This document shows positions 1-64,000 of a DNA stretch of 64,000 nucleotides, one piece after another. A model generated the notes under the pieces. It saw only the letters and a list, made by a program, of their open reading frames with translations, ran no database searches and was not told where the DNA came from. Source of the DNA: Basidiobolus meristosporus CBS 931.73 (lineage: Eukaryota; Basidiobolomycota; Basidiobolomycetes; Basidiobolales; Basidiobolaceae). The stretch lies in NCBI GenBank assembly GCA_002104905.1, contig MCFE01000034.1, positions 124,001 to 188,000 of the forward strand, in the 5' to 3' direction. Numbering within the stretch: position 1 is the stretch's first letter; each line of letters begins with the position of its first letter. The position numbers and the translations under genes were made by a program.

Positions 1-842
1 CTCCGCCAATGATCAATGAATTCCACTTCACATACCTTTCCGCCGAAATGATGTCTCTGGTGTGTACGGGAACATGTGATTCGGCGAACCTTCCTTTGAC
101 GATCGAGTTGGCCAATACCTACAAAGCATGGGTAATAAATTTAGTGGATTGCTATACAAACCAGCCTCTCCTATCAAAACTACTTACCGGATCAGTTGGG
201 GTCACACAAGCACCGATGAGCAATGCCTCGAGCTAGGTTCACACAAAACGTTAACAATGCATCGCGGCAGGATCCAAATATCCCATACTTACGAAGCTGA
301 GTGGTAATAGCAAGTACAGTGCTCCAGCGCTAACCAGCCACATTACAAACATGACGGGTAACAAAAGAACAGTAAGAGATTTCCACTCTCTGAACAGGTA
401 TGCCCTAAAAGAAAAATGGTAGCTTGGTTATTCCCGTTCGATCTCTGCAAAAGATATACGTTACTACTCACTTGGGCAAATTTACACCTGCCGCCATAAC
501 CTTTGATAGGTGAAAGATGTCAGTGGGCACCCAATATTTGCATAGGAATGTTCCAAGACTTACCTGGATGGCGATAACAACCCGGGCAAACTCCATGGTT
601 AGCTTTGAGCTGTCTCCCCAGAGTCCTGGGTCGACCAAGTTGAGTGCCTCCGGCCCGATAGCGATACCAAACAGGGTAGCAACCACTGCACAATATTAGA
701 CTGGTGAAGCCGCTGTATATGAACACAAGGACTTACAAGCTTCGGAGAGAAAGAGCCACTCCTTAATCACAAGGGACATTAGGCCGAAAACCACGATAAA
801 TCCGCCAAGGACGGCTGGCACAACGGTTACAGGATCTAGCAT
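1..842 (-). CDS. NHA1: Na+/H+ antiporter, Nha1/Sod2 family (5' part, runs off left edge)
   Basis: Plasma-membrane cation/proton antiporter that exports Na+ (and usually K+) in exchange for H+. Six minus-strand exons are visible: 842-737, 685-564, 500-472, 404-293, 232-188 and 118-36. Their phases agree, and a GTATGT donor at 35-30 leads out of the window. The translation starts MLDPVTVVPAVLGGF and gives several hydrophobic transmembrane stretches. Family signatures seen are FLSEA..LFGIAIGP, the IQ..AAGVNLPK loop, KSLTVLLLPVMFVMWLV, and LIGACVTPTDPVLANSIVKG with the T-D-P motif of the transport core. About 147 N-terminal residues are present; the rest of the core and the cytoplasmic tail lie outside. 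Family assignment rests on motif order recalled from Nha1/Sod2/Cnh1 proteins. Confidence 0.9.
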
Positions 843-947
843 TCAAAATAGTGTGTGCAAGGAAGGGTGAAGAATTTTCGTCACGAAACGAGGAAAATAT
901 GAAGTCAATGAAGCTAGGCAAAGTGGGAAAATCATATGGATGCTGGG

Positions 948-955
948 TATTTATA
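948..955 (-). promoter_or_regulatory. TATA box of the antiporter gene
   Basis: TATAAATA on the minus strand, 106 bp upstream of the antiporter ATG. The position suits a short 5' leader. Confidence 0.6.
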
Positions 956-2240
956 GGAGTGGCTACAATGGAGATGCAATCGACGGAAACATGTCTATAT
1001 ACTGATCCGATGGAATAAGGAAATCCACAGGCTCAGTATATCCGCACTGGCTGTATTAATTCGGTGATAGGCAAGTAGAGGCGGTACAAATCTCAAGATC
1101 GTGGTTTGCATGATGTTCCCATGGTCACTCTTCGGCAAACAGCAAATTACTCAAAAGATTATGTAATAACAATACTCACTGTTTCAGCAATAATGACAAC
1201 AGCGAAGTAATATTGATGTTCCTCGACATTTGCGTCACTGAGGTTTCACTTGCCCATGCTCATGCTTTCCCAGAATGAACCAAGGCCGATGGCCCAGTTG
1301 CCCCAGTCACCGCTCGCAACCATGCTAGAATGGACTAGTCAGAAATCAAGGAATAAAAGATTGCATCATGGCCGAATCCGATTGATCGGGTCAATTACCA
1401 ACGACGATCCATTCTATAATCGATCGATGCTGTAATGCGGAGATCTCAGTAGGTACCGAGTGACAATAGAAATAGCTTCTCCCATTTAAACATTGTTAGA
1501 CTCGGATTCAGCTTATTTCGCTCGGGTTTGCGGTCACTTTTAATGCCCGCCAATTGCTTTTATTAGGGAATTCAACAAAGGTTGATTAGATACATGAGAT
1601 ATGTATAATTGAAATTCCATTCAAGAATGGAGTTTCCGAAATCCATTGGTTGGTTGAAGGCGGTCACACGATTTAAGAATCAATCTCGCTAGACTCTTTT
1701 AGTCAAAGATCCTAGAATGGCTCAAACCTCCGACCTCCCAATTTGGTCTCTTAAGTTCGAAGAAATCCTGTTCGTTGTTGGGTCAGGAAAACCCGCTTTA
1801 GGGAAATCTTTTGCTGCGACCCTTTTTTGGCGGTTCTCGGCAACCAGATTTTCTCAAGATTTGTTTGGACCGGATGGTACCATGGTGGTTGGAATTGCGT
1901 GAATGCTAAGTTTGTTAAATTTAGCTAATCTTAATCTCCATCATTTTGGACCTCATCAGATAGCGCTAAATTTACCTACCCATCGACCCCGGGGCAGGAT
2001 TAGACACTAGAACAACGGGTTATGAATTATTCACGCAAATAATCAAAAAGGTTTGGCTCAAAGTATGTTTCAGCAACATCGAAACATGATGTGGTGTTGC
2101 CCACATTGGTGATTAGGATAGACAAGTTGTAACCAACAAAGAATACTGGGCATCATTGGTTAACCTTAAGCAGGTGAATGTTTGATTCAAGAATTCGTAT
2201 AAATACGCTTGACTGCATTTCGAGCCATAATTCTGCGTAG
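956..2240. other. Intergenic region, no confident gene
   Basis: Space between the divergent antiporter and SEC6 genes. A 61-codon ATG ORF (1717-1899, plus) and a minus-strand protein-like stretch near 1186-1328 are present, but neither has a recognisable family or a convincing splice structure. The remainder looks like AT-rich non-coding DNA holding the two promoters. Confidence 0.5.
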
Positions 2241-4568
2241 ATGGACACGAATATTAAAGAGGCGGCACTCCTCCGTTTAGCAGACCTGCTGAAACATCCA
2301 GATGACCTAAACACAAAGGTACCTGCGCTTCGAAAGAAATTTGCACTCGAAAAAGCTACCATCGATGCCCAGCTTAAAAGCGACGTGCAAACCCAGTTCG
2401 ACTCGGTCAAGGTCGGCCTGGAAAAGTTACTCTCGGGGCAAAATCAAATGGACCTGGTCAAGGTCGATCTAAAATCCATAGACCAAATATGCCTGGACTC
2501 CCAAAACGAAATCAAAAATTACCCAAGAATCCAGAAGGTAAATTGGGGTTTTCTACTAAGCATCATCTGGCACCATTAGCTGGACCGCCAATTACTTAGC
2601 TTGCTTACTTCATTCAAGATCTCCCAAACGCACCAGAACTTCATCGCCACCAAAGAATTTGTGGAGCGGTTTACGGAATTCACAACCCATCTGGACCAAG
2701 CACAACAGCTACTCGAGGAGGATATGAAAAACACGAGGGAGCCAGGGAAAAACTTGCTGAAGATTCACTACGAGCTATATCGCCTAGAGCAATTCAGAGA
2801 CATCACCATGAACCAGGCCAAAAAAGCCTCCATGGATGTGCTTGCTACACTAAGGAAGTTCTTTTTGAAATTGGAAGACGTTGCTTCGCAATTTTCGGCG
2901 TACCTTTGGCAATTGGCCCGAGAGATATACTTCCTGGCGAGCTCTAACCAGGGGGTTGTTTTGGTTTACATAGCGAAGATTGTCGAGTCTGAGGAAAAGG
3001 CCGACCAGCTGGCCTTGACAGCCGAAAAGGCAAGGACGGCAAATGCAAACCTGCGTTCCACCAGCAGCAAGTGGAAACTGGCTGAGGGTAGTTCCAGAGT
3101 TATCAAGGGGTATCGACGCCGGTTGTTTGAAATCTTCGACGAAGTGATAGCAGCCCGATTCACTGAGCATCTACAGCAGTATCAGAATGACCTAAGCGGA
3201 ACGCTGTCCGGACTGCAGTTTATTTTTGATGATTTGACGATGATCTACGAGTTCCTTGAGCCTCGTTTCCCTAAACATTACAACCTGTTCTCATACTTTG
3301 TCAAGAGCTATCATCGACATATTCATGAGCTGCTAACGAGAATGATCCAAGATAATGTTGATGCTGGTTCGGTGTTGAAATTGTTACGCTGGGTGCGTGA
3401 TTACTATATCGATATGAACCAGCAACTCGGGGTTGCTGAGGACCTGCTAGAGCCAAGACTGCTTGAAGGGCACGAGAGTGCGCTCGTGGAAGAATACCTT
3501 GGCTTGACCAGGGACAAATTATCCGAATGGATCCGGAATCTAATGAAGACCGAGACGGGCGAGTTTGTCAGCAGGGCTAAGCCCCCTGAGGGTGGTGCTA
3601 ACGAGAAGTACGGAATGTCTGCGGCAGTGATCATGTTCCAGATGATTAACCAGCAGATCGATATTGTCATTGACTCGAACCACCGAGATCTGCTGTGTAG
3701 CGTTATCACTGAATGCACCAACGCCATTAAAGACGCACAATTCCAGTGGATTGATGTGGTTCGCTCCGAGCTCAAGAAACAGCTTGACCAGCCAAACGAT
3801 GTTCCCGAAGGATTGGTTGATTATTTGATAGCGCTGTGCAATGACCAGATTCGAAGCATCGAATACACCGAAGCAATTATCCAAAGACTGGAGCTGCTGG
3901 TGGCCGGAAAGCACAAAGAGCAAATCGACATGAACCTGAGTTCAGTGATGGAGGGGTTCATCACAGTGTCGCAGTCCGCATCCAAGGCGCTGCTTGATAT
4001 TGTTTTCCATGACCTGAAGCCAATCTTCGCGCAGACCTTCTGCTCGAGCTGGTACAAGGAGGACCTGATGCTTCCAGTGATTGCCACCTTGAGGGATTAC
4101 TGCCACGATTTCAAGACCCACATGCAGCAATATCCGTTTACAAAAATTATGGACCACCTACTGGACCGGTTCATCCTTTCCTACTTGGATGCATTGAGAA
4201 ACAAAAATGCCAAGCTCGTCTTGCCTGACGCCATCAACAAGATGGAAGGGGACATCAAGGTCACCTACGAATTCTTCCTTTCATACATACCACAGGACCA
4301 GGTGGAGAAGCAGATGGACGTGCTACTTAAGGTGCAGACGATTGTTGGAAGCTCATCAAGCATGGTTTATCTCGATTTCTACAGTGTTCGTAAACACTAC
4401 CCAGACATCCCTATCGGTTTGGTGGAAACCATCCTGAACAAGAGGGAGGATGTTGATCGTTCACAAACCAAAGAGCTGATGGATACCATCCGGGTTAAAG
4501 CAAAGGAGCAGGCGATGACCAACGAAGGTGGAGCCAGTAGTCTGTTCAGCAAGCTCACCTTGTATTAA
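2241..4568 (+). CDS. SEC6: Exocyst complex subunit Sec6 (EXOC3)
   Basis: Subunit of the octameric exocyst that tethers secretory vesicles to the plasma membrane at growth sites. Two exons, 2241-2537 and 2580-4568, join in phase across a 42-nt intron (GTAAAT...TTAG), giving 761 aa against about 750-800 for the family. The N-terminal 100 residues are helical and coiled-coil rich. The body carries Sec6 signatures: VLKLLRWVRDYY, LLEGHESALVEEYLGLTRDKLSEWI, an ETGEFVSR..PPE segment followed by AAVIMFQMINQQ, and GLVDYLIALCNDQ. The ATG at 2241 is the first in frame and opens the conserved N-terminus. Nothing suggests truncation. Confidence 0.93.
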
Positions 4569-4618
4569 ATTCGCTACGCCTTTTCTTCGCTTCTGCATTT
4601 CAACAGTAAGACTGTTTA

Positions 4619-4624
4619 AAATAA
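4619..4624 (+). terminator. Poly(A) signal of SEC6
   Basis: AATAAA, 51 bp after the SEC6 stop codon. Confidence 0.5.
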
Positions 4625-4869
4625 ATATCCGCATCTCCCTCCTATATGTTGAGACTTGAATGATTTCGAACTTTGATTAGACGTGGTAATGCTGATTGGT
4701 TCAATATGCTCCAACTTAATCATGATGGAGTTACACATTCTTCGACCAATTTAGAAATCACAACATAGTCTTTCGAGGATATATGTGGAATGCTGCAGAG
4801 CAGCGTCCTGAGCACTATCGAAAGCATCTCTCCGCTTGAGCAGTTTTATTGAAGCAGGTCATTGAAATC

Positions 4870-5975
4870 ATGGGAGAAAGTAGAGCAGCACTTTTGGCTT
4901 GGGTTAATGATCTGTTGCAACTGAATTATACCAAAATAGAGCAACTAGGCACCGGTATATACCAACCTCACAACTTTGAAGGCAATGAACAGTTAGAACT
5001 TATTTACTTTTCTACAACAGGTGCCGCTTATTGCCAAATACTGGATTCTATATATGGTATGTCATCCTTGTAGCCTAAAAGATTCAGGAAACAAACTTAC
5101 CCGAGACTCAGGAGATGTCCCCCTCCCTAAAGTGAAGTTCGAGGCAAAGCAGGAGTATGAGTATTTGAACAACTTCAAAATATTGCAAGCCGCATTTATA
5201 AAGCATAAAATCGACAAGGTACGTCTCCATTCGCTGATGATAAAGCATCTTGCCTCCCTTCGTCTGAAACTCTCCGTCCCGCCAGAGTATTGCGATGGAG
5301 AAACTCTGCAAATGCAGGTTCCAGGATAATTTGGACTTTCTTCAGTGGTTCAAACGCTTCTATGATGATTGTGAGCCAGCCGGTTACGATCCAGTCAGAC
5401 GAAGACAGAGTACTCTTTCCAACGGAACACTTTCGCCTAGCATACGCTCCAGAGGATCCATAACACCTTCATACCAAACAAAAACCCCAGGTAGGTAGCC
5501 CTGATGGTAGGCTTGGTCGGATATGCAACCTAACAACCATTTACAGATAGATCGAACTCCAGAACTGGGAGAAACGGCGCTCTCAAGTCTGGCTCTTCCA
5601 CTCGCTTCACCCCCTCTTCGGAACACTTGGCAATGGTCGAGGATCTACGACATCAGGTGGCTGAGATGCAGTCGCAGATGGAGACCTTGGAGCGTGAGCG
5701 GGACTTCTATTACAATAAACTGCGCATGGTTGAAGAGCTAGCCGGGCAGGACATCAACCCCGAAGAATCAGCTGCTTCCATTGTCCGAACCCTTCACTCT
5801 GTGCTTTATGGAACCGAGGTAGCTGGGCTGTACGGCAGAGGTTTGCACCAGGTGGCTAATTCTTCCTATTTTCGTTTAGGACGGGTTTGTTGGTCCAGAC
5901 GATGTGGACCAAAAGTTTGCAGAAATGCATCTCCAAGAATACGACGACGACGATATGGAGGACGAGACCTTTTAA
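4870..5975 (+). CDS. BIM1: EB1-family microtubule plus-end protein (Bim1/Mal3)
   Basis: End-binding protein that tracks growing microtubule plus ends and recruits partner proteins. Six exons (4870-4954, 5021-5056, 5112-5218, 5286-5490, 5547-5818, 5880-5975) sum to 801 nt and encode 266 aa in frame. The calponin-homology domain starts at the initiator (MGESRAALLAWVND), with AAYCQILDSIYGDVPLPKVKF and a CRFQDNLDFLQWFKRFYD segment. A basic Ser/Arg/Thr-rich linker of about 75 residues follows, then the EB1 coiled coil and four-helix region (VEDLRHQVAEMQSQMETLERERDFYYNKLR). The acidic tail ends in ETF, close to the EEY/F end that binds CAP-Gly domains. The start at 4870 was chosen because the family begins M-G/S-E-S-R. 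Confidence 0.95.
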
Positions 5976-6121
5976 GATCCTCCTGACCAGCCATCCACCA
6001 AAAACCATCCCCCACCATACCACACTTAATGATGTTAGTTTCGTGCCGCATTTATTGCACATTCATGAATTCGTATTGTGGATGCCCATCCTCTCCTAGA
6101 AATTTGGGGAAAGTTCATTTA

Positions 6122-6617
6122 CTATATCATATTCTCCAATTTATCTGAAGTCTGAAATATATCTGGATTGACGCCTCTTAAAAACTCGCTTATTTCTGGT
6201 TGATCGTGCTTTATGGACAGGTAGGCAGCGTTCTGGCCCTGTGTTTACAATACAATAGGCCCCCTTAGAAATCAGTAACTTGGCGACCTCCAAATGCCCT
6301 TGAACAACCGCTCTATGCAGCGGAGTGGAGCCGAGTTCTGGCGTTTGGGCATTGACTTCCGCTCCTTGGGAAACAAGTAGCTTGCAAATGGCGAGATTAC
6401 CTTGATGCGCTGCGTAATGCAATGGGGCGTAGCCATATTTATCCAGCTTGTTGACCTCGTGACCTTTCTTTAGGAAGTGCCCGGCCTTTTCGCTCTCTCC
6501 TAAAGTACAGGCATAGCGTAAAGTGCGTTCAAAGTCGAGCTCTCCGAGGGCTTGCGTATATGGGGTGACCGCCGTATGAGCACAGCAGCTGTCGGTACGG
6601 AGACCATCGTGAGTCAT
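6122..6617 (-). CDS. ANKRD39-like ankyrin-repeat protein, apparent frame break near C-terminus
   Basis: Small ankyrin protein. The N-terminus has a CCAH motif followed by LDFERTLRYACTLGE, a layout I recall from ANKRD39 (Cys-Cys-x-His, then DFERG). At least two full ankyrin repeats follow (YGYAPLHYAAHQGNLAICKLLVSQGA; STPLHRAVVQGHLEVAKLLISKGA). Read straight through, the frame ends at 6141 with a non-ankyrin basic tail. Shifting frame at about 6243-6249 gives a further ankyrin-like repeat (GQNAAYLSIKHDQPEISEFL) ending at a TAG at 6122-6124. No usable GT-AG intron explains the shift: the only in-place GT...AG pairs are 10 and 15 nt. Either a one-base sequence error or a real frameshift is likely. 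Role unknown; ankyrin repeats imply protein binding. Confidence 0.75.
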
Positions 6618-6833
6618 AGAAAGCGAGGGTGACTAGTTTTATTGAACAAATGTTGGATGAATGTTTGGATCAGTGTTTATTATCAAACCTATCCTCAGAT
6701 GTGAATATGTGCAATTTCAATTTGAAAAGAGTAATACAAGTGAAAACCAGGAAATATACAGAAAGATCGATGCTTATTCTACAGTACACAGGATGAATTC
6801 TCAGCTTTGATGGTCGGGATAGAGCCGTCTGCT

Positions 6834-8114
6834 CTATAGGCCTGGTCCGCTGGATCCGACTCTTACCAAAAACTTATCAATGCTGGTGTTGCTCCAATCA
6901 AAGGAGGATAAATCCAGAGATGCCCTGGATTCTTTTGGATGATGTCCGCTTTGGGTATCTAGGTCGGTTGGATGGTTGGACGGTAATGTTGCTTGACTCG
7001 GGGGCTGTGGTGGCTTTCCTTGAGGAACCGGAGGTTGTGGTGGTAAAACACGCGTTCGGTCAGATTGATCTTCCAAAACCACTGGATACAAGGAGCTGCC
7101 CCAAGAGTGGTCACTTACACTCTCATGGCTTATATACTCACTGGGCTCGTTCAAGGGCGAAACAATGCGCCCACTATACTTGGATTTAATAATCGCGGAT
7201 TTGAGCGCGTTTAGCCATGTCTTTAGCTCATCTAGATGCTCTGCCTGTATGAACCATGAAGTACCCGGGTTGGTGATTTCGATCACCCATTTCTTCCCCG
7301 GGAATTTATCGGAGACGCATGCGATTGTGCTCGAGTTAATCTCTAGGTACTCGTCTGCTGTGGTATTGGCTTGCAATGACTTGAAGCGATACAAGATATT
7401 CGAGGATAGGATGAAAAGCCGGCGCTTCCAGGTCTTCCGGGCCAAGAAGGATGGATTGGTGATGTAAAGCTTCGACAACCACCCGGCCAAAGTAGCAGAA
7501 ATGAAGGCTTCGTTGACGGTGATGCAGGCATTCGGACTGCTGTGTGTAGACAGCTTGTCGGCCGAGATCATGGAACTAACAAAAGAATCGTGCTTATACT
7601 CAATCATACTACTAGATCTATCGATAAAACCTTCGTGCTTGAAGGAATTTGACATCGAGTATATACTAGGTATTGAATCACGACCGGACTTTATAGCGAC
7701 TTGAGAAACCCCGTGAAAATCTGCATCGCGTGGGGTGACTGGTTCGTCTGAGCGGTGTGCTTTCTCCAAGCAATTCTCGAGATCTTTTAGTAAACTGTAT
7801 ACACCTGGTGATAACGGACGAGAATTCTCTACATCGTCCTCGAAATTGCTGGATACCGGCGACGCGTTCGCTTCGTGGATCTTGCTATTCCTCCTTTGTG
7901 AAACAAGCTTACCCAAAGAATTTCGTAAAAGCTCTAACTCCAAGCCTACGTGCAAAGGAGGGGGCACATGGCCTCTGCGGGTATTGTGAAATAAGGAGGC
8001 AAATTCCTCGTGTTCCTCGGATTTCCCTAAGCTTGGCAAACCAGCTGATATGCACGTATCATCCCTCGAGTAGAGAGGAACTAGTTTTGACGAACTACTA
8101 TGAGATAGAGTCAT
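6834..8114 (-). CDS. PH-domain protein
   Basis: Single-exon gene of 426 aa. Residues about 1-200 are Ser-rich, polar and probably disordered. A pleckstrin-homology domain spans roughly residues 205-315: it opens ATLAGWLSKLYI, continues KTWKRRLFILSSNILYRFKS, and ends with the diagnostic C-terminal helix around W (LDELKTWLNALKSAI). The tail is proline-rich (VLPPQPPVPQGKPPQPP), which would suit SH3 binding. PH domains bind phosphoinositides or proteins, so membrane-associated signalling or polarity is a fair inference. I do not recognise a specific orthologue. The ATG at 8114 lies upstream of any domain and looks right. Confidence 0.85.
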   Translation of the reverse strand: MTLSHSSSSKLVPLYSRDDTCISAGLPSLGKSEEHEEFASLFHNTRRGHVPPPLHVGLELELLRNSLGKLVSQRRNSKIHEANASPVSSNFEDDVENSRPLSPGVYSLLKDLENCLEKAHRSDEPVTPRDADFHGVSQVAIKSGRDSIPSIYSMSNSFKHEGFIDRSSSMIEYKHDSFVSSMISADKLSTHSSPNACITVNEAFISATLAGWLSKLYITNPSFLARKTWKRRLFILSSNILYRFKSLQANTTADEYLEINSSTIACVSDKFPGKKWVIEITNPGTSWFIQAEHLDELKTWLNALKSAIIKSKYSGRIVSPLNEPSEYISHESVSDHSWGSSLYPVVLEDQSDRTRVLPPQPPVPQGKPPQPPSQATLPSNHPTDLDTQSGHHPKESRASLDLSSFDWSNTSIDKFLVRVGSSGPGL

Positions 8115-8996
8115 AGAATATTACTAACGCGAAAGAGACTGTTATAAAGGATATATCGATGGGAACAAGAAATACTTGTAAATGGGATATGAAGATAATG
8201 CCAAGTGAGCTGCTTCTGAGCGATAATTATATGAAAATATCAACAATGGATTGTGAACAGAGAAGATTCAAGCAAGTAAACAGACACTTTATAAAGGATC
8301 ACTACAGATATCGGGGGATTTTCCAGATTCTGGTTCAGTCCAATACAATCAGTTTCCAACTCTATGGCTGATTGCCAATCAACAGTCAAATGGGAAGTGC
8401 AGACTTTCTATTGATTCTATTGTGGCGGTGCTTGGTGTATAACTTCATTAGTGGGCCGTCAGTATACACAACTTGGTGCTAAGATCACAGCTGATAGCCA
8501 AAATCACGTGATGTATCGAAATCAATATAATTTTGATTCATTTTCGACAATTTCGTATTTGGCCTTATCGTCGATAATTTTTAGATTGACATCGATTTTC
8601 ACGGACTATAACGTGCTACAACCGAGCATTTTGTGAATCCACTCAACCAACCAACACGACCTCAATAGGATATAATCGGTTTGGGTAAATTGCTCTTCCG
8701 AAATAGTATCCGTATACCATTCAAACCACTGGCTGTGGCAGCTCAAGCTGCCGAATTCACCAATCGGTTTGGTTATAGGAATCTAGATCATTAGACAGCT
8801 GCATGAGGCGGTTGTATCCGGATTTCGATTCGGTCAGATTAAACCTCATAATTGTGCAATCTGCACTTAACCTATCGTTTACAACTGTCTGATATATATA
8901 TATATGTATATTGCCTGAATTGTTGGATTTTGATTTCTACTCTGTCCTGCAGTGATTAGGCAATTGGTTTACATGAAATATAATACCGTTCCTAAC
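8115..8996. other. Intergenic region
   Basis: AT-rich spacer upstream of the PH-domain gene and downstream of the first array gene. It holds a short (TA)n run near 8896-8907. No gene is supported. Confidence 0.5.
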
Positions 8997-9002
8997 TTTA
9001 TT
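8997..9002 (-). terminator. Poly(A) signal, array gene 1
   Basis: AATAAA on the minus strand, about 135 bp beyond the stop of array gene 1. Confidence 0.5.
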
Positions 9003-9136
9003 AGTACTGGGATATTGGAGTGTAACATGGCCCAAGTGATGTGGGGTACAATGTCACTAGTATTGGAAGGTAGTGAGGTATGATTTTATAGTTGTGTAGT
9101 GATGCAATTCTAGTACTACTCATGAGTAGTGGCGAC

Positions 9137-10639
9137 CTAGTTCTTTCTGAGCGCGATGCTACGTAGAGCATTTCTTATTTCAATTGCTCTCTTATAGGCC
9201 TTGTGACCAGCTCCGTTACCGCTATAGTCCTTTGTGTCATAATTGCTCCCACCACCATTGCCACCATAGCTTTCTTTGTGATCACCTCCATAGTCCTTGG
9301 TATCATAGTTATTGCCACCGCTATTTCCACCGTAATTCTTTTCGTGATCGCCTCCATAGTCCTTGGTATCATAGCTATCACCGCTTCCGCCACCATTTCC
9401 CCCGTAACTCTCTTCATGATCACCTTCATAGTCCTTGGTATCATAGCTATCGCCATTTCCACCGTAATTCTTTTCGTGATCGCCTCCATAGTCCTTGGTA
9501 TCATAGCTATCACCGCTCCCGCCACCATTTCCGCTGTAACTCTCTTCATGGTCACCTCCATAGTCCTTGGTATCATAGCTATTGCCACCGCCATTACCGC
9601 CATGGCTTTCTTCACGATCGCCTCCATAGTCCTTGGTATCATAGCTATCACCGCTTCCGCCACCATTTCCCCCGTAACTCTCCTCACGATCGCCTCCATA
9701 GTCCTTGATATCATAGCTATCACCGCTCCCGCCACCATTTCCCCCGTAACTCTCTTCATGGTCACCTACATAGTCCTTGGTATCATAGCTATTGCCATCG
9801 CCATTACCGCCATGGCTTTCTTCACGATCGCCTCCATAGTCCTTGGTATCATAGCTATCACCGCTTCCGCCACCATTTCCCCCGTAACTCTCTTCATGGT
9901 CACCTACATAGTCCTTGGTATCATAGCTATTGCCATCGCCATTACCGCCATGGCTTTCTTCACGATCGCCTCCATAGTCCTTGGTATCATAGCTATCACC
10001 GCTCCCGCCACCATTTCCCCCGTAACTCTCTTCATGGTCACCTACATAGTCCTTGGTATCATAGCTATCACCGCTCCCGCCACCATTTCCCCCGTAACTC
10101 TCCTCATGATCACCTTCATAGTCTTTGGTATCATAGCTATCACCGCTTCCGCCACCATTTCCCCCGTAACTCTCTTCACGATCGCCTCCATAGTCCTTGG
10201 TATCATAGCTATCGCCATTTCCACCACCATTTCCACCATAGTCTTCCTCATGATCACCCTCGTACTCATTGGTGTCATAGCTATCACCACTTCCGCCACC
10301 ATTTCCACCATAGCTTTCCTCATGGCTACCTTCATAGTCTTTTGTATCGTAACTGTCACCGCCGCCGCCACCACCTCCGCTCCCGCCATAGCTATCTTCG
10401 TGATCACCTTCGTACTCTGTTGTATCATAGCTGTCACCTGATCCTCCGCCATTACCTCCATAGTCGCCAGTATCGTAAGATCCACCACTGCCATTTCCTT
10501 CATATTCTGTGTCACCTCCATGGCCTCCTCCGCCAGAGTAATCCTTCACATCATAGCTGCCGGCACCAGAGTAGTCACCGGTGGGTAGTGCAGAGACAGA
10601 GGCAACATATAGAAGTGCTGTGATGAGGGTTGCTTTCAT
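9137..10639 (-). CDS. Secreted Gly/Asp/Tyr-rich repeat protein, array gene 1 (500 aa)
   Basis: Intronless. It has a clear signal peptide (hydrophobic core LITALLYVASVSA, cleavage expected before LPTGDYSG). The body consists of about 20 degenerate repeats of roughly 18-24 residues built on SYDTKDYGGDHEESYGG plus NGGGSGD. It ends GHKAYKR followed by the 16-residue tail AIEIRNALRSIALRKN. No cysteine and no transmembrane segment after the signal. It is the longest family member, and the central repeats are nearly identical at DNA level, consistent with expansion by slippage or unequal exchange. The first ~150 codons and ~200 bp of promoter are nearly identical to array gene 2. Function unknown; a secreted matrix or adhesive protein, or a precursor of the C-terminal peptide, are the options I favour. 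Confidence 0.88.
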   Translation of the reverse strand: MKATLITALLYVASVSALPTGDYSGAGSYDVKDYSGGGGHGGDTEYEGNGSGGSYDTGDYGGNGGGSGDSYDTTEYEGDHEDSYGGSGGGGGGGDSYDTKDYEGSHEESYGGNGGGSGDSYDTNEYEGDHEEDYGGNGGGNGDSYDTKDYGGDREESYGGNGGGSGDSYDTKDYEGDHEESYGGNGGGSGDSYDTKDYVGDHEESYGGNGGGSGDSYDTKDYGGDREESHGGNGDGNSYDTKDYVGDHEESYGGNGGGSGDSYDTKDYGGDREESHGGNGDGNSYDTKDYVGDHEESYGGNGGGSGDSYDIKDYGGDREESYGGNGGGSGDSYDTKDYGGDREESHGGNGGGNSYDTKDYGGDHEESYSGNGGGSGDSYDTKDYGGDHEKNYGGNGDSYDTKDYEGDHEESYGGNGGGSGDSYDTKDYGGDHEKNYGGNSGGNNYDTKDYGGDHKESYGGNGGGSNYDTKDYSGNGAGHKAYKRAIEIRNALRSIALRKN

Positions 10640-10836
10640 TTTGATGCAATTGCTTTGTTCTAAGGGAGTGAATGCGGTAGAATGATATGAGATGAGTATA
10701 GTTGATACGGGTGAAGGGGGAGCGGGCTTTTATATCGTTAAATTGGCTAAGATCGATTGTCAGGGCCATTTCCCAGCTGAAATTGTTGTAAGGTGCACAG
10801 TAATGGTGGCATGCAGGTGGATCGTTGATTTGCAGC
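10210..10836. repeat. Near-identical duplicated block (copy at 11996-12622)
   Basis: The 5' coding part and promoter of array gene 1 match those of gene 2 at a constant offset of 1,786 bp with only a few substitutions. Identity stops abruptly within the repeat body and again just above the ATGCAGGTG element. Confidence 0.8.
10727..10821 (-). promoter_or_regulatory. Promoter of array gene 1: TATA box plus ATGCAGGTG element
   Basis: TATAAAAG at 10734-10727, 88 bp above the ATG. GCAGGTGG begins at 10813, 174 bp above the ATG and 79 bp beyond the TATA box, embedded in ATGCAGGTGGATC. Confidence 0.6.
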
Positions 10837-11035
10837 AGCACGCTCCGTCAGTTGCATCTGGTAAATGAACCCTGTCGTGATACAGCGATATTTTATTGAC
10901 TTCAAAAAATTTACAGGCGCACGTAGAATACATTGAGCATCATCAAAGTATACATAGGCGAGTAGCAGCGTGAGCATATATAGATGGGCAGTTAAATGAG
11001 TATATTTAGTTAGAGATCAGATAGTGAAAACTCAA

Positions 11036-11041
11036 TTTATT
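11036..11041 (-). terminator. Poly(A) signal, array gene 2
   Basis: AATAAA on the minus strand, about 137 bp after the stop of array gene 2. Confidence 0.5.
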
Positions 11042-11177
11042 GAAATGCATTTTGCAGGTATAGATGGAGATCTATAGGGGCATTTAGTATTCATGAGGCT
11101 AAGCCGGTAATGTCATGTATGTATTAGTTAATAAAATAATGAGGTAGATTCAACCATCTTTCATGATGCTAGTTATC

Positions 11178-12425
11178 TTAGACCTTTCCAACTACAATCT
11201 TTCGAAGGGCATTCCTGACCTCAATTGCTCTCTTATAACTTTTGTGACCTGATGCGTAATCCTTGGTATCGTAGCTGTTCCCACCACCATTTCCACCATA
11301 GTTTTCCTCGTGATCACCCTCATAGTCTTTGGTATCATAGCTGTTACCGCCTCCATTGCCACCATAGTTCTTTCCGTGATTCTTGCAGTGCTTCGACTTG
11401 TGCTTACCGCCGTAGCTATCTTCATGATTACCACCATGGCCGCCTCCATTCCCTCCGTAACTATCTTCATGATCGCCTCCGTAGTCCTTGGTATCATAGC
11501 TATTACCACTTCCACCGCCGTTGCCTTGATAAGTATCCTCGTGGTCACCCTCATAGTCTTTTGTATCGTAGCTGTCACCACCACCATTCCCACCATAGTT
11601 CTCATCATGATCGCCTTCATAATCGCCACTACTATAGCTGTCTTCCTGTTCTCCCTCGTAGCCTTTAGTACCATAGCTATTGTCGCCTCCTCCGCCACTA
11701 CCACCATAGTTATCGTCGTGGTCACCCTCATAGTCTTTGGTGTCGTATCTATCACTACCACCGCCACTACCGCCATAATCTTCGGTAGCATAACTGTTGT
11801 CACCCCCACCGTTACCACCATAGTTCTCTTCATGATCACCCTCGTACTCATTGGTGTCATAGCTATCACTGCCGCCATTACCGCCATAACTCTCCTCATG
11901 ATCGCCTCCATAGTCCTTGGTATCATAGCTATCGCCACCACCATTTCCCCCGTAACTCTCTTCATGATCACCTTCATAGTCCTTGGTATCATAGCTATCG
12001 CCATTTCCACCACCATTTCCACCATAGTCTTCCTCATGATCACCCTCGTACTCATTGGTGTCATAGCTATCACCACTTCCGCCACCATTTCCACCATAGC
12101 TTTCCTCATGGCTACCTTCATAGTCTTTTGTATCGTAACTGTCACCGCCGCCGCCACCACCTCCGCTCCCGCCATAGCTATCTTCGTGATCACCTTCGTA
12201 CTCTGTTGTATCATAGCTGTCACCTGATCCTCCGCCATTACCTCCATAGTCGCCAGTATCGTAAGATCCACCACTGCCATTTCCTTCATATTCTGTGTCA
12301 CCTCCATGGCCTCCTCCGCCAGAGTAATCCTTCACATCATAGCTGCCGGCACCAGAGTAGTCACCGGTGGGTAGTGCAGAGACAGAGGCAACATATAGAA
12401 GTGCTGTGATGAGGGTTGCTTTCAT
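11178..12425 (-). CDS. Secreted Gly/Asp/Tyr-rich repeat protein, array gene 2 (415 aa)
   Basis: Same plan as gene 1. The signal peptide and first ~150 residues are identical, after which the repeats diverge and become more irregular (SGGGSDRYDTKDYEGDHDD, GYEGEQEDSYSSGDY). It uniquely contains a basic His/Lys-rich insertion around residues 325-345, GGKHKSKHCKNHGKNYGG, which carries the only cysteine I see in the family. That could allow disulphide linkage or metal binding. The tail after the Lys-Arg site is AIEVRNALRKIVVGKV. Identity to gene 1 over the 5' half but not the 3' half points to recent partial duplication or gene conversion. Confidence 0.88.
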   Translation of the reverse strand: MKATLITALLYVASVSALPTGDYSGAGSYDVKDYSGGGGHGGDTEYEGNGSGGSYDTGDYGGNGGGSGDSYDTTEYEGDHEDSYGGSGGGGGGGDSYDTKDYEGSHEESYGGNGGGSGDSYDTNEYEGDHEEDYGGNGGGNGDSYDTKDYEGDHEESYGGNGGGDSYDTKDYGGDHEESYGGNGGSDSYDTNEYEGDHEENYGGNGGGDNSYATEDYGGSGGGSDRYDTKDYEGDHDDNYGGSGGGGDNSYGTKGYEGEQEDSYSSGDYEGDHDENYGGNGGGDSYDTKDYEGDHEDTYQGNGGGSGNSYDTKDYGGDHEDSYGGNGGGHGGNHEDSYGGKHKSKHCKNHGKNYGGNGGGNSYDTKDYEGDHEENYGGNGGGNSYDTKDYASGHKSYKRAIEVRNALRKIVVGKV

Positions 12426-12622
12426 TTTGATGCAATTGCTTTGTTCTAAGGGAGTGAATGCGGTAGAATGATATGAGATGAGTATAGTTGATATGGGTGA
12501 AGGGGGAGCGGGCTTTTATATCGTTAAATTGGCTAAGATCGATTGTCAGGGCCATTTCCCAGCTGAAATTGTTGTAAGGTGCACAGTAATGGTGGCATGC
12601 AGGTGGATCATTGATTTGCAGT
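11996..12622. repeat. Near-identical duplicated block (copy at 10210-10836)
   Basis: Partner of the 10210-10836 block. Differences seen in the promoter part are single substitutions, for example GATACGGG versus GATATGGG. Confidence 0.8.
12513..12607 (-). promoter_or_regulatory. Promoter of array gene 2: TATA box plus ATGCAGGTG element
   Basis: TATAAAAG at 12520-12513 and GCAGGTGG from 12599, 174 bp above the ATG. The sequence is nearly identical to the gene 1 promoter. Confidence 0.6.
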
Positions 12623-13324
12623 AGCACGCTCTTATCCAGGGATTTAAGTCTAAGCTTGTATTCTTCTTTATGCAAGGGTATAATACTCATGATCTACCCG
12701 GAGGGAATTCTATTATTTCCATAATTCAATTATATCTACCTGCTAAATGGATCGTAGCTTTACCTACTTTTCAGTATTGCTGTGATCACAATGTGGACGA
12801 ACGTCAGGAGGACATGACAACGATATGCAAATTACTTGACTTTAAAGGATTCATATGTAAAGATTGCTTAATCCAGGTGTATTTGGGCTAACTTTAGGAG
12901 ATGCTTGGAATTTGCTGTATTGCGATAAATTGATAAAGATATTTGGATGTATTTTTCCACCCCCACAGTTGCATCTTTCTTATCGTAACTACTGATGCCC
13001 ATGAAGTGTACCCACATTGCTACATCACATCCTGATCCACAGCTAGTTACGTATAAACTGTAAATGCTACAATTCTCTTCCTATTCTTTGACGGAGAGTT
13101 ATTTTTCAAAAATACCGAAAATAGCCGCGACTGGAATGTCCATCAACGTTGTCAACTTGTGTTGGGAATCTTATGGTCAGTTCAGTGATCGTTTTCTTCA
13201 TATCTCTCATCATTACCTCCATTTTACGCTATGGAGTAGAATGCTAAGCATCTGGCTAACTATACACACATCAATAAATTAGGTTCAATGTCATTATAAA
13301 TACTACGAGTACGACGGAGGCCAT
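12623..13324. other. Intergenic region between array genes 2 and 3
   Basis: Non-repetitive AT-rich spacer. Short ORFs of 72-73 codons (12670-12891 and 13064-13282) show no family features and are not supported as genes. Confidence 0.5.
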
Positions 13325-13330
13325 TTTATT
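13325..13330 (-). terminator. Poly(A) signal, array gene 3
   Basis: AATAAA on the minus strand, about 195 bp beyond the stop of array gene 3. Confidence 0.5.
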
Positions 13331-13523
13331 GACTTGTATTTTGGGTGCAATCTTAATTTCGGTAGAGTGGAAAAGGGATGCGTCTGAGTTGGAAGTGCTT
13401 TGCCCACGGAGTTTTGAAAGGTGCTAACGCGGGAAAAAAAGAATAGTACGGGTTTGGGATAGACGGGCTGGAATAACACTAGCCAACCGAGGTATACTCA
13501 ACAGACAAGGCCAATTTACCATT

Positions 13524-14345
13524 TCAAACCTTCCTTACAGCAATGCTCCTTAGAGCCTCCCTGAATTGAACTGATCTTTTGTAGCTCTTGTGGCCAGCTC
13601 CATTACCACCGTAGTCTTGTGTGTCGTAGCCATTGCCGCTGCCACTTCCACTGCCACCATTTCCACCGTAGCTGTTATCGTGATCAGCTCCATAATCCTT
13701 GGAATCATAACTGTCACCACCGTTGCCATCATTGCCACCATTGCCACCATTGCCATTATCATATTCGCCCCCATGATCACCACCTTTTCCGCCATATCTC
13801 TTGTCATGATCACCTCCATAGACCTTGGTGTCGTAGCTGGTACCACTACCACCACCATTCCCTTCATAGCTCTCGTCATAGTCTCTTTCATGACCACCAC
13901 CATTTCCACCATAGCTTTCGTCATGATCACCCCCATAGTCTTTGGTATCGTAGCTGTTGCCACTACCACCACCACCACCATTTCCGCCATAGCTATCACT
14001 GTGATCACTTTCATACTCAGTTGTATCATAACTGTTACCGCCTCCACTTCCCCCACCCCCATTACCACCGTAACTTTCCTCATGGTCACCTTCATAGTCT
14101 CCGCTGTTGTAGCTGTCGCCTGATCCTCCACCGCTACCTCCATGATTGCCACTATCATAAGATCCTTCATCATTGTCATTACTATGCCCATTACCTTCGT
14201 AGTCTTTGCTACCACCATATCCTCCGCCACCAGAGTAATCTTTCACATCATAACTTCCAGCGCCACCATTGCCAGAATAGTCACCAGAGGGTAATGCCGA
14301 GACAGAGGCGATGTAGAGAAGGGCTACGATGAGGGCTACTTTCAT
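13524..14345 (-). CDS. Secreted Gly/Asp/Tyr-rich repeat protein, array gene 3 (273 aa)
   Basis: Signal peptide MKVALIVALLYIASVSA, then LPSGDYSGNGGAGSYDVKDYSGGGG. The body has fewer, more varied repeats than genes 1-2 (HERDYDESYEGNGGGSGTSYD; GNGGNGGNDGNGGD). A second internal Lys-Arg (HDKRYGGKGG) occurs here and not in its closest relatives. The C-terminal peptide after HKSYKR is SVQFREALRSIAVRKV. Its promoter belongs to the same class as array gene 6, with shared sequence extending to about 200 bp upstream. Confidence 0.88.
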   Translation of the reverse strand: MKVALIVALLYIASVSALPSGDYSGNGGAGSYDVKDYSGGGGYGGSKDYEGNGHSNDNDEGSYDSGNHGGSGGGSGDSYNSGDYEGDHEESYGGNGGGGSGGGNSYDTTEYESDHSDSYGGNGGGGGSGNSYDTKDYGGDHDESYGGNGGGHERDYDESYEGNGGGSGTSYDTKVYGGDHDKRYGGKGGDHGGEYDNGNGGNGGNDGNGGDSYDSKDYGADHDNSYGGNGGSGSGSGNGYDTQDYGGNGAGHKSYKRSVQFREALRSIAVRKV

Positions 14346-14429
14346 TTTGTGGTTGTTGCTTTTGTCCTTGAGTTGCGCCTCGAATAGAACGATGCCAGAG
14401 GAATGTGTTTGATGAGAATAGAGATTGCA

Positions 14430-14525
14430 TATTTATACCACCACCACACCATGAATAATCAATGTGGTCAATTCCTTGCTCAATAGCACATGTAGGGTGT
14501 ATACTGACGGGGATATGCAGGTGGA
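14430..14525 (-). promoter_or_regulatory. Promoter of array gene 3: TATA box plus ATGCAGGTG element
   Basis: TATAAATA at 14437-14430. GCAGGTGG begins at 14517, 172 bp above the ATG and 80 bp beyond the TATA box. Confidence 0.6.
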
Positions 14526-14903
14526 TCATTGCATTACAATCACTTTTGGTTCGCTACTTGTGTAGGGAAAGATCGTGATGATAACTATACTTGAGTAAGG
14601 AGATCCGTACATTCGGGTATATCCAGCCCTTGTGAAATCGTCTTGTATAGCACCAAGGGATTGGTATAACAGATTGCTACATCATTTGGAGTAGTGTGTG
14701 ATTAGTAAGAATGTTTCGCTATGAATCAAGTGAATCAACTGGTATTCTCTTGCTCCTCATACATCAGAGATGCCATACGGATAATTAGTCATCGAAAATA
14801 GCATTACAATGCGCATCATGAAGGAGTCGTATGGGTATATTTATATTTACTAGATCATGCTCAGATCGTTGGTGATGATGGTTAAGCGTATGATGAGGGT
14901 GAC

Positions 14904-14909
14904 TTTATT
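14904..14909 (-). terminator. Poly(A) signal, array gene 4
   Basis: AATAAA (in CCCAATAAAG) on the minus strand, about 195 bp beyond the stop. The surrounding 3' flank is homologous to those of genes 5-8. Confidence 0.55.
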
Positions 14910-15102
14910 GGGATATACTTTGGGCACGATGGATTGGCTGGTGAAATGTATTAAGAATGCGTCTAAGCTGCAAATGCTTTTCTAACATCAGTTCGTAGGG
15001 TGACAGCCTGTGAAGTAATGAACAGTATGGCTATGAGTCAAATACACAACACGAAGACAGCATGAGCCGGAGCGTAGTCACGGGGTGGGGCCAGCAGTCA
15101 TT

Positions 15103-15993
15103 TCAGGCCTTCCTTATAGCAATGCTCCTTAGAGCCTCCCTGAATTGAACTGATCTTTTGTAGCTCTTGTGGCCAGCTCCATTACCACCGTAGTCTTGTG
15201 TGTCGTAGCCATTGCCGCTGCCACTTCCACTGCCACCATTTCCACCGTAGCTGTTATCGTGATCAGCTCCATAATCCTTGGAATCATAACTGTCACCACC
15301 GTTGCCATCATTGCCACCATTACCATTATCATATTCTCCCCCATGATCACCACCCTTTGCGCCATAGCTCTTGTCATGATCACCGCCATAGTCCTTGGAG
15401 TCATATCTGTCGCCACCACCATTACCACCATGGCTGGCATCGTAATCACCCTCATGGCCACCTCCATTTCCGCCGTAGCTCTCCTCATAGTCGCCACCTT
15501 GGCCTCCTCCATCTCCACCATAGCTTTCGTCATGATCACCCCCATAGTCTTTGGTATCGTAGCTGTTGCCACTACCACCACCACCACCACCACCACCACC
15601 ACCATTTCCGCCATAGCTATTACTGAGATCACCTTTGTATTCAGTTGTATCGTAACTGTCACCGCCACTACTGCCACCACCACCACCACCACCACTTGCC
15701 CCACCTCCACTACCACCGTAACTTTCCTCATGGTCACCTTCATAGTCTCCGCTGTTGTAGCTGTCGCCTGATCCTCCACCGCTACCTCCATGATTGCCAC
15801 TATCATAAGATCCTTCGTCATTGTCATTACCATGCCCATTCCCTTCGTAGTCTTTGCTACCACCATATCCTCCGCCACCAGAGTAATCTTTCACATCATA
15901 ACTCCCAGTGCCACCATTGCCAGAATAGTCACCAGAGGGTAATGCTGAGACAGAGGCGATGTAGAGAAGGGCTGCGATGAGGGCTACTTTCAT
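15103..15993 (-). CDS. Secreted Gly/Asp/Tyr-rich repeat protein, array gene 4 (296 aa)
   Basis: Signal peptide MKVALIAALLYIASVSA. The repeat body includes two long pure-glycine stretches encoded by GGT/GGC triplet runs (around 15572-15605 and 15670-15700), which are likely length-variable. It has no odd residues and no intron. The tail after HKSYKR is SVQFREALRSIAIRKA, identical to genes 5 and 6. Its promoter is the same class as genes 5 and 7. The upstream sequence to about 16760 is almost identical to that at 17485-18255. Confidence 0.88.
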   Translation of the reverse strand: MKVALIAALLYIASVSALPSGDYSGNGGTGSYDVKDYSGGGGYGGSKDYEGNGHGNDNDEGSYDSGNHGGSGGGSGDSYNSGDYEGDHEESYGGSGGGASGGGGGGGSSGGDSYDTTEYKGDLSNSYGGNGGGGGGGGGGSGNSYDTKDYGGDHDESYGGDGGGQGGDYEESYGGNGGGHEGDYDASHGGNGGGDRYDSKDYGGDHDKSYGAKGGDHGGEYDNGNGGNDGNGGDSYDSKDYGADHDNSYGGNGGSGSGSGNGYDTQDYGGNGAGHKSYKRSVQFREALRSIAIRKA

Positions 15994-16079
15994 TTTGTGG
16001 TTGTTGCTTTTGTCCTTGAGTTGTGCCTCGAATAGAACAATACGGGAGGAATATGCTTGAATGGGGTAGAATGCCGCGC

Positions 16080-16176
16080 TATTTATACGTCCTCAAACGG
16101 GTCAAGACCACTTGATACATCTACATTTTGCCTAACGTAGGTATAGGGCTCATGTTGATGTTGTGATGCAGGTGTA
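16080..16176 (-). promoter_or_regulatory. Promoter of array gene 4: TATA box plus ATGCAGGTG element
   Basis: TATAAATA at 16087-16080. GCAGGTG begins at 16168, 175 bp above the ATG and 81 bp beyond the TATA box. Confidence 0.6.
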
Positions 16177-16510
16177 CCATAGGATTGCATCTGCTTAAAC
16201 CCCATCATTTTCATCCGGTTAATCGTCCTTCGGATGGCCGGATTCTGCACTAGATTCCTGTTGCTAGGTCGCATTGTGCCCGATCTATGTTGCTGTAGTC
16301 GATCGTGGTAAGGTACAGGCTTCTGTATTGGATCAAGCCTCGGAGGTGAAAAAGGCTCTACCAAGATCAGACTACTTTCCCACATTCTTGGTGATTATGT
16401 AGGGCCGATATGCGATGCTATGGTGTCGATTTGGGAGACCTACAGGCTTAGAGCCACCACACTGCAGTACAGAAACACACTGAAATGATTTGGGGTGCGA
16501 TGAGAGTAGC

Positions 16511-16516
16511 TTTATT
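16511..16516 (-). terminator. Poly(A) signal, array gene 5
   Basis: AATAAA on the minus strand, about 195 bp after the stop of array gene 5. Confidence 0.55.
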
Positions 16517-16708
16517 GGGATGCATTTTGGGTGCAATTGATCGCCTGGTAAAATGGAATAGCAATGAATCTAAGCTGAGAATGCTCTTCTAACATCAATT
16601 CGTAGGGTGATAGCATGTGAAGTAGTGAATAGTATGCTATGAGTCAAATACGCAACACGAAGACAGCATGAGCCGGAGCGTAGTCGCGGGGTGGAGCCAG
16701 CAGTCATT

Positions 16709-17488
16709 TCAGGCCTTCCTTATAGCAATGCTCCTTAGAGCCTCCCTGAATTGAACTGATCTTTTGTAGCTCTTGTGGCCAGCTCCATTACCACCATAGT
16801 CTTGTGTGTCGTAGCCGCTACCGCTGCCACTTCCACTGCCACCATTTCCACCGTAGCTTTCATCGTGGTCAGCTCCATAAACCTTGGAATCATAACTGTC
16901 ACCACCGTTGCCATCATTGCCACCATTGCCATTATCATATTCGCCTCCATGATCACCACCATTTCCGCCATAGTCCTTGGAGTCATATCTGTCGCCACCA
17001 CCATTGCCACCATGACTGCCATTGTAATCACCCTCATGGCCACTACCATTTCCTTCATAGCTCTCCTCGTAGTCTTCTTCACGTCCTCCACTTCCGTCAT
17101 AGCTCTTCTTGTGGTCGCCACCATTTCCGCCATAGCTATCACCGTGACCACTTTCATACTCAGTTGTATCATAACTATCACTGCCACCAGTTCCTCCACC
17201 CCCATTACCACCGTAACTTTCCTCATGGTCACCTTCATAGTCTCCGCTGTTGTAGCTGTCGCCTGATCCTCCACCGCTACCTCCATGATTGCCACTATCA
17301 TAAGATCCTTCGTCATTGTCATTACCATGCCCATTCCCTTCGTAGTCTTTGCTACCACCATGTCCTCCGCCACCAGAGTAATCTTTCACATCATAACTTC
17401 CAGCGCCACCATTGCCAGAATAGTCACCAGAGGGTAATGCTGAGACAGAGGCGATGTAGAGAAGGGCTGCGATGAGGGCTACTTTCAT
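16709..17488 (-). CDS. Secreted Gly/Asp/Tyr-rich repeat protein, array gene 5 (259 aa)
   Basis: Shortest member. Signal peptide as in gene 4. Its body contains a segment poor in Gly and rich in charge (DHKKSYDGSGGREEDYEESYEGNG) that is shared with array gene 7 but not with gene 6. This shows mosaic relationships inside the array. The 3' 300 bp and the C-terminal peptide SVQFREALRSIAIRKA are shared with gene 6. No intron, no cysteine. Confidence 0.88.
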   Translation of the reverse strand: MKVALIAALLYIASVSALPSGDYSGNGGAGSYDVKDYSGGGGHGGSKDYEGNGHGNDNDEGSYDSGNHGGSGGGSGDSYNSGDYEGDHEESYGGNGGGGTGGSDSYDTTEYESGHGDSYGGNGGDHKKSYDGSGGREEDYEESYEGNGSGHEGDYNGSHGGNGGGDRYDSKDYGGNGGDHGGEYDNGNGGNDGNGGDSYDSKVYGADHDESYGGNGGSGSGSGSGYDTQDYGGNGAGHKSYKRSVQFREALRSIAIRKA

Positions 17489-17574
17489 TTTGTGGTTGTT
17501 GCTTTTGTCCTTGAGTTGTGCCTCGAATAGAACAATACGGGAGGAATATGCTTGAATGGGGTAGAATGCCGCGC

Positions 17575-17671
17575 TATTTATACGTCCTCAAACGGGTCAA
17601 GACCACTTGATACATCTACATTTTGCCTAACGTAGGTATAGGGCTCATGTTGATGTTGTGATGCAGGTGTA
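17575..17671 (-). promoter_or_regulatory. Promoter of array gene 5: TATA box plus ATGCAGGTG element
   Basis: TATAAATA at 17582-17575. GCAGGTG begins at 17663, 175 bp above the ATG. Confidence 0.6.
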
Positions 17672-18005
17672 CCATAGGATTGCATCTGCTTAAACCCCAT
17701 CATTTTCATCCGGCTAATCGTCCTTCGGATGGTCGGATTCTGCACTAGATTCCTGTTGCTAGGTCGCATTGTGCCCGATCTATGTTGCTGTAGTCGATCG
17801 TGGTAAGGTACAGGCTTCTGTATTGGATCAAGCCTCGGAGGTGAAAAAGGCTCTACCAAGATCAGACTACTTTCCCACATTCTTGGTGATTATGTAGGGC
17901 CGATATGCGATGCTATGGTGTCGATTTGGGAGACCTACAGGCTTAGAGCCACCACACTGCAGTACAGAAACACACTGAAATGATTTGGGGTGCGATGAGA
18001 GTAGC

Positions 18006-18011
18006 TTTATT
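18006..18011 (-). terminator. Poly(A) signal, array gene 6
   Basis: AATAAA on the minus strand, about 195 bp after the stop of array gene 6. Confidence 0.55.
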
Positions 18012-18203
18012 GGGATGCATTTTGGGTGCAATTGATCGCCTGGTAAAATGGAATAGCAATGAATCTAAGCTGAGAATGCTCTTCTAACATCAATTCGTAG
18101 GGTGATAGCATGTGAAGTAGTGAATAGTATGCTATGAGTCAAATACGCAACACGAAGACAGCATGAGCCGGAGCGTAGTCGCGGGGTGGAGCCAGCAGTC
18201 ATT

Positions 18204-18989
18204 TCAGGCCTTCCTTATAGCAATGCTCCTTAGAGCCTCCCTGAATTGAACTGATCTTTTGTAGCTCTTGTGGCCAGCTCCATTACCACCATAGTCTTGT
18301 GTGTCGTAGCCGCTACCGCTGCCACTTCCACTGCCACCATTTCCACCGTAGCTTTCATCGTGGTCAGCTCCATAAACCTTGGAATCATAACTGTCACCAC
18401 CATTGCCACCATTGCCACCATTGCCATTATCATATTCGCCTCCATGATCACCGCCATTACCACCATGACTGTAATCGTAATCACCCTCATGGCCACCTCC
18501 ATTTCCACCATAGCTCTCCTCATAGTCGCCACCTTGGCCTCCTCCGCTTCCACCATAGCTTTCATCATGATCACCCCCATAGTCTTTGGTATCGAAGCTG
18601 TTGCCACTACCACCACCACCACCACTTCCGCCATAGCCATCACTGTGATCACTTTCATACTCAGTTGTATCATAACTGTCACTACCACCAGTTCCTCCAC
18701 CCCCATTACCACCGTAACTTTCCTCATGGTCACCTTTATAGTCTCCGCTGTTGTAGCTGTCGCCTGATCCTCCACCGCTACCTCCATGATTGCCACTATC
18801 ATAAGATCCTTCGTCATTGTCATTACCATGCCCATTACCTTCGTAGTCTTTGCTACCACCATATCCTCCGCCACCAGAGTAATCTTTCACATCATAACTT
18901 CCAGCGCCACCATTGCCAGAATAGTCACCAGAGGGTAATGCCGAGACAGAGGCGATGTAGAGAAGGGCTGCGATGAGGGCTACTTTCAT
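18204..18989 (-). CDS. Secreted Gly/Asp/Tyr-rich repeat protein, array gene 6 (261 aa)
   Basis: Signal peptide as in gene 4. The middle of the body (GNSFDTKDYGGDHDESYGGSGGG) resembles genes 3 and 4, and one repeat tyrosine is replaced by phenylalanine. Its 3' end matches gene 5 while its promoter matches gene 3, so it looks like a recombinant of two subtypes. The C-terminal peptide is SVQFREALRSIAIRKA. Confidence 0.88.
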   Translation of the reverse strand: MKVALIAALLYIASVSALPSGDYSGNGGAGSYDVKDYSGGGGYGGSKDYEGNGHGNDNDEGSYDSGNHGGSGGGSGDSYNSGDYKGDHEESYGGNGGGGTGGSDSYDTTEYESDHSDGYGGSGGGGGSGNSFDTKDYGGDHDESYGGSGGGQGGDYEESYGGNGGGHEGDYDYSHGGNGGDHGGEYDNGNGGNGGNGGDSYDSKVYGADHDESYGGNGGSGSGSGSGYDTQDYGGNGAGHKSYKRSVQFREALRSIAIRKA

Positions 18990-19073
18990 TTTGTGGTTGT
19001 TGCTTTTGTCCTTGAGTTGCGCCTCGAATAGAACGATGCCTGAGGAATGTGTTTGATGAGAATAGAGATTGCA

Positions 19074-19206
19074 TATTTATACCACCACCACACCATGAAT
19101 AATCAATGTGGTCAATTCCTTGCTCAATAGCACATGTAGGGTGTATACTGACGGGGATACGCAGGTGGACTATTGCATTACGATAACATATACTCCACCA
19201 CCTGCA
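19074..19206 (-). promoter_or_regulatory. Promoter of array gene 6: TATA box plus paired GCAGGTG elements
   Basis: TATAAATA at 19081-19074. GCAGGTGG begins at 19161 (172 bp above the ATG), and an inverted copy CCACCTGC follows at about 19197-19204. This gives an inverted pair unique to this copy. Confidence 0.55.
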
Positions 19207-19526
19207 TGTGGGATTTAGGCGGGCAACTAGAATCGGGGCAGATATATTTAAATCAAGTATAAATGAGCAATAATTATAGGTTGGCATGATGAGATTTCCT
19301 TTACAGATCACTACATTTTCGGGAGGAGTGGATCAGAATAATAAGCAAACGATTTATATGTTTTTGGTGCTTCTCGCTCACTATTCCTTTATGGCTGCAC
19401 GTTGATAACAAGTCCTTGCCATAGAACTGCATTATAGGTAGTAAAGAAGGTATCTGGGTATATCCACATACACAAGATTATGCTCAGATCGTCAGTACTA
19501 ATAGCTTAGTGTACGATGAAGGTGAC
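19207..19526. other. Intergenic spacer between array genes 6 and 7
   Basis: No ORF or repeat of note beyond the 3' flank of array gene 7. Confidence 0.5.
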
Positions 19527-19532
19527 TTTATT
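19527..19532 (-). terminator. Poly(A) signal, array gene 7
   Basis: AATAAA on the minus strand, about 195 bp after the stop of array gene 7. Confidence 0.55.
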
Positions 19533-19726
19533 GGGATGTATTTTAGGCGCGACGCATTGTCTGGTAAAATGGATTAGGAATACGATCAAGCTCCAAGTGC
19601 TCTTCTAGTATTACTTTGATGGATGGTAATATGGGTAATAGATAATAGAATGGAGTTGTGCCAATCGAGCTAGATCCACACTCCACGCACTCAGACTCAC
19701 TGAAGAGACATGGTCAATAGGCTATT

Positions 19727-20602
19727 TCAGACCTTTCTTGTAGCAATGCTCCTTAGAGCCTCCCTGAATTGAACTGATCTTTTGTAGCTCTTGTGGCCAG
19801 CTCCATTACCACCATAGTCTTGTGTGTCGTAGCCGCTGCCGCTGCCACTTCCACTGCTACCATTTCCACCGTAGCTTTCATCGTGGTCAGCTCCATAAAC
19901 CTTGGAATCATAACTGTCACCACCATTGCCACCATTGCCACCATTGCCATTATCATATTCGCCTCCATGATCACCACCATTTCCACCATAGCCCTTGTCA
20001 TGATCATCTCCATAGTCCTTGGAGTCATAGCTGTCGCCACCACCATTGCCACCATGACTGCCATTGTAATCACCCTCATGGCCACCACCATTTCCGCCAT
20101 AGCCATCATCATGTTCACCTCCATAGTCCATGGTGTCGTAGCCGCTACCACTACCACCACCATTTCCTTCATAGCTCTCCTCGTAGTCTTCTTCACGTCC
20201 TCCACTTCCGTCATAGCTCTTCTTGTGGTCGCCACCATTTCCGCCATAGCTATCACCGTGATCACTTTCATACTCGGTTGTATCATAACTATCACTGCCA
20301 CCAGTTCCTCCACCCCCATTACCACCGTAACTTTCCTCATGGTCACCTTCATAGTCTCCGCTGTTGTAGCTGTCGCCTGATCCTCCACCGTTACCTCCAT
20401 GGTTACCAGTATCATAAGACCCTTCATCATTGTCATTACCATGTCCATTCCCTTCGTAGTCTTTGCTACCACCATGTCCTCCGCCACCAGAGTAATCTTT
20501 CACATCATAACTTCCAGCGCCACCATTGCCAGAATAGTCACCAGAGGGTAATGCTGAGACAGAGGCGATGTAGAGAAGGGCTGCGATGAGGGCTACTTTC
20601 AT
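19727..20602 (-). CDS. Secreted Gly/Asp/Tyr-rich repeat protein, array gene 7 (291 aa)
   Basis: Signal peptide as in gene 4. It contains the charged DHKKSYDGSGGREEDYEESY block of gene 5 plus extra repeats (SGYDTMDYGGEHDDGYGG, SYDSKDYGDDHDKGYGG). The C-terminal peptide is SVQFREALRSIATRKV, with two substitutions relative to genes 4-6. The promoter is nearly identical to those of genes 4 and 5 until about 20904, where homology ends sharply. Confidence 0.88.
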   Translation of the reverse strand: MKVALIAALLYIASVSALPSGDYSGNGGAGSYDVKDYSGGGGHGGSKDYEGNGHGNDNDEGSYDTGNHGGNGGGSGDSYNSGDYEGDHEESYGGNGGGGTGGSDSYDTTEYESDHGDSYGGNGGDHKKSYDGSGGREEDYEESYEGNGGGSGSGYDTMDYGGEHDDGYGGNGGGHEGDYNGSHGGNGGGDSYDSKDYGDDHDKGYGGNGGDHGGEYDNGNGGNGGNGGDSYDSKVYGADHDESYGGNGSSGSGSGSGYDTQDYGGNGAGHKSYKRSVQFREALRSIATRKV

Positions 20603-20688
20603 TTTGTGGTTGTTGCTTTTGTCCTTGAGTTGTGCCTCGAATAGAACAATACGGGAGGAATATGCTTGAATGGGGTAGAATGCCGCGC

Positions 20689-20785
20689 TATTTATACGTC
20701 CTCAAACGGGTCAAGACCACTTGATACATCTACATTTTGCCTAACGTAGGTATAGGGCTCATGTTGATGTTGTGATGCAGGTGTA
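20689..20785 (-). promoter_or_regulatory. Promoter of array gene 7: TATA box plus ATGCAGGTG element
   Basis: TATAAATA at 20696-20689. GCAGGTG begins at 20777, 175 bp above the ATG and 81 bp beyond the TATA box. Confidence 0.6.
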
Positions 20786-21172
20786 CCATAGGATTGCATC
20801 TGCTTAAACCCCATCATTTTCATCCGGCTAATCGTCCTTCGGATGGTCGGATTCTGCACTAGATTCCTGTTGCTAGGTCGCATTGTGCCCGATCTATGTT
20901 GCTGTGGGTGGATCACATTAGTACATTAGCTTACATCTCTTTACCTGCATATAGTGGATGGTTTTATATGTGGGTGAATGATATTTTCATGCTCTGCCCC
21001 ATACGAGCATGCTATCTTGGATATATATTTTGCGCACCTAAATGATGATCCAGAAAAATGCTGGTTGCTATATGGTTTGATCTACAACTTTGATTACCTT
21101 AGGAATTCCTCATATGAGAATATTCCTAAGTTTACACCAGTGATCTGGGACATGAAGTAAAATGAAGATTGC

Positions 21173-21178
21173 TTTATT
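21173..21178 (-). terminator. Poly(A) signal, array gene 8
   Basis: AATAAA on the minus strand, about 175 bp after the stop of array gene 8. Confidence 0.5.
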
Positions 21179-21352
21179 GGTTTGCATATTGAGCTCAGGC
21201 TTGGGCCTAAATATACATCGTGTTCTTGAAAGCAGGTTGGTATTGTTATTCTAGTGTTGGGTGATGTAATGAATTGATGGGGCTTTGAATATATCGCGCC
21301 TCAGAGCTCCTCATACTGTGACTAGAGCAAGATGATGGAACTGGAATGTATC

Positions 21353-22381
21353 TCAGTTCCCTCGGAGTGTTACGCCTCGCAAGATATTTCTAACTTGAAC
21401 TGATCTCTTGTAACTCTTGTGACCAGATCCATTGCCACTGTAATCTTTTGTATCGTAACCGCTTCCGCCCCCACCATTTCTGCCGTAATTTCCCTCATGC
21501 TCACCCTCATGGCCGCTACCATTATAGGCCTTAATGTCGTAGCTATTACCGCTACCACCACCGCCATTGCCGCCATAGCTCTCTTCATAATCACCTCCGT
21601 GACCACCACCACCGTTACCGCCATAGCTTTCCTCATTGTCGCCTCCGTGACCACCACCATTACCGCCATAGCTTTCCTCATAGTCGCCATCATGACCACC
21701 GCCATTTCCGCCGTAGCTATCATCGTGATCACCTCCATAATCTCCAGTATCGTAGCTGTCGCCTCCACCGCCTCCACCATTACCGCCATAGCTCTCTTCA
21801 TGATCGCCTCCATGGCCACCGCCGTTACCTCCGTATTCCTCGGTGTCATAGCTACTTCTACTGCCGCCACCTCCGTTACCACCATAGCTCTCTTCGTAGT
21901 CTCCTCCATGGCCACCACCATTACCGCCGTAGCTCTCTTCATGGTCACCTCCATAATCATTGGTGCCATAGCTATCACCACCTCCGTTACCACCATAGCT
22001 GTCGTCGTAATCTCCACCATCGCCACCGCCATTTCCACCGTAGCTCTCTTCATGGCCTCCTTCATAATCACCTTCGCCACCACCACCATTACCACCGTAG
22101 CCCTCTTCATGATCGCCTCCATAGTCCTTAGTATCATAGCTATTACCATTACCGCCACCACCATTTCCACCATAATTGTTTCCATTGGAATCATAGCCGC
22201 CGCCTCCACCGCCCCCATTTCCTCCATGATTACCAGTATCGTAGGAGCCACCGTGGCCATTTCCTCCGCCAGAATAGTCTTTGACGTCGTAACCTCCAGC
22301 CCCATTTCCGGAATGATCACCAGTGGGTAGGGCAGAGATGGAAGCGATGTAAAGCAGAGTTGTCATAAGTGTCACCTTCAT
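21353..22381 (-). CDS. Secreted Gly/Asp/Tyr-rich repeat protein, array gene 8 (342 aa)
   Basis: Most diverged member and first in transcriptional order. Signal peptide MKVTLMTTLLYIASISA, then LPTGDHSGNGAGGYDVKDYSGGG. The repeats are shorter and dominated by GGDYEESYGGNGGGHGG, so the protein is richer in His-Gly and poorer in SYDTKDY. The C-terminal peptide after HKSYKR is SVQVRNILRGVTLRGN. The Lys-Arg site and hydrophobic spacing are kept although the repeats differ, which argues that the tail is under selection independently of the body. Confidence 0.88.
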   Translation of the reverse strand: MKVTLMTTLLYIASISALPTGDHSGNGAGGYDVKDYSGGGNGHGGSYDTGNHGGNGGGGGGGYDSNGNNYGGNGGGGNGNSYDTKDYGGDHEEGYGGNGGGGEGDYEGGHEESYGGNGGGDGGDYDDSYGGNGGGDSYGTNDYGGDHEESYGGNGGGHGGDYEESYGGNGGGGSRSSYDTEEYGGNGGGHGGDHEESYGGNGGGGGGDSYDTGDYGGDHDDSYGGNGGGHDGDYEESYGGNGGGHGGDNEESYGGNGGGGHGGDYEESYGGNGGGGSGNSYDIKAYNGSGHEGEHEGNYGRNGGGGSGYDTKDYSGNGSGHKSYKRSVQVRNILRGVTLRGN

Positions 22382-22445
22382 CGTGTCGTATTATTCGCTT
22401 GGATTAGACAATGTTTGAATGTCTTGTTCAGGCACGTACGTGAGG

Positions 22446-22453
22446 CTTTTATA
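22446..22453 (-). promoter_or_regulatory. TATA box of array gene 8
   Basis: TATAAAAG on the minus strand, 65 bp above the ATG. Unlike the other seven copies, no GCAGGTG is found at the expected distance. Confidence 0.55.
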
Positions 22454-23336
22454 CAAGACTATCTCCATCATTAGCAAGAGATCCGGTGGTTGAGCATAGG
22501 GGCCATTCAGTTTGGGCATGCATGGTTTGTGGGAGCGCACCTTTCCTTGGATCTTCACCATGTCTGGACACCATTATCTTGGCATATGCATCATGACCCT
22601 ACTGGCTTGTATGGAATGTAACTTTGATTGGATTTCCTATTCGTAATCGATTGTTTTCGTAAAGGGTGCCCCTTTCATCTTCGTCGATGTGGATGAAATG
22701 AGCCATCTGCAAAATCCCTCGTGTACGGGTCGCAGCATAAAATATATCCCCCTACATCCTGGGGATACAACGAACCACCTTGATATCCAAGCGAGGACAC
22801 TTCCCTTTTGTGGATGTGGTGCTAGATATGGTCAGTGGGAGCCCGTTCAAGTATACCTCGGGCCTCCCGTAATCGCTCATTCGCCTCGACACTACGTGAG
22901 GATCGGCCGACCTGCTGTAGGTCATGTTGCATATCCAGAATAGACGAACACAATAGAGGTATCCTTTTAGCCAGATCAATCACACACATTGCAGAATGCA
23001 AGAACCGGCATTCATTGAATAAATATATGTGAGTGGGATTCATCAAGGGAGTAGGGATTTACCAACCAATAAGCCCAACATGGTATGGAGTTGAAATGCC
23101 TCTTTATATGAAAACTATCAAAATGTATGAGTAATCAATGGAAACCGCCATCGTGAGAATGGGATAAGTAATTGCGGTATGGTTGGATGGTTAACATTGA
23201 ATGGAGATTTTAGGAAGTTGGACTTTCTTTAGTATAGTGTGCAATCAGAACCAAGTTGCTATATGTTCAAGTGTGTTAAGAGACAACGAAAGAAAATGTT
23301 GGACTTCGTCAAATATCTCGTGGAGGATGAAATGCT
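22454..23336. other. Intergenic region between the array and SAM50
   Basis: No supported gene. A stretch at 22690-23050 is open in several frames on both strands (60-84 codons) and has higher GC than its surroundings. None of the translations matches a family I know, and it may be the remnant of something older. Confidence 0.4.
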
Positions 23337-25464
23337 CTACATGAAGCTCATGCCAACGCCTAGCTGGATTCCCTTCTTGAATTGATCAGTGGCGGTGACT
23401 GAGATTGGTAGACACAAGTTGAGTTCTAGGCGAACAAAGGAGTGTCTGTACACAAGACCAGCGCCAACAGCGACACTAGGTGTCTTAACAAGTCGGTTGA
23501 TTGTTTCAGGAACAGGCTTGGCTAAAAATGGTCGACAGGTGAATATTTGGAACTGAATTTGTTACGAAGTAACGTTGACAACACTTACTGATATCGACAG
23601 AGGGAAGTAGGGTACCTCCATTGACGAAAATATGGCCCTTAAGAGCTTCACTTTTGACTTTAGGAAGTGGTGTGTACAGACTTACTCCACCAGACCAGTA
23701 GGCGTCACCACCAAGAGCGTCCTCTGTTAGTGTTGACAATTAACGTGTTAGTAAGGTCAGCTTGGCACCAAGTACAACGTAGCCATCACTTACTTCCATC
23801 TCTAGGGCCAATACCAGCGTATCTAAAACCACGAACAGAAGTAGGCCCACCAAGGAAAAAGCGATCATTGATGTGTGATTTCTCCCCAAACAAGGGCACC
23901 AAGAGCCCACTACGTAAAGAAGAGCTAAGAATCTGACCTCGATGTTAGCATTCAGTCTGTAAAAAAGAACGAGCAAACTTAACTTACAAATCCTCTACCA
24001 AGGCTATAATTGGCTTGAGCCTCGACTTCGTTCTTGACGAAACTAACATCACCACCAGGACCAGCAAATTCCTACATTAAACGGTCAATTAAACACACTA
24101 CGACCTATGCTTATCATCAAAGAATGTACCTGTGCAAGTCTCAGGTAATAGCCATTACTTGGCAAGACAGTGTCATCGCGCCTATCGTGCATGAACACGT
24201 GGGCGATGGAAGATTTTACGGAATGGCCAGCTTCGTTTCTCACACTTGAAGGGACTGCTTAAGTGACCCTGGTAATGTATGTACAGATCGGGCCAACATA
24301 CCTGAGAGAAGCAAGGTCGTCGAGTTTGTGAATCTGTCTCCACACAGTATCGTAGACGAGCTCGTGATAGCCGAAGCGGGAAATACCCTGAGCACGAAAT
24401 TAGTGTGGAAACCAATGGATGGTTGAACAAACCCACTACTTACTCTGAAACGCAATAGTCCGCCACGTGTTAGCTCCTCATGAGAACTATACAGCTTGTT
24501 GTTACGGGATTGTTGATACGCAGTAACATCGACAACTGCATCAGGGTTAGCATTCAAGGGCTTCGATAGAGAGACCTATTCCAGCAAGCGTTAAGGTTGG
24601 GGTGTATTTCGCGCATGTGCACTACTGAATTATTTACCTGGAAAGCAGAACTGGTTCGAGTACCGAAGGAAGCGTTAGCCTCGAATGTTTCTCCAGCGCC
24701 GAATGCGTTCCGGAAGTTGACTGAAGAATTCTTTGGTGGGAAGTTAATGAACATGTGCTATGCTAATCGGAATATTCCCCGTTCGTACCATATTTCCTTC
24801 ACCATCCCCAATCTCAGTTCCGGTCTTGGCCCAGAATCGGCTTCTCTCCTCGACATTAACTAAGATATCGATAGAATCGCGAGGAGCAAAGGGATCCTTG
24901 GCCGCGTCAAAGGTAATATCTACGTCTTTGAAGATCCCCAATCTCTGAAGGCGGCTTCCAGCGACACGTGTATTGCTGATAATCTCGCCCAAGGTTCGGG
25001 ATTTCATGGTCTGTCCAAATACAGTTTCAAATACGCTGGATCTAGTATAGTTTGAGCCATTCACTTCCAAACGGTGAACTTTGTATTCGCTATCTTTGGA
25101 CTCTGATACCTGGTTGAAGAATACTTAGTATATGCCTTTGACTGGCTTGACGTGGTGTAACGAATACCATATCAAAAAGAACACGGGCTGCTCTTTCGTA
25201 CTCTTCTTGAATCCTTTGATTCTCAGCATTTAGCTTTTGTTGCTCTTCTTGGGCCTTCATTTCCTTGGCCTTTTGGAATAACTATATGAAGACGCAAGTA
25301 AAGTGACGGGTGAACAACTGGGACAGATATAGAGCAACTGAATGGCAAATAGAATTGTAGAAGAAATGAAGAGTCTAGATATGTAAAAATACCCGACCCT
25401 CCTTGAATGCGGAAAGTACAAATAATAGGATAATGTAAGGCTCAAATACCTCGTCATCCTCCAT
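23337..25464 (-). CDS. SAM50: Sorting and assembly machinery subunit Sam50 (Tob55)
   Basis: Omp85-family beta-barrel of the mitochondrial outer membrane that inserts other beta-barrel proteins. Eleven exons (25464-25450, 25281-25168, 25109-24789, 24730-24638, 24575-24444, 24387-24302, 24244-24130, 24071-23988, 23932-23794, 23723-23589, 23521-23337) sum to 1,419 nt, giving 472 aa, near the usual ~480. The N-terminus is a charged helix. A POTRA-like segment follows (NTRVAGSRLQRLGIFKDVDITFDA, DILVNVEE). The barrel has NFRNAFGAGETFEANASFG, the GGPTSVRGF motif, GPRDG, and a C-terminal strand ending GVGMSFM. The first exon encodes only MEDDE. Confidence 0.95.
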
Positions 25465-25946
25465 GGTAAACTCCCTGTTCTAAGTGGTGTGTTTCTTGGA
25501 AGTAACCAACTGTGATAGCTTGAATGCTCCAAGCATAACTTACAATAATGGATGCCAATCTTCGGGGTGATTCGAGATGTACCAATGAGTGAGCTTCCTC
25601 CCCCGCTTACCAAAGTTTTCTGGGGACATCCCTCTTTTTTGGTTATTCTTAAACCATCAGTGCTACTGTTATCCATGATGTGTAAAGATATTTTTTTTCG
25701 ATCGCCACCCCACTTTTTTTTGGCCTCACTCAAGTGGGTGGTGTTGAGTGTAGGCCAGTTTAAAGCAAACTGCCAAGTGCATTTTTAAACAAGGTGCTCA
25801 ATATAATCCAAATTTCCTGAAAATCCCATAAAACCAACGGAATGGAATGATTATTTATGTATATTCAACAGTAAAATTCGTTCAAGTTCTAAATAGTGAG
25901 TTTCATAGAATTGAAAGCGGAACACGGGCGACCAGTACAAGAACAT

Positions 25947-26366
25947 TTAACCTCGGGTAAGCTTGCCGTAGATATGAAGGGCAAAAACGGAGGCAATGAA
26001 GACCAGAGAGAGAACAAGAACGACCACGGGATCACTAGATGTAACTGTTAGGACATACACCATAGATAAAGGATTGAAAATGACCTACACTCGAAGCCCA
26101 GGCGCGTCTTCGGAGTACAAGCGCGAAACGTTGGCCGCAGCGGTGTTACGGGAGGCACCAGCCTTTGAGGGATTGGAACGGCTTCTGTTTAATCATTGCG
26201 GGAAACATCAATACACATGTATACACTCAACAAACAAGCTTTACCGTGTTCAAAAGTTTACCTGAGATTACGACCACCAGACTGTCGTAAAGAGTGTATA
26301 GAAACCGTGGAGGGAGCTTTAGTATATCTGGATAACGGGCAAGAGATGATCAAGGCACTTTACCAT
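25947..26366 (-). CDS. SBH1: Sec61 translocon beta subunit
   Basis: Small tail-anchored subunit of the ER protein-translocation channel. Four exons (26366-26364, 26281-26262, 26184-26089, 26034-25947) sum to 207 nt and encode exactly 68 aa. The cytosolic part is basic and Ser/Asn-rich. It is followed by the family motif RLYSEDAPGLRVDP and one transmembrane helix (VVVLVLSLVFIASVFALHIYGK) close to the C-terminus. The first intron falls directly after the initiator ATG, so exon 1 contributes only methionine. The second exon is just 20 nt. These very small exons make the gene easy to miss automatically. Confidence 0.92.
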
Positions 26367-27232
26367 TATGATGAGCTAAAGAGAATTTAACAAAGAAGGA
26401 TATAGAACTACTTCGAGTCTAACGGAACGTGAAATACTAGTCTATAGCTGACACTGGATCGAAAACTACGAGCAAGGCTCTTGACTCTAGTATCCCTGGA
26501 AAGTATTTACACGAGGGTTGCTAAATAATCACTAGATGTGGCCTGTGTTGATTGGGAGACTGATCTCGGTTGGAAAATGAGAGAAAACACACGTAATTTG
26601 ATTAAGTAAAACCCAAACTTACGGAAATTCTGGCGCCTGACACATATCATTTGCTGTCATCGATGATTGAAATCCAGATGTTTCCAACTAGCAAAAGGTT
26701 AATAAGTAGCCACCATATTAATGAGCGCGGTTGTGACAAGGGGAAGAAACACCAACATTTCTGGTTGGCAATGTTACACTAATGTAATCCAACCCTTCAT
26801 ATGTCACCATTGTTGTTGGCATCGTTGAAATGAGCTTTGCCTCTATATTTCCTATGCCTGGGTCCTAGATCCCACTAATGCTAGGCACGCTATGTAATGT
26901 TGAACTTGCATTCAAGTCAGCCCTTTCATGTCCACAATCAGATACCCGTGATGCTCTGTTCTGCTATTTTTGAGTTGCTTTATTATACTTTTTCTGCAGT
27001 TAATATTTTTATTCGTAACATTGCAGTCCGATTTCTGAAGGGTTTTTGGTGAATTTTTGTCACAAATATCCCGCTCTGACATTAAATATATTTGCTTTGA
27101 TTTCTAAACTTGGACTTGTCCACACTGTATACACTTCATCTCACGAGCAGTCTTCCCACTGATAGTTTTGCTTTCGTATCTCATTATTTGTACAGTTTTA
27201 AATCCACTTGAAGATATTGAAATATTGACATA
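26367..27232. other. Intergenic region
   Basis: AT-rich spacer between divergent genes. No ORF or RNA gene recognised. Confidence 0.5.
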
Positions 27233-29520
27233 ATGGCTAACCTTGGCCCCAGACCTAGAACTGAGCAAAAGCGCCCTGCTTGGCTTTTGGCAGTTGAAAA
27301 CCGTAAACTTGCTTCCCAAGACTCTGATGAGGATCCAGGTACTTGCCCTTTTCCTTGGTTACCTCCGATGCCTTGGGGCTTCTTTTTGAACGCGCGTCCT
27401 GATGCTTACCTTTACAGCACAAACCTCTCTTAAATTTCTTTCCTACTTAAACAGCAGCGAGAGCGAGGATGACGGTCCTATATTGCCGAGACATAAGTCA
27501 GTATACTTTGTGTTTAGAGAACTATATCCTCTACATTCCCTACAATCTTTACCCTTATTACATGGCGTTGTACTCATTACTCAACGTTTAAAGCACCCTG
27601 AATTACCGACAAGCGCCCCCAGTCAAGAAAACTACCCCTTCAAAGTTACCTGTTCCGTCAAAGCGCTCTACTGAGAGCCCCACAAACAAGGCTAAACTGG
27701 ACCAACCGCTGGAATCCACCAAAACAAAGGAATCTACCGTAGCCTTACAAGCACCTAATGCATCAAGTCGTGGAGGGGAAAAGGGTTTACCGATTCAACG
27801 AAATTCATTTTCAACTGATTCTAGCGTGGATGAGGTCAACACCAGCGGTTTTTCTGGCACACTAGAGGAGCAAACCTCAACCCCTCGCGAGCGAGGGGCA
27901 AGAGTTACCACACTCGCTTCCAGTGTCAAGAAGCCAACTCAGTCGGTGAGTAGTGTGCCGCGTTCCACCACTATGCCAAGAAAACCTATGGAGTCAACCC
28001 CCACCCCTTCACGTACCAGTAAACGACGTACACAGTCACAAATAACAATCGACGTATCGGCTAAACCGGAGACTAGAAGTACCGGCTCTAATCCCGCTAC
28101 TACTGTCCCGAAAACGCCAACTTACAATAAAATGGGGCCTCCAGCTACTAGCACAAGTGCAAGAAACCGTACAGTAAGTTTGACGTCTGCTCCACCCAAG
28201 ACGGCGGTGAACGCTCGTAAACCACCTACGCCAACATCAATGTCCAAGGAGCGCACCTCGCCAACTGCTGTAAGGACGTCGACCACACCCAAGAGAACCT
28301 CAGGTTTACCCACCGGAGCAAGTAGTGTAAGCATACAGTTATTGAAGGAAGAGCTGTCCAAGTATAAAGGCGAGGTTGAGGTGTATAAAAGCCAACTACT
28401 TGATGCGAAAACCCATGAACAAGAAATACTTCAAGCTTTGGAAACAGTTAGCCAGAAGGCCCTAGAGGATAGCGAAAGCTTCCGTCAACACTACGAGGAT
28501 TCGCAATTGGATCTTGAAGCAACTGTGAATTCATTGGAGAGGGATTTGAAGAAAGCACAAGAAGAGAGTTTAGAGAAGGATCAATTGATAGAGTCCCTTC
28601 AGGCGAAGAAAAAAGAGTTTTCAAAGAAAATTTCTGAGCTCCAAGATGAAAACGAACAACTGGACCAGGAACGGGCTACTATTCGTAAAAGCCTTACTGA
28701 TTCGAAGCTTAAAGAGGAACGTACGCTGGAGGATAATTGTTTGCTACAGAGCAAACTAGCCACTATGACTAAGCGATACGAGTGCTCAGAGACCGAGAGC
28801 ACGCATTTAAGAGCACAACTGATGAAGTACCAAACGGAAGAGCAGAGTGAGCTGAGTTATTTGCAAAGAAGATTGAGGGATCTGGAGTTGGAGAATGAAA
28901 GATTACAGGAACGAATTCAATTCTTGACGAGCAATAGAAACGAAGTAGGCCCTCCCTCACACACAGGAAGCTCCAATAATTTTGACCAACAAAGCTATCA
29001 CGGAAACAGGTCCAGAACCCTATCTTTTTACAACAACGACTCTTACTGTTCCAGCACTGTACGCTCTTCTTCACCACCTGCTAATACTCCAACCTCCAAC
29101 AAATACCACCACGCACATTACGGCAATTACTCTGAGCCAGCCACCTACTATCCCGAGTCGGAGCGAAGCTTTGTCGATGATCGCTCTAGTAATTGGGGAG
29201 ATCGCAGCTCGATGCATGGCGACGGCCCAGCCCCCATATACCAGCAAGATTCTCGACGACACACATTGAACACACCTAGTAAGAACAATAGCCTCTTAGA
29301 TCTTTCTTGCTTGTACGCTGAGGATGAAAGCGACTTGGATTTAGACGAGCGTTTGAAATCTTTAACCGATGCTCGAGATCAGATCAATTTCGAATTGGCG
29401 CGCATACCTTCCTCCGGAAATGCTATCGTTAGACGAAGGAAGAACCAGCTAGAAGAGAAGTTGGATGAGGTCGAAGGGCTGCTCCGAGGTGTCAAGATGA
29501 AGATCAAAGCGAGAAAATGA
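27233..29520 (+). CDS. Ser/Thr/Pro-rich coiled-coil protein, probably cytoskeletal
   Basis: Proposed exons 27233-27338, 27455-27496 and 27614-29520 (684 aa, phases consistent; exon 2 boundaries less certain). Residues about 50-230 are basic and Ser/Thr/Pro-rich with many TP/SP sites, typical of a disordered microtubule-binding or Cdk-regulated segment. A long coiled coil follows (about residues 240-430). Next is a Ser/Tyr-rich linker, then a compact conserved-looking C-terminal helix pair (LDERLKSLTDARDQINFELARIP, then RRRKNQLEEKLDEVEGLLRGVKMKIK). I do not recognise an orthologue with confidence. The architecture suggests a cytoskeletal or spindle-pole linker. Confidence 0.7.
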
Positions 29521-29744
29521 GCATCCTCATTGAATTCCCACTCTCTTTATTCCATAATTATTACTCATGTTTGAAATATATCTTCACTTAACTAATACAT
29601 AAACATGTCTCATCGAGACTAGACTAATCACGACAAATAATCACTTCCACAGACCAGTGCTCGAAATGGACATCACCAGAAGCGGGTTTATTTACAATAG
29701 CGGTCATATGTACGGGATTTTGGGATATCCGGTTTACACTTTGT

Positions 29745-30743
29745 TTACCGAGTGGAGGGAGCAGTCTTGGGTTTCATGTTGGACTGTATCCAGTCTATTT
29801 GGGAGGCAACCTTCGCGAACACCTAGAACCCAATTTAGCTCCGACCATGTGGCACAAGTATTGAAAATTCACTTACACCAGGGATTTTGGGGCGGCAATT
29901 AGCACCATAGCTGGTGACTCCGACAAGCACCCAGGTTCCATTCCTGTTGACAATCAAAGGGCCGCCACTATCCCCAAAGCATACATCTAGAAGTGAGGAT
30001 ACGTATTATTTGGGCTGGATTCGATACTGGTGAAGGAAAGGGTACTCACTTTTACCGCCTTGTGAAGTGCCAGTGCATATGGTGTATTTCGGATTGAAGG
30101 TGGGTAGACTACTACCGAAGTCCTTCAAGCATACGCTATCGGGCAAGATCTCCATATCAACTATCTGTAGCGTGCTCTGCGGGGAAAAATTGTAACCAAG
30201 CCCCCAACCTATGGCCTTAACCTTTTTACCAAAGGCGACTGCTCCGCCAGTGTCCAGAGCCAGAAACGAGCTTGATTTCGAGGGATTCGCCAATTTTAGG
30301 ATGGCAACTAGAGAATCCAAGATTAATTCAATCTGCCCATTCCTATTCCCCCACGTGGCTGTTCACTTACAATCGTTGATCAACAGTCGTTTGCTCCAGC
30401 CGGGGTGTACCGTAACACTTTGGACGTTGACCACCTCCCCATCCTCTTCAAAGCTTTCCTTCGTTAGGTTATGCCGGTGAAAATGAACTTTGAAGCTGGA
30501 CGGCTTGGCACGCTTCATGATGCAATGTGCCGCCGTTAATACCGTCTCCGGATCCAGCAAACTACAACCACATAAACCGTGCTCCTTGTTGCCATCCTTC
30601 ATGTATATGTAGCCCATCCACGGATAGCTGTACTTGGGCTTTACTTCGCTTCCTCCAAATATTAAGGTTTGCGGGAGGCGCCGGACACCCTCAGTCATTA
30701 TCGTAAGGAACAAGAAGAGAATTAGCTGGGTTATGCTGGTCAT
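29745..30743 (-). CDS. Secreted S1-family (chymotrypsin-fold) serine protease
   Basis: Four exons (30743-30371, 30307-30050, 29986-29877, 29822-29745) encode 272 aa in frame. A signal peptide ([13 protein letters not shown]) precedes a short pro-region. The catalytic triad is intact: His in VLTAAHC, Asp in NDFAILKL, Ser in CFGDSGGP. Two features are atypical. The mature N-terminus reads LIFGG rather than R-IVGG, so activation is not simple tryptic cleavage. The residue at the base of the S1 pocket, six before the catalytic Ser, is Asn (KNVCFGDS) rather than the trypsin Asp. Specificity is therefore unlikely to be classically tryptic. S1 proteases are patchy in fungi and often linked to animal-associated lifestyles. 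A TATATAATA at 30805-30797 is the likely TATA box. Confidence 0.9.
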
Positions 30744-31123
30744 CCTATGCGATACTGGTCATTCAGGTAGCCAAAGATTTGATCGAAGCAACTCGCTATT
30801 ATATACACAGCCACCAACGAGTCCGAGAGAATCAGCGATTATTTCCGATTTAAAAAACATCCATGAAACGAACGGATCTCGATTCCGTTTCAAACAGTCA
30901 TGCATGTGGCGTGGTTGGAACGAATATCTGTTTGCATTAACTGCATTTATTCATGAAGAACGAACTTCGTTTACAGTAAGAATGGAAGCACTAAAAAGTA
31001 GGCTTCTTGTCAAAAGGGTTTAACTCTAATAAACATTAAGGTGCAGATAACGCGCGGATGAGGGGATAAATAGAAATTACTACTCTGAGCGAAAGTACGT
31101 TGCGAATTCGTGGGTAATGAGGA

Positions 31124-34100
31124 TTACCAGTCCTTCACAAGACAAAGGTCGAATACAGATCCGTTGACTTCTTGCTCCTCGACGACAATGACCTCGGCAT
31201 CGGCAGCTTTCTCGGCAACTGGGAAGAGAGGTCTTCTCAAAACCTTCACTAACACCTCAACTTGCTCCTGCATAACCTTGGAGAGTTGATCTTCAGGGTC
31301 CTTCTTGAATTCATAGTACATATGAACTGGGTCAATGGGCTGCAAGTTGACCTTCTTACGAAGTCTTTGAACACGGTTGATAACTTCACGAGCAAGGCCT
31401 TCTTGTTGCAACTCGGGGTACAACTGGACATCCAACAAAACAAGGACATCCTTATCAGTGTTGGTTTCATAATGGCTGTCTTGGACATCAAAGTAACGAA
31501 TAACAGTGAGATCCTCATCGGTAAGAGTGATACCCTCAACCATGATGGTCAACTCTTGGACGAATTTCTTGACCTCGTCAGAGGTCAGGTTAGGTAGTGC
31601 CTTCTTTACCTTCATGGCATCCTTCTTCAACTTTTGGCCAAGAACCTTAAGGTCAGCCTCAGCTCTGTACTTGACTCCATATTGCTGTTCATCAGCGGTG
31701 ACGGTCAGAGTACGGATGTTAAGCTCCTCGGTAATGTATTGCTCAAGAGCCTTGACATCTTCATGGTATTGGGGATCATGATGAATGACAATAAGCTCCT
31801 TGAGGGGTGTCTTCAAGCTAATGTTCTTCTTTTCACGAATGATTCTGCCAAGCTCAATGACCGATTGCATTCTGGAGACAGCACGCTCAATTTCGGGATC
31901 GAAGTATTCTTCACGTACCTCAGGGAAGAGCAAGAAATGAATAGAACGCTCATCTTCTTGGCTGTTGGATGGAGGCAAGTATGTCTTGAGGGTTTGGTAC
32001 ATGTTCTCAGTCAAGAAGGGAGTGAAAGGAGACAATACACGGCAAAGAGTGAAAAGAACTTCGAAGAGAGTGTTCAAAGCCATGACAGCATCCTCTTGAC
32101 CATTCTCACCCTTGAGTCTCTTTCTGTTGAATCTGACATACCAATTGGTCAACTCTTCAATAAGTCTCAACAGACGAGGAACCACAGTGTACAATCTGTA
32201 AGCAGCCATCTCCTCACGGACAAAACGAATCAAAGATTGGCAGGAGGCCAAAATCCATCTGTCCATGACATTGGAGGACTTCTGTTGGGTTGGGTTATAC
32301 TTGAAGTCAATTCCGAAGTCATTCTTGATCAAAACCACTTGATTAACAAAGAATCTGTAGGCGTTGTACCAAGGAAGGAATACACGAGTGATAACATCCT
32401 TGACTCCCTCTTCCTTGAACTTGAGGGTTTCAGCACGAACAACTGGTGAGTTGATCAAGTAGAGTCTGAGAGCATCAGCACCGAAGCTGTTAATAACCTT
32501 GCCGGGCTCAGGGTAGTTCTTAAGGCGCTTGCTCATTTTCTTTCCATCTGAAGCCAAAACAAGGCCATTGACAATCAAGTTCTTGAAAGCAGGCTCGTCG
32601 AAAAGATGAGTGGAAAGGACCATCAATGTATAGAACCAGCCACGGGTTTGATCAAGACCTTCAGCAATGAAGTCAGCGGGGAAGTTAGCTTCGAACTTAT
32701 CCTTGTTCTCGAAAGGATAGTGCTGTTGGGCATAGGGCATACTACCACTTTCGAACCAGCAATCGAAAACTTCTTCGATTCTTCTCAAAACACCACGGCC
32801 AGTCTTGGAGGGGATGGTAATGCTATCGATTTTTTCACGATGGATATCAGTAATGTTAGATATGCCGGAGAGCTCCTCAAGTTCGGCAACTGAGCCAACA
32901 CATACAATCTCCTCAAAGTCTTCACTGACCCACAAAGGAATGGGTGTACCCCAATAGCGGTTTCTAGAGATGTTCCAATCTCTAGCGTTGGCAATCCAGT
33001 TGGCGAAACGCTTCTCTTGGACAAAATCAGGAACCCAGCGGGTCTTCTTGTTGTTGTTCAAAAGTTTCTCAATGACTGGCTTAACACGAACAAACCAGGA
33101 AGGTACGGCCTTGTAGATCAATGGGGTGTCGGATCTCCAGCAGAATGGGTAACTGTGCATAAGCTGAGATTGGCGGATCAATCTATTGGCGTTCTTGATA
33201 TGCTTTTGAATGGCTTTGTCAGCTTCCTTGACGTACTGACCAGCGAAATCAGTGACTTCGGCGGTGTAGTTACCCATCTCGTTAACGGGGCAAGGAACGT
33301 TACCATCTTCAGTGATAACACCATGAGCAAGGCATACGCGGAAATCGTCCTCACCGAATGCAGGGGCTTGGTGAACGATACCAGTACCACTGTCGTCGGT
33401 AACATAAGTGTCAGAGACAACCTTGAAACCCTTGCCCTTGAATTCCTCGGCATAGTAGTTGAATAGTGGTGTGTATTCAAGGCCGACCAAGTCTTTACCC
33501 TTGTACTTCTCAAGAACTTCATACTTGGCCTTCTTGGGGTTCTTGTAAAGAATTTCAAGACGCTTCTCAAGTAGAATATAAATTTGACCAGTCTCACCAT
33601 CCTTGATCTTGATGTAATCGAAGTCTGGGTGCACACAGAGGGCAAGATTGGAAGGAAGAGTCCAAGGAGTGGTAGTCCAAGCAATCAAATTTACTTCAGC
33701 ATCGCTGACCAAGGGGAAAGAAACAACAACGGCAGGATCGTTGACATCCTTGTAATTTTGGGAAGCCTCGAAGTTGGAAAGAGGAGTGTTACATCCAGTA
33801 GAGTATGGCATAACACGAACGCCACGATAGACTTGATCCTTCTCGAAGAGTTGCTTGAATACCCACCAAACACTCTCCATAAAGGAAAGGTTCAAGGTTT
33901 TGTAGTCATTATCAAAGTCAATCCAACGACCAGTTCTTTCGATAGTCTCACGCCATTCCGAAGCGTAACGCATAACAATACTACGGCATTCTTCGTTGTA
34001 CTTTTCAATTCCCATGGCCATCACATCATCTTTACCCTAAAAAAATATTAGTTTATATCCTCGAAGGATATCTGTGAAAGGTGTATCACCTTGATTCCGA

Positions 34101-34533
34101 GCTTTTTGTCAATCTCGTATTCAACAGGTAAACCGTGACAATCCCAACCGAAGCGACGTTCGACATAATGACCGGTTTGGTGAGCATAACGAGTCACAAT
34201 ATCCTATATGTAAAGCATTACTACACAGTTTTAGGGAACTACTTCATTATTTTTCTGTTACCTTGATGGTACCGGCAAGGATGTGTCCATAATGAGGAAG
34301 ACCGGTAGCGAATGGTGGACCATCATAGAAAGTATAGGGTTTTCTACCTTCGGAGAGCTTTACAGAGGTACGGAAAGCATCGATTTCCTTCCAAAAAGCA
34401 AGTATTTTTTCTTCCTCTTTGGGAAAGTTAAATTGAGCAGATCCTATTTTTGAGCAATATGAGTATTTCCCTTAGTTCGCGTAACTTCAAACGTGTCGAG
34501 ATGAACAGTAGTGACATTACCCTCGCCAGACAT
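31124..34533 (-). CDS. ILS1: Cytosolic isoleucyl-tRNA synthetase
   Basis: Class I aminoacyl-tRNA synthetase charging tRNA-Ile. Four exons (34533-34521, 34443-34262, 34203-34090, 34036-31124) sum to 3,222 nt, 1,073 aa, the size of the yeast enzyme. The HIGH-type motif is HYGH ([12 protein letters not shown]), the KMSKS loop is KMSKR ([17 protein letters not shown]), and the editing/CP1 region lies between them ([16 protein letters not shown]). The C-terminal half carries the anticodon-binding domain of the eukaryotic type. The 13-nt first exon encodes the start MSGE. Confidence 0.97.
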
Positions 34534-34914
34534 TTTGCAAGGTGGGAGCGAAGTGAAGGCGGAACGTTGTAGTAGCCTTTATTACAATTTATTGTAACAC
34601 TTTTTTTTTCGATAGATGCTGTGATCGAATCAAAATTTTGGCCATTGTTATTCATCCCAGCATGTTAAATACTTTGCCATATCTGTACCTTGAAATTGAT
34701 CCCCTAAAATCCGTAGTTTTTCCCAGACATACGTAGCTACCTAACCAGACATTCGGAAATGCCAGTATTACCAACAATGAGTCATGGTGACTCATTCCAT
34801 ACAATATATGCAACCAATGTTGGAGTAACTAGAGGGCATATCTTGAATATTTTTGTAAACTTAGCACAAATTTAACCCTTCTTTTGAATAAAACTTGTCA
34901 CTGCTACAAACTAA

Positions 34915-37235
34915 ATGGATAGCAAAAGTCAAAAATACGATAGACAGTTAAGGTGCGTGACTGACTTTTGTATGCATCCAGTACCTCGTCACTTTGGCCT
35001 AACGCTCTACAAGATTATGGCACGCCAACGGCCAGACTGCGCTTGAAAATGCCAATGTATGTTTAGTTAATGGAACAGCAACTGGCGCGGAGATTTTAAA
35101 GAATCTGATACTTCCAGGTTAGACAAGGTTGGGCCATGAGGCTAAATTTTACCCAAGCTGATAACTTTACTACATACCTGTCAGGAATTGGCTCTTTTAC
35201 AATTTTGGACAACAAAATAGTGGACAGCAAAGACGTAGGAAATAATTTCTACCTAGAAATGTCCAGTGTTGGTCGTTCTCGTGCACAATCGGTCGCACAC
35301 TTCCTTAAAGAACTCAACGAGGATGTGAAAGGATTCCACAAGCAAGAGGTAATAAAACCAAATACCCTATGCTAACCTAGCCTAGTGTTACTGCGTCTTT
35401 GTGGCTTAGTAAAAACATGAGCGTCACATAGTCTCTACTTTACGGTGGTTGATCAAACACAATAATGTTATCTATATTACTAGGATGTTTATGGGCTGAT
35501 TGAACAACGGCCAGAATTCTTCAAGCAGTTTTCAATAGTTATCGCCTTGGAAGTGCCAGAAAGCTACTTGATTAAGCTATCTGAATATTGCTGGAGGGAA
35601 AATATTGCCTTGATAGCAGTAAGAAGCTTTGGATACATGGGTTACTTACGGATTGCAGTACCAGAGCATACAGGTCACTATACCTTTATACTTGTGCACG
35701 GCTCCTATAGCTAACTCAGCCATTAATTTAGTTATTGAAACCCACTCCGAGAATACGATCGATTTACGCATTGATCGCCCTTTTCCAGAATTGGAGAAGT
35801 ACGCGAAATCCTTCGAACTTGAAAATCTGAGTAATATGGATCACGGAAATGTACCATACGTTGTCATCCTAATTCAGGCAATGCAGAAATGGAGGAGCCA
35901 GGTCCTGATCAATTAACGCTCACACTCAGCCAAGAATAAAGTAATACTGAACTATCTTTTAATCTCCACAACAGCACAATGGCCAGCTACCGAATGTTTA
36001 TGCCGAGAAAACTGAGTTTAGGAAACAGATACAGCAGATGTCCCGATCTGTCGACGAGGAGAACTTCGAAGAAGCTACGAATATGGTGCTTAGAGTATGC
36101 AACCAAACAGAGGTAGTTCTTTAGATTAGTACATTGAGTAGAAATTGAATCGCTAAATAGAGTTCAAACATTAGGTACCCTCTGGGATCCGAGATTTATT
36201 CGCCTCATCTGCCAGCATTGAGATAACAAACCAAGTAATATGATGCTTACTTATTTCCAACAAAATTTGTCTTCTAACCGATGTTGCTATGCCCCTTAGA
36301 CCCCGGATTTCTGGCTGATGCTACGTGCGCTAGAGGAATTTGTAAATCACGAAGGGAATGGGTTACTTCCCGTATCCGGGTCATTGCCAGATATGAAATC
36401 TGATACTGAGCGCTATATTGCCCTACAGAATATGTAAGCCAATACCAAACCATCACATTAGAATCAAGATGACTTATCGGTTACTGAGTAGATACCGACA
36501 GAAAGCTAAAGAGGATCTATTGGCTTTGAAGAACCATCTGAAGAAACTGCTAACCAGGGTAAACCGCCCAGCTGATTCGATTACAGAGGAGCAAATTGAA
36601 GTATTCTGTAAAAACACTGGGTTTTTGACAGTTTTGAAGTATCGCCCTATTGCCGAGGAATACCAGAACTCTCCAAAAATCAAGCAAATACGTAAATTAT
36701 CAATGCTTCCGAATACTATTTGTATGTATTACTAATATCTGGTATAGGCCAATGGCTAGAGGACGAAGCGGGAAATCTACCCTATTATGTTATTGTTCGT
36801 GCAGTGGATCGATTTTATGAAGCCCACAAGCGGTATCCAGGTATGGCACCTCAGATAGATTGCTTCGAAACCTTTCAATTTACCTAGCATCTCTTAAGGC
36901 CAAGAGGACGAATCCGTAAAAGAAGACATTAAATTGCTTAAAGAAGCCACTGCCAACCTGCTAAATGAATGGGGGCTATCCAAAGAAAGCATATCTGAAG
37001 ATCATATCCATGAAGTGTATGCTCTTGATTTGCGTTATACCAGCTTCTATTCGACTTTCTGACATGCAATTACAGGTGCCGAACGGGCCTTGCTGAACTG
37101 CCAAGTATCGCAGCATTTTTAGGTGGTATTGTTTCACAAGAAGTAATTAAGCTGGTGACCAAGCAGTACATTCCACTGAACAATACACTCGTATACAATG
37201 GCATTAATGCCACCACATCCACCTATGAATTATAA
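34915..37235 (+). CDS. ULA1: NEDD8-activating enzyme E1 regulatory subunit (NAE1/Ula1)
   Basis: Non-catalytic half of the heterodimeric E1 that activates the ubiquitin-like protein NEDD8/Rub1 for cullin modification. It is spread over about ten exons beginning 34915-34952 and 35014-35117 (phases agree). Diagnostic segments: KYDRQLRLW then [71 protein letters not shown]; a [18 protein letters not shown] helical insert; and the C-terminus [33 protein letters not shown]. It lacks a catalytic cysteine, as expected for this subunit. The number of internal exons is approximate. Confidence 0.93.
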
Positions 37236-37913
37236 GCGTAGGATCTTAATCAAGATATATATATTGCCAAAAAAAGGACACGAAATAAACTCACCTGTAC
37301 TGAACTAATCTAGCCTATAGAGTTCAATGCATGAGATGTGCAAGTACAGGCCCATCACAACAGCAATTTTAAACAACAGAAACTCAGCGCCAATGCTCGA
37401 TATAGGCAATTCAGGGGAGCTTGTTAAGATGGGGAATTCCATTGGTCCGACTATTACACAGCGAAGAAATTCAAAACGATTCACCATGACTCTAAAGCAA
37501 AAAGGAAATGCTGAATTTACATCTTTCACCTAATATAGTGATACTACCTGCATATATGGTCTTCACCAATCTGAAGCTCGCATGAAGTCGACGTTTGAGC
37601 ATTCATACACCGAGCGAACTACCGAATTTGCGGTGTTTGTATGGCTATTGCTGCGATCACCCTGGCGATTACGTTTCTTCTTCTGGTTTCCTGAATGGTT
37701 CCACTGAGTTGATCGCATTCAGACCTTGGGCTGATTCCAAGTTTATGCTGGCCTCTAAACTAATGAATATACATATATATATGCACGTAAGCCACACATT
37801 TATGACTCATACCACATCTAATTCCATATCTGTATGATCCAACATGCCCAAGATAACAAATTCGTGGTCAACCTGATAAAGAAAAAATATCCTCAACCTG
37901 TAGAATATATTAA

Positions 37914-42813
<4,900 letters not shown>

Positions 42814-43378
42814 CGTATATAATCCCCACATCAGTCGTGACGAAATCCCGGCCAACCTTCATGAGCATTCACCACTGGAAAGGTGGCAAATTCACGTTTA
42901 ATTTCCGTCATCCAACCCACCTTCCTCCCTCTGATTTACATGTCTATTTCACCCCCGAACCCGATGATTACCGAAATAAAGGGGCTTACTTTCCCATGAT
43001 TTCAGAGATGGTTAATCAAATCTTGATCGGTGCCATAATGAAAAGCAAAACCTCAAGTTCATCAATAGGTTCGAAGCGTATGCGCGGAGAATTATTGCAA
43101 CAAATGTTGGGATTGTCCTGGGGTCCATAATGACTTGACTGAACAGTGAATACGAGCAATTCACTCGGCGAGTCGTCTCATTCTCTGGCCATCTCCTTCC
43201 AATTGGTTAGATCCCGTTGTCGGCGGCGGGTATTGGTTTCATCTATCAGCTCGACAGGACTCGAAGAATGCCACATACAGTATAAAGCGACCGAAGCCGG
43301 ACCTAATCATGACGCCGAATAAATTAATTCGTCTTTATCTAAGTGAGCCCAAGCACTAACTTATCCCAAGTAAGCCAG
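42814..43378. other. Intergenic region after AROM
   Basis: Contains one 89-codon ATG ORF (42861-43130, plus) only 48 bp after the AROM stop. It is probably part of the 3' UTR. No homology was recognised, and there is no promoter signal ahead of it. Confidence 0.45.
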
Positions 43379-44742
43379 ATGACCAGAAAGACGAACTTCA
43401 ACTCCGTGCTCACGAAGTTCCTGTACGAAACCTTCCCGGGGGACAAGTCGAAGCAAAAGGAACGGTAAGTCCCATCTCTCACCGAGTGCTTGGTTTGCTC
43501 AAAACTCATCCAAGTTGCAGTGTTTCAAACCAAGAGAGGTGTAGACAACCTATAGGCGAAATCCCCACCACCAAACCCAACGAATCAAGGTTCGCGAGAT
43601 CCCCTTGGTTTTCCACTTGCCCCTTGGATTAATCGCGTTCAATCTAGATTCAAATTGGATCCCGTATTTGAGAATCGAGATTACAATCATCAAGCTTACC
43701 TTGAGGAGCCGGCAGACTATTGGGCTTCGAGTGAGATAACACCGCGACATGAACAGCAGATGCTATCTAGATCTAGCACATTCCCGCAGCCTCCCACCGT
43801 CCGTGATTCCAATCATGGGAAAAAAAGGTGGAGCGTGGGTCGTGTTCCTGTTCTCGAATAAATGGCTGACCTCTTCGTTGTCTAGGTATTCCATTGACTC
43901 GAAGCTCGAAGACCCAGGCTTCCTCCAGGTCTCCTCCGCTAGCTCGCAATGTTTGGAGAATTACTTGAATCAGATTATTTATCTGGAGGTAGAGTGCTCT
44001 GTCTTTTGGGAGGTTCGGGAGATTTGGCGGGCTGATCTGTTTTACAGAAGGACAAGAGACAGCTGGTGTTGGAGCGCAAGACTTGGAAGAAGCGGTGTGT
44101 CCGTGCAGAAACGGAGCAGGTTACCCAGGCGTTGGAGTTCAAGGGTTGGACTGGATTCACTCATGCCATCCACCGTATATTTCATTCATGATTGCTTGTT
44201 TAGAAAATGTGGCCAAACTCAAGGTGCGCTATGATTCGGACCTGGCGAAACTTCGTTTGCTGCATCAGCAACGTTGTGAAAGCCTGATCAGTGAAGTCAA
44301 CCTGCTGACTCAGGTTTCTGAGACCTACAGAAACCAGCTGCTTGACCATGGAATCGAGCCGAGTAAGTTTGCAATTGGGCTCTTGCACCAAGATTCCAAA
44401 TTCTAATCCGATGTTCCTTAGGACTCGTGAGCTGCGAAGACACACTCGATGAGGATAGGAGGTATATTGAGGTAACTCAAGAGACAGCACACATTCGATA
44501 CGCGTCACCAACCCTACCCTGTCTTAGGAACGTTACAGGAAACTGAAAAGCGAACCAAGACAAGTACTAGACGATGAGCTGGACCACACTGTAGAGGTAA
44601 ACAAGTTTCAAGTACCATTCTGCGTGGTGAAGGTTATCTTACATTTCACCAGAAATTATTTCAAGCCCTAACTTATGAACTCGGTAACTACTCTACCAAT
44701 GCGAACCATGGACAGAAATTCGACTTGGCTGCAAGCATTTGA
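43379..44742 (+). CDS. Unrecognised coiled-coil protein, nine exons (300 aa)
   Basis: Exons 43379-43464, 43521-43589, 43648-43827, 43886-43988, 44048-44144, 44204-44362, 44422-44471, 44528-44596 and 44653-44742 keep phase throughout and sum to 903 nt. That is strong support for a real gene although no single ORF exceeds about 100 codons. The N-terminal ~120 residues are polar and disordered (MTRKTNFNSVLTKFLYETFP opening). From about residue 125 onward the protein is helical and coiled coil (NQIIYLEKDKRQLVLERKTW, then YDSDLAKLRLLHQQRCESLI, then VSETYRNQLLDHGIEP). A short C-terminal segment reads VEKLFQALTYELGNYS. No family is recognised. Splice donors are mostly GTAAGT/GTAACT, but the second intron uses GTTCGC. 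Confidence 0.65.
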
Positions 44743-44893
44743 TATATAGGTGTGCACCAAAGCTAAGCGGCTCGAAGGGAGAATGCGATACTGCTTTACT
44801 GTATATAAAATCGAATATAGATGGCATACCATACATGGATAGAATAAAATACAAGTAATACATTACAAATCAATTGACCATTAAACCATACAC

Positions 44894-47350
44894 TTACGGC
44901 CGGTCAAATTTGCCTCGAATGGCTGACTGAGTGGGCCTTGATGGTGTGAGCGAGCTCAATGCGCCTACTGACATTAAATAGGGAGGGGTGCTTGCGGAAG
45001 TTTGTTCTGCCGTAGCGGGGAAAGTAGGACTCAAATTACTGGTGTCAAGCTCTGTCTTTGCTCGGAAGGTGTGCTGCTGGTTTCCATTTCCTAAGAACTC
45101 TCTGGGTGAACCCCATATGGAGGAGCTATCGAATATCCCTGTACTCAAGTCATAACGTTGGGGATTTTGCGTCAGGATGTGTGTCATTAAGCATTCGAAC
45201 TGATGTGTATCACTCTCGTCGGCATCCCGTTGGACACATGAGCTTGGGAGATTGGTCCTTTCAGAAGGCTGTCCTACCGAGCAATTAATATTTGATGGTT
45301 TACCAGGCCTCATACCCGAAACAATTGCTCCAGTAGACGCCGGGTCAGGGCTGATCACGTCAGTTATCGAAAGCTGCGCCATACCTAATCATAATTGATA
45401 AGTATCCAGACTAAATGAAATCCAGACCGAGGTTCATACTTATCCTGGAAAAGCATTCGTTCAGGATTGAGAAATGGATATCTATCACTCCCCAGAGTGC
45501 CTTCCACTTCTGCAGCGTGTTATGAAGGAATCGATAGAACTTCAAGGAACGCTGAGCTAGATTGCGGTCTTTGGATTTGCATCCCTGTAAGAAGAAGCGA
45601 GCGGCGAAAAAGATACAAACGCTATACATAGGATCGGCCTCAATGATTGAGGTGCTGTTGACTTCTTGTACAGCAAATGCAATCATTTTGGCCGACGTAA
45701 AGCACCTTATGACTGTTTCTGTAACGTTTGGAGCCTTTGGAGTAGCCTTTACTCCAAATACTGGCAGGTGAATCCAGATATCGATGGCGTGCCTCATCGA
45801 ATCCAAGAATGCAATCTGAGAAAAGTTGTATGGGTTTCCCTTGATTGTCTCTTCAGGTTTGTACCTGTATTGCGGGGGTAGGTTTGTTTCCCAGGCTTCC
45901 AGAGCAAACTTGATTTGTGGAAACACATAGTCTTTTTGAACCGGCGTCAGAGTTCCAAAGCGCATTATCCCTCTTAGAGTCCGTGCCATGATAGTTATCA
46001 AGGCCACGTGTATGGCTAGTAAGCCTGTATTTGGTGCGGTTACCATCGAAACCACCTGGCTTGGAAGATCTCGATCAAACCTGCATATCATAGTGTCAAC
46101 TGGCTGGCCCTGTTCCCACTTATCATCCACGCAAGGCAACATGCTACAGCAGTCATCCTCATTGATTAGCGGCGGCCTTACTATAGCGACACCAACATAC
46201 ACATCGAATATATAGCTAAACCACCAAACTCTTCTGGAGGTTTCCCTGTTAATCCACTGACTAGCGGTCAAATGCTTCGCTTCGTTTTGAACCTCATCAA
46301 GTCGGAAAAAGCCAAGCCCTTGTGCCATTCTAGGAAAGTGACATTAGTCGAAATAACCGTGTCAGCAGGAGTGGGTAAAGCTTACCGTATGGCCGTAGCT
46401 ACCATGGTGAAAGAAAAGTTAATACAGTGGCTTTGAAATTGATGAATGATACCACCTACCTGAGTAAGTACCGGCTCGGTTGATATTTCCGCGGGCCAAT
46501 TCATAGATACACATATGCAACATGGCTTGGCTGGATTCCAACGTTGGCTCATCGATTAGCAGAAGTAGTTCCTCTTCAACCGCCTTGGCGTAGGAAGTGT
46601 CAACCTCCTCACTTGTTATGCTAGCCCTATAGCGAGATGCCACGGCACAAATACTATTGATAAGCGTAGTCGACACTTGACCTTCTTGGTATTTCTCATC
46701 AAACTCCTTGGGATGAACGAAAGGATAATGATGGTGGATATTTTGAAAATAGTAATCTATGAGTTGGCGTGTTTGAGAGTTGGTAGGTGGGTGTTGAGGA
46801 AGCATATGGTGGGCACTACTTGTATTATCTGAACTCCCCCATCCATACTCAGGATTAGTGTGCCTCCTTTTTATGTAAGGGGAGTATTCTTTCAGAGTTG
46901 ACAACTCGCTAAATTGTTCAGACATATTGTCCACACTTCTCTCGGCTTGATTCTCTAGCAAGGTTAGTGTTCCTCTCTCTGTAGTGGTGCTTATGGTATC
47001 TGGATTTGGGTGAATTCTGTGACTGCCAATGCATTGAGTGTCACGCTGGATGGGCAAAATTGGGTTGGCATACTCAGTCCTGAAGAATTCCCACCGAAAT
47101 AGGAAGAAGCGCTATGGTTCGGTTGATCAAAGTTGACAATTTTTTCCAGGCCTCCGTTTGGAGTTTCATCGAACAGATTCAAGCGTTGTCGAGGGCCTCT
47201 TTTCTTATTTCCAGTTAGAAAAGTACATGCGACATTCAGCCTGCGGCATGTGGTGCAGGCAGGCTGATCCGTGTCACATCTCACCTTCATGCGACGACAG
47301 CAGTCGCAGGCTTGTGTGAGCCTTCTCCGTTTCCTTGTGAAGTTGTTCAT
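44894..47350 (-). CDS. Zn2Cys6 transcription factor with fungal-specific TF domain
   Basis: Five exons (47350-47074, 46999-46460, 46398-46386, 46329-45440, 45384-44894) sum to 2,211 nt, 736 aa. The zinc cluster at residues 14-41 has the spacing C-x2-C-x6-C-x6-C-x2-C-x6-C and is preceded by a basic RKRRR stretch. The middle homology domain includes LIDYYFQNIHHHYPFVHPKEF, TAIRMAQGLGFFRLD and RRVWWFSYIFDVYVGVAIVRPPLI. The C-terminus is Ser/Thr/Pro-rich. A 13-nt microexon (46398-46386) supplies part of the conserved AIRMAQ motif. The start at 47350 was chosen because a TATATAA lies about 62-68 bp upstream. Target genes are unknown; AROM and BRE1 flank it by position only. Confidence 0.9.
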
Positions 47351-47410
47351 ACTAGCTATCCATGGGATATGTGTAGATCGAAGTTTGACTCCTCGGGTCT
47401 GAGTCGGATG

Positions 47411-47419
47411 CTTATATAG
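47411..47419 (-). promoter_or_regulatory. TATA box of the Zn2Cys6 gene
   Basis: CTATATAAG on the minus strand about 62-68 bp above the ATG at 47350. It disfavours the longer in-frame N-terminal extension. Confidence 0.5.
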
Positions 47420-48150
47420 CTTTGAGCTCAAACCACTTTTAGCACATGTGCCTCGACAAACAACTCGGAGCTGCCGATTGGGCCCGACAGCCATTACTTT
47501 TCCGGGAAAATATGCCTTTTTAATGGATGAATTGATCTCCGCGTTAATGTCGGGTCGTGTGACATCCAATACCACGTATGTCGTAGATCTCATTGCCATT
47601 ATTGATTTTACAGGTAGTACCTTTGGCTCGACGCTATGGAAATCCAAGCACCATATTCAACAAGTACGCCTCTATCCTAAATTAGTGGGGCTCGCCTCTG
47701 AAGCAAGTGGTTTAGGAGTCTTTGCCACTATAACATTCCCTTCTGATCAACGACAACGATAGGGCTTGACCGTTTTCAAGTGGAATCATGACATTACAAA
47801 TAGCCGCCCTCCCAATCCGATCAATCTTCCGAGCTGATTGGAATCAACGGCTATTCAATTAATCAGCGAATTGTAATCACTGATCATGTGAGCCCGTAGA
47901 GTTTCGTGTTTCAAGTGGAATGAGGTATGGCTCGAATGAATGAATTGGCTTCGTTTTCTTTCATATCTTCTGTCAACTAAAGCGGTGAACGAAGTTGGAG
48001 TCGCTCAGCTTCACCATCCATACAACATTCAGTACAGAATATCATTATTTTGTAAGGTTACCTGTAATTCGCGACATCCACGAGTCCAGTCGTTCTTTCA
48101 AAACCAACCTAAAACGCTTGCTGTTATTCTGTAGAGAAAATACAACAGTG
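47420..48150. other. Intergenic region
   Basis: Divergent promoter region of the Zn2Cys6 gene and BRE1. Nothing further recognised. Confidence 0.5.
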
Positions 48151-51100
48151 ATGATAGATCGCAAGCGAAGAAAAAGTGGAGATATAGATCTTGATGAAGT
48201 AAGCTCTTCGCCTCACAAACGACAAAATAACGATCCCAATGAAATGGAGAGCTCCAGTAAAGCTCGAGATGACGATCCGGCAACTCAAGCTGAGGTTCTA
48301 CTCTAACTTGTCCATCCACCCTTTTGGTGCACCTGTACTAAGTCTTTGATTTCACAGGAACATATACTGAATTTCCAAAAGGAGGCTATCTGGCGACAGA
48401 TGCAAACATACAAAAGAAGGGCTCAACGTGCGCAGGAAGCTATCACGAAGTTGAAGGAAAAGCAAGACTCCTATGGAGCTAGATTTTTATTGGTTGCTCA
48501 CACCTGGGAAAAAGTAACGCGGCTTCTACTACGTTTTTTGCTTTGGATTCACACCAGGTACTCATGAATCGTATCTTTCTAGTTGCTAGACGATCTGAAG
48601 CTAGTAGCCTCTCGGCTAGGCGGGACTGCAATAGAATTCGAGCCAGAAAAAAGTACGTATCTGAAGCAACCTTACATCATCTCTTTGGACAATGCTAACC
48701 TGCCGTATTCCAGACTTTTTGTCGTTTTTATTGAATGAGGACGATGAAGACAATGAACTACAAGACTTCGTGAAGGACAAGGCCGGGTTTAGCAAGGGGA
48801 TTTTAACCCAAATCGTGAACAAGTTACTAACCATCGAGGAAAAGCGGCAGCTGACAAGCACCGAACTACAAAAGCTGGCCGAAGGTTGGTGGAATCGTAG
48901 TGTTTACATTTACGGTCGGCCGACTAATACCCAATCCAACCGATTTATCAGCGAAATCGTCGGAAGACATAGTTTCTCACCTGAAAAGAGAAAACAAAGA
49001 ACTGAAGGAGCTTTACGATCAACAAAATGCGTCAATGAGTGAGCTTCAACAACGCTACAGAGACCTCTCCTCCAAAGTCAGTCTTCCAACCAAGCAGTTT
49101 TTGTGAACTTCAAGACCTAACTTTGGCTGAAATCTAGTCAGCAACAGTCGATCAAACCCTCCAACAAACTCAGCTCAAGGTGCATGAGATTAGCAACCAG
49201 CTGGACGAGGCTAAGGTTGAATTAGAAAGATTGGAAAGGAGCATTGACAGGTCCAATTGCTCCACCACCCGCGACCAAGTAAATTCCAAGCCTTCCAACA
49301 CCGAAGAGAACAACGGGGTTCAGGAGGTTTACATAAAAAAAGTATGATTCACACGATATCGTAGCGGCATCTTGAACATCATCTGACTATTGCAAATCCA
49401 AACACAGGAGGGTATTTCAGAAGCAGGACTGGAAGGGCAGTCGGCACATTTCGCTTCGTTAGCTGAAAGGCGCCTGAAAGAACTTGAAGAGATGAGAAAT
49501 GAACGAATCAAGCTGCGGGAGACCATCGATCAGCTTCATTTCCAAATCAGTGGGGTATCCGACGACTTGATATTAGAATCACCCACATTCAAGCACCTCC
49601 AAAGTCAATGTAATCGCTATCGAGGTGACGCAATTAGGCTGGGGGAAGCTGTGGAGAAGCTAAACCGAGAATTGGATGATCTCCGAGCAGTTCAGCGAGT
49701 GAACCAAGAGAAGATAGAGGTCAGTACACTTTGATGTTCCGAAACTATGTAAATAATGTATCAACCGATCTCGTAGCAAGAGGAATTAAACCGACGAAAC
49801 ATTTTGGAGACGCAGATCAGAAAGCTGCAAGAAGAGTTGGCATCGGCCAAAAAAACCCGAGATCACTTCAAGCGCGAACTAGACTTGCGAAACTCGAAAG
49901 ATAATGCAGAACTGATTCAGAACCAGCAAATCAAAATCATCGCTAATTCTCGGAAAGTAGGGAAGACACGTACGAGTTTCCACCAGCATGAATGAAACTG
50001 ACAGCCTAAATACAGGACCAGATCACCTCACTAATGTTGGAGGTCCGGAGGCTCAAGATGCGCATAGCTGCAAACGCAGGAGATAAGGAAGCATTGGAAT
50101 ATTTGAGCAAAGCTCCAGAAAACCAGGAAGATTCCGTGGAAGACTCTCTCAGAAAAGATCTCAAGTAGGTTCATAGGACTAGCTGGAGTTAGCAACCATT
50201 CATTGACCATCTTTGAAATTTGCACTTCAAGGAAAGCTGAAGCAAGAATTCAGGAGCTCACCACCCAAATCCAGGTCTACCGTCAGGCCTCTGAAGAGAA
50301 TGTTCACTTGCAGGATGTAAGTCTTCGCTTTCGTTACGCCAGCCGACCTTTATTAATAGTCTATCTTAGGTCATGTTATCCGAACAGAAAAGCAAGGAGC
50401 GTGTGGAAGAATTGCAGCGCACGGTTGCGGAACAACTCGAGAGAATCCGCCTACTAGAGTCTGGAAATAGTGGCATTGTATCTCTTACCGAGCAAGTGAA
50501 GAGCTCCGAAGAGAAGATCAAAGAGCTTGAGCTTAAGTGTGAATTCCACGAAAAGGTGAATTGGGGAATATGTAACATTCATGCAAGATTTTATCGCGAT
50601 TCTAACCATATAAATGCAGACTGAATCCCAGCTTATGAGCGAGATTGAGAATGTTGGCAAAGCCTGGGTTCAGCTCGAGGAACAAAATTCACGGAAGGTT
50701 TTGGATTTGGCGCAGAAGGAGGACAAGATCGTTGAACTTCTGGCCGAGGTAAGGGAAGCTTATCATACCTTTCTGTCTATCGGTTTCTGATCAATTCTTT
50801 CGTGCCCAACGTAGAAAAGTAAATCTGAGCAGAAGTGCGCCATCTTGGCCAAACAAAAAGACAACTATACCGCTTTGAGCATGTCGCTCAAACGACAGTC
50901 GGAGAAACAAATGGAGCAGATCCGTAGGCTGGAAGAAAAAGAAAGAATGTCTACACAACAATTCGTAAGTATTTTGTAGTTGCCCCCATGCTGTGGCTCG
51001 TATTAACATCCCATTAGGCCAATATGGAACGAGAACTAGCTTCGGCAAATTCCGGATTGAAAACTTGTAAAGAGAAACTTGTCGACACGATGTATGAACT

Positions 51101-51611
51101 TGATGAAGCCAAGGACAAAGTGGCCAAAACCGAGCACAAAATTACAGAGGTAAGCATTGATACCCATCGCCTATTCTTCTCCCAGCATCACTGACAACTC
51201 CAATGCTACTTAAAGATGCAACGCGTTCTTAAAGAACGAACACACACCTTTGAACATGAACTTCATTTTGGAAAACGCATCGAGGAAGAATGCAACGCAC
51301 TGAAGAAGAAGCTAGCGTCCGTGACCTCGAACCAAGCCGAAAACGAGTTGACCCAGATGTGTGATGAGTACAAGGTAAGTCCACAATTGCTCCCCTTAAG
51401 CCTGCTGGTTGCTCAATCGATGCATTTGCTGCTATAGGCGTTGTTGAAATGCAACTCATGTAATATTCGCTTCAAATCCCATGTTTTGATGCGATGCATG
51501 CACGTGTTTTGCCGGGAGTGTATTGACTCGCGCATTGAAACGAGACAACGCAAATGCCCTAATTGCGGGGAAGGCTTTGGTGCGAACGATGTCAAGCAAA
51601 TCTACCTATAA
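48151..51611 (+). CDS. BRE1: E3 ubiquitin ligase Bre1 (histone H2B)
   Basis: RING-type ligase that with Rad6 monoubiquitinates histone H2B. The gene is split into about a dozen short exons. The N-terminus MIDRKRRKSGDIDLDE leads to LNFQKEAIWRQMQTYKRRAQRAQEAI, the Rad6-binding/Bre1 signature. Long coiled coils occupy most of the protein. The C-terminal exon encodes the RING: LLKCNSC..RFKSHVLMRCMHVFCRECIDSRIETRQRKCPNC, then GFGANDVKQIYL, which is the typical Bre1/RNF20 ending. All eight metal ligands are present. Not every internal exon boundary was computed. Confidence 0.93.
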
Positions 51612-52446
51612 TCCTAATAATCCATTTCTCGTTCCCAGCATCAAATAATATTCCCCTTGATCCACCCTATTTATTTCCTCATGGTTGTTTCCCTTTCGAA
51701 CTTATAGACGTGACTTTTGATAATGGCTCTTCTGTAGAATATGTATTTACCTGTATTTATTTATGGCTTTTTTTATACGGACGGCCAGTTTGGTCGAGCC
51801 TATACAGCTCCCCCTTTTATTCCCCCAACGTCAAATTGTTTTTGCAGTTTTCAGAAGAAAAGTCATTTGCCATTCTTATGCGCGCAATATGCATATCTAT
51901 GAGCAACATTAAGAATAAATCGTTCCACTCACCTCGCCACCCAGATTGCTTAAAATTGGGTCAATCTTTGACTCGGTTTCTCGGTAAAATCCCACCTAAG
52001 TCACAATGCTGTCCGATTAGAACTGTAGAAGTGAACTGCATAACTATCGGCCTCATCTCCATGTACTACCATGAGCCTGGGAAAATCTGAACGCTCGTGA
52101 CAATGCCGATGCCATCCTCCAACCTTTTTTTGGGTATTTGTTGTTTGGCCCTATTTTCAGCGAAAGCCTTATATTTCTCCAAGAAATCCTATGACCATTA
52201 GACAAATTCCCTGACATCAATATCTTCTCCATTTAGAGTAGAGCGGTGTTCCACAGAGTGCCTGATATGATAACTTTCCCACAGTACGTCCAATGAGAGA
52301 GATGATGGTAAGTTTTGGACAATTTAAGGGATCAAGAGTGTTTCAATTGCTACCCACGGCTGTTGGTTGTTACGTTTGAAGACCTTAATAACAGGAGTCG
52401 CCCACGAATCTTACTTTTAGCCCCCTCTTTCAGCTTGAATCCTTCA
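51612..52446. other. BRE1 3' region and spacer
   Basis: A long ORF (51563-52090) starts inside the BRE1 RING exon in another frame and runs into this region. It is a shadow, not a gene. No other feature is supported. Confidence 0.5.
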
Positions 52447-54661
52447 ATGCTTCCACACATCATCAAACAGCTTCGCTCCCCTGGGTTAAGCACCCAACTT
52501 AGTCAGCAGCTGAGGCAACGCTGCCTTCAGGCCACTGCCAGCTCCAGCTGGAAAGTGCGACAATATCATTCGTCACATGAGGAGCAAGCTTCTATCCTGC
52601 CAAACAACGTGGATACCTCTTCAGCTGAATTCAAAGTAGGAATGCCAGGCTTGCCTCGATCGGGCGTACAGTTTACTTATCTTCTCTGCAGGACAACGCT
52701 CTCCGCATGAAGAAGCTCACCGATGACCTTGAGGCCAACGTCGCCAAGATCAAGCTAGGTGGGTACGGTTGTTTAATACAAGGCTGCTTCTTGGCTGACA
52801 GTTCCATTGTCTAGGCGGAGGTGAGGAGGCTAGAAAGCGCCACCTGTCGAGAGGAAAGTTGCTCCCACGTGACAGGTTAGTTCATGAATTGCCGGGAATT
52901 CGGCCAGCTTCATCTAATACTGACTTTACTTTAGACTTGAGAGGCTGTTGGATAATGGGTAAGGCGATGGTTGCTGTATAGATGTATCAGCGTGTAGAAG
53001 ATCTAATTATTATGTGCAGGTCCCCGTTTTTGGAACTCTCGCAATTTGCAGGCCACAATTTGTATGACGACTACGTCCCGGAGGTGGTATTATCACCGGT
53101 GTTGGCCGGGTCAATGGGTGGGTTTAGCATATAGCCCTCAGAGCAGATGTACTTGTTTATTAACTGCTCCTTGATTAGCGTGGAATGCATGGTGGTTGTC
53201 AATGACCCTACCGTCAAGGTACTATAACATTCATCCAACTTGGTCGACCGCGTATTAACTTGACTCAGGGTGGAACCTACTACCCAATCACTGTCAGAAA
53301 ACATCTCAGAGCGCAGGAGGTTGCCCGTGAAAACAACCTGCCCTGTATCTACCTCGGTAAGTTCCATATGTCCACAACAACCTTCCGGAATGCACGTTGA
53401 CAGTCCGTTTCTGAACCGCTAGTTGATTCCGGAGGTGCCAACTTGCCTCGCCAGGCTGACGTTTTCCCCGATAAGGAGCATTTCGGTCGCATCTTCTACA
53501 ACCAGGTATTTGGATGGTCATAGCCATATGTTTGTTGAACACCGGTACTCAATCGTTGACATAGGCCACCATGTCCGGCGAAGGGATTCCTCAGATCGCC
53601 ATTGTGATGGGTTCGTGTACCGCCGGTGGTGCCTATGTTCCAGCCATGGCTGATGAAAGCGTGATCGTCAAAAAGCAGGCACCATTTTCCTCGGTGGCCC
53701 ACCATTGGTACGTGCCGCCACAGGTGAAGTGGTGTCTGCTGAAGACCTTGGCGGTGCAGATTTACACTGTAGAACCTCCGGTGTTACCGATCACTATGCT
53801 CACGATGACGAGCATGCTCTTATGATCGGAAGAAGAATCATCGGTAACTTGAACAAGCGCAAGCCCAGCCAACTGGAGGTCCGTACCCCAGTAGACCCCC
53901 TCTACGCTGCCTCTGAGCTTGGTGGTATCGTGGGAGACAACTTGAGAAAGCCCTTCGATATCAAGAACGTCATCTCCAGAATTGTCGATGGAAGTAGATT
54001 CAGCGAGTTCAAGGAGCTCTACGGATCCACCCTGGTTACTGGTTTTGCCCACATCCATGGTTATCCAGTGGGCATCGTCGCCAACAATGGAATTTTGTTC
54101 TCGGAATCTGCCTTAAAGGGTGCCCACTTCATCCAACTCTGTAGCCAGCGTGGCATTCCCCTCGTTTTCCTTCAGAACATTACCGGCTTTATGGTTGGCT
54201 CCTCTGCTGAAGCCGGTGGTATTGCCAAGAATGGTGCCAAGATGGTTACCGCAGTATCATGTGCTAAGGTGCCCAAGTTCACTGTCATCGTCGGTGGCAG
54301 CTTTGGTGCTGGTAACTATGGTATGTGCGGAAGAGCCTACTCCCCTCGCTTCATGTGGATGTGGCCCAACGCACGTATCTCTGTCATGGGTGGAGAGCAG
54401 GCCGCCGGGGTGTTGGCTCAGGTGACCAGAGATTCAAAGGCCAAGAAGGGGCAATCCTGGAGTGATGAGGCTGAGGCGGAGTTCAAGAAGCCAATCGTGG
54501 AACGCTACGAAGCCGAAGGACACCCATACTTCTCGTCAGCAAGACTATGGGATGATGGTGTCATCAAGCCTGAAGATACTCGCTCTGTGTTAGGCTTGGG
54601 TCTTTCCGCTGCATTGAACAAGCCCATCGAAAAGTCGCAATTTGGCATCTTCAGAATGTAA
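52447..54661 (+). CDS. MCCB: Methylcrotonyl-CoA carboxylase beta subunit, mitochondrial; two apparent 1-nt deletions
   Basis: Carboxyltransferase subunit of the biotin enzyme in leucine degradation. Exon 1 (52447-52635) encodes a 63-residue N-terminus with Arg/Ser-rich presequence character. Later exons give [116 protein letters not shown] and the large C-terminal exon through [41 protein letters not shown]. The frame breaks twice in highly conserved sequence: near 53083 (YDDYVPE then [12 protein letters not shown]) and near 53678 (ESVIVKKQ then [13 protein letters not shown]). Each is restored by adding one base to a G run. As printed the product would be truncated; a sequence error is the simplest explanation. 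Confidence 0.9.
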
Positions 54662-55047
54662 ACCAGTACCACCCCTCTACACCATACATAAAATCACTCC
54701 CCGCAACGATTCTACCATGCAGCCCTTCACAAATAAAGTCATAGCATTATCCAAACACTGGCGTTGTTTTGGTTAGGTTTAGCGGATCGCAGGGTAACAC
54801 CATCATGGGATTTTTAACGAACGAAGAAATTCAGTAGTTTGAGCATCGATTGGTAGACGTAGATGGGAGAGGTAGAGCAAATATTTTGATGTTACCAAAG
54901 ATTAATTTCAGTTGGTATAAATGAACTTTCTGTTTCCGACTTAATCAAGATCGTACATTTTTATATCAATATTCCTTCCATCACTGCGAAGCACTCCTTG
55001 TATCCCACCTAATACCACTTTTTATATACATTTATTGCGACTCTAAT
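54662..55047. other. Intergenic region
   Basis: Spacer between the carboxylase and YPT6 genes. No gene is seen. Confidence 0.5.
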
Positions 55048-55990
<943 letters not shown>

Positions 55991-56265
55991 TTCCACTTAA
56001 AGCATGTATGCACATTGCACAAGTAACATTCGCACATCTCTCCAATCCCACCACTTCTCTTACTTTCGCGGCAGCTTAATTTAACCTCGCTTTCTTCCTG
56101 AGTGGTGTCAGTTCGATTACAACAATGTTTGGCTTCCTTCTCCCCATGGAATGAGCAATCCTTTCTGGATGTTATTTGAAATAAAACTATGAGATGGAGC
56201 TCGGTTTATGCAAAGATTTTATTGAACTGACACCTCTGGAATATGATATTGCAAATGGCAACCTC
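55991..56265. other. Convergent 3' ends of YPT6 and the UBX gene
   Basis: Short spacer. AATAAAA lies near 56180 on the plus strand, and a possible minus-strand AATAAA (TTTATT) lies near 56218. Confidence 0.45.
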
Positions 56266-58020
56266 TTATTTGTTCCCTAGTTTGAACCATTTGGGAAGTT
56301 TCGACTTTTTCGCTTCTTCTTGCTTCCCACGCGGCTCAGGATCATAATCGGAGGGCACATGGATCTCTCTTGGGACAGGTGAAGGATTACGAGCGGGTTC
56401 CGGATGGCTTGTGTCCATAGGACCTGAACTGGCTGTAGCTTCGGCCGCCGAAGGCAGATCCTCTATTTGCACGACCAGTTCCTCTTTGAGATACTCCTCA
56501 ACTGTCTCGTTGTTAGCCAAGGAAAAGAATACGACCGAAGCAGGGGTCAACCCAGCTTCATAGAGTGTGAGATCTGGGTCGGTAAGTCTTTTAATTGGCG
56601 GGGTAACGTACAAGTAGAAATCCCACTCAGGGTTTCTCAACGACTCCCGAACAAACGAAGTTAACTTGGAGATCGTCTCGAATGACGAGAAGTGGGCTTG
56701 CAGTTGTACACGATTGGGAAAGCGAATTCGTATCAAGGTACGTGGATATTTACGCCGTTTCTGCAACTCCTCGTTTTCCCGCATTTGGCGAGTTTTTAAA
56801 GGCGCGTTCTCGTCTTTGGAGCGTTGCACACGTTGGCTATCGAGGATAGCTTTCAATTCTGCCGATGTTAGCTCATAAAACGAGTCGGGTAACTCTATCT
56901 TTGCTGCCATGTTCTCCTCGGTGGATGGTCGGAAGATTCTGGGCTCACGAGCGATCTTTTGGGCTCGGGCTTCTGATCAGTTGTAGTATTATTCTGCTGC
57001 GTGGTTGGCACCGATGGTAATTGATATGTTTGTGGATTCGATGGTTGGCTAAAAGATGGACTTTCAAGGGTATTTAAAGGTTGTTGTCCGGATTGAGGTA
57101 ATGCTTGCACAACTTCTCTTTGTTGAGGTTGGGCTACTGCTTGAGGCGGAGTTGACATGGGCGCATCTTGTACAGTTTGGGGTGATGCTGGAGACTGTAA
57201 GGTAGGCTGATTTGTAACTTCCACTGACGGACTTTGGACTGGTATCTCAGTAGAGGTTGTAGGTTGATGAAAGTGATCTCTCGCTCTGCATCTTCCAAAG
57301 ACATTTCTGATGGTCTGAAAATCAATCGAATCAGCACATTACCGGAGGTGATACCGGTAGATTGCAAAGTTGTCTTCTTTAGCACAGAAATACTTCCAAA
57401 TTCCTGGTTCAGATATACGCAAACTGGCTGCAGGTATGCCACAGCCGCACTTTTTCCCACTTCAGTACTTCTTCTTGTCAAATTTCTAACGAGGGGAACA
57501 AAGTTGAGCGGGCATCCAGACGAATGAGTGGGCTACTGATACTAACTTGTTGGAGGATGCTTCAAATGCAATTAGCATATCCCAATATGAAGTAGAGGTA
57601 GGGAAACCTTGTATGATTCTCCCTTCATCCATCTGGAGTGCCACATTCACCTACAGCGGGAACTTTTGTGATTTAGAATGTAAGCAATCTGAGCCCACCG
57701 CATATATCAACTGACAAATACCTTTTGTCACTCTCGTCCGAACAAGCTCAAGTTTAGCGCCAGCAGGCAAATTAGCGAAACGCACTGAAAGTGAAAGATC
57801 AAGGTTGGATTTGCCGTATCTAGAAGACAGTGAGTAAAACCAAGCAACCCGAAATCACGAAGGAAGGCAAAGAAACCTACTTCAGGCCATATGAATCGAC
57901 GTCGGGATACTTCTGTTTCTCACACACCGCTAAAACGATGTTCTTCAGCGGCATCGCAGGAGTCGTTTTGACCAGCTGTTTCCGCCCTTGGCCGTATATT
58001 ACGGAGACATTCGACGCCAT
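56266..58020 (-). CDS. UBX4: TUG/ASPL-type UBX-domain protein (Ubx4-like); two apparent 1-nt deletions
   Basis: Predicted Cdc48/p97 cofactor. Exon 1 (from 58020) encodes the N-terminal TUG-UBL1 domain: MASNVSVIYGQGRKQLVK, then PLKNIVLAVCEKQKYPDVDSYGLK. Following exons give RFANLPAGAKLELVRTRVTK and VNVALQMDEGRIIQGFPTS. A second ubiquitin-like region (SGNVLIRLIFRPSEMSLEDAE) precedes a Pro/Gln-rich linker. The C-terminus has IELPDSFYELTSAELKAIL and a UBX domain (RTLIRIRFPNRVQLQAHF to SVVFFSL) with the FPN loop that contacts Cdc48. The frame is broken near 57278 (after SLEDAERE) and near 56957 (before IAREPRIFRPSTEE). Each is repaired by one extra base in a short run. Confidence 0.85.
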
Positions 58021-58544
58021 TTGAGTAGGAATGGAGCGTTACGTAGATTTGACCGGAATGGGTAAAGTGGAGCTAGAATACGGACTAGTTCAATGGCACC
58101 GATTATATTTACCACACAATCAGAATCGCAGTGTGAAACCACTCATGCTACGGCATCGCTGCGAACATTCCACGGTTGATGAATTGGAATAGAATCTAGC
58201 TGGATTAACTAACCATCTCAGATCGCATCCAGGGCCAAGGAATTAACCACTTTGTAGCATTTATTAAGGAGACATCACCATAATGATCAACCTTCTAAGA
58301 TGTAAATATAGCAAAGACCAGACCCAGCAACTCCCATCCACCAGATTGAAGTACAAATACAAAGCGTGCTGCATCACAACCCAAACAGCAATAGAAGTAT
58401 CGTGGAACTTGGTGATTGATTCCCAACGTGGATGCGGTTCATTAAATGGTCTATAATAAGGTCAAAATATTTTACATCGTGGACTATGGCTCAAAGAAAA
58501 CTTTCAACGGAAAATAAGAGCAATGACTAGCAGGGGATGTCCTT

Positions 58545-61500
58545 TCATTTCTTGGCTTGCTTCTGCTTTTCCCTCTCCTCCTCTCGTAGCTTCTTCTTGT
58601 CTGCTTTTTCGGCCAACTTGGCTGCCTTCGCCTCCGCCTTCTGCTTCTTCTTTTCCGCACGCTCGGCCATGGCTGCCTCGTACTCGAGACGCTTCTTCTT
58701 GTTGACCTTGGCATGAGCTGCAGATATATCTGCCGGCTTTTTGTCTCCAGAACCCCCGATCTTCGCCACAGGTGGGTAACGAGGTTTAAACGGATTCCGC
58801 AATTTAGCAGAAAGGAATTCATCCTAAACCAATTGGGTTAGTGAACAGTGTAATGGAGATTTAAGCTCGGGCCTCCTTTACCTCTACAAAGTCCCCACTG
58901 TTCTCGTCCAGTTTCTTCGCGTAATAAGTGCGAAGTAAGCCGATGACTCCCTCAGAGCTCTTGATCGGGGAGAACGCAGGTGGCGGTGGATACGGCACGT
59001 CGGCTGGAAGAAGGATTAGTTAGCATACAGGATATGCGTTGGCTCGGCTCAGCTCCAACTTACATATGGGTGCACTAGGATCATAACGAAAGTTAGTTTG
59101 ACACAGTCGGTGGGTTGACCAAGCAGACACACTTACCTCGTGGATTGGCTGGGGATATTTCTGTTTTGCTTCTGGCCGTACCATAACTTCGTAGGAACCT
59201 ACGCGCAAAAGGTCAAACTACGCATCACTCCAACTGATCTATCCATAACTTACAGAGAGTGTATTGATGTTGAACTCCTTGTCCAAACCAAGCTCCTTGA
59301 AACCAAAGAAGTCTTCTCCGATCTCCTCGCCAAAGCCACCGCTGTAACAAGAGCTCGGTCAGCAAACATTCCGGACGGGGCTGTGACCCGAAATACCTTG
59401 CAAAAACGTCCTCGTTGTCGAATATATGTTCGTCGAGAGTTGGATCGCCATCCGTGTTATTCTGGATAGGATTTTAGTGGGAATTCATGAAGATCCAACA
59501 ACAATCCTCGTTACCGTCAAGATGTCCTGATAGCTTGCTTCTAGACGACGGTGTAGATCGTTCAGACGACCGTTGTATCTGAATACTTCATCTCGTACAT
59601 ATCCCTCCAAAACATCAACACTCCGTATGCCGTTCTCGTACAATGAATGCAGTAGTATTTCCTGAAGCGCTGCACATTAGATGACCAGTAACAAACGCCT
59701 GCAATACGATCCAAACAATACCTCCGCACTCATCTCATGATCATATCGGTCCATGTATGAACGTAACGTCTTCCCGAGGTTAAGAAAAATTCGATCACGA
59801 CATCAGTAAGTAAGGCCAGGGCGATCGGTTGGGCAGCTATCATTATATTACAGGGTTAAGCTCACCAACTACAGACAACTCTGTCGACTGATACTTTGTG
59901 CTAACCTTCGAACCCAGCATGCGCCAGTAATTTCGTCGAAGCTCTCTCTAGCATCGTGTTCCCTATTTCTTGACTCATTAAAAGAGGTGGAAGACCAGCA
60001 ACCTTAGGCGGAGGTGAATCCTCTTTGTCAACCTCTTCGTCTTTTTGAGCCTCGGAGGCGCGAGGATCGATCTAATGAGTAGTCGACAATGTCATGCTTA
60101 GTAGTGCTCTCGAGGACAAAGTGCCAATGAAACCTCACTCACAGGCATGTTCATCTTCGCATTCATAATCTTGGTGTGGATGACTCGGATCTTTTTAAGC
60201 TCTTCGATATTCATATCTACCATGCCGGACACACCCTCTTTGGAGAACCGTCCCTCGGGATAGAGAGATAGATCTGGTGCATCTTTGACGTCGGTGGTCT
60301 CTTCTTCGAACAGTTTGTTTTGGTCGGTGACATCAGGCGTGGGCTGGCAAATATCCGGGAATCCCGATTGCAAATGGTACTCGGGAACAAAAACCTCCTT
60401 CACTTTCTTCTTTGGCTTTGCTTTATGAGTCTTGGCGATGAATTCAAACCGATTCTCTTCCTCTGACTCCTCGGCCGAGCCATCAGACAGAACCAAGGCG
60501 CAATCGTGACTTGAGAGCGATTGTTCGTAATGTTTCATCGCCTGAGGCGTACGTATTAGAGCGCGTTGCTCAGCAAATGAACGGGCTTGTTCCTTTTCTC
60601 GGTATTCTACAGTTTCGGCGCGCAGCTTACGAGTTAATGCTCGCCAACTACTGAGCTGAGGCTCTTCGAAAACTTTGACAACCTTCGGTTTCTCAGCAAT
60701 AGTCTCTGGAGAGATGTTCTCCTCATTTTGGCCGTTGTTTTCTGTAGGCCCCGAGACGGCTTCACATTCATTTGTAGCTGGTGGAAGATGGCTGGTATTG
60801 TCTGGTTGACTGTCGTTTTGATCATCTTTGACTGTCTGCTCTTCAGGTTTTGGCTGGTTCTCAGCATCTTTCTTTCGTAGCTCTTCGTTTTGCGCGTTTT
60901 CAGCATCCACCTCAGCTTTGTCCCGGATTACGATGTCTGGAACATTCGCCAGAAGCGTGCTGGTCTTCTTTTTCATCGCATAAGCATGCTTACGATAGAT
61001 ACTAGCAGGGTCAGTGTTGTAAGCCAGGCAATTGGAATAGATCAGGTATAGGTCAGTGGCGAATTCGGCCTTGCTTTTATATTGAAAGGTTTTAAGCTTC
61101 TTTCCCACGGTTCCTAGATCCATTGGGTGCTTGACAATGTCGAAATAATCGGGTGCCTCCCGCTTACTGACTTTGTTCAGAAATGGGAGGGAATGCTCGG
61201 TGTAGTTCCTCAGTTCGTTGACTATCTTCTCACACCACTCGTACAGCTCCTCCTGCCCTACTTTGTCATCACTAGCCCATTTCGACCGATGCGGTCGCAC
61301 ATCGGTTAGTAGACTCTTGATTTCGTGATCTGTGAGAGAAGTCATGCCTCTTTTGGAGCTTATGGCAGTCAAAAGATGCTATCAGGTGGTAGGCTGATTA
61401 ATTGATGTAACTGAAACATCCCAAAGGATAAGCGAATCTACCTTCATCCCGCTGTTTATGTTAAGTAGCGAATTTTTGACATCCTCCTTGTCTTGTTCTG

Positions 61501-62442
61501 CCGTTTGTGTAGGTTGGGCCTCGACCGGCTCTGTATTCTTGTTTTCCTGCTCTTCTTCGGCCTTTAGCTTTTCCTGTGATGCAAGCAATGAGCGACTAAC
61601 AAACGATAAACTTATGGGCATGCCACGTTAGTAACCTCAATGAGCTGCTGCTCCGCTATATCTGCTTTGTCGTATTCCACTGTATAATAAACCGAATTCA
61701 CTGGGTATTCATCGTCCTTCTTCCGCTCGTAGCTTGCTGAGGATAGCAATATGCATGCAAAAATTAGTGCGGTAGATAGAAGACAGACACTAGTTGAGAT
61801 AGTAGGACATACGCATTTCTAATTTGGCTCCGGGAGCGGTGTTATGCGCGGTAGCATCTTGGGTTCCAGAAATTGGTGCCTCCACCTCTTCTTCTTCCTC
61901 TTCCTCATCGTAGTCCTCTTCAATCACTCTTCGTTTCTTTGTGGGGACACTTTCACCGTGACACCCGTTAGTACTGACGATTTTTGAGATGGGTTCAGGT
62001 GTGATTTCGTTAAGTTCGATCAAGGGGAATGAACAGCAGTTGTGTTTTCGTGAAAGATTCTCTGAATATAACTGCTCGTACAACATGGCTCTCGTACGAA
62101 ATGCCGCGACACACTTAACGCTGTAAGGGGTTTTCTCTTGTTCGGCCGGTCCATCTGTATTTGAAGGGTCGTGTGGGGAAATTGTGGATGGTCGTCGGGT
62201 TCGGAGGATATCACGTCGAACTTTTGGGTCATAAAGGATTCTTGGAAGTGGTCGCCCGCAGGTTTTGGTTCGAACTCGACGGCAAAGAATTTCTTCCAGG
62301 TGCTCCGATCTTGAAGGGCCTCCTTGAAAAACACATACTCCACCTCGGTGAGGTAAAACTGGACCTCATTATTGCTGTCTATCTGTTTTGCAACTTCATA
62401 ACTTATCTCCAAAAAAGACCGAGGAAAACTGGCGAACACCAT
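58545..62442 (-). CDS. SPT7: SAGA complex subunit Spt7; apparent frame breaks
   Basis: Scaffold subunit of the SAGA coactivator. N-terminus [22 protein letters not shown] bromodomain occupies about 61300-60950 ([32 protein letters not shown] through [10 protein letters not shown]). Acidic and polar linkers follow, then the histone-fold domain at about 59970-59550 ([16 protein letters not shown]...[14 protein letters not shown], then [12 protein letters not shown], then [19 protein letters not shown]). The conserved [23 protein letters not shown] segment precedes a Lys/Glu/Ala-rich coiled C-terminus. The order bromodomain, histone fold, C-terminal Spt7 motif is diagnostic. The frame breaks near 59788 (IEFF then [12 protein letters not shown], in a T run) and between about 62160 and 62228 (after MTQKFD). 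About ten introns. Confidence 0.88.
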
Positions 62443-63483
62443 GGTTCTCCCCTTAGCTCATTCCAAGGTTGAGGAAGTATCAAACACCACTGAACTTGAG
62501 TTCGCGAGTCACTTCGCTACACACGTGATGGGAAATTAAAAAACTCACCATCACTAAATTCGCCCAGAATTTTTCGCTAGACAATGATCGAATTGCCCAA
62601 CATATCCATCCCATCTCCATCAGTCGTTTGGATGCACGCCTAATCAGCAAACTCTTCCAATTTATACGAGTAGTTGTGAATTGTGGTTAATCGTATATTT
62701 AGTCAGATGCCATGACGACTTCAGATCTTGAAATAAACTCGCATCACAGATTGAATACAGTGACAATTTTTGGTACCAGGTCTGACGCAATCAGACCATT
62801 TCTGTGTCCATATAATCCAATGACGTTTGCTGGGCCCAACTACATTGCGGTGGAACGGGTTATTGGGACCTTAATGAATTGTTTGTGGTTTACTTGAACT
62901 GATACATTGAACAATCCAAAGGGTTGGTTTCAAGGGATAAGATGTCAAATATGACACATTTAAGCTCCTTCTATGCCAGGTGCTCATATTATGCTATCAG
63001 ATTTGCTAGCATGATTTGGTCTAAGATGCTGAGGAGACTCCGCCCGAGGGAGAGCCTCCTTGTCAATGTATTGTATGATGAAGAATGAGGCAATCTAGGG
63101 GCATCATCCGATTCCATTGACCCATTCATAGCTTACTAATGCTTACAATGAGCCATGTCGTGAGCTTGGGTCAACCAACATTCATGCCTACACGCACTGG
63201 TGTAACTCCCCTGGATGTGGTGAAAACTATGTCCACGTCCATGTCCATTACGTGGTTGCCTTGGTGGTATCTCAAGCTCATTTGCTATTCTGATTAATGC
63301 GAAGAGATACGGCAGGAATCACGCGATTGTTCACATTGAATGATGTCTTACCTCTTTGGTTTTCGCAGCAGTTATTACTTAGGAACCAGATTCATCTGAC
63401 TCCCAGTAATATAAGTCCCATGACTTAGTTCATGGCCCAATCGGGGCATCACTCTATTATCGCATAGCCCCTCAAATACGCAG
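62443..63483. other. Intergenic region
   Basis: About 1 kb without a supported gene. A 61-codon ORF at 62712-62897 has no distinguishing features. Confidence 0.5.
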
Positions 63484-63490
63484 TATAAAA
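63484..63490 (+). promoter_or_regulatory. TATA box of the subtilisin-like protease gene
   Basis: TATAAAA, about 125 bp upstream of the protease ATG. Confidence 0.55.
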
Positions 63491-63608
63491 CGCTGGTTAT
63501 TTCATCTCAGACTTTCAGATCACAGCTCATTTCTAGCCACACTCATCATCCTTTTCGTCCTCTTTACGCTCCACCGAAAATTTTCCTGCCCAAACCAATC
63601 TAACCAAA

Positions 63609-64000
63609 ATGCACTTGAATTTCAAAGTAATCTTCGTTACCCTCTGCGCTACTGCGTCCACCTTCGCCTTCTACATTGAACAGCCTGCTGCTCCAATCAT
63701 CAGCTCCCTGGATGCTGAGGTGATTCCAAACTCCTACATTGTTGTCCTCAAGAGCGGCTCCCGCAATTCTCTTCTCAGCCATCAGGCCTGGTTGACCTCC
63801 ATGCTTCAAATCTCTAATGCTGACTCCCAAGCTGAAGCCAATCAAATTAAACATATCTATGATGCTGATGGATTCCGAGGCTACTCTGGACGCTTCCACG
63901 AAGATGTCATTGAGCGCATTAGAGAAATGGACGATGTTGCCTATATCGAGGCCGACTCCATGGTCTATGCCTCGGAGCTACAAAAGAACGCACCTTGGGG
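63609..64000 (+). CDS. Subtilisin-like (proteinase K-type, S8) protease, N-terminal part, cut by right edge
   Basis: Secreted serine protease precursor; only the first ~130 residues are in the window. The signal peptide is MHLNFKVIFVTLCATASTFA. An inhibitor I9 propeptide follows: IPNSYIVVLKSG, then IKHIYDADGFRGYSGRFHEDVIERIREMDDVAYIEADS. The sequence reaches the start of the mature enzyme at QKNAPWG, the usual N-terminal region of proteinase K-type enzymes (QxxAPWGLxRIS). The catalytic triad lies beyond the edge. Probable role: extracellular protein degradation. Confidence 0.93.
   Translation, partial: MHLNFKVIFVTLCATASTFAFYIEQPAAPIISSLDAEVIPNSYIVVLKSGSRNSLLSHQAWLTSMLQISNADSQAEANQIKHIYDADGFRGYSGRFHEDVIERIREMDDVAYIEADSMVYASELQKNAPW

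Follow-up and report, generated by a model that had tools for sequence, protein, structure and literature searches.

The array of genes described here raises the question of why a family of secreted-looking fungal proteins carries, behind a Lys-Arg pair, a basic C-terminal tail of fixed length. The window, that is, the whole stretch of 64,000 nucleotides of Basidiobolus meristosporus CBS 931.73 DNA that was analysed, contains eight uninterrupted minus-strand open reading frames (ORFs) within 9137-22381, whose products of 259-500 residues look secreted. A preliminary description proposed that Kex2 could release a conserved, cationic and amphipathic 16-mer from the end of each of these disordered proteins, or alternatively that the tail could anchor the protein. 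In this study, the tail was compared among all copies of the gene, with tail-less proteins of the same genome, and with known substrates of Kex2. The genes and the C-terminal features are as follows.

9137-10639, minus strand: gene 1, 500 aa; tail at 9140-9187, GHKAYKR at 9188-9208
11178-12425, minus strand: gene 2, 415 aa; tail at 11181-11228, GHKSYKR at 11229-11249
13524-14345, minus strand: gene 3, 273 aa; putative signal peptide, acidic Gly/Tyr/Asp repeats, GHKSYKR and tail
13527-13574, minus strand: tail of gene 3, 16 residues, SVQFREALRSIAVRKV; the stop codon is at 13524-13526
13575-13595, minus strand: GHKSYKR motif of gene 3; the Lys-Arg of the candidate Kex2 site is at 13575-13580
15103-15993, minus strand: gene 4, 296 aa; tail at 15106-15153, GHKSYKR at 15154-15174; an AlphaFold2 model was made
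16709-17488, minus strand: gene 5, 259 aa; tail at 16712-16759, GHKSYKR at 16760-16780
18204-18989, minus strand: gene 6, 261 aa; tail at 18207-18254, GHKSYKR at 18255-18275
19727-20602, minus strand: gene 7, 291 aa; tail at 19730-19777, GHKSYKR at 19778-19798
21353-22381, minus strand: gene 8, the most diverged, 342 aa; tail at 21356-21403, GHKSYKR at 21404-21424

The proteins share one order of parts. A signal-like N-terminus is followed by a mature chain that begins LP(S/T)GD(Y/H)S and continues with long Gly/Tyr/Asp/Ser repeats; the last part is GHK(S/A)YKR with 16 residues behind it. Lys-Arg occurs once per protein in seven of the eight window proteins and twice in gene 3, the only one with a second KR (residues 182-183); KK is found once each in genes 5 and 7. 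The net charge of the body is -35 to -87 in the eight window proteins. Between the array genes, a 100-aa ORF (MWESSLILVEPFSPPRLDP...) at 16083-16385 and 17578-17880 repeats with the tandem unit, and nothing in the ORF list marks it as a real gene. Long ORFs in other frames also lie in the repeats (9416-10441, 11424-12227, 21497-22330, and others; I/A/T-rich on the plus strand and M/V/A-rich on the minus strand) and probably arise secondarily from the codons used in the repeats.

The shared C-terminus is not a chance resemblance. All eight window proteins end in GHK(S/A)YKR, exactly 16 residues, and a stop codon, just as the preliminary description had it. A DNA pattern for GHKxYKR with at most one mismatch allowed was found eight times in the window, all eight exact, against 0.06 expected, and 0 of 100 shuffles reached eight. 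The placement given earlier needs adjustment. The interval 13524-13575 covers the stop and the 16 tail codons of gene 3 at 13524-13574, and base 13575 already belongs to Lys-Arg, as the third position of its Arg codon. Likewise, the quoted peptide SVQFREALRSIAIRKA is a real tail and comes from genes 4-6, whereas those coordinates belong to gene 3. Because genes 3-7 are near-copies at this end, with 94-100% of the last 72 nt in common, the eight tails are not independent; there are approximately four tail lineages in the window, represented by genes 1, 2, 4, and 8.

The copies extend beyond the window. In the assembly (89.0 Mb, 1,311 contigs), contig C451 is syntenic with the window and runs in the reverse direction; judged by eye, the genes on either side correspond. 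The shared neighbours include trypsin-like, ankyrin-like, and Sec6 ORFs; the Sec6 gene of the window lies at 2724-4568, and its best database match is from B. meristosporus CBS 931.73 (97%). C451 holds seven further array genes, for a total of 15 copies over two contigs. When the whole assembly was searched with the C-terminus, 16 matches were obtained: the 15 array ends and a weak internal match in one of these 15 genes. A hydrophobic N-terminus with the S(V/I)SA-LP pattern was seen by eye in 15/15 copies. The bodies of the two arrays differ by a silent divergence of 0.23-0.45 and the arrays by copy number (8 versus 7); the pair may go back to an ancient genome duplication or a hybrid instead of being ordinary alleles.

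Conservation within the C-terminus is uneven. All 15 copies have YKR, Arg5, Arg9, and a tail of 16 residues, Leu8 of the tail is kept in 14/15, and no tail among the 15 has a length change or a premature stop. GHK is altered in two of the 15 copies (GNK once, GHR once). The tail of copy c5, SVQFRETPRNTAVRKV, reads RETPRNTA in the middle, hence Pro and Thr inside. The tail had been said to be kept even where the repeats have diverged. Over long distances this did not hold: between deep paralogues (four of the six pairs were run), the identity of the 16-mer was 31-62% and that of the aligned repeats 64-82%, so that the 16-mer was the least conserved segment in these four pairs. Across contigs, tail conservation was equal to or above that of the body in four of five pairs.

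Substitution ratios agree with this unevenness. The pN/pS of GHKxYKR (seven codons) was 0-0.27 in six paralogue pairs and 0-0.30 in five cross-contig pairs, and this motif is among the most constrained stretches. The putative signal peptide gave 0.17-0.28 in the five paralogue pairs with silent differences. For the 16-mer, pN/pS ranged from 0.30 to 1.09 over the six pairs of genes 1, 2, 4, and 8, and was 0.51 when summed over these non-independent pairs. A conserved 16-mer product is not what these comparisons suggest over long distances, where the tail changes faster than GHKxYKR, the signal peptide, and the repeats. Summed over four cross-contig pairs (pair 3-c5 excluded), pN/pS was 0.44 for the tail versus 0.18 for the body. 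The higher value of the tail comes mainly from its few silent changes, 5 of 51 sites versus 318 of 857 in the body, where the count may be inflated by repeat misalignment; for amino-acid-changing sites, tail and body did not differ significantly across contigs in the four pairs (p 0.30).

Neutral evolution of the tail had been named beforehand as one outcome that would speak against a released peptide. Compared with a simple neutral simulation, tail identity was higher (fraction < 0.05) in three of the six deep pairs: 4-8 (0.012 and 0.018 in the two directions), 1-2 (0.008), and 1-4 (0.046). It was not higher in pairs 2-8, 2-4, and 1-8 or in either of the two cross-contig pairs run. The tail is therefore not plainly neutral; selection on it is weak for most of its letters and strict for its length and a few residues.

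The shape of the tail was evaluated by hydrophobic moments. For the 11 distinct tails, 43-92% of shuffles reached the 16-residue moment, and 11-74% reached the highest moment of any 11-residue segment. With angles of 100 and 170 degrees, the moments of every window tail were matched by at least 13% of shuffles. With helical and strand moments within the range of shuffles for all 11 distinct tails, and with Pro inside the c5 tail, the amphipathic reading is not supported and was rejected. The basic charge, described at the same time, is indeed kept (net +3 in 8/8 window proteins); as a cationic peptide, the tail has the charge and lacks an amphipathic arrangement above chance. The description as a disordered precursor also agrees with a secreted-looking protein whose body has no predicted structure: the AlphaFold2 model of gene 4, made with the eight window proteins, had a mean pLDDT of 39.7, and the body blocks, at pLDDT 33-44, showed no structure. 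A helix at 275-295 was predicted through the Lys-Arg and the tail with low confidence (pLDDT about 50). If real, this helix would hinder cleavage.

The genome has the enzyme that such a site calls for. P-domain matches above the cut-off were obtained at several places, and at one locus, the segment before the P domain matches yeast Kex2 (1ot5, E 3e-47). Where a secreted protein is disordered and its Tyr-Lys-Arg exposed, cleavage by kexin is expected. Two features of a kexin-type C-terminal propeptide, a conserved YKR near the C-terminus (15/15) and a kexin in the genome, are present. Passages of PMC2515848 describe Z-Tyr-Lys-Arg-pNA as the substrate with which four fungal Kex2 enzymes were standardised. 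Given this substrate and the kexin of the genome, a cut after Tyr-Lys-Arg is expected if the site is reachable. The idea of Kex2 release therefore survives as to its candidate site, fixed-length cationic tail, and kexin gene, and is not supported as to the 16-mer being a conserved amphipathic product.

What becomes of the tail is best approached through relatives that have none. A search with the array N-terminus found two distant relatives on contig C824 (E 4e-6 and 0.01); by their putative signal peptides, these two sequences are closer to the array than the proteins described next. One of them, C824:163720-164316, ends DDEHGSY, without a tail. The other, C824:162075-163310, ends PHYRKRHNRRAIKSI, which can be divided into PHY-RKR-HNRRAIKSI, that is, Tyr, a basic run, and a short basic tail. 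With other N-termini as queries, a large number of Gly/Tyr-rich proteins that look secreted came to light (C405, C1010, C358, C921, C125, C801, C743, C752, C824). Like the array proteins, they have a signal-like N-terminus, repeats, and a Tyr or YK end; they differ in stopping at YK(Y/F), Y, or DY, and KR plus a 16-residue tail is absent from those read. All ten readable ends of the YK(Y/F) type stop there without a terminal basic pair:

SAYKY: C405 and C1010
SAYKF: C358
TYKF: C921
FYKY: C125, C801, C824:186749, and C743
GKYKY: C752, two copies

These ten are part of the listed genes, and contigs such as C13, C231, C552, C280, and C634 lie outside the count. Some other sequences were also excluded. 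In C304 and C994, the Gly-rich sequence moves to another frame before an end is reached, and the first stop codon in C304 comes after KRRW. A stop interrupts a third C752 copy, of which the second part ends GGKYKY, and a fourth C752 copy is incomplete. C438, with the end PDILIHL, is not rich in Gly and Tyr. Likewise outside the ten are the proteins of the small-repeat array on C824, six of seven ending in (D/E)DY and one in DDYQQF, not in YK(Y/F).

The link between the array and the YK(Y/F) proteins is drawn from short, compositionally biased matches. C405 and the array proteins both have YDVKDYSGG, the latter at their mature N-terminus, and the scores of C405 aligned to this part of genes 1, 4, and 8 (the three tested) were reached by 28, 162, and 0 of 20,000 shuffles, respectively. 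A genome search with the C405 N-terminus gave 64 matches at E <= 0.1, none of them an array gene. This search reached only C824:163170 (E 0.01), and the reverse search with that C824 gene reached C405 (E 0.07). If the link holds, the SYKR/AYKR of the array would match the terminal SAYK(Y/F) in both position and sequence. The residue after YK is aromatic and last in the ten YK(Y/F) ends; in the array it is Arg, which completes a candidate kexin site, and the chain continues. Among the ends read, a terminal basic pair goes with following residues and is missing without them, a correlation over few lineages. This correlation is the main reason to favour a removable extension, which is also suggested by relatives ending where the array has Lys-Arg.

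Removal of the tail by Kex2 as a C-terminal propeptide, leaving a Tyr-type end like that of the tail-less relatives, is the explanation we favour and comes close to being probable. It builds on the architecture and its conservation in 15/15 copies, on the kexin gene, and on the tail-less relatives that end at the corresponding position. The array proteins would enter the secretory pathway via a putative signal peptide ending SVSA or SISA before LP. Kexin would then cut after Tyr-Lys-Arg and release the basic 16-mer, and a Kex1-type carboxypeptidase, the role of which is described in part of PMC9769878, may trim Lys-Arg. The product would be an acidic Gly/Tyr/Asp-rich chain ending ...HK(S/A)Y, a Tyr-type end as in the tail-less relatives. 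During transport, the tail probably pairs with the acidic body by charge, preventing early assembly, and the body, once mature, would serve structurally in the wall, mucilage, or spore adhesive. The spores of this fungus are shot off and stick. If the tail is indeed removed in this way, a charged, disordered, possibly sticky protein would be kept soluble in the cell and activated on export, and a rule would follow whereby a terminal basic pair occurs only where a tail must come off. A wider proposal, which we regard as speculative and rather doubtful, is that Basidiobolus has a large set of secreted Gly/Tyr matrix proteins that carry YK(Y/F) or Y at the very end as a Tyr code. In the array branch, this end would be hidden by a short basic cap, and its removal by kexin would be the switch that allows the acidic Tyr-rich chains to assemble outside the cell. 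No such set is described in the open-licence literature searched.

GHK and Tyr are conserved beyond the needs of Kex2; hence, YKR may be kept for another reason. The tail may stay on the protein as a functional basic C-terminal element that includes YKR, serving as a charge anchor to the acidic wall or to neighbouring bodies, or as an assembly helix. We consider this unlikely. Conservation of GHK and Tyr along with Lys-Arg, the opposite charges of body and tail, and the single low-confidence helix that spans Lys-Arg and the tail all suit such an element, and YK, being present at the end of the tail-less relatives, may have a role of its own. The general expectation that a kexin cuts an exposed Tyr-Lys-Arg speaks against retention, and so does the lack of a terminal basic pair from the ten YK(Y/F) ends read.

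Alternatively, activity would reside in the released 16-mer itself, with the disordered precursor as the carrier of a secreted signal or antimicrobial peptide. The YKR candidate site and the genome kexin serve this alternative equally, and the constancy of length 16, Arg5, and Arg9 (15/15), Leu8 (14/15), and charge, together with the identity above neutral simulation in pairs 4-8, 1-2, and 1-4, is in its favour. Proteins resembling those with Kex2 repeats adjoin a relative in the same genome, and passages of PMC7329392 report B. meristosporus CBS 931.73 as the strain richest in such proteins, with 43. Nonetheless, this remains an unlikely alternative, given that deep paralogues differ most in the 16-mer (four pairs), that its pN/pS summed over six non-independent pairs is 0.51, that pairs 2-8, 2-4, and 1-8 and the two cross-contig pairs run are not above neutral simulation, that none of 11 distinct tails has a significant hydrophobic moment, and that copy c5 carries Pro and Thr inside its tail. 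One peptide per precursor of 259-500 residues would also be a poor yield, which is an argument only. Very improbable is an incidental extension of little function past an older end (e.g., by a lost stop), because although relatives stop at the corresponding place, the 16-mer changes faster over long distances, and c5 bears a proline, the 15 copies show no length change or premature stop, YKR, Arg5, and Arg9 are invariant, and the tail has fewer silent cross-contig differences than the body.

Fungal chloroperoxidase is a folded enzyme, unlike the array proteins. Its Kex2-removed piece is C-terminal, as proposed here for the array (parts of PMC2515848 and PMC9769878). Ywp1 of Candida albicans likewise has a Kex2-removed propeptide on a secreted protein; it differs in that the propeptide is N-terminal and stays bound and in that the protein is an anchored glycoprotein (part of PMC6258133). 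With Kex2-processed repeat proteins (KEPs), the array proteins share a repetitive secreted-looking precursor, with a putative signal peptide, and a candidate dibasic kexin site; they differ in having one conserved site near the C-terminus, not sites between repeats. The KEP pipeline of PMC6339444, as far as its description in part of that source goes, required that cutting at KR/RR (or KK) give four or more fragments, and set the last fragment aside at first, checking it later only for motifs already found. By both rules, as described there, the array layout would escape the pipeline. Assignment of the array proteins to the KEPs was rejected, since with one KR in seven of eight proteins and two in gene 3 they do not yield four fragments, and the repeats of the eight window proteins have no regular dibasic pairs. 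A survey of the PMC6339444 type, on the same partial description, seeks repeated peptides and would overlook a lone kexin peptide or cap at the C-terminus.

The resemblance to other repeat proteins is looser. Tyr/Gly-rich elastic or cross-linked matrix proteins of the resilin type have a Gly-rich chain with regularly spaced Tyr. The array proteins are strongly acidic and have no Pfam match (four scanned), so the likeness is a resemblance only. RTX-like calcium repeats and resilin are candidate likenesses.

Beyond the genome, a full-length search scored 7,996 candidates sharing most words and found none at E <= 0.001, and a C-terminal search gave two candidates, none at E <= 10. As a control, the flanking Sec6 found B. 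meristosporus and B. ranarum proteins in the database. The array genes are probably unannotated there, or masked by low-complexity scoring. Four of the eight window proteins had no Pfam match at E up to 1. The one match in a PDB sequence search (E 4.8) was dismissed as chance. Searches of the open-licence literature on Basidiobolus with Kex2 and with glycine-rich or low-complexity, tyrosine-containing secreted proteins gave no description of the array among the papers listed.

A genome-wide pattern of GxxxYK(Y/F) plus TRR was also tried. It occurred at 174 + 153 places versus 15 + 24 in the reversed control, and was discarded as evidence because it is swamped by one repeated sequence and TRR admits TGG. 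Many of the first 100 hits listed, from both strands, contain the 21-mer GGAATGGACTACAAGTTTTGG (e.g., C1:218208-218228), which is perhaps part of a mobile element.

Several observations concern other proteins of the same genome. Large tandem arrays of small secreted-looking MKYS(I/V)AKLLLVISAALAINATVLERSYDPDYKG... proteins occur at C824:165731-172991 and on C13, C231, C552, C743, and C752. RRKK, GKK, or comparable basic stretches interrupt their Asp/Tyr/Gly repeats. These proteins resemble KEPs and may be the genus-only type S-3. In passages of PMC7329392, seven of the 43 KEPs of B. meristosporus CBS 931.73 are of a Basidiobolus-only type, and the small DDDYDGNGHGRRKKY proteins on C824 may be these. 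Finally, a CAP/SCP-like secreted protein (by eye) at C824:164786-165265 adjoins the distant relatives of the array and ends in a basic site with a short tail, RKRSPKFVGRNNH.
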